A DNA stretch of 64,000 nt from Henricia sp. BOLD:AAB3569. Taxonomy: Eukaryota; Echinodermata; Asteroidea; Spinulosida; Echinasteridae. A program made the position numbers and the translations under genes. The stretch is taken from assembly GCA_037783545.1 (NCBI GenBank), contig JBBELK010000453.1, positions 558,001 through 622,000 on the forward strand, written 5' to 3'. A model generated the notes under the pieces. It was not told the DNA's origin and made no database searches. It was given only the letters and a program-made list of their open reading frames with translations. This document shows positions 1-64,000 of the stretch, piece after piece (position 1 is the first letter of the stretch; every line of letters begins with the position of its first letter).

Positions 1-2611
1 TTAGCAGTAAGCTGAAGTAGAATCTTTCCACAGAGGGTGTAGTGTCACAGGCCTCGAAATTCATTTTCAAAAGGGCACAGCAATTTTCTTTTATAGTAAA
101 GGGCGCCTGAATGAGGAAATGGAAAATTTGTGTTAGAACTTTATAAGGGCAACACAGCAAAAGCACAGGGCACCGATGGCAATTTGCCGAGGTGCTGTGG
201 GTTATTTCAAGGCCGGGTGTCAGTGTGCAGTGCCGCATTAACACTGCTGCTTATGTGGAATTGTGACACATGAAACAGCCGTAGATGCCCAATGCATTTA
301 CTGCGCAAAAATGCCAAACAACCATCCAAGGAGAACGGCTGTTTTATGTAAAGTCAGCCCGTAGGTGCAGCGCAAGACAACGTTCATCTAAGCTACTCCC
401 ACGATTCGAAACTAGACAAACGACACTGCATCTTAACTTGCAAGTATTATAAATATTCACTGCTCCATAGTTTCCCATTTTTTTACTGAAACTTTGTGAA
501 TAATAATACTTACTTTGTATGTGTAAAACCCGTCTGTAGCCCGCAACGTTTTGCGGATTTGTGGGTTATCCTGTGACAAGCCCGCCTGTGCGCCAGATTT
601 TTGATGGTCGTAAAATTAGATTGAGTTGAAAAATGTGGCCGTATCGTTGACAGAATCGAAAAAACTCGGGACAAATTACATGATTAAAATGGTTAATGGT
701 TGGTCTTCAAATGTATAGTATTTTGAGTGTTTGGTTTTAAAATTTGTTTTCATGCGCTACACTTAAACTTGAAATGATTCGTAACCGGCAATGATTCGGA
801 ACTGGGCAAACAACTGTACAAAGTAAGTATTATTATTCACAAAGTTTCAGTAAAAAAATGGGAAACTATGGAGCAGTGAATATTTATAATATTTGCAAGT
901 TAAGATGCAGTGTCGTTTGTCTAGTTTGGAATCGTGGGAGACTGGGAGTAGCTTAGATGAACGTTGTCTTGCGCTGCGCCTGCGGGCTGACCTTACATAA
1001 AACAGCCGTCTCCTTGGAGTGTTGTTTGGCATTTTTGCGCAGTAAATGCATTGGGCATCTACGGCTGTTTCATGTGTCACAATTCCACATAAGCAGCAGT
1101 GTTAATGTGGCACTGCACACTGACACCCGGCCTTGAAATAAGGGCTGTGTTGCCCTTAAAAAGTTCTAACACAAATTTTCCACTTCCTCATTCAGGTGCC
1201 CTTTACTATAAAAGAAAATTGCTGTGCCCTTTTGAATATATTAGCTATATTACCTGTTTTTTTATATTTTTTTAAAATATAGACAAACTATACATCATTT
1301 GAAAGGTCTTTTCAAGAGAAATGCAACGGTGAAGAGCAAATTAAAATTGGACCAATATTAATGAAGATATGACTCTTAAAGGGATGCTATATACCATAAC
1401 TCTTCTGCCGCATATTTAGTGAAGAGGTCTAATTTTCTACTTGTGTAAATCATTACCTCATATTTCTCACATACAGTCACCATAATTGCAATTATTGTAT
1501 ATTAAATTAATTACCTTGGTGTGAGCAACACATTAGTGAGAACAGTATTAAAATTGGTGCTTCCTAACAGAAGTTATGCCATGTGAAACACACCCCACTT
1601 ATACAAATCAAGAGTTCTGTTCAAGATGAAAACGTATATTTGCATTTAGAAGTTATGTACTTTCATACTTTTCTTATACTTTTCTTCTCATCTAATTAAG
1701 TTACTAGGTTAATTGGACAAGAATGCTGATCCTGTACAGCATTGCTGTGTTAGTGTTCCTCCTCCACAACTAAATCCCCTGCCTGAAGGTCCTCCTGCAG
1801 CTGATAGGCCCTACTACTCAAAATGAGTTCAACATGCGCCACGCCCACTCAGTCAGTCAAGGAGTCATCGCACCAAAATCACACACGAGGCGCGCGCGGC
1901 CGGGCCCGACACACTTGCTTCTGCCCCTTTGCGGGGCTATGCGACATGGATTTACACCTGAAAGTGATGTGAATTAGGCACAAAAAAGTCCAAAGAATTT
2001 ATTTATATGTGAAATTTGAATGTTCCCTGACAAATTTCCTGGTTAAACAGCTTTAAATAAGAAAATAGCAACCTCATTTTCATTAAGTGTCAAAAACGGC
2101 TCATTTCCAACCTAAAATTTTCCAAATTTCCACTGAAATTTCACTTACGATAGAGAGTGGTGTTTGCAGATTACAATGATACATCACACATGGTTATTAG
2201 ATGCCTCAAGAGGGCGTTTTGACATAAAAATGACCCGAGAGTAGAACACGTTCCGGGGTCACATTTTCCAAAATGGCGACTTCCATCGCATCACCACGAA
2301 TAGTTGGTGTTCTCAAAACGGGCGTGAAATCAAAGGTTTGGTGCCACAAATGTGAGTAAATCGACCAGAATTACAAAATATAGATATTTGGAGGTAATAT
2401 TTGTGACTTTTGTGGAAAAATGATACGAAGTATTTACACACTGCTTCAATAAATTTTCCCGAATTTGTGTGGTGGCAGGATAGGAAATGTCTTAAACGCG
2501 AACCCGTTGCGATCGCTATATAATATGAATTTGTGACACTACACCCTCTGTGGAAAGATTCTACTTCAATAAAGACAATATGTCTGCACTGATTTTACAG
2601 CTTACTGCTAA
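1..2611. mobile_element. Non-autonomous TIR DNA element, about 2.6 kb
   Basis: The first 49 bases of the window reappear inverted at 2532-2611, and the outermost 14 bases match exactly as an inverted pair (1-14 and 2598-2611). The right terminus carries about 30 extra bases that split its inverted repeat. No transposase-like reading frame is present, so this looks like a non-autonomous element. The left target duplication cannot be seen because the element begins at the window edge. Superfamily is not assigned. Confidence 0.7.
60..1240. repeat. Long internal inverted repeat (arms about 60-530 and 815-1240)
   Basis: Within the 2.6-kb element, the left arm reads back on the opposite strand in the right arm with few differences, leaving a loop of roughly 290 bases. 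A transcript through it would fold into a hairpin of more than 400 bp. The arms are diverged by scattered changes and small indels, so the duplication is not brand new. The short reading frame at 847-1080 is simply the inverse of one arm and is not considered a gene. Confidence 0.75.
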
Positions 2612-4464
2612 ACAGTGTAGTTAACTGTGATGGGAAACTCTAATTTTAATTAACATTTTTGTTTTGAGAGTAAAACTTGCAGGACTTTTATGAGTAAAAT
2701 CTTTCCCCTTTCATTTTTTGTGAAAAAGACAAGGTTCAGTCAAGTTTGATGGCTCAAATTTGCTCACAACTCCTGTTAATGCAAAGTTGTAAATGATAAA
2801 AAATCTTTCAATGATCAATATAATCTTGAAAACAAAATTCTGCTCTGTATAATTTTTGAATTGGAACAATAAAAAGAAGCCATTTATATTGACATCTAGT
2901 AAGTTTTTATACATTTAGGATTCTTTTATTTTATTTACATGTATTTTCATGTTAAACTTTATTTGTAATGCCAAGCAGTTGGTTACATAATTTCATAATT
3001 TAAAAATTACATGCTTTTTGTAAAATATGTCGAGCTTCAATTAATTTTAATGGCTCAAATTTGCTTAACACACTGAACCCCTATTAACTCAAACCGTGAG
3101 CCATTTGCAACAGAATGAACAAAAATCGTCAACACAAAACTCTGCTTAACTTCAGGGGCCAGTTTTATGCTAACAAGATCTTGACTTGCAAAGGTTAATT
3201 TTAGTTTAAATAGAAAGCAGCCTTTTTGCAGTTTAAACTTTAGACAACCTTTTCTATAATAGTTACATGATTTGTTTTATTTGACCTATGTACATACATG
3301 TAGTGCACATTTTTGTAATTTCAAAACGAATACTGGATATTCTTTGCATTTGTTTTTTCGTTTGATGATCTAAAATAATTTCAAAACCTTGTGATTGCAA
3401 ATATACAAAGGGATCTACATGTCTGTAAACATGTATAGACCATATGAAATAGCTGCCACCATGTAGGCTGGCCATTTTTCCCCTTGAGAACACATGCATG
3501 GTTAGTACATTTTGTGCTTACATAAAGCAATGTAAATGGCAACAGTTGCCATGCGGCTATTCGATATGGTCTACATGTATATGCCTTTAATATCTATTTA
3601 TTGCTGAATTTAAGGGATCCCACTTTTTCATAACAAATATGCACAATTATATTTTCCATGATGATCAGTCAATTATGAACATCTTACATAATATTTCAGA
3701 TTATAATATTTCAGCCAAAATATAATATTTATATATAAATAACATGAAAATCCACTATATAATGTATACAATTTGTTGTTGTTGATTGATGCTTGGTAAT
3801 TTAACAACATATTTAGTGCGTTATCTACAGGGTTATCTAAAGGTTTTGCTAATAAAAGTAACATTTTATGAATGAAAACAAGACAAACATATATACATTG
3901 TTTCGTGTTTGTTGTATAAAAATGGTGCTCTTTTTTATTAACATATTTTTATTAACAGGGTTGAGCTACCACGTTAGAGCCAATCAGGTGTGTTCTTTTG
4001 TAAAGTACAAACTGGTGCTGTGCATTTTTTTTTCTTTTTCTCATTTTATTTCATTTTAACTGCAGTTAGAATAAAAATGATATTTGTCAAAAATTGCATT
4101 TTTCCTTGATGAAGAACGTGTGGGAAGATCACATGTCAATCGTTTCACAGAAACGAGAATAAAATCGATGAACATGCATTGTCATGTCCCCAGAGTCCCA
4201 TAGGTTTGTGTGAAAATTGCCAGCTTCACTTGTCATCCAATCCCATGATGCTTTGAGAACGTCGATAAGGTTTATTAATTGCTCACATCTAGTAGTAGGC
4301 CTATCTATGAAGTTGGGCAAAAAAATCTCCATGTAGTCTGGGCAGAGAGGGCGCCCTATTCGGAACTAGCAAATCGGTTCGAAAGTCGCCAACTGACTTC
4401 CGATGTTCCGTTGGCAAATTCACCCGATTTACGCGCGGCTTTGCACCAAATGTCGGTATGCTTA
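2612..4464. other. Intergenic AT-rich stretch
   Basis: No gene was recognised. The stretch is AT-rich with scattered stops in all frames. It contains one short inverted-repeat element at 3436-3573 (listed separately). The last four bases before the LTR element (4461-4464) form one half of its target duplication. Confidence 0.6.
3436..3573. mobile_element. Short inverted-repeat element, family B, copy 1
   Basis: The ends are diverged inverted copies of TAGACCGTATCGAATAGC followed by a CCGCCAT-like block. Two further copies of the same family occur at 20176-20302 and 61519-61665, all about 130-150 bp with an interior containing an ACATGCATG core. TA sits at both ends, as expected for mariner-type target duplications. 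Confidence 0.65.
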
Positions 4465-5645
4465 TGTGAGGATCATCGAACGCGCCACAGATTTCTGTAA
4501 GTTTGACCGTTAAACAGCCACAGCGCCCTCCAGCGGTGACTTCGGCACTTCTCATGTCGCCGTCGTCCCTGCTGTTGGTCTGTGCGTTTATCATCAAACT
4601 TTCAGGTAAAATTCTCTTTATTTAGAATCATTGCCTTGTTCTGGTTTGTATTATCAGGTTTGAGGAAAGATATAGCACATGTGGGCCACGTTTGAGTGTA
4701 TAGAATTAATGTCATTACGGCTAAAATGTGATATTTTGGCAACGTGATTTTCTGATCGATAGTGCCGTGGAGGCCCTCTGCGGCACGTCTAAGTTAGTCC
4801 ATGGCTTACGTTTTAGGCCCAGAGAGGGAGCTATATCGTTATTCTCGTGTAGGTGTTATTGCAGTAGGAAGGTTTTCGTCTGAAATCATTAGTAATTGAT
4901 CCCATGTTCCGTTTTGGGTTACCAAAGCCCCTCCTGCTGAATGATATAATTAAATATGCACACAGAAACATTTGTTAATCATACGTAAACATGGCAAACA
5001 CAATTGTGAGAATTCCTAAGTGTATGTTTTAAGTGCATGATCCAAATTACATGTATTGGATAAAAGTGAGAACATATTAACCGGACTTGAATTAATCAGA
5101 TTGTATTTCTAGTATACACATGTTGGCTGGAAAGAAATCTAATGATGGCTACATGTGAAATAATTACTCGCTGTCTTTATTTCAATGTACATGCTAAATT
5201 TAGACTATAAAATGACAATTAGGGTAAACTCGTTGTCATTGCTGTCGGTAAGTCCACCGGTTTAATTAATTCAATTAATTCCATAGGAAGACTGACAAGA
5301 GTAATTAATCTCCTTGCAGTTCCTGAATTACGTAACGGCCATAAGAACGCATGCATATATGTAGTTCCATTGCATTTTCATCATCTTGTGTGCACTCGTA
5401 AATATTTCCTAATTGTACTTACCATTTGTAACACCTGTAATATTAAGATACTTAACATGTATTTTATTTGTTTTTCTTTAAATCTGGGACTTCTCATGTC
5501 GCCGTCGTCCCTGCTGTTGGTCTGTGCGTTTATCATCAAACTTTCAGGCTGAGTAGAAAACTGAACCCTGGTGTCTGCTGTGTGTTTATTCGAGTCAGTT
5601 GTTAACACACAGCCCCCAGTTACATGTAACACCGCCCCCCTCACA
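4465..5645 (+). repeat. 5' LTR, 1181 bp, with an internal 60-bp direct repeat
   Basis: Starts TGTGAG and ends CTCACA. Inside it a 60-bp segment at 4547-4606 recurs at 5489-5548, a spacing of 942 bp. The sequence between the two copies is AT-rich, unlike the GC-richer outer parts. The same arrangement is present in the 3' LTR (12203-12262 and 13145-13204). Confidence 0.93.
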
Positions 5646-5647
5646 AG

Positions 5648-5662
5648 TGTCAGAAGTGGGAT
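5648..5662 (+). other. Primer-binding site, tRNA-Leu type
   Basis: TGTCAGAAGTGGGAT is complementary to the 3' end of animal tRNA-Leu as remembered (ending ATCCCACTTCTGACA plus CCA). It lies two bases downstream of the 5' LTR, the usual place for minus-strand priming. Confidence 0.75.
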
Positions 5663-5708
5663 CTCTACTTGAAACAGCCAACTAACAGCGGGAGATTGAA
5701 AGTCCGTC

Positions 5709-6986
5709 TTGTTCTACCGAGTCGAGATGGCGACCTACGTACGTGTACACTCACCAGATAAAGAGACATTTCGGAAGTTCTCATTGGCCGATGGCCGTTT
5801 ACCCTTGAAAAGCTTAAAGGGGTGCTACGGAAACGCAACCGGTTTGGTCCACAGACTGGACGATGACGAGTTGATCCTTCCCATTGTCGGAGAGGCTATT
5901 CTTCCTCCAGAGGGAGGATGGGGAGATGGAGATTACACGCCGCTTATCCGAAATAGTACCATAACAGAACCGGCTAACCCCCAGTCCAAATCAGAGGAAA
6001 TCTTGCAAGCCCTTGCATCCAGACCAGCCCAAGTAGTCATGGCACCGGAGCGCAAACTGCCAACATTTGAGGGACGAGATGATGGAAAGTCAGTGCCAGT
6101 GGACGAGTTCGTGACAGCAATACGCCACGCATACGAAAGGTACCACATTCCTGAAGATCAACGAGGACAGTTTTTGCTGGATGCCCTTAAAGGTAGCCCC
6201 AAGATTGAAGTCAAGTCGCTCTTGTCTACAGGTAAGACTGTGGATGATGCACTAGAATTTCTTACGTCCTCATATGGAGAAGCCCTAACCAGTGGCGAGC
6301 TACAGCGCAGATGTTTGGAGCGAAGACAACAACGCAGCGAAACCATTCGTCAGTTCAGCGTGGAGTTACAGAGGCTGTTCCACCGACTACTGAAACGAGA
6401 TCCTGGGTTGTATAAAAATCCCGACACTATCATTCGGGAGCAATTCGTGGATGGCATCGAGCAAGAAGGTTTAAGACATTCCTGCCGGGACCTTATTGAC
6501 AGAAATCAATCAATCTCCTTCAGGGAAGTCAAGGACTGGGCCATAAAGCGGGACGAGCGAGAACAGGCTAGAACCCAATCAACCGATGTACGTGGCACCT
6601 CTGCAGCCATTGAGATGAGCGGAGCACAGCCCAATTCCATGGAGCGTCTTGAGAAACAAATGCAGAATATCGTCGAGTCAGTTAAGGCCCTGGCAGATAG
6701 AATCCCTCCTACCGTCAGACCACCCCGGCCGAGTGGCCCTCCGGGTTATTTGACGCACATTGGGAATGAGACTACCCAACCATGGAGATCACAGCCAGAC
6801 TACCCAACTATTCCGAGGCCAGGAGTAATGGATTATCAGGGTAATGCACCAGTCCCATCCCCCCTACGGTGCTTTAGATGTGGACAACCAGGGCATTTTG
6901 CCCGAAGCTGTCGTGGCCCAAGAAGACAGTTCCAGAACACGCTATCTCCTTCACCAGCTGGAGCTGAGAGCACTCCGTTAAACTAA
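5709..6986 (+). CDS. Gag polyprotein of the Ty3/gypsy element (425 aa)
   Basis: A single open frame. The middle third resembles the Ty3/gypsy Gag capsid region (retrotrans_gag type) with a helical, charged composition. Near the C-terminus is one CCHC zinc knuckle, CFRCGQPGHFARSC, followed by a basic tail, typical of nucleocapsid. Gag packages the element RNA into intracellular particles. The frame ends in a TAATG overlap with the start of pol, so the two frames touch by one base. The start chosen is the first ATG of the frame; a second in-frame ATG at 5727 has a stronger context and is an alternative. Confidence 0.9.
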   Translation: MFYRVEMATYVRVHSPDKETFRKFSLADGRLPLKSLKGCYGNATGLVHRLDDDELILPIVGEAILPPEGGWGDGDYTPLIRNSTITEPANPQSKSEEILQALASRPAQVVMAPERKLPTFEGRDDGKSVPVDEFVTAIRHAYERYHIPEDQRGQFLLDALKGSPKIEVKSLLSTGKTVDDALEFLTSSYGEALTSGELQRRCLERRQQRSETIRQFSVELQRLFHRLLKRDPGLYKNPDTIIREQFVDGIEQEGLRHSCRDLIDRNQSISFREVKDWAIKRDEREQARTQSTDVRGTSAAIEMSGAQPNSMERLEKQMQNIVESVKALADRIPPTVRPPRPSGPPGYLTHIGNETTQPWRSQPDYPTIPRPGVMDYQGNAPVPSPLRCFRCGQPGHFARSCRGPRRQFQNTLSPSPAGAESTPLN

Positions 6987-9900
6987 TGCCACCTACTGTT
7001 GAGAGCCAAACAGTAGGAGAGGCAACTACCGGCTCAACACCTCGAGATTTACGTGACTTCCAAGCCCGAGCCGCCTCTGATTGTTATGCAGTAAATGTGA
7101 GTTTTGGCAACCAGACTGTCCCCTGCTTGCTAGACACTGGCTCCATGGTGACCACCATCACAAAGAATTATTTTGACAGAACCCTAGCACTGGATGGTGT
7201 GAAACTCGAGAGTATTCCCGAGAGATTTAAATTAGTCTCTGCGAGTGGTGCCAACATTCCCTATGTTGGGTGTTTCGAAACAGATGTACGTCTTCTGGGG
7301 GTGATGATCCCGTCCCGACTTATCCTAGTCATACAAGAGGCAACGTCAAGTGTCGCCCCCTCAATGGTTCCAGGTATTGTGGGAATGAACATCCTATCGG
7401 ACTGTTGGTCACAACTAACTACCCAGCATGGCCAGGGATACCTTCGCAAGCTTCAGGCTGGGCAGGTCGAGTCTGTATGGGAGAAGACGCTAAAAGCTGT
7501 TGGGAAACGAAAGACATTTGACGAGGTACAAGATGCCATTGGAAAGGCATACTTAAACAGAGGATCTCCTGTGTTAGTCCCGGCACGACATGCAGTTGTC
7601 GCAGAAGCCTCAGCGCGAAGAGCACCAGGAGATGTAGACTACAAGGCCGTTTTGGAACCACTAGAGTGCACCAACCTCCCCCGTGGTGTCCAGGCAGTGA
7701 GAGGATTGATGACCGTGTCGATTGGCAAAATGGCAGTGGTGGTAGTGAATGAGAATGACCATGACGTCCTCTTGCAGGAGCGCAGTTGTCTGGGTACCCT
7801 ATACCATGCCGAAGTAGTCGAGAATGTCCCGAGTAACGAGACTATAGAAAAGCCCAGAGACCTAACAAGTCCCAGTGCAACTCTGACCAGTGGAGAAAGC
7901 GCGCAGAGGCCCACATCCTCGCTGCAAACCAAAGCAGAAGTGCAGCTAACCAGGGAGCAACGGGACAAATTCCAGTCCTTGCTACACGACTTTGATGACA
8001 TATTCGCGAAGAAAGAAGGAGACCTGGGGTACACAGATGCCATTAAACATCGGATAGAGACAGGGGATGCACCGCCTATTCGGCAACGCTACCGATCGCT
8101 GCCCCCATCCCAATATCGTGAAGTGCGAGCTCACATACAGAAGTTATTGGAGGTTGGTGTAGTTCGTGAGAGTTCCAGTCCCTGGGCTTCTCCGATCGTT
8201 GTCGTACGTAAGAAGGACCAATCAATACGACTCTGCGTAGATTACCGTCGACTGAATGCGCTTACGGTGAAGAGCTCCTTCCCCCTACCAAGGATAGATG
8301 AGACGTTACAGACACTGGGTGGAGCCGGATACCTTAGTGTGCTCGACCTTGCTTCCGGTTACCACCAGGTGGCAATGGAGGAAAAGGATATTGAGAAGAC
8401 TGCTTTCACAACGCCCTTTGGCCTCTTCGAGTACACGAGGATGCCGTTCGGCCTTTGTAACAGCCCCGCGACATTCCAGCGCCTCATGCAAAGGTGTTTG
8501 GGAGACCATGCACTAGAGTCGGTACTTATATATCTTGACGACGTGATCGTGTTCTCGAAGACCTTTGAAGAACACCTAGGACATCTGGAGACTGTTTTTG
8601 CCAGACTGCGTCACTATGGTTTGAAAGCTAAGCCGGAGAAATGCCACTTCTTCAGGAAAGAAGTCAAGTATCTCGGTCATCTTGTTGTGGCAGGGAAAGG
8701 TATTAAGGTTGATCCCGATAAGGTCTCTTCCGTCCGTGACTGGCCAGAACCGACGACGATAACAGAGCTCAGAGGGTTCCTTGGATTCACCGGCTTCTTC
8801 CGGAAGTTTATCCGTGACTACTCGACCGTAGCGGCACCACTTTTCGTACATCTGAGAGGGGTGAACACCAAAGGAAGGAATTGCGGCGGCAGAAAAAAGC
8901 TCGAGCTGGATGACAAGGCAAGAGAGGCTTTTGGCTCTCTGAAGGCGGTTCTCCTTCGAGCACCAGTGCTCACCTTTGCAGATTTCAGCCGCCCCTTCAT
9001 CGTCGAAACTGATGCGAGCTCACAGGGTCTGGGTGCTATACTCTCCCAGCAGCAGGATGACGGTTCCAAGAGGGTCATTGCTTATGCTTCTAGATCACTC
9101 AGACCAGCTGAGAGAAATGACAAGAACTATTCGGCCTTCAAGCTGGAACTGCTGGCGGTTCGCTGGGCGGTATGTCAAGCCTTTCGTGACTACCTCATGG
9201 GTAATAAGTGTACCATTTACACGGACCACCATCCCCTCAAGTTTCTCGACTCAGCGAACTTGAGCTGCGCTGAGATGCGATGGGTTCAACAACTAGCATC
9301 ATTCGACTTCCATATGGAGTACAGACCTGGCAAGACGAATCAGGCCCCAGATGCCCTGTCCCGGCTGAAGGAGCACGGGTCTTTAGAAGTTCCCCCAGAC
9401 CAGGTCACGGCACTATCCTCGTGTGCCATACGAGCTTACTCTGGTGGTCCTTTGGATGAAGGTAGCGAAATGCCGCCAGCTCTATCACACCAAATACGAA
9501 TCACCAATGATGGGGGAAGTCTGTGCCTCCCTGGTTACACGCCAGAAGACTTGAGGAAACTCCAGGAGGAAGACGTCATTTTGCAACGCATTCTTTTGTA
9601 CGTTGAGAGAGGGACGAGACCCTCCCGTGCCGAGCGAGAGGTGGATCCGAGGGATGTGACATCGCTATTGAAGCACTGGGATCAACTGCATCTGAATCAG
9701 GGTGTTCTGTTCCGTCGGGGAGCACGTCCCGAGGGGGGACATGTGGAGAGGTTTGTTACCCCAGCGGCCCTCACAGAAACGGTAATGAAGTCTTTCCACG
9801 ACGACTATGGGCATTTTGGATTGAAGAAGACGCTACGCCTGATTCAGCCTTTGTTTTTCTGGCTGCGAATGGAGTCCTCGGTTCGTACCTGGTGCCGACA

Positions 9901-11701
9901 ATGTGAAAGTTGTGCAGTAGGGAAGAAACCCGTCCGGCAGACCCGTCCACCGTTGGGAACTTTGAGGGCTACTGCACCCTTGGAAATCGTCGCAATGGAT
10001 TTCACGGTCTTAGAACCATCCTCCGATGGATACGAAAACGTTCTCGTGCTTACAGACGTCTTCACCAGATTTGCCTGGGCGATACCAACCAAAGACCAGA
10101 AAGCCCACACAGTGGCTAAGGCACTGATAAAATATGTTATCACTCCCTTTGGGGCACCGCTGCGTCTGCATTCGGACAATGGACGCTGCTTCGAGGCACA
10201 AGTAATATCTGAGTTGTGTCAAGTATACGGGATTGGACGCTCACACACAACACCTTACCGTCCCCAGGGAAATGGTATGTGCGAGCGATTTAATCGCACT
10301 CTCCATGGTCTCTTAGTGACCCTACCACCCAAGAAGAAATCAAGGTGGACTGAACAACTCCCCTACTTGGTGATGGCATACAACAATAGTAGACATGCAA
10401 CAACTGGTTATGAACCATTCTTCCTTCTGTTCGGGAGAACGGCACGGCTGCCCCAGCACCTGCTCCTTAATGTTGATCATGTCCAGACTAGTGGAGCGAA
10501 CCCTGACGTCTACGTCAAAAAGCACAAGGAGGGGTTGGAAAGAGCCAGACGGTTTGCGGTTGCCAACCAGGACAAGGGAGCCGAGGCTAGACGAGCCCTG
10601 CATGATGCGAATGTGTTTGAGAAACCAATAAACACCGGAGATTATGTCTTAGTACGGGACCGTTCCCATCGAGGACGATCAAAAATACAAAACTACTGGG
10701 AGCCAGAGCCATACATGGTGGTAAAGCAACCATACGTGGGCCAACCGGTGTATGTTGTTGAGAATTCCCGTGGTCAACGTAAGGTCCTACATCGATGCGA
10801 AATCAAGCACTGTCCCTGGGACATCCCTGAGATACAGACAGACACGGTGGCGGATGAACAATCGTCCAGCGAAATGACTACCTCGGCCTCTGATGAGGCG
10901 ACCTCTCCTTCCTCTACTAGCAGTCCCGCCGAGTGGGGCAGAACACTTACTTGGGTTCCCAGAGTAAGCAACGCGACTCCCCAGGATCCCACCCAGCACC
11001 CCCTTCCGTCACCAGCTGTTTCTCCGTCAAATGACAGCCAGATGCCCCCTGTCGCAGGTTCCTGTACACATGAAAGACCCGCCGAACAACCCGGCAACGT
11101 AAGCAACGCGACTCCCCAGGATCCCACCCAGCACCCCCTTCCGTCACCAGCTGTTTCTCCGTCAAATGACAGCCAGATGCCCCCTGTCGCAGGTTCCTGT
11201 AAACATGAAAGCCCCGCCGAACAACCCGGCAACGTAAGCAACGCGACTCCCCAGGATCCCGCCCAGCATCCCCTTACGTCACCAGCTGTTTCTCCGTCAA
11301 ATGACAGCCAGATGCCCCCTGTCGCAAGTTCCTGTAAGCATGAGAGCCCCGTCAAACAACCCGGCAACGGTCTTGACTCCGAGGGATGTGTTAGCCCCAC
11401 CCATCTACCCACCAAGGAGAACCCCGAGAGACTTACCAAATGTGATGACCCCGACTCCACAAGCTGTACAGAATCCGCTAGCTGGGTAACCACCGACAGC
11501 GAACCTGGACCAGGTACCTCTAAGACGGGACCCCCAGAGCATGACGGAGCTGCTATCGGAGTCAGACGCTCCAGACGCACCACCAAAGGCAAGCCCCCTA
11601 ACCGCTACAACTTTTCAAGTGTAGTCAGACTGCTCAACCGAGTAAAGCGTATGGTTGCCCCAGAGGAGGAGATGTTAAACACTGATGACTCTGAAAACTA
11701 A
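6986..11701 (+). CDS. Pol polyprotein of the Ty3/gypsy element (1571 aa)
   Basis: Domains in order: aspartic protease with LLDTGSMVTT near residue 47; reverse transcriptase with the active-site motif YLDDVIVF; RNase H with ETDASSQGLGAIL; an HHCC zinc-binding module (H-H then CRQCESC); and an integrase core with the D, D and E residues carried by MDFTVLEP, HSDNGRCFE and GMCERFNRTL. A GPY/F-like module (NYWEPEPYMVV) follows. The C-terminal tail is unusual: Pro/Ser/Thr-rich with three 45-residue tandem repeats. The enzyme set copies the element RNA to DNA and integrates it. The frame is open throughout. Confidence 0.94.
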   Translation: MPPTVESQTVGEATTGSTPRDLRDFQARAASDCYAVNVSFGNQTVPCLLDTGSMVTTITKNYFDRTLALDGVKLESIPERFKLVSASGANIPYVGCFETDVRLLGVMIPSRLILVIQEATSSVAPSMVPGIVGMNILSDCWSQLTTQHGQGYLRKLQAGQVESVWEKTLKAVGKRKTFDEVQDAIGKAYLNRGSPVLVPARHAVVAEASARRAPGDVDYKAVLEPLECTNLPRGVQAVRGLMTVSIGKMAVVVVNENDHDVLLQERSCLGTLYHAEVVENVPSNETIEKPRDLTSPSATLTSGESAQRPTSSLQTKAEVQLTREQRDKFQSLLHDFDDIFAKKEGDLGYTDAIKHRIETGDAPPIRQRYRSLPPSQYREVRAHIQKLLEVGVVRESSSPWASPIVVVRKKDQSIRLCVDYRRLNALTVKSSFPLPRIDETLQTLGGAGYLSVLDLASGYHQVAMEEKDIEKTAFTTPFGLFEYTRMPFGLCNSPATFQRLMQRCLGDHALESVLIYLDDVIVFSKTFEEHLGHLETVFARLRHYGLKAKPEKCHFFRKEVKYLGHLVVAGKGIKVDPDKVSSVRDWPEPTTITELRGFLGFTGFFRKFIRDYSTVAAPLFVHLRGVNTKGRNCGGRKKLELDDKAREAFGSLKAVLLRAPVLTFADFSRPFIVETDASSQGLGAILSQQQDDGSKRVIAYASRSLRPAERNDKNYSAFKLELLAVRWAVCQAFRDYLMGNKCTIYTDHHPLKFLDSANLSCAEMRWVQQLASFDFHMEYRPGKTNQAPDALSRLKEHGSLEVPPDQVTALSSCAIRAYSGGPLDEGSEMPPALSHQIRITNDGGSLCLPGYTPEDLRKLQEEDVILQRILLYVERGTRPSRAEREVDPRDVTSLLKHWDQLHLNQGVLFRRGARPEGGHVERFVTPAALTETVMKSFHDDYGHFGLKKTLRLIQPLFFWLRMESSVRTWCRQCESCAVGKKPVRQTRPPLGTLRATAPLEIVAMDFTVLEPSSDGYENVLVLTDVFTRFAWAIPTKDQKAHTVAKALIKYVITPFGAPLRLHSDNGRCFEAQVISELCQVYGIGRSHTTPYRPQGNGMCERFNRTLHGLLVTLPPKKKSRWTEQLPYLVMAYNNSRHATTGYEPFFLLFGRTARLPQHLLLNVDHVQTSGANPDVYVKKHKEGLERARRFAVANQDKGAEARRALHDANVFEKPINTGDYVLVRDRSHRGRSKIQNYWEPEPYMVVKQPYVGQPVYVVENSRGQRKVLHRCEIKHCPWDIPEIQTDTVADEQSSSEMTTSASDEATSPSSTSSPAEWGRTLTWVPRVSNATPQDPTQHPLPSPAVSPSNDSQMPPVAGSCTHERPAEQPGNVSNATPQDPTQHPLPSPAVSPSNDSQMPPVAGSCKHESPAEQPGNVSNATPQDPAQHPLTSPAVSPSNDSQMPPVASSCKHESPVKQPGNGLDSEGCVSPTHLPTKENPERLTKCDDPDSTSCTESASWVTTDSEPGPGTSKTGPPEHDGAAIGVRRSRRTTKGKPPNRYNFSSVVRLLNRVKRMVAPEEEMLNTDDSEN
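10964..11368 (+). repeat. Three tandem 135-bp repeats in the pol tail
   Basis: Units start at 10964, 11099 and 11234, each beginning GTAAGCAACGCGACTCC. The period of 135 bp is a multiple of three, so each unit adds 45 residues in frame, rich in Pro, Ser and Gln. Only scattered base differences separate the units, so the expansion is recent. Confidence 0.92.
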
Positions 11702-12120
11702 ATTTACTGGCATTTCCTAGTTCACCCTTGTTTTTGCCGCCATTCAGTAACTAGTTCGTGTACACGTACTTCACATTTAGCAAGGGAACCCCCTGTGTTT
11801 AGTTAGCCAGATCACCCTGAGCACAGGGAGAAGTGCTGACCTTTAAAATTTCTTGAAGCTTTGACTGTTTTAATACACTGGAGGAACTCTGGTGTTAGAT
11901 TTATTCCTTTGTTCCTTTAGTATTGGACCGGTATATGGGGAACAGAGGAGTCTGGGTTGACACCACAGTTTATCCAGTGTACGTTGATGTGTTAGAGAGT
12001 TAGTGTTATGCTGATGTAATAGTTACTATTGTTATAGCTTGTTGTTATTAACCAGTTGTGTAGTTTCAGCTTGACCCTCCATTTGTCGTCGAGGACGACG
12101 ACCTTTTAGCAAGGGAAGAT

Positions 12121-13301
12121 TGTGAGGATCATCGAACGCGCCACAGATTTCTGTAAGTTTGACCGTTAAACAGCCACAGCGCCCTCCAGCGGTGACTTCG
12201 GCACTTCTCATGTCGCCGTCGTCCCTGCTGTTGGTCTGTGCGTTTATCATCAAACTTTCAGGTAAAATTCTCTTTATTTAGAATCATTGCCTTGTTCTGG
12301 TTTGTATTATCAGGTTTGAGGAAAGATATAGCACATGTGGGCCACGTTTGAGTGTATAGAATTAATGTCATTACGGCTAAAATGTGATATTTTGGCAACG
12401 TGATTTTCTGATCGATAGTGCCGTGGAGGCCCTCTGCGGCACGTCTAAGTTAGTCCATGGCTTACGTTTTAGGCCCAGAGAGGGAGCTATATCGTTATTC
12501 TCGTGTAGGTGTTATTGCAGTAGGAAGGTTTTCGTCTGAAATCATTAGTAATTGATCCCATGTTCCGTTTTGGGTTACCAAAGCCCCTCCTGCTGAATGA
12601 TATAATTAAATATGCACACAGAAACATTTGTTAATCATACGTAAACATGGCAAACACAATTGTGAGAATTCCTAAGTGTATGTTTTAAGTGCATGATCCA
12701 AATTACATGTATTGGATAAAAGTGAGAACATATTAACCGGACTTGAATTAATCAGATTGTATTTCTAGTATACACATGTTGGCTGGAAAGAAATCTAATG
12801 ATGGCTACATGTGAAATAATTACTCGCTGTCTTTATTTCAATGTACATGCTAAATTTAGACTATAAAATGACAATTAGGGTAAACTCGTTGTCATTGCTG
12901 TCGGTAAGTCCACCGGTTTAATTAATTCAATTAATTCCATAGGAAGACTGACAAGAGTAATTAATCTCCTTGCAGTTCCTGAATTACGTAACGGCCATAA
13001 GAACGCATGCATATATGTAGTTCCATTGCATTTTCATCATCTTGTGTGCACTCGTAAATATTTCCTAATTGTACTTACCATTTGTAACACCTGTAATATT
13101 AAGATACTTAACATGTATTTTATTTGTTTTTCTTTAAATCTGGGACTTCTCATGTCGCCGTCGTCCCTGCTGTTGGTCTGTGCGTTTATCATCAAACTTT
13201 CAGGCTGAGTAGAAAACTGAACCCTGGTGTCTGCTGTGTGTTTATTCGAGTCAGTTGTTAACACACAGCCCCCAGTTACATGTAACACCGCCCCCCTCAC
13301 A
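12121..13301 (+). repeat. 3' LTR, 1181 bp
   Basis: Same length and ends as the 5' LTR and identical in every stretch compared by eye, including the internal 60-bp duplication. It is preceded by a purine-rich tract (AGCAAGGGAAGA) and followed by the CTTA target duplication. 11702-12120 between pol and this LTR is non-coding. Confidence 0.93.
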
Positions 13302-13536
13302 CTTAAAATCAGCGAAAGTTGCTACACTTCGTAGGGTCAGAGTTTTTTTCAGAATAGTCTCCTCCAGATCGCAATCAACGACGATATGAAACCCGGTTCG
13401 GAACTGGGCAAACAACTGTACGGTATCTATTTTACTTTTTAGGCCCTTTTAGTTTTATTTCGGGTAGACCTGGCCTGCGCTGCTACTGCTAGCATTTTAA
13501 CAATGCCTAAGCTAATCTAAAGAAAGGGACTGGATT

Positions 13537-13850
13537 GAGACATTACGAAGACCCAGAGGGGACATTTAAGTATTGTATTTTACGCATATTGCGTAGGCCC
13601 TATGTATTATTTGGACGTTGGTAAAACGCGGAAGGGTGGAACAGAAGGGTGGAACAAAAGGGTGGGAACAGAAGAGTGGAGGGGTGGAACAGAATGTAGG
13701 ACATGGTACAGTGGAATGGAACGGTTCCGCGTTCCGTTCTACCGTTCCGTTCCGCGTTTTACCAATATCCTATTATTATCACATACATACATGACATACG
13801 TAATTAAAAAAAAAAGCACAATACTTAAATGTCCCCTCTCGGTCTTGGTA
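13537..13850. repeat. Foldback element with a purine-rich core
   Basis: The left arm, about 13537-13570 (GACCCAGAGGGGACATTTAA), reads back at 13818-13850. A second, inner inverted pair (GGTAAAACGCGG at about 13619-13630 against CCGCGTTTTACC at 13753-13764) encloses GGGTGGAACAGAA-type purine-rich repeats. The whole forms a stepped hairpin of about 310 bp lying upstream of PPAT. Confidence 0.6.
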
Positions 13851-14352
13851 AGAAGTTGATCAGAATTTGATCTGATGCAAAGCGTTCGTCTTGAATTAAA
13901 GTGTTAATTATTATTTTCCAGAAGCGCTCAGGATCTAGAGTATACCTGTAGCACACGTGAGGGTGCCAACGTCTTGGTCTAAATGTATATCTGGAAGGAA
14001 GACCATGCATTTGACCATATTCCCATTAGCTGCCGGTGGCGCCACCCACCTATTTTGACGTTTTGAAGACACTTGGTTTCATAAAACCTATTATAATGTG
14101 CATCACACGTAAACATATCTATATGGAATGTGCACTACATGTATATAAATGCAATAATTAACTAAGTATTTTGTTTAAAAAATGTTTACTTTACTTTACA
14201 AATTAGCAAATTTGTAAAGTTCTTGTCATTGTCGTAGACCTTCTTAATTTTGCATATTTTGATATTTCGCCCTCTGAAATTTAATCAACTTGATCTTTCT
14301 TCCGCAGATTTATCCAGAGCTTTCGTACTTCGGAAAAATTTAAAGTGACGAC

Positions 14353-17300
14353 ATGGCAGACGGTGGCATTTGCAGTTGTCCTGGAGATGACATGCAGACC
14401 ACGGAGGACATGGGCCTAAGAGAAGCATGTGGCGTCTTTGGATGCCTAGCTACGGGAAACTGGCCAACACAACTTGATGTACCTCATATTATCTCACTGG
14501 GCTTGGTGGGCCTGCAGCACAGGTAGGAATTAACAGATCATATCACCTAACAGTAGAGGCGCACATCCAAAAACGGGGACATCCCCAAATTCGAGGACTA
14601 TCCCCTTTTATGGGGACAACTGACATGGAACTGTCCTGCCTTTCCAAGACTGTCCGGGTTTTGGGGGACAGTGGTGACGCAATCTGATTATATGCAGCAT
14701 GCCAAACCGAATATATTGTAAACATAACCAGTATCAATTACATGCAGACAACTGTGCACAATACAAAGGTGCTTTGATTGATTCCACAACTCGAGTAAGA
14801 ATAAAAGTATCGATTAATGATGCCTGCGTTCTTTTTCCGATTGTAACCTGAGAAGTAAACGGTAGATTTTTTTTTTAAACGGCAGCTTTGAAGATTTTGT
14901 TATGAGGAATCCAATGAGGCCACTTAAAAGACCCTAGTGTCAACGGTGTAACCCACAAGCCTGCTAGAAAAAAATCTGTCCTGTGTTTGGGGGACATTCT
15001 CGTTTAAGGGGGACAGATTTTGTCCCCGAAAACCAGGACTTCCTCGAAATCGGGGATGTCCCTGTTTTTGGACGTGCGCCTCTACTGCCTAACATGGGAT
15101 TAGAGAAAATTATGTGGTCGTCATTGAAATTCGAACCTAAGACCTCTGATACATTCGGGAGATGCAGTATTAATTTTTTTCACTGGTCGTCACTGAGACG
15201 CCGAGTGTTAAGTCTATGGAACGGGGCAGAACAAGTTTAATTTTATTAAGTATCTTCAAGGATGTTAACACGTTTTGGTGGTAATTAATGGAGCGTGTTC
15301 AGATTACATTTTTGAAGCCCCCATTAAAAGGGTATTGAAATTTTGTTACCATTCTGAAATTTCACGCTCACAATCTGTATATTTTTAAGGATATTGTCCA
15401 AAAACCACCAATATTTTGTAAACTAAATTATCCAGTTTCATAAAGCAGTGCAGTGATTACACCAACCTTTTTGTGTCCACATCCAAATTAGAGATTCCAA
15501 ATTTCCTGTTTTCTTCTAATGGATAGTATTTTGGGGAGCTATTTTATATGCTTGTTAGGTTAGAACGAAATCCATTTTCTGGAAACAAAATCTAGACAAC
15601 CTTCTTTAGGTAATTATGACTTCATTGCTGGTGATAAACTTCCATTTTGTTAAATAATTTGTCTCAGAGGCCAAGAAAGTGCAGGCATTATCACTAGCCA
15701 CGGAAGCACATGCACGTTCCGCAAGCACAAGGGCATGGGCCTCGTGGGGCAGATATTCAACGAAGATGTCCTCAGTAAACTACACGGCAACCTGGGTATT
15801 GGCCATACGCGCTACTCCACGGCGGGTGTGTCGGACCTGACGAACTGTCAGCCATTCAATGTGGAAACGCTACATGGCTGGATTGCAGTGGCACACAATG
15901 GGGAGTTAGTCAATGCGCTTAAGCTTAGAGAAAGTGTAAGTCTCTTAAAAATACGTGACGAGTTCTGTGAAAATGTGTCGCTTCTCGCAAAGCCTGGGCC
16001 GAGTTTTTAAAAAATATGCTAAGGGCTCCTTCCCCGTACAGACGCCTTAACTGGGGCCATCCAGTGCCATGAACTGTGCGTTTTGTATCGACGATAAGCT
16101 GTTACATTATGTTGTCACTTCGAACAATTTCACGTTTTTTGTTGAAAGCTTATGAAACCTGTGTAAACAAAGGGGGAGCACTGTGCGCTGTTCAGTTTAA
16201 CAACACAGAACACACACTTCATGGCACTGGATGGCCCCCAGTTATGGTGGACGTGCAGGGAAGGAGTCCTTAGTTACCGGATTCATCTAAACAGGGAAGT
16301 CATGTATCCTGTATATCCTGATATTATGTACCTCAAACATACCACTTGTTTTTTGTCATAGTTGAACTGAGTATGGCGTCGTCTATGTGCCCAAAATCCA
16401 TGCAAACACTTTTGTTTAGGAAAACTAACCACAAATCCACCCTCAAATAGCCTTAGTTTTGACCAAACCTTGTGAATTGATCACTCTCAAATGACGTCTC
16501 CTCATACAAATTGTCACGTGCATCAGGATCTTAAACGTAAATTTGTATGACGCGCATTGGCTGCGCCGTATTTCAAACAAATTTCGAGCAACACGCGCGT
16601 GAGTTTGGAACATCTTCCCAGGGTGTGCGTGTACTTGTTGGCATTTAATACGCAGTAGCATTTTTTCTACTAAGATGGCGTCTGTGAGAGTGGTCAATTT
16701 GGGGTTAACTTGTTTGGTAAATGTGTGACAGCTGGGTGAATTACCCGACATTGAAACCAAAATTAACTTGGGGTAGCGGCAGTCATGCCGCATTCAAGTA
16801 GCACTGCTTACAAGCACGTGCGATTGTTTGCGAGCAATATGCTAATGTACTAGGTGGGCGCTGTCTGCGTAGCTGTGTTGTGATTGGTCATAAATGTTCG
16901 TACAGGCTCAGTTTATTTGACTAGTCGGTTTTAAATCTACTGTTCTGTTTATTTTCGCCCATCTTCGCTCAGATTCTCCGACTGGGAGTAGGTTTATCAA
17001 CAACGTCAGATTCCGAGGTTATAACACAGCTCTTAGCGCGCCCACCACCAGGAGACGAACTCGAGGGGCCGGACTGGCTTGGTCGAATCAAGCAGTTGAT
17101 GAATGAGACCACGCTGTCCTATTCGCTGCTTATAATGCATGGCGAGAGCTTGTATGCAGTCAGGGATCCATACGGGAACAGACCTCTGTGTATCGGCAGG
17201 CTGATGGGAGCCAGAATCAAAGGTTTGCGGGTCTTTCCATATATTAGGGTTTCAAAAGCGTGACATTTTAGTGTCCAATTTTAATTAGTGACATTTTAGT

Positions 17301-20300
17301 GTTACCTTCAAATCATACTTACCAGGGTTCTCCCCACGTACAAACGTGCGTATCGATACGCTGAAATTCCGACCCGATACTCAGGAAAAATTGCCGATCA
17401 AAAAATTCAGCTCTCGATACGCACAACAAAAAATCAAAAATATCACACATGGTGCTGCTAAAAAATACAATAAAATTACCAGACATAAATTCTCTCTCGT
17501 GAAAAAAGAACCACAGAGAATTCATGGCAAAAAATACTTCCTTCTGATTCGCACGGCCGACCAAAAGCAGCTCTCGATACAGTACGGCTGGCCCGGTCCC
17601 CCGGTACGTGCTGGTCCACAGGCGCCGGAACGTGCCTAGTCTGGTTTCCGGACCAAAATATTGCCCACTTTAGTGGGGCGGTAACCAGTCCAACTCATGC
17701 CGATCACCTTTTGTTAACTTGAACGTCATTGGCCAGAATTTACCAGCAACAGGTCATATTATTTTTATCAGCCAATCAGCATGCGTTTTACAACACGAGT
17801 TGGCCTCTTACTCTGAAAGGGAAATTCCCTGCACGTGAAATTCCCTGCTCGGCCCCAGACCAACTCGGCCCCCATTGCCTTGTGTACAAACTCGGACCCA
17901 GACCAACTCGGCCCCCATTGCCTTGTGTACAAACTCGGACCCAGACCAACTCGGCCCCCATTGCCTTGTGTACAAACTCGGCCCCAGACTGACTCGTCCC
18001 TAATTGCCTTGTGTACAAACAAGTTGAAAAAATTAAAATGCTGGCGCCCATCTTTTTTTCCTTAGGAGCCACTGGCTCCTTATTTTATTTTTCTCTCATG
18101 AATGGGTGCGGTATGGAAAATAATTGAGTACATGTACATGATCATGGCTTCAAACCTTGTGTGCAAAACATGAGGCAGACTAAAAAAAAAATTTAGGAAG
18201 TGTTTCCACACAAAATATTAAAATTTTCTCACTAAAAAAATTCCAGTTTTTCCATTAAATCTGCACTCACAGATGCTTTATTATATTACATGTAATTAGT
18301 CCTAGTCTTTTAAAGATTTTTTTTTTTAAACAAAAAAATTCATCTGCACAAAAACAATCTTAAACTGAGTTAAAGAATTCATAACAAGCCCTTCAAGTTC
18401 AGGACCCCAGGATAGCTCTAAAATGCACCAGAACGCTTGTAAAGTCACAAATTTTCCACACGCCGTGGCTTCGCAGTTGGGCCCCCACACATTTTCAAAT
18501 AACCTGGGGAGAACCCTGCTTACTCTGAGATAGAAGCCATTTAAAAAATGTGTCCTGAATTTACAAAAAAACGAGACACAAAAAAATTGACCCCTAATTT
18601 ATGAAAAGACCCTTTTCATAGTTGCAGAAGACGAGTTTAATTTTTTGTCAAGAAAGAGAATCCATCTCGGGTCATTCTTTCTACCTTTATTTTAAATTTT
18701 TGTTTTAAAACACTTTGTCCTGAATTGCACATGTTCCCCGGTGAAAATACACTACCCTAAAATTAAAACATTGAGCAGCTAAAATGGCAAAAGGACAACT
18801 AGAATTTTCCAGTATTTTTTTCAGGCATGTTGGTCAAGTCGGTTCAAGTCAAGTAGTCACAACAGCAAATTTGTTCAAGCTAATTTAAAAATGTGATTGT
18901 GATACGATTACAATATATTTGGGGTCACACGGACACAATTTCGTAAGCGTACTATAGTAATACTACAATAAATTGGATCTCGTAATTCGTGTGACCCCGG
19001 CCTAAGATACACTGTAATGAGAAGGCTTGTACTGCTGTAATGTGACAACTGTAATATAACAACCTGAACCAAAAGACTAACTTTTGTTTTCAATTTCAGA
19101 TTCGAACGACCAAGATGAAAACGTAGAAGGTTGGATCGTGTCGTCGGAGTCCTGTAGCTTCCAAGCCATCGGGGCCAAGTACTATCGTGAAGTCCAACCG
19201 GGCGAGATCATAGAAATCACTAAACAGGGTATCAAGTCCTTAGCCACAGTGCCCAGACCGGATGAACACCCACCGGCTTTCTGTATATTTGAGTATGTCT
19301 ATTTTGCCAGACCAGACAGTATTCTAGAAGGTAAGAAATGATTTGTGACATATTTTTAAGAAGTACAACGACTGTTGGCTTTGAAGGTTCACGGCAGGTT
19401 TCCTTAAACGGGGAGGTGGTTACACGTAATGTTGTGCCGTGGTTGACATAAACTTGCCGCGAAACTTACTAGAATTAGGTGATTTTTTTCTTGGAACTTT
19501 AAACTTTAATGGGAAGTTGGCAAATTTGAACCAACACAGACTCCCGGTAAAAAATCCCAGCCATGTTAAGGCCTTTTCTATATTTTAGGCCAGGGACTGT
19601 CAACTTTGTGTCTTGGAACCTGTTCACATGAGGCAAATCGCTTCATTCGATGAAGATTAGCTAATCAACACTATGTATAATGGGGTATATGATAGGATTG
19701 ACAATTGGAGATGAATTTAAAAAACACGAGAAAATTGCAATGCCCCGACTGGGATTTGGACCCAGATACTTGGCATACATGGCCAACTGCTCTACCAAAG
19801 AGTGGCAAGCACGAGATTGTTGTGATGCTCCGACGGGATGCCCAGATAGCTCAGTTGGTTGAGCAGTTGGCCATGTATGCCAAGGATCTGGGTTCAAATC
19901 CCAGTCGAGCATTGCAATTTTCTCGTGTTTCTAAATTCATCTCTAATCGTCATTAGTTAATGCGTCCACATTTCACTTAAATAAGATCATACAGAGTGCT
20001 GTACCATTTACATTAGGCAACCGATAATGATCGAAATAAACTGTGCAATGCTATGCTGGCCTGGTCGCACATGTGCATTGCCGTCAAGCATCTAACACTC
20101 AATGCTCTGTGTGCTTTTTAACTCTAACCCCTGGTTGTGTACAAATTGAAGGAATTGGTACTGTTAGGGTTTTAATAGACTGTATCGAATAGCTGCCATT
20201 TCGTAGGGCAGTTTCTTTGTTCACTAAGGACATGCATGGTTTGTGCTTACATTGACTAATTTCAAGTTGCCCTACAAGATGGCAGCTATTCAACATGGTC

Positions 20301-22875
20301 TATTATGCCATTCACACGTGAGCAGCGTGTCAACCAATGCTTAGCAGACGCTTGACACTTGACGCACATGTGTGACTAGGTCTGCCAAATCGCTTCGTCA
20401 AACGAAGTGAGTGTACACATATAGCAAATTTGCTTCTTTGAATAAAATGATCTCCGTGTGTTCACATCAGGAAATTTCTTCATCAAACCGTTGTTGAATC
20501 TTCGTCGAACGAAGCAATTTCTCTAATATGAAAGAGGTCTTGGTCCTTACAGGTCAGATGGTGCATTCTGTGAGGAGGCGGTGTGGGGAGAGGTTGGCCC
20601 TGGAAGCACCCGTTGAAGCTGATGTTGTTAGTACAGTGCCAGAGTCGGCTACTCCGGCAGCACTGGGCTACTCGCAGGCGGTGAGTTTTAGCAGGAAAAT
20701 TCTGATGTGGGCATTTGTCCCACTTCACATCAGAAATTCACGTTCAACACATGGCATGCACATACACGTGTAGGGTACCTGTGGTGTTCACCTGTAGTGT
20801 TGTAATGTCTTGGACTCGATTCCCAATTTTTACTGACCTTACTTGAGACTCGAACCTCAGATGACTCGACTTGACCCAGAATTTTATTTTTTGTACTCAA
20901 TTCAACTTTTATGCATTTTTTTAAAAATTTTGAAAGCCGAATTTTATTTCAGCACTACAGCTGTGTTTTAACATGGGTATTCTTGACAAGAACAACAAAA
21001 TACCCTTTCAGTGTTTTGACTTGACATTTTAAAATTAATAACAAATTAAGAACAAATTTTCTGTCGTGACTACGTGACTTGACTCGACTTGACCAACATG
21101 CCTGACTTGACTTGACTTCAGACTCGAAAGCAATTTGACTTTAGGGAGGGAAATCAAGAGACAAATGCCTTTCCTTAGTCAACAACAAATGAAAACTAAA
21201 GTGAACCCGTTTGTTTACCTCCTACTGATGTTAATACACAGACCCAGTTTATCACGTTGAAATTGACTTTACAGTTTTATGCCGAGGGTTGTTTTTATGC
21301 GTGAGGGACAGATAATCAATAAAATTGACAAAAAGGGCAGTTTTTTTACATGCATTTTCAACTATTTCTTGAAAATGTGACGGCACAGTGTGCCCAGTCA
21401 AATTTATTCTGTTAATTTTTGTACTATAAATTTTTGTAAAATATGGACATTTCTTTACAGATTGAGGTATTATTTTGATTAATTTAAGAAGTTTTGAAAT
21501 CTTCATCCAGTGTTTACCAGTTTTGGATCACGCTCTTCAGTAATACTTTTGATTTGTATTATTTCTCTGTTTATAGTCTGGTGTCCCGTACATGGACGTC
21601 CTTACCAAGAACCGTTACATCGGCCGGACCTTTATTCAGCCCACCACCCGCCTAAGGCAGCTCGGCGTTGCCAAGAAGTTCGGCGCCCTCTTGGAGAATT
21701 TTATGGGGAAGCGGATTATACTAATTGACGACTCTATCGTCAGGGGAAACACGATAGGACCCATCGTTAAACTGCTGAAACAAACAGGGGCCAAAGAGGT
21801 AGGTGGGAACATTATCATGTGGCTTTTGATGTCACGTCACAAGTCATATAGAAGGGACCAATTTCATAAAGCTACTTTGCAAAAATGGGTTAGCAGTCAA
21901 AATAGTAGTGATGTGTATAATAATTGATTGGTATTCTGCTAAACATTGCTGAGAATACAAGCTCACAGACAGTTTTGACTGCTAACTCATGTTTACAAAA
22001 CAAATAAATTTTGGCTTGGTCAGATTTTCCCAGAAAACAGATAACAATCATATAAAATACCTCCCCAAAATACTATCCGTGGGAAGAAAACAGGAAATTC
22101 GTAATCTCCAATTTGGATGTAGAAGCAAGAAGCTTGGTGTGGTCACTGCACTGCTTTATAGATAAATGCTTAGTAGATAAATTAGTTTACAAAACATAAT
22201 AATAATGGGAACTTATAAAGTGCCGGTATCCGCCAAACAAGGTGCTCATGGCGCTGTACAAATAATCATTACTTAATACAAATATTACTTAATTCACATC
22301 CCGGTTGAAAACCGGAATGTGAACAAGTACGTCTTGAGAGAAGATTTAAACAATTGTAATGGAGTGCATTGTTGAAGCTCAGTTGGAAGTTTGTTCCAAA
22401 GTGTTGCGGCGGCATGAGAAAACAAACGATCCCCCCCAGGAGTGAAATGGCCGCGGTACAATCAAGTGGCATTTTCCGTGGTTTTGGACGATATCCTTGA
22501 AAATATATGGATTGGGAGCACAAAATTTCAGAATGGTAATGAGAAAAATATGACAAATGATATGGTATCAAAATCTCAACTCCCATAATTTGTCATCCCG
22601 AATCCCAGGTTCACATCCGCGTGGCTTCACCCCCTGTCAAGCACCCCTGCTACATGGGCATAAACATCCCCACCAAGGAAGAACTAATCGCAAACCGCGT
22701 GGAGACCGACCGTCTGGCGAGCTACTTTGGCGCAGACAGTGTTGTCTACTTGTCCGTTGAAGGTCTAAAATCGGCCGTCATGGAAGGAATTCAGAACAAA
22801 GACACGAACTTGCAAAAATCGCAGCATTGTGCGGCTTGCCTGACCGGAGAGTACCCCGTGGAGCTATCGTGGTAG
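14353..22875 (+). CDS. PPAT: Amidophosphoribosyltransferase (glutamine PRPP amidotransferase)
   Basis: Seven coding exons with consistent phases: 14353-14522, 15668-15935, 16973-17222, 19100-19330, 20553-20680, 21577-21798, 22609-22875, giving 511 aa (human 517). The enzyme makes 5-phosphoribosylamine from PRPP and glutamine, the committed step of purine synthesis, in the cytosol. An N-terminal propeptide of 25 residues precedes catalytic Cys26 (EACGVFG), followed by the Ntn-hydrolase glutaminase domain (HNGELVNA). The phosphoribosyltransferase domain has the PRPP loop [11 protein letters not shown] at about 398-408. Four iron-sulfur cysteines are visible: 291, 437, 497 and 500. The start is the only ATG in frame ahead of the Cys. 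A possible 5' untranslated splice acceptor lies at about 14309 (CTTCCGCAG). In many animals PAICS sits head-to-head with PPAT; no PAICS exon was found here. Confidence 0.96.
14551..15087. mobile_element. TIR element in PPAT intron 1
   Basis: The ends CAGTAGAGGCGCAC and GTGCGCCTCTACTG are exact inverted copies, and the similarity continues inward with GGGGAC-type blocks for about 60 bp. CCTAA is directly repeated outside both ends (14546-14550 and 15088-15092), a 5-bp target duplication. It has no coding capacity; a hAT-like origin is possible from the CAG ends but unproven. Confidence 0.75.
15289..15610. mobile_element. TTAA-flanked element, family A, copy 1 (right end eroded)
   Basis: Follows TTAA at 15285-15288 and begins GGAGCGTG. 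Its body shares long blocks with the copies at 48825-49113 and 60313-60671, for example TTTCC-TGTTTTCTTC and ATATTGTCCAAAAACCACC. The right terminus is not clear. It lies in PPAT intron 1. Confidence 0.6.
16049..16243. mobile_element. Short TIR element, family D, copy 1
   Basis: The ends AACTGGGGCCATCCAGTGCC and GGCACTGGATGGCCCCCAGTT form an inverted pair of about 25 bp around a 145-bp interior. A partial copy with the same left end and interior lies at 57728-57870. Located in PPAT intron 2. Confidence 0.7.
17858..18024 (+). repeat. Minisatellite, 43-bp unit, about four copies
   Basis: Units start at 17858, 17901, 17944 and 17987. Each contains GACCAACTCGGCCCCCATTG then CCTTGTGTACAAACTCGG. 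The first three units are nearly identical and the fourth is diverged. Lies in PPAT intron 3; the spacers are not unique, so this is not a CRISPR. Confidence 0.9.
19704..19946. repeat. Head-to-head pair of tRNA-like sequences in a palindrome
   Basis: On the + strand 19840-19911 resembles a tRNA: D arm GCTC/GAGC, perfect anticodon stem TTGGC/GCCAA with loop CATGTAT (anticodon TGT, Thr), perfect T arm CTGGG-TTCAAAT-CCCAG. The acceptor stem is badly mismatched, so it is a tRNA-derived repeat and not a working gene. A matching copy runs on the - strand at about 19742-19802, and flanking sequence (CACGAGAAAATTGCAATGC) is also inverted. The structure sits in PPAT intron 4. Confidence 0.75.
20176..20302. 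mobile_element. Short inverted-repeat element, family B, copy 2
   Basis: Inverted ends TAGACTGTATCGAATAGCTG and its partner, with TA at both borders. Same family as 3436-3573 and 61519-61665. Located in PPAT intron 4. Confidence 0.7.
20808..21140. repeat. Degenerate GACTCGA/GACTTGA tandem sequence
   Basis: Dense imperfect copies of GACTCGA, GACTTGA and CTTGACC at both ends of the segment around an AT-rich middle, in PPAT intron 5. The same kind of low-complexity sequence occurs at 31480-31800 and 52835-53340. Confidence 0.55.
21850..22200. mobile_element. Two abutting element fragments (family C then family A)
   Basis: 21850-22014 begins CCAATTTCATAAAGCT and contains the TTTACAAAAC/GTTAGCAGTCAAAA blocks of family C. 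It is followed directly, at about 22015-22200, by a reverse-oriented piece of family A (CCTCCCCAAAATACTATCC, GAAAACAGGAAATT, CCAATTTGGATGT). Neither has both ends. Located in PPAT intron 6. Confidence 0.6.
22201..22530. repeat. Probable dispersed repeat fragment
   Basis: Contains AAAGTGCCGGTATCCGCC, GGCGCTGTACAAATAAT and AGAGAAGATTTAAACAATT, a GC-mixed block unlike the surrounding AT-rich intron. It resembles interspersed repeats known from marine invertebrates, but no second copy was seen in this window, so the call is weak. Confidence 0.3.
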
Positions 22876-23336
22876 GGAAGATTTAAATCGTATTCAAATC
22901 CTTAATCATGATTGGTTGAAAACTGTGGTATAACTGCATCTGATTGGTTGAAAACTGTGGTATAACTGCAGCATTTCTTTTTGTGTGGTTTATGTATTCG
23001 GAACATGTGTGTGCAATGCCGATACTGTTTGTATATCTTGTATTTTGCATTTCATTTATTGAGGGTCAGTTTTCTGAACAAACTTGGCTATCTTGTTTGT
23101 TTAATTCAGGCATGCAAGTTTTTCTGCAGATTAAATTTTCCACCACCACCAAAACAAAAAAATTGCTTTACCCTCCCAGATTTGGTAGAAATTATATGTA
23201 ATCTATCGACCAAGATTTTTTTCAAATACTATGCATGTATGTATAACTACATGTACCTGCAATCTCACATGTAGTTTTGTGGTTAACACTGAATTAGGTT
23301 CTCTGTGATTGATGTACATGGATATTGTAGGTAGAA

Positions 23337-23342
23337 AATAAA
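23337..23342 (+). promoter_or_regulatory. Possible PPAT polyadenylation signal
   Basis: AATAAA lies about 460 bases after the PPAT stop codon, in an AT-rich region with a GTTTTGTGG-type sequence nearby. It is the first canonical hexamer noted on this strand downstream of the stop. No transcript evidence is available. Confidence 0.35.
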
Positions 23343-24224
23343 CCACTTGTAGTGCACTTTGCTCCAGCAATTTAGCAATTTTAAACATGAAGTTATTTTG
23401 GACCCAACGTTTTTAGCCTCAAAATGGCAAGGAAAGCACTAAATTCACTTTTTTCAGAAGTCAAATTCCATTTTAAAAAACAAATCCTGTCAACTCAAAA
23501 TTTAAGCCATTTCAATTTGATTGTATACGTTGTGCATTGTGCTTACAAAGTTGAACTGAAAAATGGGTTGTCTTTTTCCCGCAATTTAGTTGCATGCCTG
23601 GACAATTCAGACTCTTAGTATTTATAAAAAGCACATAAATGGGCCGTTGGCTGACATGCTAAAAGTAATTAACAAAATATGGCATTGACAGGGTGTTTAA
23701 TTTCCCCGCCCACCTTAAAGTCTGGGTGGTCACAAATTTGTGTTCCAGGGTATTTTTAACATTCACAGTGAGAGAGGAAAACAGTGGTGTTTATTTTCAG
23801 TATTTTACAAGCTTTTGTATTTTCTTAGCGAAATATTAAGGTATTTTATTTTGCCAACTTTGTCCAGATGGACTTGGTTTGATATTGCGTGCATACAAGG
23901 TAACAGTACAGAGAGGGGGAGGGGGTGGTGGAGGGGCATGGTAATGCCGGGCTTACGAGTGTGCAGATATTAATATTTTGCTGCATGTGAGGAGACTCCA
24001 TACAATATTAAACAAACTTACTGGAATATAAAGCACAAAAGTAAATAATGAATAAATGTCGTGTAGTGTCGTGTGAAAATTTCACTGACCCGTTGGAGAA
24101 GTTTGACGGCGTTCCAGTAAAAATACGTGTAGTACTATTCCAACATGCTACATGTTGGCCTGTGATGGTAATAGGTAAGTTGTTTACAAGGCAATATTGG
24201 CTCATACGGCCAGTACTCGTCCCC

Positions 24225-24485
24225 CGGTTTCTGTGGCATGGAGTGACTAGGAGCAATGCTACATGTACTCCTCCTGGATGGGATGCCAGTCCATCGCAGG
24301 TCTACCCCTAGCAACTAGTTGGGTTTCCCCAACCGTATTTGCTGGTACCCATTTATACACCTGGGTGGAGACACAACGTGGATTAGGTGTCTTGTCCAAG
24401 CCCCAAGGACACAGTGCAGTGCAATGGCCAGGTTGCAAACCATGGACCTCTCAGCTGAAAGTCCGACACGCTATCCACTAGACCA
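24225..24485 (+). repeat. SINE-like repeat with tRNA-like end
   Basis: Contains GGATGGGATGCCAGTCCATC, ACCCATTTATACACCTGGG, AGGTGTCTTGTCCAAG and a region ending GCTATCCACTAGACCAC that reads on the - strand as the 5' half of a tRNA. A related copy, sharing ACCCATTTACTTCTGGGTGG and AAGTGTCTTGCCTAAGG, lies at about 58445-58558. The pattern matches SINEs widespread in marine invertebrates. Confidence 0.6.
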
Positions 24486-25153
24486 CTATTTATCCTGTGA
24501 TTGTACATGAACTTTAAAAAAATATTTTTGCCAAATGCTTTTAAAAATTACTGCATAACCAGTAGCAGCTGGAACAATTTACAGTTGACTTAATTTTGAA
24601 TCAAGTTTTTTTTGTGGAATTCATGTATGTATGAAATTTAGTCAAATTAACACTAGGAGCCATTGTATTACGTGTTTGCAAATTTTATCACAAAAGAAAG
24701 CAATGAGACCCTTGTTTTTTATGACAATTTGAAAAATGTGAACATTTCACTAGGAACAACCTTTTTTTCAGCCAGTCTTGTTTGTTTTACACACACAAGG
24801 TCTGAAGTAATGGTCAACTGCTTAAAGGCAGAGGCTGGTCAAATAAATTGCTGTGAGATTTTTTAGATGGTTTGTTGCAAATGAAGTCTAATTTGGTTGA
24901 CTTGGAATTACTAGTTTATACTCACTGAGACGCAAAAATAAATGTCTTTCTGCATGTATAATTTGTGTATTAATGGCCATAGCACCATTTTCCCCCAAGT
25001 GTCCAATGAGGATGCTTTTAAAAATAACAGCACAACTGAAATATCTTTGCTGGCATAATTTTAAATCTGTAGATTGATTTTTTTTTTCACGCAATAATTG
25101 ACTGAGCTATTTTGTTTTATGTTTACTGGAATTGCATCATGAAGTTTCTAGAA

Positions 25154-25567
25154 GGGTCTTTCCACAGTAATGGGGTACATTTCTGTGACATACAAGATCT
25201 TAGGTCCCAGTTCAGTTCAAATGTCTTAATTTTATCTTTAAATTATCCAGCTAAACTGAGGAAATAACTTTTGCACGAAGGAGTAAGAAAAATAGTCCAA
25301 CATACATTTCTAAAAAAAACCAGTGCACACATTTTCCTATTACGTATGTAACAAAGACAGAAACAAATGTCACGTCCACGTTACAGGAAAATTTGTACAC
25401 AAGCTTTTGAAAAATGCATGTTGTGGCAGCAATTTCTTACCTTTTTGGACAAAAGTTATCTCCTGGGAACAGTACAAGGGAATTTCTATAAATTTGGGAT
25501 AAACTGAAGACATCTGAAAGGAATTTGACTGATTTTTCAAATAGGCCCATTAGTGTGGAAAGACCCA
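25154..25567. mobile_element. TIR element, about 410 bp
   Basis: GGGTCTTTCCACAGTAATGG at the left end is matched by CCATTAGTGTGGAAAGACCC at the right end, an inverted repeat of about 20 bp with two mismatches. There is no coding capacity. Confidence 0.7.
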
Positions 25568-26271
25568 GAAACAAAGTATTGGGGGCCTACTCACAAGCCA
25601 ATTTTACACCCGTAATTAAAACTGGATACTTGGCCTATTACTTTCAAGCATAATTTATTGCCATTACAGTATATGATCAAGACAACAAAAATATTTTGTG
25701 ATTATAGTATTTTACAAATGGGTCCCTGATTTGAATCACCAGAACTTATTTAACTGAACTACACTAGTTGTAGATATTTGGAGTAAAGCCATATGCACAA
25801 AACTGGTTTTAGGGTAAATCTGTGTACATTTACCTTTATATTTTCTTAATGTGTGAAAAATTAAAACAAGTATGCACTGAAAGTGGACTCGGCAAATTAC
25901 TGTAGTATTTTGTGGACAACTGTTCTAGGTAACTGTGCTCGGAGTACAATAGAACTCTTACTACAGTACAACATTCTGCATCCTTTTTTCTTCATAATAT
26001 ACAAGGTAATTCACAGTTTCTAGGACATTATTATTAACAAGGTGCGATACAGAGGCAGGGGGAAAAATGTACTGTCACACGATTTTTTTTTCCCGTCCAG
26101 AAAATTATTCAATGTCACATGATCAACATTTAACCAATTACATGTATCCACAAAAAAAAGGATACAGCTAAACAAATATAGGTAAAAATTTCAACGTGAA
26201 ATGCTATTTTCCCCTTTGTAATTGCCTGGCCTTTAAAAAAAAAAAAAAAAAAGTCAAGACAACTGAACAGT

Positions 26272-26517
26272 GGAATCAAGTGTTATTTTCAGATGAGTAA
26301 TCGTGGTGAAGAAGCACAATTTGAGTCCTCTTAACTTCCGTGACTGACATGGAAAAAAAAACAAGCGAAATGCAGTGTAATAAAGTGTTTGCTGGGAATC
26401 AAGTGTTATTTTCAGATGAGTAATCGTGGTGAAGAAGCACAATTTGAGTCCTCTTAACTTCCGTGACTGACATGGAAAAAAAAACAAGCGAAATGCAGTG
26501 TAATAAAGTGTTTGCTG
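26272..26517. repeat. Tandem duplication, 123 bp x 2
   Basis: 26272-26394 and 26395-26517 are identical as far as can be read, each beginning GGAATCAAGTG and ending GTGTTTGCTG. It lies downstream of the XPNPEP3 stop codon, probably in or near its 3' untranslated region. Absence of differences implies a recent event or an assembly artefact. Confidence 0.9.
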
Positions 26518-26863
26518 GTCAGTTAAAAAGTGACCATAAAAAGCAGATGTGAGGATGACACAATCAGATGCAATTATAATTGCTAAATAAAAAATATATT
26601 TTCCCCAAAGGTGTTCTTAAACCTTTGGCTACGACTGTACGTTCTCAGGGCCACTTGTGGTGTTTGCAAAGGGCACTTCCATTAGATAAAGAGGTCTCTA
26701 GGAAGACTGTGGAAAGTTAAGGCCAATTCTAAAGGCAATGAAGGCAGTTGCCTTCTGGCCTCCCAACAAATGTATGCCCTGCTCTGGTTCAACAAGAGAC
26801 CTTTTGTTTGTGCTCCTTTTAAAAAACAAACATTCTCGGTTGTACACGGCAATGAAGAAACTA

Positions 26864-29800
26864 CTATCGTTGGAAGAGATCTTGTATGTCACAGATTTCC
26901 TTGGGACACTCGGCCGAGAGAACTTGAGGCCCATTGGCCGTTATGAGAATGTCATCTTCAATGCGTATTCCAATACCTCGGTACTTGGCTGGTGCACTGG
27001 TGTCCGACTCCGCAATGTACAGACCTGTATGTTGAATATTTTAAAATTAAAGACAGATTTTGTTTTAGGATTGGAAAACTTACAAATGGCATTATCTCCA
27101 TGTGTGTGGTTGAGGATGTGTGTATTAAAAATCAAGCTGTGTGTAAGTAAGCTCAGTACTTTATCTATGTTCTGAGAAGACAATGAAAAACAATGTCAAT
27201 GCTTTCAAGAAATTGTGCAAAGCCATCATCCTATTTTAGGCTGGTTCCCTGGCTATACTGCAGCCAATAGAGCCATAATAAAACAGTAGTCAGGGGCCTA
27301 GTTTCGTTCACGTGAGGGCGCCCTTGTAAAAAAATCTATCTTGCAAAAAATCTATCTTCAGTTAGCATTTTCTTGTAACAAGATATTACTATTATTATTT
27401 CTTTCTGGTATTCATACCAAGGATTCCTCAATAGTGCTCATTGCACTGTCACTCGTAAGCGTGAGGAAACCCATGAAGAATTATAATTAAAAATGGCCAG
27501 AGACACCCTTGCTCTTCACGAAAGAATGCTCTGGGATCTTTAGAGTGCGTTACCATTACCTAACACACTTGACCAACAGCTTTACATCCCTTCCAAAGGA
27601 TGGAGCAAGTGTGGTTGAGTGCCTTGCACAAGGGCACAGGTACCGCAGCCGGATTCGAACCCGCAACCCCAAGTTTTTACCTATGATTGCGAGTCAATAA
27701 CCCAAACCACTCAACCACGGTACCCCACCATCAGGTTTTTCCGGTTAAAAGTTTTGAAATTGCAAATCTTGTATGGCTTCAACATACCAGGCTCAATGGT
27801 AACCACCATACCAGGCTGGAGTTGGCTGCTGCGTGATACACGCCCAGTGTCGTGGGTGTCCATTCCTAGGTAGTGACTGACATGATGTGGACAGTATCTT
27901 TTCGTCAACTGTAAAGGGGAAAAAATCTGGTTTTGTCAACAAACCCCTTAAATTTGTAAAATATCTCTATTCAGTTTAAATACCTAAAAAGAACGCAAAT
28001 AAAAAAAATTAAAAAAACTGCATGAACTTGCATGAACAAATGTTTGTTCTCAACTAAGTAATGATCAGGGGCCAATTTCATGGGGCTGTCACTATGAGCA
28101 ACTAACAATGGAAATTGGGCACAAACCATTGTTATTAACAATGGTGTGTGCCAAATTTCCATTGTTAGTTGCTCATAGTGTGTTAAGTGGAAAAATGTTC
28201 TTACCACAGAATTACTTTATTTGCTTTATAATGAAGAAATGGTTTGTTAGCCAAAACTGTTTGTATGATGTGTATTTGCAGAGTTTCATCGAAAAATGCT
28301 ATATATCCATTTTTGGCATTTTGAGAAAACTGCCATTTTGTATTACATGTATAACTAAGCACTACAGTCAATAGCAAATTAAAGTGAAACAGTTTTTTTG
28401 TGGGATATAATACAGTTTGCCAATACTCTATATGACAAATGTATAGGACCACCAATCGAGAATGTACCGACACCATTATCTTGATTGTTTTGGATATGGC
28501 GTTTATTGCGTTTTGCGATTAAACTATTCATTTACTAATATTCTGCTATTGTTTCCAAATACGCAATTTGACATACAATTTTGGCTGGGAAACCATTTTA
28601 CAAAGCAAACAGATTCTGTGCCAAGCAAAAGTTTGTGCAGCACCATGAAATTGGCCCCCTGACCCTCTTCACAGGGAATTCACTTCATTCGCTGAAGATC
28701 AGTAAATCGTATGTTCATATTTCATTTAACGAAGATCGAACGAAGAGTGGTATTGTTCACATTAGGCAACTGCCAATGAAGATCAAATTAACCAGTTAAC
28801 GCCCGGATTATTTCAGACATTTCATAGCCTTGCATGCATAGCCTTAAGTCTTACTTATTTCAAACATTGCTGTCCATAGGCACAGGTTTATTTTTAGTTG
28901 AAGCATGGAGGAAGGAAAACAACCGAACTCATTAACCATGCGTGGTAAAGTATTGTTATGTCGATACACCGTCATTGCCGCTTTGTTATCAACTGTTTTG
29001 CCCATTGTACTCTAGACATATACCTTGCAGAGTTCCCATTCCGCCAGTTCATACGGAATGACTCTTAACGACTGCAAATGTTTGCCCAGCTCAACCAGCA
29101 TGAAATGATACACCTGGTCTAGCGTCCCGCCTACCACACACATCTCAATACAATCCTTCTGGACATTCAAGACCGCCTGATACACGTCAGCCTGTGCATC
29201 GGTGAATCGACCATTCACCGGCCACGTCCGCGTGATATCGCTGGCATAGCCGTGATACTCGCAACCCGCGTCCATTAAAACCAGTTCGTTGTCTAAAATA
29301 ACTTGGTTGTTACTGATGTAGTGCAGTGTGTTGGCGCGGTTGCCCCCAGCAATTACAGGCGGGTAGGCGAGGTGTTCAGCGCCCCTAATGCGACAGCCGA
29401 AGTCGAGCTTTGAGTAAAGCATAGATTCATTTACTCCGGGATGCGAAGCCAGCATCACGTCCCGAATGGCATTAGCAGCAATAGAGGAAGACGTTCGCAT
29501 TAAACTCTGCTCAGCGCAAGACTTAATAACCCTCTGCGATTGCAAAATATTCTCCAAGATGTTTATAGAATGTCCTTTGTTGCGGCACGGCTGGACGAAA
29601 TTATTCCTGACTTCTTTATCCAAAACGACGTTAGGTGGTTTAAAGACGTCGTACCAACCGACCAAATTTGTATTGTTTTGCGAAAGGCTGTACAACATCT
29701 CGCTCAATTCTCCGATCGGTTTACTCTCGTCGACGCCTAGAAATTGAAGGGCTCCCTCTGTGCCCGCACGCGGACCGTCCCACAACTCGCGCTCGGGATC

Positions 29801-31165
29801 TCTCTGTTGTACAAACAACGTGGCTTTGTGTTCCGGAAGCGTTCGATTTGGCAGACTCTCCAAGACCAAGGCACTATCTGGCTCCTTAAAACCTGTCAGG
29901 TATAAAAAGCTTGTATTTTGCCTGAAGGGGTACGGTATGTCCTCCGTCATGTACTTTTTGTCGGCGGAAAGGACCACGACAATGTGATTGGTGTCGTTCG
30001 TGCTTCCGAGTGAACGGCCAATGGTGGCCATGAGGGCATTGCGTCGGTCCATGTATTCCTGCCTTGTGATTTCCGGAGTGATTTCGTCCCTTTTGAGTAA
30101 GTGTTTGTGGGTGAAGGGGGTCGGCTGGCCGAGGTATCTCTTGGGAACTGAGAAGTCATCTTGTTGACCCAAGTTACCTGCAACAAGTATGAAAGGTTAA
30201 TTTTAGGGATAATATTAATCCTATATTAATCCTATAGAAATGTGGACAAATGTCCATGAGTTTGGATTGAATCTTGATGCAGTGAAAAACAACTTGGCTC
30301 CACCGGGATTCAAACCACGAAATTTCTGCTTAACGTGCAGACACTAACAATTCAGCTATGAAGCCAACCGGTGGTCTCAAAACACAGTACTGCAGTTGAT
30401 CCTCACTGATTTGAGTTGGTTATCACAAATTTTATGTAGGTTAATAGAACAAAATAAATTTTTTTGAAAAATCTGGTTGCACTCCTTTAGGCCATCACTA
30501 TGACTGTGTTCAATGCATTGTGCACATACATGTAATGGACGTAGTAATGTGTATGGCAAGCCACGATAACATTGCAGCAACACATTGCGAAAAAAAATCA
30601 CAATGCATTGCGAAAAAAATCAAAGCCTAAAATGGTAACATCGAAAGAGAACACTGCATTTCCGCAACACGTTGCAAAAAATAGGCCCACAACACATTGC
30701 GAGTTGTCCAACAACGCAATGCCGATTTCAAATTGCGTTGTCGATGGTCTAAATTCAGTTACCCAGTCACATTCCAATGTGCTGTGAGATCTGCACAATG
30801 TGTTGTCAGACACCTATACTAACAATGCATTGTTCGTGAGCCCATTTTTTTGCTACACATTTGCAGAAATGCAATGTTCTGATTGCATTATGATTTTTTT
30901 ACAGCGAATTACTGCAGTAATTAGTATGACTCTTATGCCAATTACGGCTTGCAATAAACGTATGTTCTTCTTTACTGACTGTATCTAAACTCTTTATCTT
31001 ACCATAATGTGTGCAAAAAGACCTGCATAGGCATGGTTGTTTTGCATGGTGTAGTAGGCCTGTGTAGGTGACAGGCCTGTGTAGTAGGCCTGTCGCGCTC
31101 ACACACGACTTAGCAAGTTGATGCAATGCTCGACACATCACTGCCATTTGCCCAACTGTGGACAT
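26864..31165 (-). CDS. XPNPEP3: Xaa-Pro aminopeptidase 3, mitochondrial
   Basis: Four exons on the - strand: 31165-31003, 30177-29024, 27908-27788, 27024-26864, with matching phases, giving 532 aa (human 507). The enzyme removes an N-terminal residue preceding proline; in mammals it is mitochondrial and processes some imported proteins. Exon 1 is Arg/His/Ser-rich and almost free of acidic residues, as in a targeting peptide. [15 protein letters not shown] opens the N-terminal creatinase-like domain. The M24 metallopeptidase fold has its five metal ligands: Asp357 (MDAGCEY), Asp368 (SDITRTW), His451 (SHYLGMD), Glu478 (TIEPG) and Glu502 (RIEDD). Two starts are possible, Met1 at 31165 or Met7 at 31147. 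The gene converges on PPAT and is divergent from BRCA2. Confidence 0.94.
27064..27385. repeat. Dispersed repeat, copy 1
   Basis: Shares blocks such as CATGCTTTCAAGAAATTGTG, GTAGTCAGG-GC-TAGTTTCG and ATCTTCA-TTA-C-TTTTCTT with 49235-49480 in the same orientation. It lies in XPNPEP3 intron 3. No terminal repeats were identified, so the class is unknown. Confidence 0.6.
27490..27725 (-). repeat. tRNA-derived SINE, copy on - strand
   Basis: Read on the - strand it begins with a tRNA-Leu/Ser-like head (GGGTACCGTGGTTGAGTGG, box A; GGGTTCGAATCC, box B) and continues with GTGCCCTTGTGCAAGGCACT and AAAGATCCCAGAGCATTCTT. The same family appears on the + strand at 36039-36330 and, shortened, at 54713-54860. 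Lies in XPNPEP3 intron 3. Confidence 0.75.
28067..28660. mobile_element. Inverted-repeat element, family C, composite copy
   Basis: GGGGCCAATTTCATGG at the left and CCATGAAATTGGCCCCCTG at the right are inverted copies. Inside, 28086-28180 is its own palindrome (CACTATGAGCAACTAACAA and partner). Other members are at 55765-55998, 58560-59519 and, truncated, 21850-22014. It lies in XPNPEP3 intron 2. Confidence 0.65.
30290..30370 (-). repeat. tRNA-like repeat fragment
   Basis: On the - strand it reads TAGCTGAATTGTTAGTGTCT (box A-like region), then GTGGTTTGAATCCCGG (box B). The stems do not close into a tRNA. It is one of several degraded tRNA-derived SINE pieces in the window and sits in XPNPEP3 intron 1. 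Confidence 0.5.
30550..30850. repeat. Cluster of scattered CAACACATTGCGA-like motifs
   Basis: The motif AACACATTGCG, or variants such as ACAATGCATTGCG, AACGCAATG and CAATGTGTTG, occurs about ten times on both strands within 300 bp in XPNPEP3 intron 1. The spacing is irregular, so it is neither a clean tandem array nor one hairpin. Confidence 0.5.
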
Positions 31166-31413
31166 AATTTAATTGCAGCACGGTACATCTGCCATCCGTG
31201 TGCATAGAGGAATCTAGTGCAAGAATAAAGATTTTCCACAGTTAGGCATGTATCATGCGTGGTGTACTCCAGGCTTAAAAATATACAATCCGTACCTTTT
31301 GGGTGTGGCACCTCGAAAAAAGTTGTTTTAATTGATATTTTTCTAGAAACATAAAAGTATTTCGCTTTCAAATGAGACATCAAAAAAAAAATACCAAGTC
31401 AGACTTGGGCATG

Positions 31414-31673
31414 TCTGACGCAAAAACCGTCGTACAAAACAGCATTCTTCAAAGTAAATGCTTTGCAAGTAATTTGTGACTCAGACAAGTGATTTGTGAC
31501 TCAGACTCGAGGCTAATGTTAGTGACTCAAGACTCGATCAAACTCTGACGCAAAAACCGTCGTACAAAACAGCATTCTTCAAAGTAAATGCTTTGCAAGT
31601 AATTTGTGACTCAGACAAGTGATTTGTGACTCAGACTCGAGGCTAATGTTAGTGACTCAAGACTCGATCAAAC
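31414..31673. repeat. Tandem duplication, 130 bp x 2, next to a GACTCGA-rich tract
   Basis: 31414-31543 and 31544-31673 look identical. Each begins TCTGACGCAAAAACCG and ends CTCGATCAAAC. The units and the next 120 bases are rich in GTGACTCAGACTCGA-type words. It lies about 250 bases upstream of the XPNPEP3 start codon. Confidence 0.9.
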
Positions 31674-32430
31674 TCAGACTTGAAGCTAGTGGCTCGAGAC
31701 TCGTACTTGAGCCTGATGAGGCATGAGGCGCCTGAGGCTAGCGACTCAAATTCAAGGTAGTGACTCGGGAATCAGACTCGGACTCAATATTCGGCTTAGA
31801 GTTAAGAAGTTGATCAGAATATTTTTCTTAAAATTAATGACTCATCAAGCATCGGTGCAGATTTGATTAAGAAAAAACACCCAAATTTTATAGGAGTGAG
31901 ACAATTTTAAGATTAATTTTGACTTTTTGTACAAAAAAAAATTCAGCCAGTACATAGATAGGCCTACTGGTTATGTTTTGTACACAAGGTCTCAAGCCAG
32001 GATCAACTACTCAATTCTTTCCGTAGTTGTACCTTGGAGCTATAAAAGGGTTGTACCAATGTTATAAAAGCTTCGTGGAAATTTTACATTTTAAGTTAAA
32101 TTAAGCAGAAAGAGCTTTCACAAATATGAGCCTGTCTGGCCTGTGTGAGCATGGCAGTCCATGCGTGATGCGCGCATGTCGGGTGTCCCGCACGAGGGCG
32201 CCCTCTAACTTTTTAGAATATTGGAAAGTTGTCATTTCCCACAAAAGAGGGCGTCCTTGCATTTTTATGGTCGTCTGCTCGAGATATAGGTGCGTTTGAG
32301 TAGCTTCCCCAGGCCGCCAAAATAAGTGAATGGCTTTTTATTTTGTGTTGGGAGCATCTTTCCCTCGGAGCGACCCAGTTAAGCTAATCGAACGCATCTC
32401 GTTTTGGACCAAGTTTACTTTTTCAGAAAC

Positions 32431-32480
32431 GTTGGCGCGTAATGCGAAATCAAGATGGCGGTCAGAGTAAGAGTTCGATG
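32431..32480. promoter_or_regulatory. Probable shared promoter core, XPNPEP3 / BRCA2
   Basis: In the 2.9-kb divergent interval 31166-34074, this 50-bp block holds GTTGGCGCG (E2F-like) and CAAGATGGCGGT (YY1-like). A 12-bp piece, ATGGCGGTCAGA, is repeated at 32454 and 32477, and each copy is followed by GTAA. The first copy could be the 5' splice site of a non-coding BRCA2 first exon (end about 32466). E2F control of BRCA2 is established in mammals; assignment here is inference. The rest of the interval holds a tandem duplication and a 913-bp palindrome. Confidence 0.4.
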
Positions 32481-32913
32481 GCGGTCAGAGTAAAGTGTCC
32501 TTCCTCCATGATACGCATGTGTGTCCGCATGAATATGATAAAGTAACTCCTGCGTGAGCTCTTTTCTTGTCTAAAATTAGTCATTTACATGTCATGTTAT
32601 GTATATTCTACAATATTGTACAATCTTTTCAAAAAACAAATTAAACTCTGTCCCAGGCCCAGCAGAGATCGAGGTGAACAACCTGCATGACCTGCTGCGG
32701 GGGTCATGCCTCAGAGACAGCCTCAGCTCAGGGACAGGGACAGGGTGCATGTATCGATATACATGTATGTAGTGTATGCAGTCTTGCAGAGCAGTCAACT
32801 CGACAACTTGACAACTCGACCGTTTGTCTTACTGTTTTACATAAACTTGTCTTCATGAAAATATTGCAACCTTTTTGAGCGACAAACTTTTGAGCTGATA
32901 ACACGGATACATG

Positions 32914-33826
32914 TAGCCCTACAAATAGGGCTGTAAATAGTAGCTCGCTTTTGAAATCTGACTTATTACTGTCGCAATTCACAGCCCTACTACGAGGACG
33001 TACGTAGATGCTAAGTTTTAAACTGCTGAAATCCGAGAAAGTTCCACTACAAATATCGTCCGAAGCACATCAGACCAGAGCACTTTCACATAGGCCTACA
33101 CCATTGTAATCCTAAGAGTCTAGTGTTTCATAAAATATCGGTAACGCTTACGGAATTGTCAATTTGGCCATCTACGGTGTCTTGAAACATTGGACAAAAT
33201 TCGGACAACGTTCTGAGCTGCATGCCCTGGGCGACGCCATTTTAGCTGATATGCTGGACGATAGTGGCGCTTCCGGTCAAGGAGCCCGGCTGTGCAATAT
33301 GCATAATTCATATTGACGTCCGTGTGTTTATCCCAGCTGGCAAGTACGTCACTCGCACAGTTCGATAACTGCACTGTGCGCGTGACGTATTGCCAGCTGG
33401 GATAAACACACGCGACGTCAATATGAATTATGCATATTGCACAGTTAGCCGGGCTCCTTGACGTCTCATGATTGAGAAGCACCACCATCGTCCAACATAT
33501 CAGCTAAGATGGCAGCGCCCAGGGCATCCACGTCAGAACGTTGTCCGAATTTTGTCCAATGTTTCAAGACGCCATAGATGACCAAATTGACGATTTCGTA
33601 AGCGTTACCATTATTTTATGAAACACTAGACTCTCAGGATTACAATGGTGTATGTGAAAGTACTTTGGTCTGATGTGCTTCGGACGATATTTGTAGTGGA
33701 ACTTTCTCGGATTTCAGCAGTTTAAAACTTAGCATCTACGTACGCCCTCGTAGTAGGGCTGTGAATTGCGACAGTAATAAGTCAGATTTCAAAAGCGAGC
33801 TATTTACAGCCCTATTTGTAGGGCTA
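32914..33826. mobile_element. 913-bp near-perfect palindromic element with 9-bp target duplication
   Basis: The arms run from TAGCCCTACAAATAGGGCTG inward to a centre near 33370 and read back almost base for base to 33826. GGATACATG is directly repeated immediately outside both ends (32905-32913 and 33827-33835). A 9-bp duplication with very long inverted termini fits a Mutator-like non-autonomous element. It lies upstream of the first recognised BRCA2 coding exon. Confidence 0.85.
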
Positions 33827-34074
33827 GGATACATGTAACTTGAGCAATAACATGAGTGATAACTTTTTCATTCTAGGAGTTATCATGTATCATGTTTTGG
33901 GAGTTATCATGAGTTATCAAGTAGTGGAGCTACTTTTATTGTAAGATACATGTATTGTCAATTTGAACGTGCACCGTAATATTTAAAATATATTTTGTTT
34001 CTAAAATTCATCTCTAAAATATAATAATTCATCTCTAAAATATAATAAATAAAAGATGTCTCGTCGATTTCCAG

Positions 34075-34330
34075 GTACACATGTAACCTCACACAATGAA
34101 GTCTGTGACAGTCCAGGGAAGTTTCTCCCGCCATCACTGCTCCAACGAGTGCCACAGAGGCCACTCCCGATCAATCAAGCCCCCTCTCCTATTCAAAGAA
34201 AGCAAGCATTCGTCTAGTATCATGCCACCATGCTCCAGTTTCTCTGCACTTCTCAATGAAGAAAATGCAAAGGCAGCGTTGGGACCTGTGGATGTGCGGT
34301 GGTTTCAGAAAGTCTTAAATCGTGACAATG
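34075..34330 (+). CDS. BRCA2: BRCA2 first coding exon, PALB2-binding motif
   Basis: A 3' splice site (GATTTCCAG) ends at 34074. [13 protein letters not shown] corresponds to the human PALB2-binding LGPISLNWFEEL, including the key Trp-Phe pair. Two in-frame starts are possible. ATG at 34096 is first and gives 42 extra residues. ATG at 34222 ([11 protein letters not shown]) is placed like the human start. If the exon begins at 34075, it also carries a minimal upstream ATG-TAA at 34081-34086. The donor is AATG|GTGAGC. Confidence 0.85.
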
Positions 34331-37300
34331 GTGAGCCGTGTACATACAACGAAGACATTTACGTTATTTCATGCACATATCTAACGACCCAAGTGTGCTC
34401 AAGGTGCTGTCCCACTATTACTCCTGGTCATTAGGCTCACTAATATCATTTTGTAACCATTCTCAACTCCATGGGGAACATTTCATTAATTTCATTAATT
34501 TGGTGAACCAACTCCTTGGGCAACATATTTGTTTCATGTACATTGAACAAAAATTTGAATGAAATTACCTCCTGGAATCAACAGATCATCCAATTCTAAG
34601 ATATACTTCCCACTTGCACTTCTGTCGGAAATGTTGCTTTTCTGAGATAAATAAATGATAAAATTACTGCAGAAAGTAATGCAAAAAATTACGGCACGAG
34701 CAGTCCATGCGAAAGAAGCGACAACAGAGGGCGCTGCGCATGCACGTTAATGGTTATCTTGTGCACTAACTGAATGCAATTTTTGAAGGAGAAAATGTGA
34801 TTTTTCTACAGAAAAGCAACATTTGCGACAAAGGTACAAGTGGGAAGTATATCTTAAAATTATATTATCTGTTGATTCCAGGAGGTAATTTCCTTCAAAT
34901 CTTTGTTCAATGTATACACAAAAATACCATGTTTTCTGTATACATTAAACAATTTGAATGAAATTACCTCATGGAATCATCAGATCATCCAAATCTAAGA
35001 TATAGGCCTAATTGTGATGGAATTGACATTTGATTACAACCCTGCTAGAACTCTGATTGTATGTGAACTTTATGTATTATGTTTGTGGATTTGTACTAGG
35101 CACAACAAAAGCAAAGTGCAGGAGAGATCCTGAACAGCATGCTGACGAATGTCAGCCGCCAGAAACATCCAGATCCACCATGGAATCGCCGACTAAGCTT
35201 CTTGAAGCTCATGACTTGGTAATAATGCCACCCTTTCACAGATTTATAGTTACGTGAATGTTTAAAAGTAACTGCTTTGATGGGGGAGTGTCCATGTGTT
35301 GTACCAAACTACAAGTACATGTATGTAGCTGCTCTGTTAGTTCAATGCTGAACTGTGAAATATTTCAACAGTCATGTGTGGTCGTACGTAAAGTTGTTTT
35401 GTTTTTACATTTTTTGGGGAAATAAATTGTTCTATGGCTTTCCTAAAATTGATTTATATAAAGGAAACGTTGACACCTTTGCACAACAAAACCTCCATAT
35501 TGCACTTTCTCGTCCTGTGACTGATGTGGCCGTCTGACTCGTTTATTAACTCTCTTCGTATATTAATACTTTCAGGGCTCACATTTTAGGGATACCAGAA
35601 AAAAATTGCCTTCTAAATGCTCTTGGTCTTGACCTTGGTGGCCTTTTCATTTTCTAATGGAAGCGCCATTGTAAGCAAGTGCCCTAAGGAATGTATAGTT
35701 GGTAATGGCATTTCTGAAATTTGATGCTTGCACCTTTTAGGAATTGTTTATTTTTTTGGTGACAATATCTCATATTTTTTCCCACTTTCTCTCTGTGTTT
35801 TTTTGTAACGACAGGCCTTGACTCCGCAGCTCTTCGCTTCTCCACCCTTGTCCACACCTAATGTACATCATCACACCTCCCAGCAAATTAGGAAAACACA
35901 CGATGAAAATGAACCCGCAGCAAGCACCTCACTTTGTGACTTGGGAAATGGTAAGTTTTGTGAATTAGGGATCAAAAGAGAAATTGGGACTGGTAATTTG
36001 GACTGTGCCCTTAAGCAGGGCACTCAACCACACGGTGGGGTACCGTGGCCAAGTGGTTTAGGTCGTTAACTCGCACTACTCGGGTGAAGGCTTGGGGTTG
36101 CAGGTTCGATAACCGGCCATGGTACCTGTGCCCTTGAGCAAGGCATCTAACCACAATTGCTCCATCCTTCGGAAGGGATGTAAGTAACCCCATTGGTCTA
36201 GTGTGTTGTGTAACGCACTCAAAAGATCCCAGAGGCACTCTTTCGTGAAGAGTATAAGGGGATTACCCAATGTCTGTGGCCGTCGGCTGCCAATGGCGCC
36301 ACCCACCTATGTATCTCGATGCCTAGGTGGAACACACTTCATGCAATTCAGTCTACGGGCTGCGAATTTAAGTTCATTAGTACCATTTAACCCATTGAAA
36401 AACTGTATGGGCAAACCAATATATCGGTCAGGCTTTACTTAACATATATAATATAATTGCTTTAATTTAACTTTAATTTTCTTAATTTGCTTTTCCTCCA
36501 GAAATCGGTTCAATAGCACAACTCAGCCCCGTAACTCCTCATGTGCAAGAACAGAGGTGTAACACGAAGACCCCAGGACTGTCCGACATCAGCTGGTCCC
36601 CATCCCAAATGTACATGCCAGGGGAGCCAAGTCCAGCTGACTGGTACCTCACCAACAGACGAACCACCACGCCTACTTTCATGAAGCAGCTGTTTAAAAC
36701 CCCGTCCTCTGTGACCAAGCTGGCCGACTCGAGTTTTAATACACCCGGGCCGTTTCTGGTATGTCTGAAACAGAATTGAATTTAGGACCCATTATATAAC
36801 TTATTTTATGAATGCATAGTTCCGATTTTGCCTAGTTAACCCCGCCCCCTTGGATATTGTTGCTATGCCTCACACGCTATCGTCAAAACGTCCACACACA
36901 CTGCACAAACCAATGGAACTTTCAATGGAAAGCACAGATTCATTGGAGAAAACTCAAAGGTATTCATGTTTCAGGGTCGACAGTTATCTTAGAACACACT
37001 GAGTAAAGGGCCAGTAATACAGGGATATCATCATGAAATACATGCTTTCTTATCTTTGAACAGCGAATCGTCCGGCCTTGAAACCAATAATTCACCCGAA
37101 TCATCGCATACAACACTGTACAAACTGTATGTTGTTGTGTTGTTGTGTGGCAATGCACTTTGACCTATGTGGGCGCTGTCTGCTAGCTCTTTTGTGATTG
37201 GTCGGCGGGTTCGGCTTGATTGACAGGTCGGAACTATGCATTCTAAGAACAACAGCATTATGCAACTTAGAATAATGTTGATAAGCAGCCTTGTAGAAAT

Positions 37301-40300
37301 TTCAGCCACATGGATGCAGTAATACTTCAGACAACCAGCTGGGGGGCTTTCAGTGCATGGACTGCGTTTTGTGTTGCTGTTAGAACGAGAAGCGCTTATC
37401 CATTACATGCACGCGACACGCTCCCTTCACAAACACAATCTTACAAAGACTTGTTCGAAGTGACAAAATGCAACACCTTAGCAACAGCAACAAAACATAC
37501 AATTCATTCAATGGAAGCCACCGCTCTCCCAGCTATGGCGGATATATAGAAAAGGAGTCCTCCGCTCTCGGATTGGTGTATACCCCTAACCGGCTAACTT
37601 GGGGCCCACTAATGTTTTGTTTTATTTTTTGCAGAGCACCCCACTGCGGATGTCAGTCAGTCTAGGAGCAGACCTGAATGATTCTAATTTATCATGGACC
37701 AGCTCTCTGGCAACCCCTCAAGGATCCACTAGCAAGAACACCCAGGCAGTGTCGCATACAAACAAGGATCAAGCTTCGACGGTGAGCAAAATAAAAGTGG
37801 TGGACACAAATTTAAAAGGACACAAATTTTACCAGTGGTCAGAACTCGTACCATCAGGTTTTTCCCACCCAAAGTTTGTGAGAAAGTGACCTTAACAGCT
37901 TGTCCACAGTCATCAAATAGTAAACTCACATTTGGCATAAAAATCTCATGTGCAATGGTAGAGCCAATAATTTTCCATTTTGCCAAAAACCATTTGATTA
38001 AAAAAATCACAGAAAATCTCATTTGTTTAAAATGCTGTCTGCAGACAGATACTTAAGGCCCAGTGTATCATTTGCAATGACCCCAAAAAGTAATCGACGA
38101 GTTTACAGGGGAAAAGTTCTGAAAGTAAAGATTTAAATAATAGCAACTACCCAATGAAAGGTTTCCGCTCAAAATTATATAATTTTACCAGAAAATAATC
38201 CGTAAAGATGAAATTATTTAGATCATTTGCAAACGATTTACTTATTTTTGGTTCGCATCTACGCGGTCCAAAATACATGGGCGCTGTGTACTGCGTGTGC
38301 GTGTTCCAACGCGATGCATTTTTATGGATCGCGCGCACACGCAGTATATGATGTGCGCCACAGAGAACGAATTTTTGAAACACCCCGCCAAGATGAGGAA
38401 AACGCATATGGAATTTCATTTTTTTTTTAAACGTAGTACATTTGACAAAGCTGAAATTTCTTCGGATGAGTTTGTTGATATCTTTCTTTTGATCTATAAT
38501 GGTTTTATTCGCAGAATCGCTCAAAAACAGATCATCTACAGGGCCTTTAAGGTAAATGGCACTGCATACAAAGAACCTTTAAAAAGCTCAAAAACTGGAT
38601 GCAGAACGTGTGAAGGGAGAACCTTTTCATTTTTAGTGAATAACAAAAAAATCATTTGTTCTACCCTTGAGCCTGTTTACTCTGTCATGCTTTTCATTCT
38701 CTTCTGAGGTGATTTATTCTACTTTTTCAGGCAATTCCAAAGGCCCTCTTTACAAGCACCACAGAACTACGAGATTGTGAAACCAAGCAGCAACGAAGAA
38801 CAGATCCGGATAGCCAAGTCAACCCAGTCCCTCTGCAGAGCCTACACATGTCTATGGAAGATGATGTATTCGAAACTACAATAAAAAGCGACATTGAGGA
38901 CGGGAATAGAGAGGTGGTTGGCATAAACACTGTTGTCAAAGAATCAGTTGCCATAAATGCAAAAGCTGAAGATGAAGTTGATGGAATGGGAAATAATAGC
39001 ATCTTGAGACGTGGACATGAGGATTGTCCTGGAATGGAAGAAATGACAAACCAACTGGAAAGAACTGATCATGAAAGGCAGTTGACCGTGGATATTGTTG
39101 TCAACGCCAAGATTAAAAGTAGAAATAATCCAAAGCAAAATTTACCATATATCAGGCAAGATAAGGCTGGAAAGAGGATCGCAAAGCACGACTGCACAAG
39201 TCAAATTTTGTCACATGAAGTTTCGAGTCAGGAAGATTGCATCGTGGCAGATCCAAGTGTCGCATGTGAACAGAGGTTACAAAAGACACCGTCGTCAAGT
39301 CGGCAAATCCCCGCCAAGTCTGATGGTATTTCAGACAGTGTTTCAGGGTGTACACATACCCCCTCAGACCCTCCAGAAGAACACATAACAGACAAACTAT
39401 TAAACAGTCCAGCTCGAGTACCAGTCACATCAAGTACTCTAAAGCCATCTAGTTGCAAAACTCGGACTAATAGTCAAAAATCTACCCAACAAACACCAAC
39501 TAACTCACAGGAACTCGATGTATCTAATTTATCCAGTATTGACCGAAGCCGTATGGAGGACACACTAGCATTCTTCCTACTTACCCCTCCCCAAACACGA
39601 AGCAGGCTGGCTAAACTTAAGAACAAAAGGCTTGAGAGGAACAATAACTCTGTTCTTGATGTGACACAGAATGAGAACACGGATTCAAAAAGTCTGAAGT
39701 GTCAGTCTTCGGAAAAAGGGAAAGGCCGAGTTAGTGAAAGTTGCAGGTGTGAATCTGTGGGGCAAAGGAATATTTCGGAAAATCTGAGCAGAAATGGTGC
39801 TGAGGAACTTTTGAAGATTGAAGAAATACGGCCAACAAAAGAACATTCACAAGAATCTGTGGCGGAGCAAGATGGCTCCGTAAAAGTTGTAGAACATTTA
39901 TCAGAAAGTCATTCTGATCAGTTGTGCTGTCGTGAAAGAGAAGAAGTTGGATCAAGTGGTCGTCTTTGTCAAAAGATAAACGGCACAGAGAATGTAGATT
40001 TACAAGTTTCACAGCATGTTAAAATGCAGACTTCATTAGCCCAGTGTGTTGGCTGTGTCACGCCAGTTCGGCAAACAAAGGTAGTCCCTTCTCCGTCCAA
40101 GTTTAATAGTCCTGACGCCTTCTCGCAGATCTCGCCACAATACGTAGATGCACTGTGTCAGATGGCCGATCAAGTATCATCGTCCAACGACATCCAGAGT
40201 GATGTGCAACTGAAACCTAAAAAACAGTCAAAAGTGGACCAAAATCAATCATCTCATGAAAGTTCTCTGAGCTCTTTCAAAACTCCGTCAGCACACCTAA

Positions 40301-43300
40301 AATGTATACCAGAGGCCAAGCACCATTCATCAACTGACACAGGTTCAAAATCCAACACTCCCCTAGCAACAGCCACCACAGAATTCCAAGTTCCGATTGA
40401 CAATATCGAGGCTTCCCTTGAACACGAAACTCCAAGCCAGCTGTTCAGGATGCAGCCAAAGGCTTCTGCCTCCAGGAAATTCTTCTACCCTTCTGCTAAT
40501 TCAGGGAATAGCAAATGCAGGTCCACACGGTGGCTCACTGAAGCTATTCTAGTCAAGACTGAAGAAAATCAACAACAGGAAGACCAGCCAACATCAACTG
40601 AGAGTAGTTCCCTGATTAGAGAAAAAGTTTTGAACGATGGAACAAACCACATGCACCAATCCAGTGGAGGAAGCTACATCATTTCCAACAGCACTCCAGC
40701 ACCAAGAAAATCAGGTAGATGAAAAATATAAAGTTTGACAAGATTTTGTAATTGATTATTTAAGCATTTAGCTTTAAATGAGATCATTTACAGGAAATGT
40801 AAATTTACATCCCTGTTTTTTTTCTGTGAATCGGGCATAAATCCTGCTAGCAAAGAGCAATTTCAGTGATTCCTTCTTTTCATGCTTTCATACACTGATC
40901 ATTGGGGAAGCAAAAGTATTTTTTTTATTAAATAAGGAATTATTGCGTCGGTCCAAATGATGCGAAGTGTAAAGCCCTGGTCACACCAGGCAATTTTTAC
41001 AAGCAACTCGGAGGCAACTTTCATCACTACAGGCTACAGGAATGCTTGAGTAGCACAAGTACATTTTTGTGACAATGTATTGACATTACAAAGAAAATAA
41101 TGTGAAATTTTTAATGCGAATGTATTTGCTTCTTGGAGATTGCTTGGAATGATTGCCTGTAAATTGCCTCGTGTGACCAGGACTCAAGTAATTTTTGCTC
41201 ATCACGACGCGGTATGCACTATATACTAAGTGCATTTCCCGAGGACACGCTAAAACTCACAGCATGCACGGGCTGGACTTGAACCCACAACCTCTTGCAT
41301 ACTAGGCAGATGTTGTGATGGGCAAAAAGTATTTGTTTTATAATAGGGAAAAATTATTCATTTTGACTTTCTTTTTGTCTCACCTTGTACAGCTGAACAT
41401 TATTTAAAAGAGGTCATTGGGACATCACAGATTACCTCGTAACAGGAACCTTATATTATCATAAATTATTAGGACATAAAACGGTCTTTGTTACAAGCAA
41501 AATGGTGTTTTATTGTTGATGTTTAAATTAGGGATTAAAACTGGGTTTGAATGGTGTTAACCATAAGTTTTAAATCGGATAGGGGCCTGGATGCTGCGTA
41601 CGTGTGCGTGTTCCATACGCTTACTAGGGCGCAGACAGAAACGCGAGCCAGCTAGTTTTAAACACTGGTTATTATCATTCGTTTAAAACCGACCACGTGA
41701 TGTATTCTCAGCCAATGAGGATGCGTAAACTGTCTAAGGTATTTATTAATGTATTATAATATTTTTTGCCTGGTATCACTCTAAAAAAAAATGTGCATGT
41801 TCTATTGTATGAAGTTTGAAATAATTCTTTCATTTCCTTTTTTGTTGTAACCTGCAGCATTTGTCACATTCAACAACTTTGTGAAGTCTGAGAGAGTCCC
41901 CCTATCTGGACCATCTGCCACTTCCCAGAACACTGCATCAAAGAACAGTGGCCAACATCCCCGACATGGCTTGACGACATCATCAAAGCCACAACAAACA
42001 GTTCGATTTAGCTCAGAAAACTCTGCCAACTCTCGCATTGCATTCAATGAAACTACGCCACTAAGCCGGAAGACAGTTAACCCAAGAAGTAGCACCAGCT
42101 ATTGTGGTGCTCGACGGAGGACAGGTACTCATGGTTTACCGCCTCCCAAGAGGTTAAAAACTGCGATGGATGAGCAACAGATTAGACCAGAAGATGCCCA
42201 AATCTTTGGTAGAGAAATGATCGGCGATTCCATGTCATCAAGAGAGGAACTCATGATAGATGCAACACCTCAGAGCACAAGTTTGGCAAGAGTAGATTCG
42301 GCTGTTTCGCAAGATTTGAAGATCAAGAATCATTTTGATCATAAATGTCAAGATGAAGTGGTCTGTGATTTGGTCTCAATTCCTGCAGCCAAAACTGATT
42401 TCTCAACAAATTCAGGTATTTCTGTCCAAGGAGGAACAACTCACAGTGATCAATCTGTTGCGGACAGAAATAAACTGAAAAATGGAGTCATCCCTCAATT
42501 GGTAACTTTTGCATCAGCAAGTGGGAAACCAATCAATATTCCTGAGTCAGCATTGGAGAAAGCAAACCAGTTTTGGTTAGATGATCAAGACGAAAGTATT
42601 CCACTTTCGGTAAGTTCTGCATGTGCAAGTAAAAAGGACACGCAAATACCGGATTCTGCTCTTGGCAAAACAGAAACCTTACTCGGAATGAGAAATGAAG
42701 AGCATTCTCTTCGACCAAAAAGCACTTCAGTCGAAGAGGAAAGCGCAGAAAAACATCCACTAAATGCAACTTTGAAATCATCGACCCCATCAGGTTTTCA
42801 AGATCGTAATACTTCAAGTCTTCCAGAGTCAGATTTGCAACATCCCAAAGTCAGAAAAACACTTTCACCACAAAAACCTCTGAGGTCATCCTCCAACCAA
42901 TCCGAGTCAACTGCAGGCAAAGCCTCCAGTAATCCTGGACATAAAAGTAGGTCCACACAACACATCTCGGAGATCAAGAACACTGAACAAGCCCAAACAG
43001 GAGATAATAAATCAGCACCTTGCTCTGTTATTTCGGACACCAAGGCTCTGCACCAAGGGTCGCATGAGGGCAATAATCAGCAAGAACAAATTCCCGCTTT
43101 GACAGGATTTTCCTTTGCAAGTGGGAAAAACGTCACCATATCTAAAGCTGCTTTGCAAAGAGCTGAAAAGCTGATGGAACAGGCAGATGTCGACGTCCCG
43201 ACCAGTGTATCGTTTGCCTTGGCTTCTGGGAAACCAATCAAAATATCAAAGTCAAACTTGGAGAAAGCACATGCTCTTCTGGAGGATTTAGAACACACTG

Positions 43301-46300
43301 ACCTTCCAGTTTCAAAGGAGAACCTTACGCCTCTTCAACAGGCAAAGACAAACGAACTTAGCAAAGGATCCGATACACCTAGCATAAGTCAGCAGTACCA
43401 TTCTAAAGTTAAGATGAACTACCGCAGACTCCCGCAGGGTTTCAGACCATTCAAAACCCCAGCAAATTTTGATCCTTGTCCTAAACCCTCGCCTCAAAAG
43501 GATTCTAGGCTTCAGCCTGAACATTCAGACAATCGGTCAAAAATTTTACCACACAAAAATAATTCAGCTTTTTATTCCTCTGTGGATGAATCTAAACACT
43601 TGCCAACTATCCCAGAAACTGATGTTTTGACTGTCGTTCCGGAAGTCCCCATTGCAGAACGAACAACGGCAGCTGAGATTTCAGATTTTGAGGAAGAGTT
43701 CCTGAGTGCCAGCCAAGCACAGAGAGAGATCGAAGCCGCGGAGGAAACCGAGTCGGCTTATGCCTTCATGCAGGCTGCGGATGACGGCTTCTCCCAATTT
43801 GAGAACTTGCCTGAAAATAGTGTCAATCTTCCTAAAGGTATCGACAGCCCCAATCATCCTGATGATGACGATATAAAAACCACCCAAAAACCTAAAAACT
43901 TTGGGGACTTTGAATTCACAGGCGACAGGATTACTGAAAGAAAAGAAGCTTTGATTGCGAAACATTTGGGGATTGGCTCAAATCTGCCAAACCAAGTTGC
44001 ATCACAAGGTTCCGACGTGTTGGAAAAGGCGTTTGTTCAGTCGCAGGACTCGGTGAAAGACGGAAGAGAAACTGAAAATTCATCTGCACATCAGAACAAA
44101 CATTATCTGGAAGATGTTCCTAGAACCCCAGGCTTTAACGCATTAGGCGCTGACATCAGATTGAATGCAACAGCCCCTGGGTCCTCTCCCCAAATAACCA
44201 GTAAGCCATTCGTTGGCTTCTGCACTGCCAGTGGTCATAAAGTCACTGTGTCAAATGAAGCCTTGCGAAAAGCCAAAATGTTTTGGGATGCTGAGATAGA
44301 TATTGAAAAGACTACACCACAAGAGCCTACAGAAGGATGCAGGACATCAGAATTTTCACGCAGCAAGAAGAAAGATTTGTCCACTAACAAAGTTGATGGT
44401 GGATACCTCGGTAGGAAAGAAAGTAATGTGCTTAGAAAATCATCACTTAGTCCCGAGGAAGAAGCTTCTGAAGATGAAGTGCAGTTCAAAAAGGAGATGG
44501 GTAACTCTAAGCCGTCAGTTGAGACAGAATTGCATCAGGCTCTCAACGAACTAATGGAAATAGAAGAAAAGAAGGACAATTCTGTACTATCCATTGGGTT
44601 TCAAACTGCTGGAGGAAAACCGGTTTCGGTATCCGAAGAGGCACTTGCGAAAGCAAAATCTTTGTTTTTGGAAGTGGAAGAAAATCGGGGTGCAATTCAG
44701 TTTCCAGAGGCTCAACAGAATAAAAATACGGGAGAGGCCACTGTTGAGGAAAGAAAGAAGCCCTTCACTTCATTTCCTGTTGGATTTCAAACAGCAAGCG
44801 GAAGTAACGTAGATATTTCGGAGGAATCTCTGATGAACGCAAGACGTGTTTTAGAGAGTCCAGAGGGAAATACTAACAAGCAGCTCAGTGCTAGGAACAG
44901 ATTTGGTATGACGGAGGAAAAGCGTACAGTTCCGTGTGGTTTCACGACTGCAAGCGGAAACGTAAAAGTTTCGCGAGAGTCGTTGGAAAAAGCCAGGAAT
45001 CTGATTGAGGTCCCTTGTGAGAATCTTCCTACTGACGATAATAACTCGACGACTAGTGCATTCACAAAGGACCAGCCATTTGCAGGTTTCTCAACAGCTA
45101 GTGGGAACAAAGTCTCGGTATCTAAAGCTGCCCTGGAAAAAGCTAAAAGGCTTTTTATGGATCCTGATGATTCCTCAGTGCCTCCTGACGACAAAATTGA
45201 GAGATCGGAAAACCAAAGAAAACAAGTTAATAAAGAACAAGAAGGTACAATTTCTCTTGGTTTCCAAACTGCAAGTGGATCTTCTGTGTCGGTGTCAAAG
45301 TCGTCCTTAAAGAAAGCAAAACTGATGCTCGACAGCCCAGAAGAGTCCAAGACTACTAAATCTGTCGGATTTCAAACTGCCGGCGGAAGCAAGGTGGCAA
45401 TCTCTGCCGCATCTCTCGCAAATGCAAAGAAGTTCCTCGCTGAGGATGCTCTTAAAAAGAAAGAAATCAATCAATATCAACGAGTTAATAAAGAACAGGA
45501 AGGTCACTTTTCTCTTGGTTTCCAAACTGCAAGTGGATCTTCTGTGTCGGTGTCAAAGTCGTCCTTAAAGAAAGCAAAACTGATGCTCGACAGCCCAGAA
45601 GAGTCCAAGACTACTAAATCTGTCGGTTTTCAAACTGCTGGCGGAAGCAAAGTCGCAATCTCTGCTGCATCTCTTGCAAATGCAAAGGAGTTCCTCGCTG
45701 AGGATGCTCCTAAAAAGAAATCAATCAATCAATATCAACGAGTTAATAAAGAACAGGAAGGTAACATTTCTCTTGGTTTCCAAACTGCAAGTGGAACTTC
45801 TGTGTCGGTGTCAAAGTCGTCCTTAAAGAAAGCACAACTGATGCTAGACAGCCCAGAAGAGTCCAAGACTACTAAATCTGTCGGTTTTCAAACTGCTGGC
45901 GGAAGCAAAGTCGCAATCTCTGCTGCATCTCTTGCAAATGCAAAGGAGTTCCTCGCTGAGGATGCTCCTGAAAGAACAGAAAGAAATCAACACCAACGTG
46001 GGTTGGGCTTTTCAACAGCAAGCGGTTCCAAAGTTGAGGTTTCGCCGGCGGCGCTGCAAAGAGCCAAGAAATTGTTTGAAAACCTTGACGATGCTCCGGG
46101 GGAGTTGGTCAGCCTTCAGGGAAATGCCTCATGCCAAGAGTCCAACCTGGTGTCGGTCGGCTCGGACAGACGTGGTGCATCCAAGACACCAGGAGAGGAT
46201 CTCATAGATGCAGTTGTTCCAAACTTACGAGGAAACACAACTTTGTGCAAGAAACATACAGGTAAATTAGCACCGTTTGATTTCCACAAAATAGTTATAT

Positions 46301-49300
46301 GCCCTCTGACGTCACAAAAAAACAGAACATACCCAGCTTAATGTTTTACATAAATTTGGTTTAGGAGTGAGGTCGCATGACAAATCGTCTTTGAATTTTG
46401 TGACCTTTGGCATCATTACCATCATTATGCCAAACGGGATGCGCGCCCATAACGATTTTTAACAGAGGGCGCTTTAGATGTAAACAAAGAGCACGTCATC
46501 TATATAATATTATGCAGTTTAAAAAATGCAGTTTTCTTAAAGTATCAATTCTTTTTCATAACAGAAGTTTGTTGAAAACAGTGAACTTGTATGTAACAAG
46601 GCACTGATCGATCAATCACTTTGGAATCGCTTTAAAGATTGTTCCATTGAAATGGCTTCCTCAAGGTCATTTTAGTGTTACAGACGTTGCGTGTATGAAA
46701 ATTAAGAGCAACCACAATATTTTACATCCAAGCTGTTTGTGTATGCATAATCTTGAAAAACTGAAGAATCTACGTATATCCCCCTCATCCACAATAGTGG
46801 GGAAAAAAAATTGTGCAATGAACTTGTAATTTTGCCATTCATGTCCACTTAGGTGTGGAATTGGTCAAACAATCTAGTTGAATTTTGACTGTTTCTTCAA
46901 AGTATGTTTGTAATAGTATTTTTCGATGACAAAATGTGACTTTTTTTCCATACAGATCCCAACCAAAATAGCCTTACCATGGTTCAGGGATTGCCAAGAA
47001 AACAAAATGGCCTGGGCACTCAACAAAGGTAAGGTTTGCTCACTTTTCTCACTAACATCGGTGTTTAACTGATAAGCTGAAGTATTTTGTTGTAAAGCAT
47101 GTACATAGGCTATTTTTGCTATTGTTATTCAATAATCTATTCATTTTATGTATGTTATTTTAAGTTAATGCAAGGTATTGCTGTTAAGCTGGCCGCACAC
47201 CTTTGCGCTTTACCGGCCAATCGGACACCGGACCATCGGTTCATTTGCTCCGGTCTATGGTGTACGGTCAAACCGACCCGAATTGTTTTTCAGCGCACAC
47301 TTTTCCAGTATTCAGTTAGATTGACCCCAACAATGCCACCCATGACAATAAATCAATGCATTTGTGAGTGGCTTTTTGGGGGCTCAGGGAGGGGGGAGGG
47401 GGTACACCATGCACCATGCACCCTGTAATTCTACTCTAAGTAGAATATAGTACAAACATCAGATGGGAAAAATCATGTGGTTCTCATCAGGATTTTAAGT
47501 TTTAGCCCGAGACTTCAAACACGCAATGCTCTATCAGTTGTAATATACTACGTCACACTTTCCCTAAAAACCAAACTTGTCTCTGTGTTGCAAAGATACG
47601 CAACTGAGTAAATTACATTACAATATTATGTGACGGGCTCTACGAAAATGAGTCACAAGTCGCGCTGGCTAGTATTCTTTTTGCGACCATAAAAAGAAAT
47701 CCGCGGCAAATCCACGCTCAATAAAATACCAAAACACAATGGAAATTCCTGGCGGTGCCCAGATACCGCCTGGAATGTCTGTGTTCCCCCTGGAATGTCT
47801 GTGTTACGCCTGGAATTTCTTTTGTGTTTAGGTATTTTAATGAGCGTAGAAATGCCACAGATTTCTTTTTAATGGTCGCAAAAAGAATACTAGCCAGCGC
47901 GACTTGTGACTCATTTTCGTAGAGCCCGTCACATATAGCAATATTGTTATTCGGTTTTTCGTGATCTGTTAGTAGGCAGGTCACTCGTGCACACAAAATA
48001 TTCAGCCGATCGACCGCGACCGGAAATATCCACACACAAACCATATGTAAGGATGGTACGAGAAATACGATGTTTATAAATATTCCTGTACATCATATAA
48101 AAATAGACATTCTAAGCTTCATTTTGATGTATAAAACAAACCATTTGTGTAAGCGAAACAGTTCGAAACTTTGTGCTGAAAAATTACATGTTTTTAACTT
48201 TTTGGCCAAAAATGGCTGAAAATGCCGTGAAAATCAAGTTTCCTTTTTGGGCATAACTTGTGAACCGTATGTCCAATAAAAAATATCTTGCTATTTTGTG
48301 TTCCTTTCACCAATATCTTTAATATGAGCTATAATTCAATGACTTTGGAAGATTTTAAAAAAAAGTGTGACCTGCCTTAGTGTTAGTGTTAACACATTTG
48401 ATATGTAAAATAAAACAAAAAATACTTTAGGCCTTAATAGAATTTGAACTCAAGTCTTCTGGGAAAACTAGGCAGATGCTCTACCAATTGAGTGGTATTT
48501 TATTAAAATTTTCCTCCACCACAAATGCAAAAACGCAAGCAAATTAGTTGATAACGGGAAATAATGTGTAATGGAGTGTCAAAATTGTTTTATTCATCTG
48601 AATGTGTATTGACTTCCTATTGCAGGTCATTCAGTCCATTTCAAAGGCAAACAAACTCCTCCACAAAACACAAGTCGCCCGCTTTTAAACCACCTTACCA
48701 AGCTGTACATAACAAGAGCAGTCATTCAAGGCGAGAGTCAACAAGGCCACCAGACAACCTGCAAGTTGTACCCCAGGTACGCTATTCAATTCAAGATTTA
48801 AGATTTTTTTCAATCTTGGCTTAAGGGAGCGTGACCAGATCACATTTTTGACGCCCCCATTATTCCAATGGGTGTTGAGAGTTTGATACCATATCATGTG
48901 TCATATTTTTCTTATTAACATTCTGAATTTTCGCGCTCTCAATCCGTATATTTCCAGGGATATTGTCAAAAATCCACCAAAGTTTAGTTTGGCTTCCACA
49001 TCCAAATTGTTAGATTGCAAATTTCCTTTTTTCTTCCCATGGACAGTATTTTGGGGGAGTATTTTATGTGATTATTAGGCTAAAACAAAATCAATTTTTT
49101 CGAACACGCTCCTTTAAGCAAAATACTCAGCCAAAATTCGTTAGTTTATTTTTTTTTACTTATACAGAAGTAAAATACTTTAGTATTTCAGTATTCAAGT
49201 GGTTCTTTTTAGAGAAAGCAGGGTGTAGCACACTTAAACAGATTACAGGATTGGAAAACTGTTACAAACGGCGTTTGTGTGGTTAAGCTGTGTCCGAGAA

Positions 49301-52300
49301 AAAAATGAAAAACTGTGTCCATGCTTTCAAGAAATTGTGCAAAGCCACGGTCATATTTATGCAGATTCTCTGGCTATAATACATGAAAAGCAGAGCCATA
49401 TAGTAAAGCGTTAGTCAGGAGCATAGTTTCGTTCACACGTATGAGGTTGATTTTATATGAATTTATCTTCAATTATCGTTTTCTTAATAAAAAGATGTCC
49501 CTGGCGGAATCGCTCAATTGGACTTTTGAAACCAATTCTCTCTTCAATTTGAGCAAGGTTTTATGGTCAAATGGTTTTCTGGTCAAAATATTTAGCAAAT
49601 ACATACAGTAGCAAATCTGTATTCGGCCTTGAAGCAAATCATACATACATCTCACACACACACCCATTCTGGAATTTGTATCCATGTGGAGACATCCCTC
49701 TGTTCTTGTGTACAAATTGGTTAGAGGGTTGAAGAAAATTTTACAATTTTTTTAATACAGTTGTTAAGAAAATTCATACCCAAATAAAATTGCGCCCTCT
49801 CCGTTTGTTTCGCCATACTTCTAAAAGACTAATGGCTTTCAGCTAAACAAGAGAGCTTCTGATGACAACAGCCTGCAGTCATGTGCACCTGTAGCCAAGA
49901 GAGCTAGGGTAGAGGATGGGTCTGTTGTAGATACACAGGGTGATGTCTCATCTGCTGTGAAACACGGGGAGCATGTTACTCCTGTTGGGAAATGGGAGCA
50001 AGCAAGGAAAGATCAGGCATCCAGGATTCAAGGCAAAAAGGTATTTATGCAGAAAAACCCAATATCGATCAGTTATTTATAAATAACCTTAGACAGTTTG
50101 CTCGTTCCTTTTGGTTGAGAGCACGGCACGTGGGAGATCTTAAACAGATTATAAATGCCTGGCTGATTTAAACACTTAAATTAGATTGTGACCAAAATGC
50201 GCAAAATTAGAGTGTGACCAAAATTCGCATAAGTTTACCAGTGTGCGCACACGTATGACGCAACGCAATGTGTGCGATCGAACACAAACTTTGAATGAAT
50301 GTGACACGTGTTCAATTTCAAAACTGTTCAAATTCTTTCATATTCGCTCACTTGAGTGTGACAAAATTTATTTAAAATCTGTGCATTTGGAAAGTAAACA
50401 AAAAATAATGTTCTGAGCAATATTTTATGAACTTGTTTGACATTCTGAATCACAGATTCAAGTAATAAAACCACTGCCAGGGACACTCTTCACTACGAAG
50501 CAACAAGGACCACGGCTGCCTCTGTATGAACTGGTGAATGGCCAGCCTCCAGAACATTACTCAAGAACTGAGGTAAGATGAATTTAATGTGAATTTGGAA
50601 TGTTTTGTTTTGGCATTAAAATTAGGTTTAGAAATTGTCCGAGCAACATCATGTGAAGGGTGTGAACAATAAAACCACAATTTACATGTGATTTGGGGTT
50701 TTATTAAAACCAACCTGAGCAAAAATCAGCTCCGTACTTCGTCTAACTTTTGAGAAATCAGTCAAAACCACTTCGCACCAAAACCACTTCGCCCCAAAAC
50801 CACTTCGCCCTGAACCACGGCCAGTGCACAAAGTTGTTTTGGGGCGAAGTGGCATTTGGGCGAGGTAGTGTTTTGATTGGGGCGAAATGGCCTTTGGGTG
50901 AAGTGCTTCAGAACGAAGTGGTCCAGGGCGAGGTGGTTTTAGGGCGAAATGAATTTGTCTCGCAAGACGAAGAATAATTGTTTTGCTCATTTCTCAAAGA
51001 CTATAGCACTGCAGACAAAACCATTTCAGGGGACGTTTTCTACCGTCATCGTGTTTATATTGTGTAAGTTATGTATACCAATCATGTATTCTTCCTGTAA
51101 TCCCTTACAGTGCAAATTTTTGTAAATTCACAATATTTTGGTATCTTATTTTACACAGTTGCTTGAAGCTGGAATCCATCAAAGCACTCTTGACCTGACA
51201 GCGTCTTCTACTGAAGATTTCAAGTTCAGGCTAGAAGACTACTTTGACCGTTATGCTTTTGAGTCTGGAGAAGGGTTGACACTCGGCGATGGAGGGAGGC
51301 TAGTTCCTGATGATGCAGGCCTGGCAGGAAAAGAGGAATTCTTCAAGTAAGTACAACCGAACCCTGTTAATAAATAAGAGGTCCTCGGGACTTTGCAGAT
51401 TACCTTGTTATAACATGAACCTTGTATTATCAAGAATTTAAAAAATGATAAACAAAGAATTTGAACATAAGGAACTGTGTTCTTATTTTCAAGGCTCACA
51501 TGTATTACCACTCAACATTTTTTTCTCAAATTTCCTTGACAGTTCAGTCATTTGTAAGACAGTTTGGCTTCCTGTCTTGCAAAGGTGGAAATGCCCTAAA
51601 TTCACAAATTCAGGAGCACTGTGCTGGAAGTCCTGAGCAACAGTTTAAAATCACTTTGTCAGTTAATAGTATACAAATAATGAATGCTTATGAGTGCAAT
51701 GGGAAGAATATTTTCATGAGTTGAAAAATAGAATGTCCCAATGGAAAAAGGCACGCCGTGCAATGGAAAAAAATCGTATGGAACAAAAATGTACGGTTGG
51801 TGACGTAGCATTAAATGGTTAAATTACTATCAATGCTAGAATAGGGCGACAAATCGTGTGTAAAAAAGTATATTAGGGCGACCTGCTCAATAGGGCGACA
51901 TTTTGGTGTCGCCCTAATATTTTTGAGTTTAAAATTCATTTTTTTAGGTCAAAAACCATTTTTTTAAGGTCGAGAACCATTTTTATCGGGACTGGAGCTG
52001 TTTCTCTTTGGTCTGCGACCATTTTTGGAAGCTTTGGGTAAAAAAATAAGGTGTCATTTTGAGTCACTCTTGCCGAAATTTCGGTGGTCTCCGGTGAGAG
52101 TCTTCCCGAAATGTCGCCCTATTGCGGCATCCAGCGTTGTTTAAATTATTAAATTATTAAATTATTAAATTATTTAATTATTTAATGCCATGTGACCTGG
52201 TATCGTCCAATCAAATGACGGGGATCTACTTGGGCGTTATATAATTGCATATTTTTCCTGGTGTCGGAACTCAAACAATTCTTGTTCTCTGAATTGGAGT

Positions 52301-55300
52301 CAACTTTGGCATTTTCTTGCACTTCGATGATGACTTGCAAAACGAACCTGACATACAAGATTTCTGGAATAAAAAAAACAGTCAGTTCTAGATAAAAATA
52401 AATCATATTACAGTGAAACTTGTCTATAGAGGCCACCCTCAGGACCGTAAAAAACTGGCCACTATAAAGAGGTGGCCTCTTTATAGAGGTTTCTAAAGCT
52501 TCATGGCTTTTGGGACCAAAGGTGGGTGGCCACTATATGCAGGTGGCCTATTTATCAAGGTGGCCTTAATAGCAGGTTACACTGTACTCAAATTATGCAG
52601 CATTTTCCTGTGCCTTTTTTGAGACGCCCTATCCGAGGCTGTGTTTCCCTTTGTGTCCTTTTTAGTGCATTGTTGGACACACCGGGAGTGGATTCCAAGT
52701 TGCTACCTGCTGGATGGGTCAGCAACCATTATCGCTGGATTGTTTGGAAGTTAGCTGCCATGGAGAGAGCATACCCACAACACCTAGCAGGGAGGTAGGT
52801 AACAAGACATCAACAATGTGCAGGGCTGTAGTCGAGTCCACACTTTCCGAGTCCGAGTCCTTGGTGTCCGAGTCCTTGGGTCCGAGTCCAGGTCCAGGAT
52901 ACTCCCGAGTTCTCAGCATGCCGAGTACAAGTCCTGAGTCCTTGTTTCAATCTTAAGTGTATTGCTGTCAAGTGATCTGGCAGCTTGTGAGTTTGCTTTT
53001 GGCCAAGTTTTAGGAGGTAAAATATATTTTGAATGCTTAAAATCAATTCAAGTGGTTAAATTAGTTTTTAAAATTTCATTTCACATGGTTGAAATCATAA
53101 TTTATAAAAGACGCTTGAAATAATTCCCGCCACTCATAATAATATACTTGTTGTAGGCTGAAATGTATCTTATTGCAAATGTTTTTTTTTTATCCGGTGG
53201 ACTCGGATGGACTCGGCCCAAATCGCCAAATCCTTACCGTCCGAGTCCTGACTGGCCGAGTCCTAGTTTTTGAGTCGTACAATGCTGTCCATGTGTACTA
53301 CAAACTCTCGGGCTCCGATCCGACTCTCAGAGAAAAGTGCACATGTAAATTGTTATGTCATTAGTGCATGTACATAGGCCATCCCATGAAAACAGGACAC
53401 AGTGTCCCACTTTAACATCATGACACAACATTTTTTTATAAGTACCGGGCCTCAGAGAACCAGTACCCTCGGTATATAAACATTATATGGCCACGTCAAT
53501 AGGCCTTGGTTCGGTGAAATGATGTATCTAAGTCTGTTTTCTGACAGGTTTTTGACACCTGACTGGGTACTCATGCAGTTAAAGTATAGATATGACAGGG
53601 AAATTGACCATGCCCAGCGCCCTGCCCTCCGAAAGATCCTAGAACGAGATGACGTCCCGTCCAGAAGGATTGTCCTGTGTGTGGCTGGTATCCAGTATGC
53701 CGAGACCAATGCTGGAGTAATGGTGAATCCAGAGGGTACCGGTCAAAAAGACAAGGATAAGGTACTTATGTTAGTTGGTTGGGAAAACCATGACAAAGTC
53801 TTTAAAATAACTAAACTTGGGATGAGCGAAAAATCATATGGGGATTCAAACATGAGACCTCTGACTCACCGGGAAGATACTTTATTACTGTTATAGGCAG
53901 AGTGATATAATCCCTCAGGTTTTCCTTGGTAGAGCATCTGCGGTATTAAGTCGGAGGTTTCGGATTTGAATCCAGGTAATAGAAAACACAGCTACTTTTT
54001 GGCCTTGTAGGTTATGCGCTATGAAATATTAAAGCCACAGGCTCGTCAGCAATGCACGCGCGCCAGATTCATGCCACGAAATACGCAGCTCCATAGCAAA
54101 GGCATAGAGCTGCGTATTTCATGCCCGATTGCCTTAGACTACGGATATCAGCCAACTGCACACACCGTACCCGCTATGATGCCCGACTGGGACTCCAACC
54201 CTGCCCTCAACCCTTCCCCCTCAGCCTGGCCTCTCTGTACCCTGAGGGTGGGACTGTTGTCTGTGTGTGGATGTGGTCATCATTAGGATTTACCCCATAC
54301 GCAGCTCCATAGCAAAGGCATGGAGCTGCGTATTCCATGGCAGGGATTTGGCGCACGCGCATTGCTGACGAGCCTGCGCCTTTAATTAATGTGTAAATAT
54401 CTGTTTTTCTGTCTTATTAAGGCCCCAAGCCCTCCAGTTCCCACCCTCGAGTTGACCGACGGTTGGTATTCTGTAAAAACAATCGTGGATAAACCCTTAG
54501 CAGGGCTCATAAAAGCAGGCAAGATATACATCGGTCAGAAGCTGTGCATCTGTGGAGCGGAGCTGGTGGGGTCGCAAGATGCCTGCTCACCCCTAGAAGT
54601 AAGGCTCCTCAACTCTCTTCTGAATAAACCCTAATCATCTTCTGAATTAACCATAATCATCTTCTGAATTAACCATAATCGTCTTCTGAATTTACCCTAA
54701 TTAACTCTAAGGGTTAAAGTGGCTGAGTGGTTTAGGTAATTGACTCTCAACCCCTGGGTGAAATTTTGACGTTGCAGGTTCATTACCCGGCTGTGGTACA
54801 TGTGCCCTTGAGCAAGGCACTTAACCACAATTGTTCCATCCTTTGATCTCTCCAGACATGCTCCAATCGTCTTATACAATGAACCAGAGAAATGAAATAG
54901 CCCAATATGGGTTTAGAAAACAATCCCATCAATTTCTAAACAACAGGACCAGCATGAAATTCACGTTAATTTTGACCCCTGAAGTAGCTATCACAGTTAG
55001 ATAAGATCCACTCATCTACTTAGCCATGATGAATTTTTTTATTCTCAGGTTCCCGATTGCCTAAGACTACGGATATCAGCCAACTGCACTCGCCGTGCCT
55101 GCTATAATGCCCGACTGGGACTCCAACCCTGCCCTCAACCCTTCCCCCTCAGCCTGGCCTCTCTGTACCCCGAGGGTGGGACTGCTGGCTGTGTGGATGT
55201 GGTCATCATCAGGACTTACCCCATGCAGGTAGTCACAAACACCCGGCTCAAATCCAAAGAATGCTCCATTTAATGTTCCGAATTTAAAGAAGATTTCTGT

Positions 55301-58300
55301 TTTTTTGTGAAGGAAGGTATACGTAATTTAGCTTGCGTCAGGGAAAATGAATGTTCTGCCTTTTAGGTAGACACGCACACACCCAGCTTAAATTCAAAGA
55401 ATGCTCCACCGAATTTATGTTTTTTGTTTTTTTGTTCATTCCAGATTGTATGTTTCGTCTTTTTAGTTTTTTTAACCAACGGCCTCGTTTTTTTCTTTTC
55501 TTATGAAAAGACCACCCTATTATTGACTGATTCAGTAATGTCACGAAACAGACTTGCGTAAGTGTAGTTGCCAAGCGCATAACACTTCATACTATGTGGT
55601 TCTGACTGTGTACTTGGATTACATACCGAGCGTGGACTAGAGAAAAGATGTCCACAGATTGTGGGAAAAGGTGACGGATTGTGGACTAGCATACGTCCAC
55701 AGTCGAGGGTTAGCTTCTGGGTGGGTGTTTAGTTTATGTTAGGTAACAGTTTAGAAGAGAGCTGGGACCGATTTCATGGCGCTGTTTAGCACAAAAATTT
55801 GTTAGCACAGAATTTGTTTACTTTGTAAAATGGGTTACCATCCAAAACTACATCAAATTGTGATTTTACAAACAGTAGCGAAATATTAGTAAATATTCAT
55901 CACATATGATTTTGGCTCTCAACCCATTTTTGCAATATAAAGCAAATAAGTTTGTGCCAGGCAATTTTTTGTCTAAACAACGCCATGAATCTGGCTCCTT
56001 TTCTGATTTTGGTGAATAAAATTGTATTTTGATGAAAAAAAAGTTTCGAAGAAATTGTGTAACTTTTGCAATGTCGTTTTTTTTTGTTCAGTTCATGGAG
56101 AAACGAAGTGAGGGAGGCTGCACCTTTAGGGGGCAAAGAGCTGAGGAGAAGGAGGCGGGGCGATTTGCACAGGAGAAACAAAAACAGATGGAGAGATTGT
56201 ATGCTAAGATACAGGAGGAATATCAGGAGAAGGAAAACAAGAAAGGTAGCAGTAAATGTCTAAATAAGTTAGTTTGTGTGTTGGAGAATGTGTTTTCTGG
56301 TTTTGACAATTGGTTGTTAACCAAAGTGAGGTGGGGCTGATTTCACAAAGCGCTAAGACGCGTCTTAGGAAGGGTCAGTCTTATCTTGGGACGTTGGTAT
56401 TGGAATTAGGATGCATTGAGCTCGTCTTAACTTTTGTGAAATCGGCCCCAGCTCTGGAGAAATAAGTCTTCGGGGGACATGTGCCCCCTCCCCAGGCCCT
56501 AATCCCCAATGATGCCACTGCTGGGGAGGGGGAAACACTGCCAGATTAAAAAAAATAAAAAGCAGCCCCCAGCAAATAAATTTTTGCGAGCATTAGTTAA
56601 TCAACGAAAATAAAGAGCCATGCATTCATACTAGGAAATCCCTTCGATAAATCCTTGTCGAATGAAGCGATTTTCCTAATGAGAACAGCATCTTATTCAT
56701 TGCCATTTGTACCTCTGTCATCAGTGAACTCAAGCCGACGGTCGTCCTCGGGCCAGAAGCTAACAGCCAAACATGTTGCCAATCTTCAGACTGGACAGGA
56801 ACTGTATGAAGCACTCACCGATGCCATGGACCCAGGGGCTCTCCAGGTTAGTACGATTGACTGATTTGTCCTTTTGGGAATTGTGTAACTTGTGTGAATT
56901 TCTCAGCTAACACTGTGTAGTTTGTGTTTAGTGAATGGGTTGTGAATGTCTCATTCTAGCTCGGCTAGAAGACTACCTAGTATAAGACGTCTGCCTAGTA
57001 TGCAGGAGGTTGTGGGTTCGAGTCCCACCCAACCACGCTGTGAGGTTTTTGTAATAGTGTCTTGGCGAAGCACTGAGTATACAGTGCTAAACAAGTTTAA
57101 TACAACGGGTTGGGCAAAACAAAAATCTTAGCTCAGCTACTTGAGTCAATATTCATTTTAGAAAGAAAAGGGTCGCTTTGAACCATCAGTCCTTAGTCCT
57201 CAATGAAGGTACTCTGGATTTCTCGGTGTCATAAGAAAGAGGACGTGGTGGTGTAATGGATAGTGGTTGCTGTTTTCCAAAATCCTTAGTAATTACCGAG
57301 TAATCAGCATTATAATCTAGGTTTCCTTTATTCTTTGACAAGCTTGTATGTTAAGATTTGGGCATACATTTACACTTTTCTGCTGTGGTATTCATTAAAG
57401 TTATAACTCTTATGTTTCTAGAAAAATATCGAGGTGTCACACCCAAAATGCTGTTTTGTATTTGTGATCTGTTGTAGGTATTACTGTCTGAGAGACAAAT
57501 GGCATTGTTGGGAGACTACCAGCGCTGTCTGCATGAAAAGCAACAGACTGATTTACAGGGCCATTTCAGACGAGCCATGGAAGAGAAAGATCGGGTATGC
57601 AAAGTTTATTGTTTAAAGGCCCATTGTATCATTTGCAATGACCAGAAATTTTACTTCATGAGTTGACAAGTTTTAAATCAATACACCAATCTGAGAGTCG
57701 AGGACCTGTTCTCTGTACGTCTGCCATAACTGGGGGCCATCCAGTGCCACGAACTGTACGTTACATTATGTTGTCACTTCGAACAATTTGCGCATTCTTT
57801 GTTAAAGTCTGTGCACACAAGGGGGCACATTGTACACTATTCAATTTTAACAACAACACGTGCAGGGAAGGAGTCCTTAGTTACTGGATTCGTGTTTAAG
57901 TTTCAAAATGTCACACTTACTGGAAGATTGCACTAGTTTATTGAATCGTTCTCATGTTTTGAGTAATATGAACAGATAAAGGTGGTGTTCGATTCACGAG
58001 GCCATATACTGTTCATATGCTGAGAGAAATCATTCTCTAAAGCCCAGTATTTATTTTTAAAAATGGGGGAGCGTTCAATAGCGCAATACGTATGCATACC
58101 GACAATACCTTCAACGGTGAAGGTATAGGAAAATACCCAATACCGGCGTACGTATTATGCTATTGAATGCGCCCCAGTAGTGTCACGACGTAGCGGGGAC
58201 ACATTTTCATGGAATGACCCATATCATGGTGCTTCACGTACTTTTAATAGGATTATTTTTAACCTTTTCAACTCCTTGTGGAGTATACAGCCTCGGCTGC

Positions 58301-61300
58301 CTATTGGGCGCTTGCACAGGGGGTCAATTGCGGAAACTCACGTGGCTGCTAGCAGAAAAGCACATGGCTCTATTGTTCTGTCTTGTTCTGGAAGACAAGT
58401 AATAGTGACCCGTGACCTTTTGACCCCCTGTGCAAGCGCCCAATTAGGTGCTCATGGGATAAGCCAACACAACACCTTCACATGTACCCATTTACTTCTG
58501 GGTGGAGAGAGGAGGTAATTTATGGCAAAGTGTCTTGCCTAAGGACACACCATGGGCAATTCCAATTTCATAAAGCTGTTTAACAAAAACATTTGCTTAA
58601 ATGAACACACCGGCTTTGTTGGGCTATTTTGGGCTTGAAATAGACCCATACATTATTCTGAAGCACTTTCCAGAGTAAATTAGATATATCCTGAAAAGAC
58701 GCCGTCAAATTTGGCCGTTTTTGAGCACTTTTGAAAAATTCAAGGTCACGTGACTTTTCGGAACCAAATTCTGGTTCCGAAAAGTCACGTGGTCTTGTGA
58801 GTTAGTTGTATTTCCAGCCGTATAAAAGTTTGTTTCTGCAGAACTGCACCAAATTCAACTCTGATTTCCCCCAAATATTTATAAGTAATTGACAAAAGAG
58901 AGACTATTTATACAGGTATGAAACAAAGTTAAACATAAGTATGAAAATTCGAACATAATTGTTTGTTTCGAGAGTCCGGAGAACGGGAGCGAGCGCGTGC
59001 TAAGGCAGGCTACCGTGGAGTGTAGGATATTTGCCCCGCGCAGCACGGCAAATAACCTGAAATCGTGAGCAGAAAATTGGAGATATCCTGAGCAGGAGAA
59101 TCCTGAGAGCGAATCGTTTGTGACAAAGTCGTGAGGCTCGCGCGTAGTTGCAACGGCTGGTAAAGCGTATAACCCGTCTTTTGACCGTTTTTGTTAATTT
59201 TGCACTTCTTTAGTAAATTACGGGATATTTTGATGATCTTTTTTCACAACGACCATCAAAAAAGTATTGTCGATGCTGCTACATCACTAAATCATGTAAA
59301 CAGTAGGCCGGTGTGTACCTATCAAAAATTTGTTTGCTTTATAAAAATGGGTTAATAGTCAAAATTGTATGTCAACTTTTGTTTTTAGCAAGAATAGCAG
59401 AACACTAGTCAATTGTAATGCACATCATATAAGATTTTGACTGAAAACCCATTTTATAAAGCAAACAAATTTTGGATTAAGCAAATTTTTCTGCTAAACA
59501 GCTTTATGAAATTGGCCCCTGGTTTTGAACCCACAATCTGAAGAAATTGACCAAAGTCTTGAGACACCAGACCACTCATATGTATTCCCATTCTTGAATT
59601 CCTTGTGAACTCTCTGTAAAATCTTCAATTTTAGGAGAAGCAAATCCAGCGCAATGTGACTCCCCTGTTAAGACTCCGTATCGGTGATCATCTGGCCAAG
59701 CCTGGAGCTGAACCCCAGACCTACCAGTTGACCATTTGGAGACCAACTGATGATCTTATACAACTTCTCGCTGAAGGGAAGCGGTTCAGAATCTTTAATC
59801 TCAGTGCATCAGCTGGAAGGTGAGAAGTGTTTAGTTTGATTTATGTATTTCATTTATTTGCCCGGGTTTGTTCAAAATATCTACTAAATCTGGTTTCCAT
59901 TTGAGGTCTTGCAATGAAAACCAACGGAAATCAATGACCCCAGCTTTTGATAATTAAGTAAAATTAGATTTTCACAGATAACACAAAATATGTGATCAGT
60001 CGTCACGAACTGGAAGTAAACCTGGAGCGTTTATATTCCAGATATCCAAAAAAAGGTCAAAATGCATGTACGATATCGATAATACAAATTTTGTTCATTT
60101 CAAAAATTAAATCCTTAAACTTACATTCTGGAACCTAAAACTGCCTTAAAAAACAGGTGTTTGTGAGCCGTGTATAAAACTCATCATTAAAAAGAGTTGA
60201 AACGGTGACTTTGGTGAGGCATAAAATGCATTTGGTTTTGAATATTCGGTTTGCAAATGCTAAACCTTATTGTAAAATCAAAATCAAATATTCAAATTCA
60301 AATCTGATTTAAAGGAGTGTGACCAGATCATTTTTTTTTACCCATAACTCCCCGGGACTTACCTTATGGGTCATGAGATTTTTATATCATAACATCCGTT
60401 ATATTTTTCTGATTACGAAACTGAAACTCGCGCGCTTCTAGGCCGCATATTTCCGAGGATATCGTCGAAAATCCACCGATTATTTGTAAACTAATTTTCC
60501 AGTATCAACGTTTATCCGCTAAAAGCATACTCGATAGTTTTGTTCATTTTTTTACTGGAAATTGCGAATGTTTTCGGTTTTTTGGGACATGGGAGGTGTG
60601 TATGGGAGTTACTTGATAATATTGGTAAGTTACATCGAAAACTATTTTCCAGAAACTCTGGTCACGCTCCTTTAAGTCCCAACACTATACATGCAGGTTT
60701 TGTCTAGGGTCCACTAACATCCAATTCTCGTCGACGCGAGCCACCTGCTACCAAACATTGATGCCTTTCTCAGCATGATTCTGGCTGAGTGTCCGAGGTC
60801 TCGGGTTCGAATCCTGATAAGAACCATATGATTTTTTTAAATGTATAATTCTTTGCAGGTTTTGTCTAGGGTCCACTAACATCAAATTCTCTTCAACGCG
60901 GGCCACCTGCTACCAAACATTAATGCCTTTCTCAGCATGATTCTGGCCGAGTGTCCGAGGTCACGGGTTCGAATCCTGATAAGAACCATATGATTTTTTT
61001 AAATGTATATTTCTTTGCAGGTTTTGTCTAGGATCCAGTAACATCCAGTTCTCCTCGACACGAGCCACTCGCTACCAGACCATGCAATTCCAGCATGACT
61101 CTAGCCAAGATTTGTACCATCCCCGGGAGGTAACGCAGTTCTCTGAGATTCTCCAGCTAGGGTTCCAGCCGGTGTATGGTGAAGTGGACGTAACAGGCAT
61201 GGTAGTGTCGGTTGTGGAACATGCCAACCAAAGGTGAGCCAATATTTCAGTGGTTTTTGTGCAGTTCAGGGGCAGTATTCAATTCAAGACTTCTTTAGTA

Positions 61301-64000
61301 AAATATAAGTATTGTATTTATTTTAGCTTTATAAGCAAAATTCTTAGCCAAAATCTGTTTGACCCATTAGCACTCACTGGAACCAAGTTGTGTATCTTAT
61401 TACTCCTCACACTTTTTTGTTGTAATGTTCCTTGTCAAGGTCAATAATCAAAGTTATCCAATAGTAGCCACCCTTACTGAACACAGGATTTGAAAGAGGA
61501 TGAGTCAAGCTACAAGTATAGACCGTATCGAACAGCCGCCATTTTGTGGGGCACCTTTTGTTACTTAAACCGTTCAACAATGGAAGCACAATATGTGCAA
61601 CCATGCATGTCCTCAAGGAACAAAAAAAACTGCCCCATGAAATGGCGGCTATTCGATACGGTCTATTTGTCTATCAATTGAGGGCGTGTTGGCAAAAACT
61701 TAAAATTTTACAGGGCGGTTTTGGGCGCTTTGAGGAGAAAGCTGGACGGCGGTTTCTGGCGCTTTGAGGGCTAAAAGGATAATTTGACATTGGCTAGGTT
61801 TTTTGTTTGTTTGGGCAAAGTATGCTTCAGTTGAGCAATCAAGTTGTCCTGTGGAAGCCCGTAACGTACGTCTCCCAGTCTACTGGGGGAGTCCATATTA
61901 CGCTGTCATGGCCGCCGCAGCTGAAACCATTTTAAATCCCAAGTTCTTGCAAGATCTTCAGTTTTTATATGACAATTTCCCACACAAGCATTCACAATTG
62001 TTGTTTCGCCACAGGATTTAGGAATGCCATATTTATTCCAAGTACAAGTTGCGCTTGTTATGTCGCATATAAAGCAAAGGGCGCCCTCTTTCTTCAATTT
62101 CTGTAAACAAATCTGTAATCCAACTAATTTAAAAATGGTCTTCTGTAGAGTAGATCCGAAGATCGAAGGTACAGGTTCATTTTTTATTTTATTTACTATT
62201 TTTAGGGTAAAAACTGAAATGCACAAAAACTGAAATTGTAATGCGTGCACTACCGGAAACGCCTTTTTAAAAAAGCCTAATCTAGGTTAATTTCTTTTAT
62301 CTCTTATTCATTTCAGCTCCAGTCAAATTGTGTACATCAGTGATGCTGCAGGCAATGTGATTGCTGTCAAGTTTTGGGGTGGCCTACAGGTGGGTACAGT
62401 TGTCATAATTTTCTCGATCGGGCCTTGAAACAAGGGACACAAAATCTTACATGGACCACTGGATGCAAATTTGGAAAACACACCCCAAAAAAATTAAACA
62501 TGGGATGAGAGAAAAACATTTATAAGCCTTATCAGGATTTGAACCCAAGACCGCTAACTCAACAGGCAGATGCTCTATCAGCTGAGCTATAAGGCACATT
62601 GGTATACTTTCTCAGTTTTTCCCCACAAAGCCAATTTTTCCCTCGGTGCCTCAGCTGGTAGAGCATATGCCCAGTGAGTCAGAGGTCTTGGCCTCAAATC
62701 CCAATAGTCTCATATGATTTTTTCTCTGTCATCCCATAATTGGTTGTTTCATTTCAATGGTGAATATGCATGATACCAAATAATGGCAACAGTGTATTGA
62801 TACTTAGGTGATAAAATGCTACACGGTAATTATATAATATTGGATGGCTTTGAGGGTGATATGAGAATATACCGCACGAGTCATATACCGCACGAGCACA
62901 CACGCGCAATCCATTCACTCGATGCATGACACGCGCATACGCATGTGCTTGGGTGCGCCCAGCGTGCACATGCATCAGATTGGGGCTCTGTGCTGCATAG
63001 TATCAGAAATGCATGGTATCCGCAAAATAATCACTTGTATAAAAAATACTAAATTGCTTGAGGATCACCTGCAAGATGGTTTTGTAATCTGTTTTCTTAC
63101 ATAAGGAATCAGTAACCATATACAGTTAACCTCAATAATAAGATCACTTTTAAATCAATATTCTGCTTATAGCAAGGAAACATTTTGGTCTCAATTCGTT
63201 CTTCATTAGTTTTATTCCCAGTAATACAAGGTTTCTGGTAATATGACAAGGAAATCTGCAAAGTCCCAGACCTCTTATCAATGGGATTTGACTGTTAAAA
63301 ATTATTAAAATTATGTATGAAATATCAGTAATTCTTTAGCAAATTTTGAATAGTAGGCCCTATATGGGTAATTCCCAAAATTAGGGGTCCAAAACCTTTG
63401 GTGTCCCAGTTACGTACGACACTGTCTGCTTCAAAAATCACCACTCATGATCACAAATTCCCAGTAATGGACTGTGGCCTGTGATTATAGGGGGCAGCAT
63501 CATTTTTCTCAATATTTTGTTCCCCGATTCCTGAAAAATATTGAAAACAAAAGACCATAAAGGCTTATAATTTGTTCCATGGTAGTGAATAGGAGTTTGG
63601 TGTCCCGGGTTACCTACGCCAATGAAAATTGGCTGTAGAATGAGTTTGCATTAATCTTGCTGCCATACCTACACACAAACATTAAATTTGAGTGGCATTT
63701 GTTGAAATAAATAAAAATATTTTCTACTGGGAAATCACTAAAAATACTTTGAAATCTTAAAAAGCATGTCACACTTTTGGACCCCTAATTTAGGGAATTA
63801 CCCATATGCTATTTCTATATATTTGTCTATTTGCAGGCCCACTGCTTGGAAAGCGTAGGGAAACAAGGAGTTATCCTCGCCTGCTCCAACCTACAGTGGA
63901 GGAGTAACAGCGCCTCGTCTAGCATCCCATGCCTACATGCTAGCGATGGAGTGTCTGTCACACAGAACCCCAAGGCTGGTTACCTGAGAAATGCTATGCA
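34096..64000 (+). CDS. BRCA2: BRCA2 DNA-repair protein (3' end outside window)
   Basis: Twenty-three coding exons whose phases all agree: 34096-34330, 35100-35218, 35815-35950, 36502-36758, 37635-37781, 38731-40714, 41858-46261, 46956-47028, 48626-48776, 49843-50040, 50456-50572, 51159-51346, 52666-52794, 53548-53761, 54422-54598, 55049-55228, 56092-56245, 56725-56846, 57478-57594, 59635-59819, 61021-61233, 62317-62389, 63837-64000+. This gives about 3,245 residues so far. BRCA2 loads RAD51 on single-stranded DNA in homologous recombination. Visible parts: PALB2-binding motif, SWTSSLATP block as in human, about 16 BRC motifs, helical domain and OB folds with Tower. The gene continues past the window, so the rest of the OB folds and the C-terminus are not seen. 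Confidence 0.95.
34538..34917. mobile_element. TIR element, about 380 bp, plus a nearby fragment
   Basis: The left end GTACATTGAACAAAAATTTG and the right end, with ATTCCAGGAGGTAATTTCC and GTTCAATGTATAC, are inverted over about 75 bp. A third, partial copy of the left arm lies at 34938-35007 (AATTTGAATGAAATTACCTC). Located in the first BRCA2 intron after a coding exon. Confidence 0.75.
36039..36330 (+). repeat. tRNA-derived SINE, fullest copy
   Basis: The head resembles tRNA-Leu/Ser with an enlarged variable arm: box A TGGCCAAGTGG, box B GGTTCGATAACC. The body follows with GTGCCCTTGAGCAAGGCA, CCATCCTTCGGAAGGGATG, AAAGATCCCAGAGGCACTC and GCGCCACCCACCTATG. The last block also occurs alone at about 14038-14055 upstream of PPAT. 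It lies in a BRCA2 intron. Confidence 0.75.
38057..38546. mobile_element. Probable TTAA-flanked element
   Basis: TTAA then GGCCCAGTGTATCATTTGC at the left, and AGGGCCT then TTAA at the right. The left end is repeated at about 57616 (GGCCCATTGTATCATTTGC). The inverted part is short, so the boundaries are tentative. It lies in the BRCA2 intron before the first large exon. Confidence 0.45.
38731..40714 (+). CDS. BRCA2: BRCA2 large exon equivalent to vertebrate exon 10
   Basis: One uninterrupted coding exon of 1984 bp (about 661 residues), entering in phase 0 after ACTTTTTCAG and leaving in phase 1 at AAATCAG|GTAGAT. The product is Ser/Thr/Lys/Glu-rich, low in hydrophobic residues and probably disordered. 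[13 protein letters not shown] near its start parallels human LEDEVYETVVDTS. No BRC motif is seen. Several SP/TP sites ([22 protein letters not shown]) could be kinase targets by analogy with vertebrate BRCA2. Confidence 0.88.
41210..41330 (-). repeat. tRNA-derived repeat
   Basis: On the - strand it reads GCCTAGTATGCAAGAGG (anticodon region), TTGTGGGTTCAAGTCCAG (box B) and ATGCTGTGAG. A related copy on the + strand is at 56950-57110. It lies in the BRCA2 intron between the two large exons. Confidence 0.6.
41858..46261 (+). CDS. BRCA2: BRCA2 BRC-repeat exon (equivalent to vertebrate exon 11)
   Basis: A single 4404-bp exon, about 1,468 residues, flanked by CCTGCAG and CATACAG|GTAAAT. It carries about 16 BRC-type motifs from 42501 to 46080 of the form GFxTASGxxVxVSxxxLxKAKxLF; one ([12 protein letters not shown]) is strongly decayed. 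Each BRC motif binds a RAD51 monomer, Phe and Ala of FxTA filling pockets on RAD51. Vertebrates have eight. The last third is a young tandem array (45226-45999). The linker [13 protein letters not shown] and following acidic stretch resemble the linker between human BRC repeats and the DNA-binding domain only in composition. Confidence 0.93.
45226..45999 (+). repeat. BRCA2: 258-bp x 3 tandem array inside the BRC exon
   Basis: Units start at 45226, 45484 and 45742, each with GTTAATAAAGAACA then two BRC motifs: [18 protein letters not shown] and [18 protein letters not shown]. The period of 258 bp is 86 codons, so the frame is kept. Units differ at only a few positions, mostly third codon positions and near unit ends. 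The array adds six motifs to the gene. Confidence 0.93.
47629..47933. mobile_element. TIR element with TA duplication, about 305 bp
   Basis: TGTGACGGGCTCTACGAAAA and the following 40 bases are inverted at the right end. TA flanks both ends (47627-47628, 47934-47935). The centre has three imperfect copies of CCTGGAATGTCTGTGTT. The form fits a mariner-like non-autonomous element in a BRCA2 intron. Confidence 0.8.
48825..49113. mobile_element. TTAA-flanked element, family A, copy 2
   Basis: TTAA lies at 48821-48824 and 49114-49117. The ends GGGAGCGTGACCAGATCAC and AACACGCTCCT are diverged inverted repeats. TTAA targets are used by piggyBac and Kolobok transposases. It begins about 48 bases after the BRCA2 exon at 48626-48776. 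Confidence 0.75.
49235..49480. repeat. Dispersed repeat, copy 2
   Basis: Same family and orientation as 27064-27385, sharing ATTGGAAAACT-TTACAAA, TGCTTTCAAGAAATTGTG and TTTCGTTCAC. In a BRCA2 intron. Confidence 0.6.
50755..50960. repeat. AACCACTTCGCCC repeat cluster in both orientations
   Basis: Three direct copies of AAACCACTTCGC(C/A)CC on the left are followed by at least five inverted versions (GGGGCGAAGTGG and variants) on the right. The segment could fold into several alternative hairpins. It lies in the BRCA2 intron before the DNA-binding-domain exons. Confidence 0.75.
51159..64000 (+). CDS. BRCA2: BRCA2 DNA-binding-domain exons (helical, OB1, OB2/Tower, start of OB3)
   Basis: Twelve exons starting at 51159. 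[16 protein letters not shown] and [12 protein letters not shown] open the helical domain, as in human [31 protein letters not shown] and [17 protein letters not shown] follow. OB1 includes [14 protein letters not shown] and [19 protein letters not shown] in human is matched by [11 protein letters not shown]. Exons 56092-57594 encode a charged helical stretch ([24 protein letters not shown]) matching the OB2 Tower. Exons 59635-62389 ([33 protein letters not shown]) complete OB2 and enter OB3. The domain binds single-stranded DNA and, in vertebrates, DSS1. The last exon runs off the window. Confidence 0.93.
51891..52121. mobile_element. Short TIR element
   Basis: TAGGGCGACATTT at the left is matched by AAATGTCGCCCTA at the right, with 13 exact bases. 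A nearby GTGTCGCCCTAATATTTTTG copies the end again just inside the left border. The interior has three ACCATTTTT-type words. Non-coding, in a BRCA2 intron. Confidence 0.7.
52411..52584. mobile_element. Short mariner-like non-autonomous element
   Basis: TA then CAGTGAAACTTG at the left, and CAGGTTACACTG then TA at the right. The interior repeats the word GGTGGCC(T/A)C. TA duplication and CAGTG ends are typical of Tc1/mariner-type elements. It lies 80 bases before the BRCA2 exon at 52666. Confidence 0.7.
52835..53340. repeat. Degenerate CGAGTCC tandem sequence in two clusters
   Basis: CCGAGTCC and GTCCGAGTCCTTGG words are repeated about a dozen times at 52835-52950. A second cluster in both orientations (GGACTCGG, CCGAGTCC) lies at 53195-53330. 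Similar words occur at 20808-21140 and 31480-31800. Confidence 0.65.
53800..53985. repeat. Degraded head-to-head tRNA-like pair
   Basis: The left half reads on the - strand as a tRNA 3' half (CATGTTTGAATCCCCATATG). The right half reads on the + strand as GGTAGAGCATCTGCGG then CGGATTTGAATCCAGG. It is flanked on the left by TTGGGATGAGCGAAAAATCA, the same flank as the pair at 62494-62748. Confidence 0.55.
54033..54381. mobile_element. TTAA-flanked hairpin element carrying a BRCA2 exon copy
   Basis: TTAA sits at 54029-54032 and 54382-54385. The inverted ends AGCCACAGGCTCGTCAGCAATG and partner continue through GCGCGCC and ATGCCATGGAATACGC-like blocks. A self-complementary 41-bp hairpin (ACGCAGCTCCATAGC...) is present twice in direct orientation, at 54083-54123 and 54299-54339. 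Between the two lies a 175-bp copy of a BRCA2 exon. The host intron separates BRCA2 exons 53548-53761 and 54422-54598. Confidence 0.85.
54124..54298 (+). pseudogene. Displaced copy of BRCA2 exon 55049-55228
   Basis: Matches 55052-55224 with about a dozen substitutions and a net 2-bp insertion near TCTGTGTGTGGATG, which shifts the frame. It begins 3 bases inside the real exon and stops 4 bases before its end, so it has no intron sequence and neither splice site. It lies upstream of exon 54422-54598, out of gene order. It is therefore not expected to be part of the mRNA. Confidence 0.9.
54713..54860 (+). repeat. tRNA-derived SINE, shortened copy
   Basis: Same head as 36039-36330 (AAGTGGCTGAGTGGTTTAGG; GGTTCATTACCCGGC) and body GTGCCCTTGAGCAAGGCACT, ending near CCATCCTTTGA. 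Just upstream, a short unit close to CATAATCATCTTCTGAATTA is repeated about four times (54625-54705). Confidence 0.7.
55765..55998. mobile_element. Inverted-repeat element, family C
   Basis: GGGACCGATTTCATGGCGCT at the left, CGCCATGAATCTGGCTCC at the right, with the inner AAATGGGTTACCATCCAAAA against ACCCATTTTTGCAATATAAAG also inverted. It lies about 95 bases before the BRCA2 exon at 56092. Confidence 0.7.
56950..57110 (+). repeat. tRNA-derived SINE
   Basis: CTAGCTCGGCTAGAAG (box A-like), TAAGACGTCTGCCTAGTATG, then TGTGGGTTCGAGTCCCACCC (box B, with a perfect T stem GTGGG/CCCAC). The tail GGCGAAGCACTGAGTATACA is shared with 41210-41330 in inverse. In a BRCA2 intron. Confidence 0.65.
57728..57870. 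mobile_element. Short TIR element, family D, partial copy
   Basis: AACTGGGGGCCATCCAGTGC and the interior TTACATTATGTTGTCACTTC match 16049-16243. The right terminal repeat is missing. Shortly before it, at about 57613-57650, is a fragment of the element seen at 38057. Confidence 0.6.
58303..58444. mobile_element. Short TIR element next to a SINE fragment
   Basis: ATTGGGCGCTTGCACAGGGG and CCCCTGTGCAAGCGCCCAAT are exact inverted ends; the inverted match runs about 25 bp. It abuts the SINE-like fragment at 58445-58558 (ACCCATTTACTTCTGGGTGG), of the same family as 24225-24485. Confidence 0.75.
58560..59519. mobile_element. Family C element interrupted by another element
   Basis: TTCCAATTTCATAAAGCTG at the left and CAGCTTTATGAAATTGGCC at the right are inverted ends. 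The normal family C interior (AAAATTTGTTTGCTTTATAA, GACTGAAAACCCATTTTATA) is present only at 59320-59510, because 58606-59315 is a separate element inserted near the left end. Confidence 0.7.
58606..59315. mobile_element. Nested TIR element, about 710 bp
   Basis: CACACCGGCTTT at the left and AGGCCGGTGTG at the right are inverted. It contains a short palindrome at about 58742-58795 (GGTCACGTGACTTTTCGGAA and partner) and a GC-rich stretch at 58970-59165 unlike its surroundings. No open frame of note. Confidence 0.65.
60313..60671. mobile_element. TTAA-flanked element, family A, copy 3 (best ends)
   Basis: TTAA lies at 60309-60312 and 60672-60675. The ends AGGAGTGTGACCAGA and TCTGGTCACGCTCCT are inverted with one mismatch. 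The interior matches 48825-49113 (ATATTTCC-AGGATAT-GTC-AAAATCCACC). It ends 25 bases before the duplicated exon pieces. Confidence 0.82.
60697..61020 (+). pseudogene. Two tandem copies of a BRCA2 exon start fused to SINE pieces
   Basis: Units 60697-60858 and 60859-61020 are each 162 bp. The first about 91 bases of each match the start of the true exon at 61021 ([16 protein letters not shown] in translation). The remainder is a tRNA-derived SINE 3' part (GGGTTCGAATCCTGATAAG, then CATATGATTTTTTTAAATG). Each copy has a 3' splice-site-like AG before it; the second shares TTCTTTGCAG with the true exon. Neither has a clear 5' splice site, and reading on hits a stop, so they are unlikely to be used productively. 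Confidence 0.9.
61519..61665. mobile_element. Short inverted-repeat element, family B, copy 3
   Basis: TAGACCGTATCGAACAGCCG and CGGCTATTCGATACGGTCTA are inverted, extending through CCATTTTGTGGGGCA. This is the best preserved of the three family B copies. In a BRCA2 intron. Confidence 0.8.
62494..62748. repeat. Head-to-head tRNA-like pair in a palindrome
   Basis: A tRNA-like unit on the - strand (about 62522-62595: D arm AGCTCAGCTGATAGAGC, T region TTGGGTTCAAATCC, near-complete acceptor pairing) faces one on the + strand (about 62645-62715: GCCTCAGCTGGTAGAGCAT, CTTGGCCTCAAATCCC). Outer sequence GGGATGAGAGAAAAA is matched by TTTTTCTCTGTCATCCC. The anticodon stems do not pair well. It is a repeat, not a tRNA gene pair. 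Confidence 0.7.
63362..63806. mobile_element. TIR element just before the last visible exon
   Basis: ATGGGTAATTCCCAAAATTA and TAATTTAGGGAATTACCCAT are inverted, continuing through GGGGTCCAAAA. The element is about 445 bp and ends 30 bases before the BRCA2 exon at 63837, so it sits next to the branch-point region. Confidence 0.78.

Follow-up and report, generated by a model that had tools for sequence, protein, structure and literature searches.

A BRCA2 exon fragment inside a Kolobok-like palindromic MITE of Henricia sp., a probable single-copy Pack-TIR formed by local DNA copying

Host DNA within inverted-repeat transposons

It has been reported that 100 animal genomes hold 370 Pack-TIRs, at a frequency of about 2 per 10,000 TIR elements (Tan et al. 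2021, PMC8277862). Among 281 unique Pack-TIRs, 56.9% lie less than 15 kb from their source, most of these less than 5 kb; microhomology, with a median of 2 bp, is found at one breakpoint at least in 67.6% of Pack-TIRs, the breakpoints lean toward the middle of the element, and exon sequence is contained in 13.4%, which is 3.2 times background. In single-copy Pack-TIRs, the captured size has a median of 224 bp, and no preference for high GC is reported (PMC8277862). An earlier note on the DNA studied here had called such capture Pack-MITE-like and little described in animals; with 370 cases on record this statement is outdated, and the term 'pack-mite' itself gave no match in the literature search.

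The window, that is, the whole stretch of 64,000 nt analysed here, comes from Henricia sp. BOLD:AAB3569 (GCA_037783545.1, contig JBBELK010000453.1, positions 558,001–622,000 of the forward strand), and all coordinates refer to it unless a contig is named. It contains a piece of a BRCA2 exon lodged in an inverted-repeat element within an intron of the same gene. This kind of event is already known in animals, and as judged from sequence the case fits a single-copy Pack-TIR seated in a Kolobok-like palindromic MITE. Pack-TIRs are recognised by 100–5000 bp lying between parts of one element, each part reaching at least 10 bp of the element's end; here 173–175 bp lie between family positions 1–95 and 53–141. 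They have a unique parent with at least 90% identity and a length ratio of 80–120%; here identity extends to 162 of 173 aligned bases, and copy and parent measure 175 and 173 bases. Their source is in cis, typically less than 5 kb away and mostly with microhomology; here it lies at 754 bp, with AT shared at the right junction and nothing at the left (PMC8277862). As in the single-copy Pack-TIRs of animals, which are ascribed to transposition-independent gap filling, host DNA stands between two parts of one TIR element, near its source, in one copy, with short microhomology and mid-element breakpoints, and the captured size is of the same order (PMC8277862). Unlike the Pack-TIRs of that paper, in whose main text the words MITE and Kolobok are absent, the host element is a Kolobok-like palindromic MITE; and unlike those Pack-TIRs, whose centre is intact or lost, the centre of the present element is duplicated, a duplication not mentioned in sections 7, 8, 10, 12 and 14 of the paper. 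Since the parent has many exons and the intronless copy spans no intron, the intronless-copy filter of PMC8277862 could have discarded this case. The same definition asks for a parent with no TE inside 100 bp; here, a local repeat touches 55227–55308.

Two further systems offer themselves for comparison. Plant Pack-MULEs and Pack-TYPE elements (PMC8277862, PMC8903248) likewise carry host coding DNA between the inverted repeats of a non-autonomous DNA transposon, but many of them are multicopy and have moved, whereas the searches made here gave no hint that the filled element has moved. Similarly, the templated insertions produced by MMBIR and template switching (PMC8421209, PMC7954356, PMC11724301) are short copies of nearby DNA with little or no microhomology; unlike them, the present event is tied to a palindromic transposon, and its divergence of about 6% marks it as old.

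The BRCA2 locus, the MITE and the exon copy

The source exon (55049–55228, forward strand, 180 bases, OB1 domain) is predicted from its open frame, from the AG before and the GT after it, and from alignment to solved BRCA2 chains; another predicted exon (54422–54598, forward strand) lies between it and the element. Together with the two exons preceding it, the source exon encodes a product with matches to Pfam BRCA-2_OB1 (E 1e-40) and to the solved BRCA2 chains 1iyj, 1mje and 1miu (E 6.4e-59 to 3.6e-58). The G+C content of the source exon is 59%, compared with 38–39% in the flanks. The identity of the gene as BRCA2 has no special meaning for the mechanism.

The element at 54033–54381 is flanked by TTAA at 54029–54032 on the left and 54382–54385 on the right, just as the earlier note had proposed. 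Its left piece (54033–54123, forward strand) comprises the left arm and a first core and corresponds to family positions 1–95 including the TTAA; its right piece (54297–54381, forward strand) comprises a second core and the right arm and runs from family position 53 to the right TTAA. None of 100 shuffles folds as well as the strand of the element (z -9.9). A 29-base string from the family core has 4013 exact matches in the genome (2059 forward, 1954 reverse; reversed control 0), and the core with one variant base has a further 224; 53 distinct complete copies were collected, the commonest length being 141 bases. The ends in the copies read are TTAA, AG...CT, TTAA. Elements of the Kolobok superfamily make TTAA duplications and have 5'-RR...YY-3' ends, unlike piggyBac (PMC9587614), and judged from its TTAA target sites and AG...CT ends the family fits this superfamily.

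The copy lies at 54124–54298 on the forward strand and corresponds to bases 55052–55224, in the same orientation as the source, which lies 754 bp downstream; the spacing of the exon copies is 928. Besides 11 differing bases, the copy carries a 2-base insertion that breaks the reading frame. The exon pair has an E value of 4.8e-68 (BLAST within the window), and this value and the folding of the element beyond 100 of 100 shuffles mean that neither is due to chance. The first 3 and last 4 bases of the exon are missing from the copy, whose final AT is common to exon and element, and homology ends at both element junctions, so the copy holds no intron sequence. The alignment therefore confirms that a 175-base copy starts 3 bases inside the exon, ends 4 bases before its end and does not run into the intron on either side; the capture of an exon piece by a TTAA-flanked inverted-repeat element, as first proposed, is borne out, and the observation as such is confirmed. 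There is no AG ahead of the copy and no GT behind it, which means that the splice sites of the source were not copied; together with the frameshift, this rules out the copy as a usable alternative exon. In the part before the indel, 3 synonymous and 6 amino-acid changes separate the copy from its source, a pattern such as would fit a copy without function. One codon deserves separate mention: the source has Cys at 55100–55102 where the copy has Arg at 54172–54174, and as the solved BRCA2 chains also have Arg, the source codon, rather than the copy, may have changed since.

In the whole genome (740.7 Mb), a protein search with the three exons gave four matches, namely the three exons and the copy (4 of 4 candidates scored). 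In a DNA search with the whole element, no further place with the exon part appeared among the best 40 of 4795 candidates, where only the copy and its source contained it. As regards age, the left element piece differs from the family majority at 6 of 95 bases and the right piece at 6 of 89, while family copies differ from it by a median of 5.0% (range 1.4–8.2%). On these figures, the capture would be roughly as old as the insertion of the element.

The exon-only boundaries had also been taken as a hint of an RNA (cDNA) template. On such a reading, the piece would have been filled in or retro-inserted from a spliced message or from a single-exon RNA (e.g., circular), and the 43-base repeat would be its target duplication. 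The ends of the copy, 3 and 4 bases inside one exon, agree with such an origin, as do retroelement-end-like fillers seen by eye in other copies of the MITE. The hint is not supported by the remaining evidence: a single exon is touched and hence no intron is lost, no retrocopy of the three tested exons exists elsewhere in the genome, and the source is merely 754 bp away. The mark of a processed copy is the loss of an intron that separated two exons, or else a tail of poly(A) or repeats, and the present copy is part of one exon and has no tail. A spliced message would bring neighbouring exons, and a circular RNA should usually yield a permuted copy; a one-exon cDNA that was shortened at either end would depend on no less of a twofold coincidence than a copy made from DNA. 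Only an RNA of exon 55049–55228 alone would predict the ends of the copy. An RNA template is considered very unlikely, and just as little weight is given to its particular form in which a single-exon RNA (circular RNA or excised exon) was filled in by RNA-templated repair; if true, a nearly exon-exact copy of part of a DNA-repair gene would have entered a hairpin MITE in one of that gene's own introns.

The doubled core and a proposed route of the copying strand

The exon piece is flanked by two direct repeats, a first copy of the hairpin core at 54081–54123 and a second at 54297–54339, both on the forward strand and both corresponding to family positions 53–95; they are 95% identical and 43 bp long, so that the direct repeats described in the earlier note are present, and only their length, given there as 41 bp, needs correction. 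The element thus reads family positions 1–95, exon piece, positions 53–141, and the duplicated positions 53–95 of 141 lie around the centre of the palindrome. When the sequence is folded as a single DNA strand, each core forms a separate hairpin within the paired arms (equalled by 0 of 100 shuffles); of the two junctions, the left one lies a few bases beyond the first hairpin and the right one at the base of the second. At the right junction, AT is common to exon and element; at the left junction, zero bases are shared in the present sequence. Among the 53 distinct complete copies, 44 have one core, 9 have none at the threshold used and none has two, although a copy was counted only if its alignment to the 141-base reference was unbroken, a condition that works against double-core copies. 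Doubled hairpins are not, then, the general state of the family, and the doubled core goes with the insertion, as had been suggested when the repeats were read as a duplication made with the exon piece.

The bases within the cores bear on where the second core came from. Position 93 is A in both cores of the window element and in 4 of 53 family copies, and position 78 is A in the left core only and in 9 of 53 copies, these frequencies being biased in that many of the 53 were retrieved as top hits of the window element. The shared A at position 93 favours one core duplicated in place, and this also speaks for tying the repeats to the insertion; the A at position 78 could be a later change or a pointer to two sources. 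Two sources would mean that two separate MITEs once flanked an old exon copy and were each trimmed by deletion, in line with the occurrence of the position-78 A in the left core and not in the right (224 exact cores genome-wide carry it, 4013 do not). Against this stand the uncommon position-93 base common to both cores, the fact that the two pieces complement each other into one element with a single TTAA at each end, and the need for two deletions both ending at the exon piece; this origin is the least probable of those considered, and in-place duplication of the core is supported.

The best explanation, to which a probability of about 80% is assigned, is a single-copy Pack-TIR produced by local DNA-templated gap filling in the MITE after its insertion. 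A Kolobok-like palindromic MITE would first have inserted at a TTAA in the BRCA2 intron. Later, and in situ, DNA synthesis over the hairpin core would have been interrupted (by a stalled fork or in break repair); the growing strand would have left the element just beyond the core, copied 173 exon bases about 710 bases further on in the still unfilled locus, re-entered at the base of the same core via the 2-base AT match and continued through the right arm. Re-entry at the base of the core would have caused the core to be copied twice and left an exon fragment without splice sites. With template switching of this kind, the short distance to the source, its orientation, the second core, the match of 2 bases and the absence of other copies are all explained. 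What is observed directly is the anatomy, a source close by, the single 2-base microhomology and the fact that no second copy was found; we infer the order of events, the hairpin as cause and the enzymes. Counted in favour of template switching are the source at 754 bp, the single-core norm of the family, the shared A at position 93, the duplication around the palindrome centre, the AT junction, the separate hairpin of each core, the lack of another site with the exon part, the features of single-copy Pack-TIRs (PMC8277862), and two rearranged family members described below, namely the mirror arrangement on C190 and the tandem units on C60.

Several points count against template switching. No base is shared at the left junction, a clear local source was found in only 1 of the 12 filled elements whose flanks were read to about 3 kb either way, and both ends of the copy lie within 4 bases of the exon ends, which the model does not predict. 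In a crude simulation of local copying, both ends fell within 4 bases of exon ends in 1.7e-4 of copies and 4.0% of copies lay wholly inside an exon, values that depend on assumed start and length distributions and on a question framed after the case had been seen. A likeness of the element to splice-site regions was tried as a cause of the exon-exact ends, and it is weak, as 14% and 12% of positions do as well. The near-exact exon fit stays unusual, and neither DNA nor spliced RNA explains it well.

The same end product could be reached in two DNA steps, by a tandem duplication whose unit of about 928 bases reached from the core almost to the end of the source exon, and a subsequent deletion in the first unit that took the right arm together with one exon and two introns; such a deletion may have been selected for, as it removed a harmful duplicated exon and the splice acceptor. 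The exon-copy spacing of 928 is exactly the unit so predicted, the tandem units on C60 re-enter the MITE at nearly the same point, and the C190 element can be read in the same way. Nevertheless, two events are required, the intermediate has left no trace, and the deletion must stop 3 bases inside the exon. This two-step route, identical in its outcome to template switching, is regarded as unlikely.

If template switching is correct, the locus illustrates cleanly how a short palindromic transposon can behave as a fragile spot and take up a piece of its own host gene through local DNA copying, and the doubled hairpin core marks the exit and return points of the copying strand, the C190 element showing the mirror-image design. 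In addition, a family with thousands of members could be used to gauge how often palindromic MITEs cause small duplications and whether captures prefer exons.

Other rearranged family members and duplications in the window

Pattern searches for other filled elements used exact matches only, so that all the following counts are lower bounds. Two cores lie 153–213 bases apart in at least 24 places genome-wide, the window included, and 11–71 bases apart in at least 7; two cores in direct order occur in at least 4 places at a spacing of 93–153 and in at least 3 at 215–275; and over-spaced element ends occur in at least 22 places (126–186), at least 29 (188–248) and at least 26 (250–310). In 4 other loci of the 153–213 set that were read closely, no host exon was found captured between whole cores. 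From the 51 places with end spacings of 126–186 and 188–248, 20 were read, being picked by eye for foreign filler. The 12 filled elements that were read together with their surroundings comprise 6 from these 20 and 6 from the 26 places of the 250–310 class; a local source for the filler was clear in 1 (on C190), a 31-base match was seen in 1 (L076) and none in 10, the reach of this test being about 3 kb on each side and its power weak for two fillers of 26–27 bases.

In the C190 element (L078), the filler is about 70 bases long, 48 of which are identical to sequence 128 bases upstream, and it is bordered on either side by a copy of one 21-base piece of MITE arm, the two copies being 90% alike; this is the mirror image of the window arrangement, with the source on the left. 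Meanwhile, the C60 element (L074, C60:715000–717000) contains at 810–1290 tandem units of 158 bases made up of part of the MITE and its flank, which re-enter the MITE near the same hairpin base, a small satellite seeded at a palindromic MITE.

Other candidates were set aside. The C375 element (L043, with a near-copy, L073) has two cores around a 134-bp filler, and the filler has other matches on the same contig; it was first taken as a second capture and then rejected, since comparison with L071 and L072 showed the filler to be normal flanking sequence of a truncated MITE that lies in a complex local duplication. The fillers of L062 and L067 are dispersed repeats (judged on the best 40 of 1608 candidates); by eye, those of L051, L052, L057, L059 and L064–L066 look like nested foldback elements, and those of L055, L060, L063 and L068–L070 look like retroelement ends. 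The matches on C8/C111 (L030, L032), C158 (L036) and C108 (L045) are apparently partial or chance core matches and not whole elements. Foldback filler of one kind (ends CACTATGAGCAA...) sits close to the hairpin centre in L051, L052 and L057, as though a single nested element had a preference for that place. The filled elements at C69:546824–547122 and C293:228450–228748, on different contigs, have the same filler start and the same or nearly the same length, and those at C24:62827, C515:1022437 and C936:610743 likewise share a filler start and the same or nearly the same length across contigs; such same-start fillers would be multicopy filled elements, nested elements or duplicated regions.

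Within the window, four further local direct duplications were seen, at 45221–45482/45737–45998, 10964–11099/11234–11369, 34539–34605/34941–35004 and 60692–60785/61016–61105; they are 67–262 bases long and 82–93% alike, with 135–336 bases between the copies, and they indicate that local duplication on this small scale is no rarity in the window. In addition, a stretch of 1181 bases occurs twice with 100% identity (4465–5645 and 12121–13301), 6.5 kb apart, and represents a very recent duplication or else a repeat or assembly effect.
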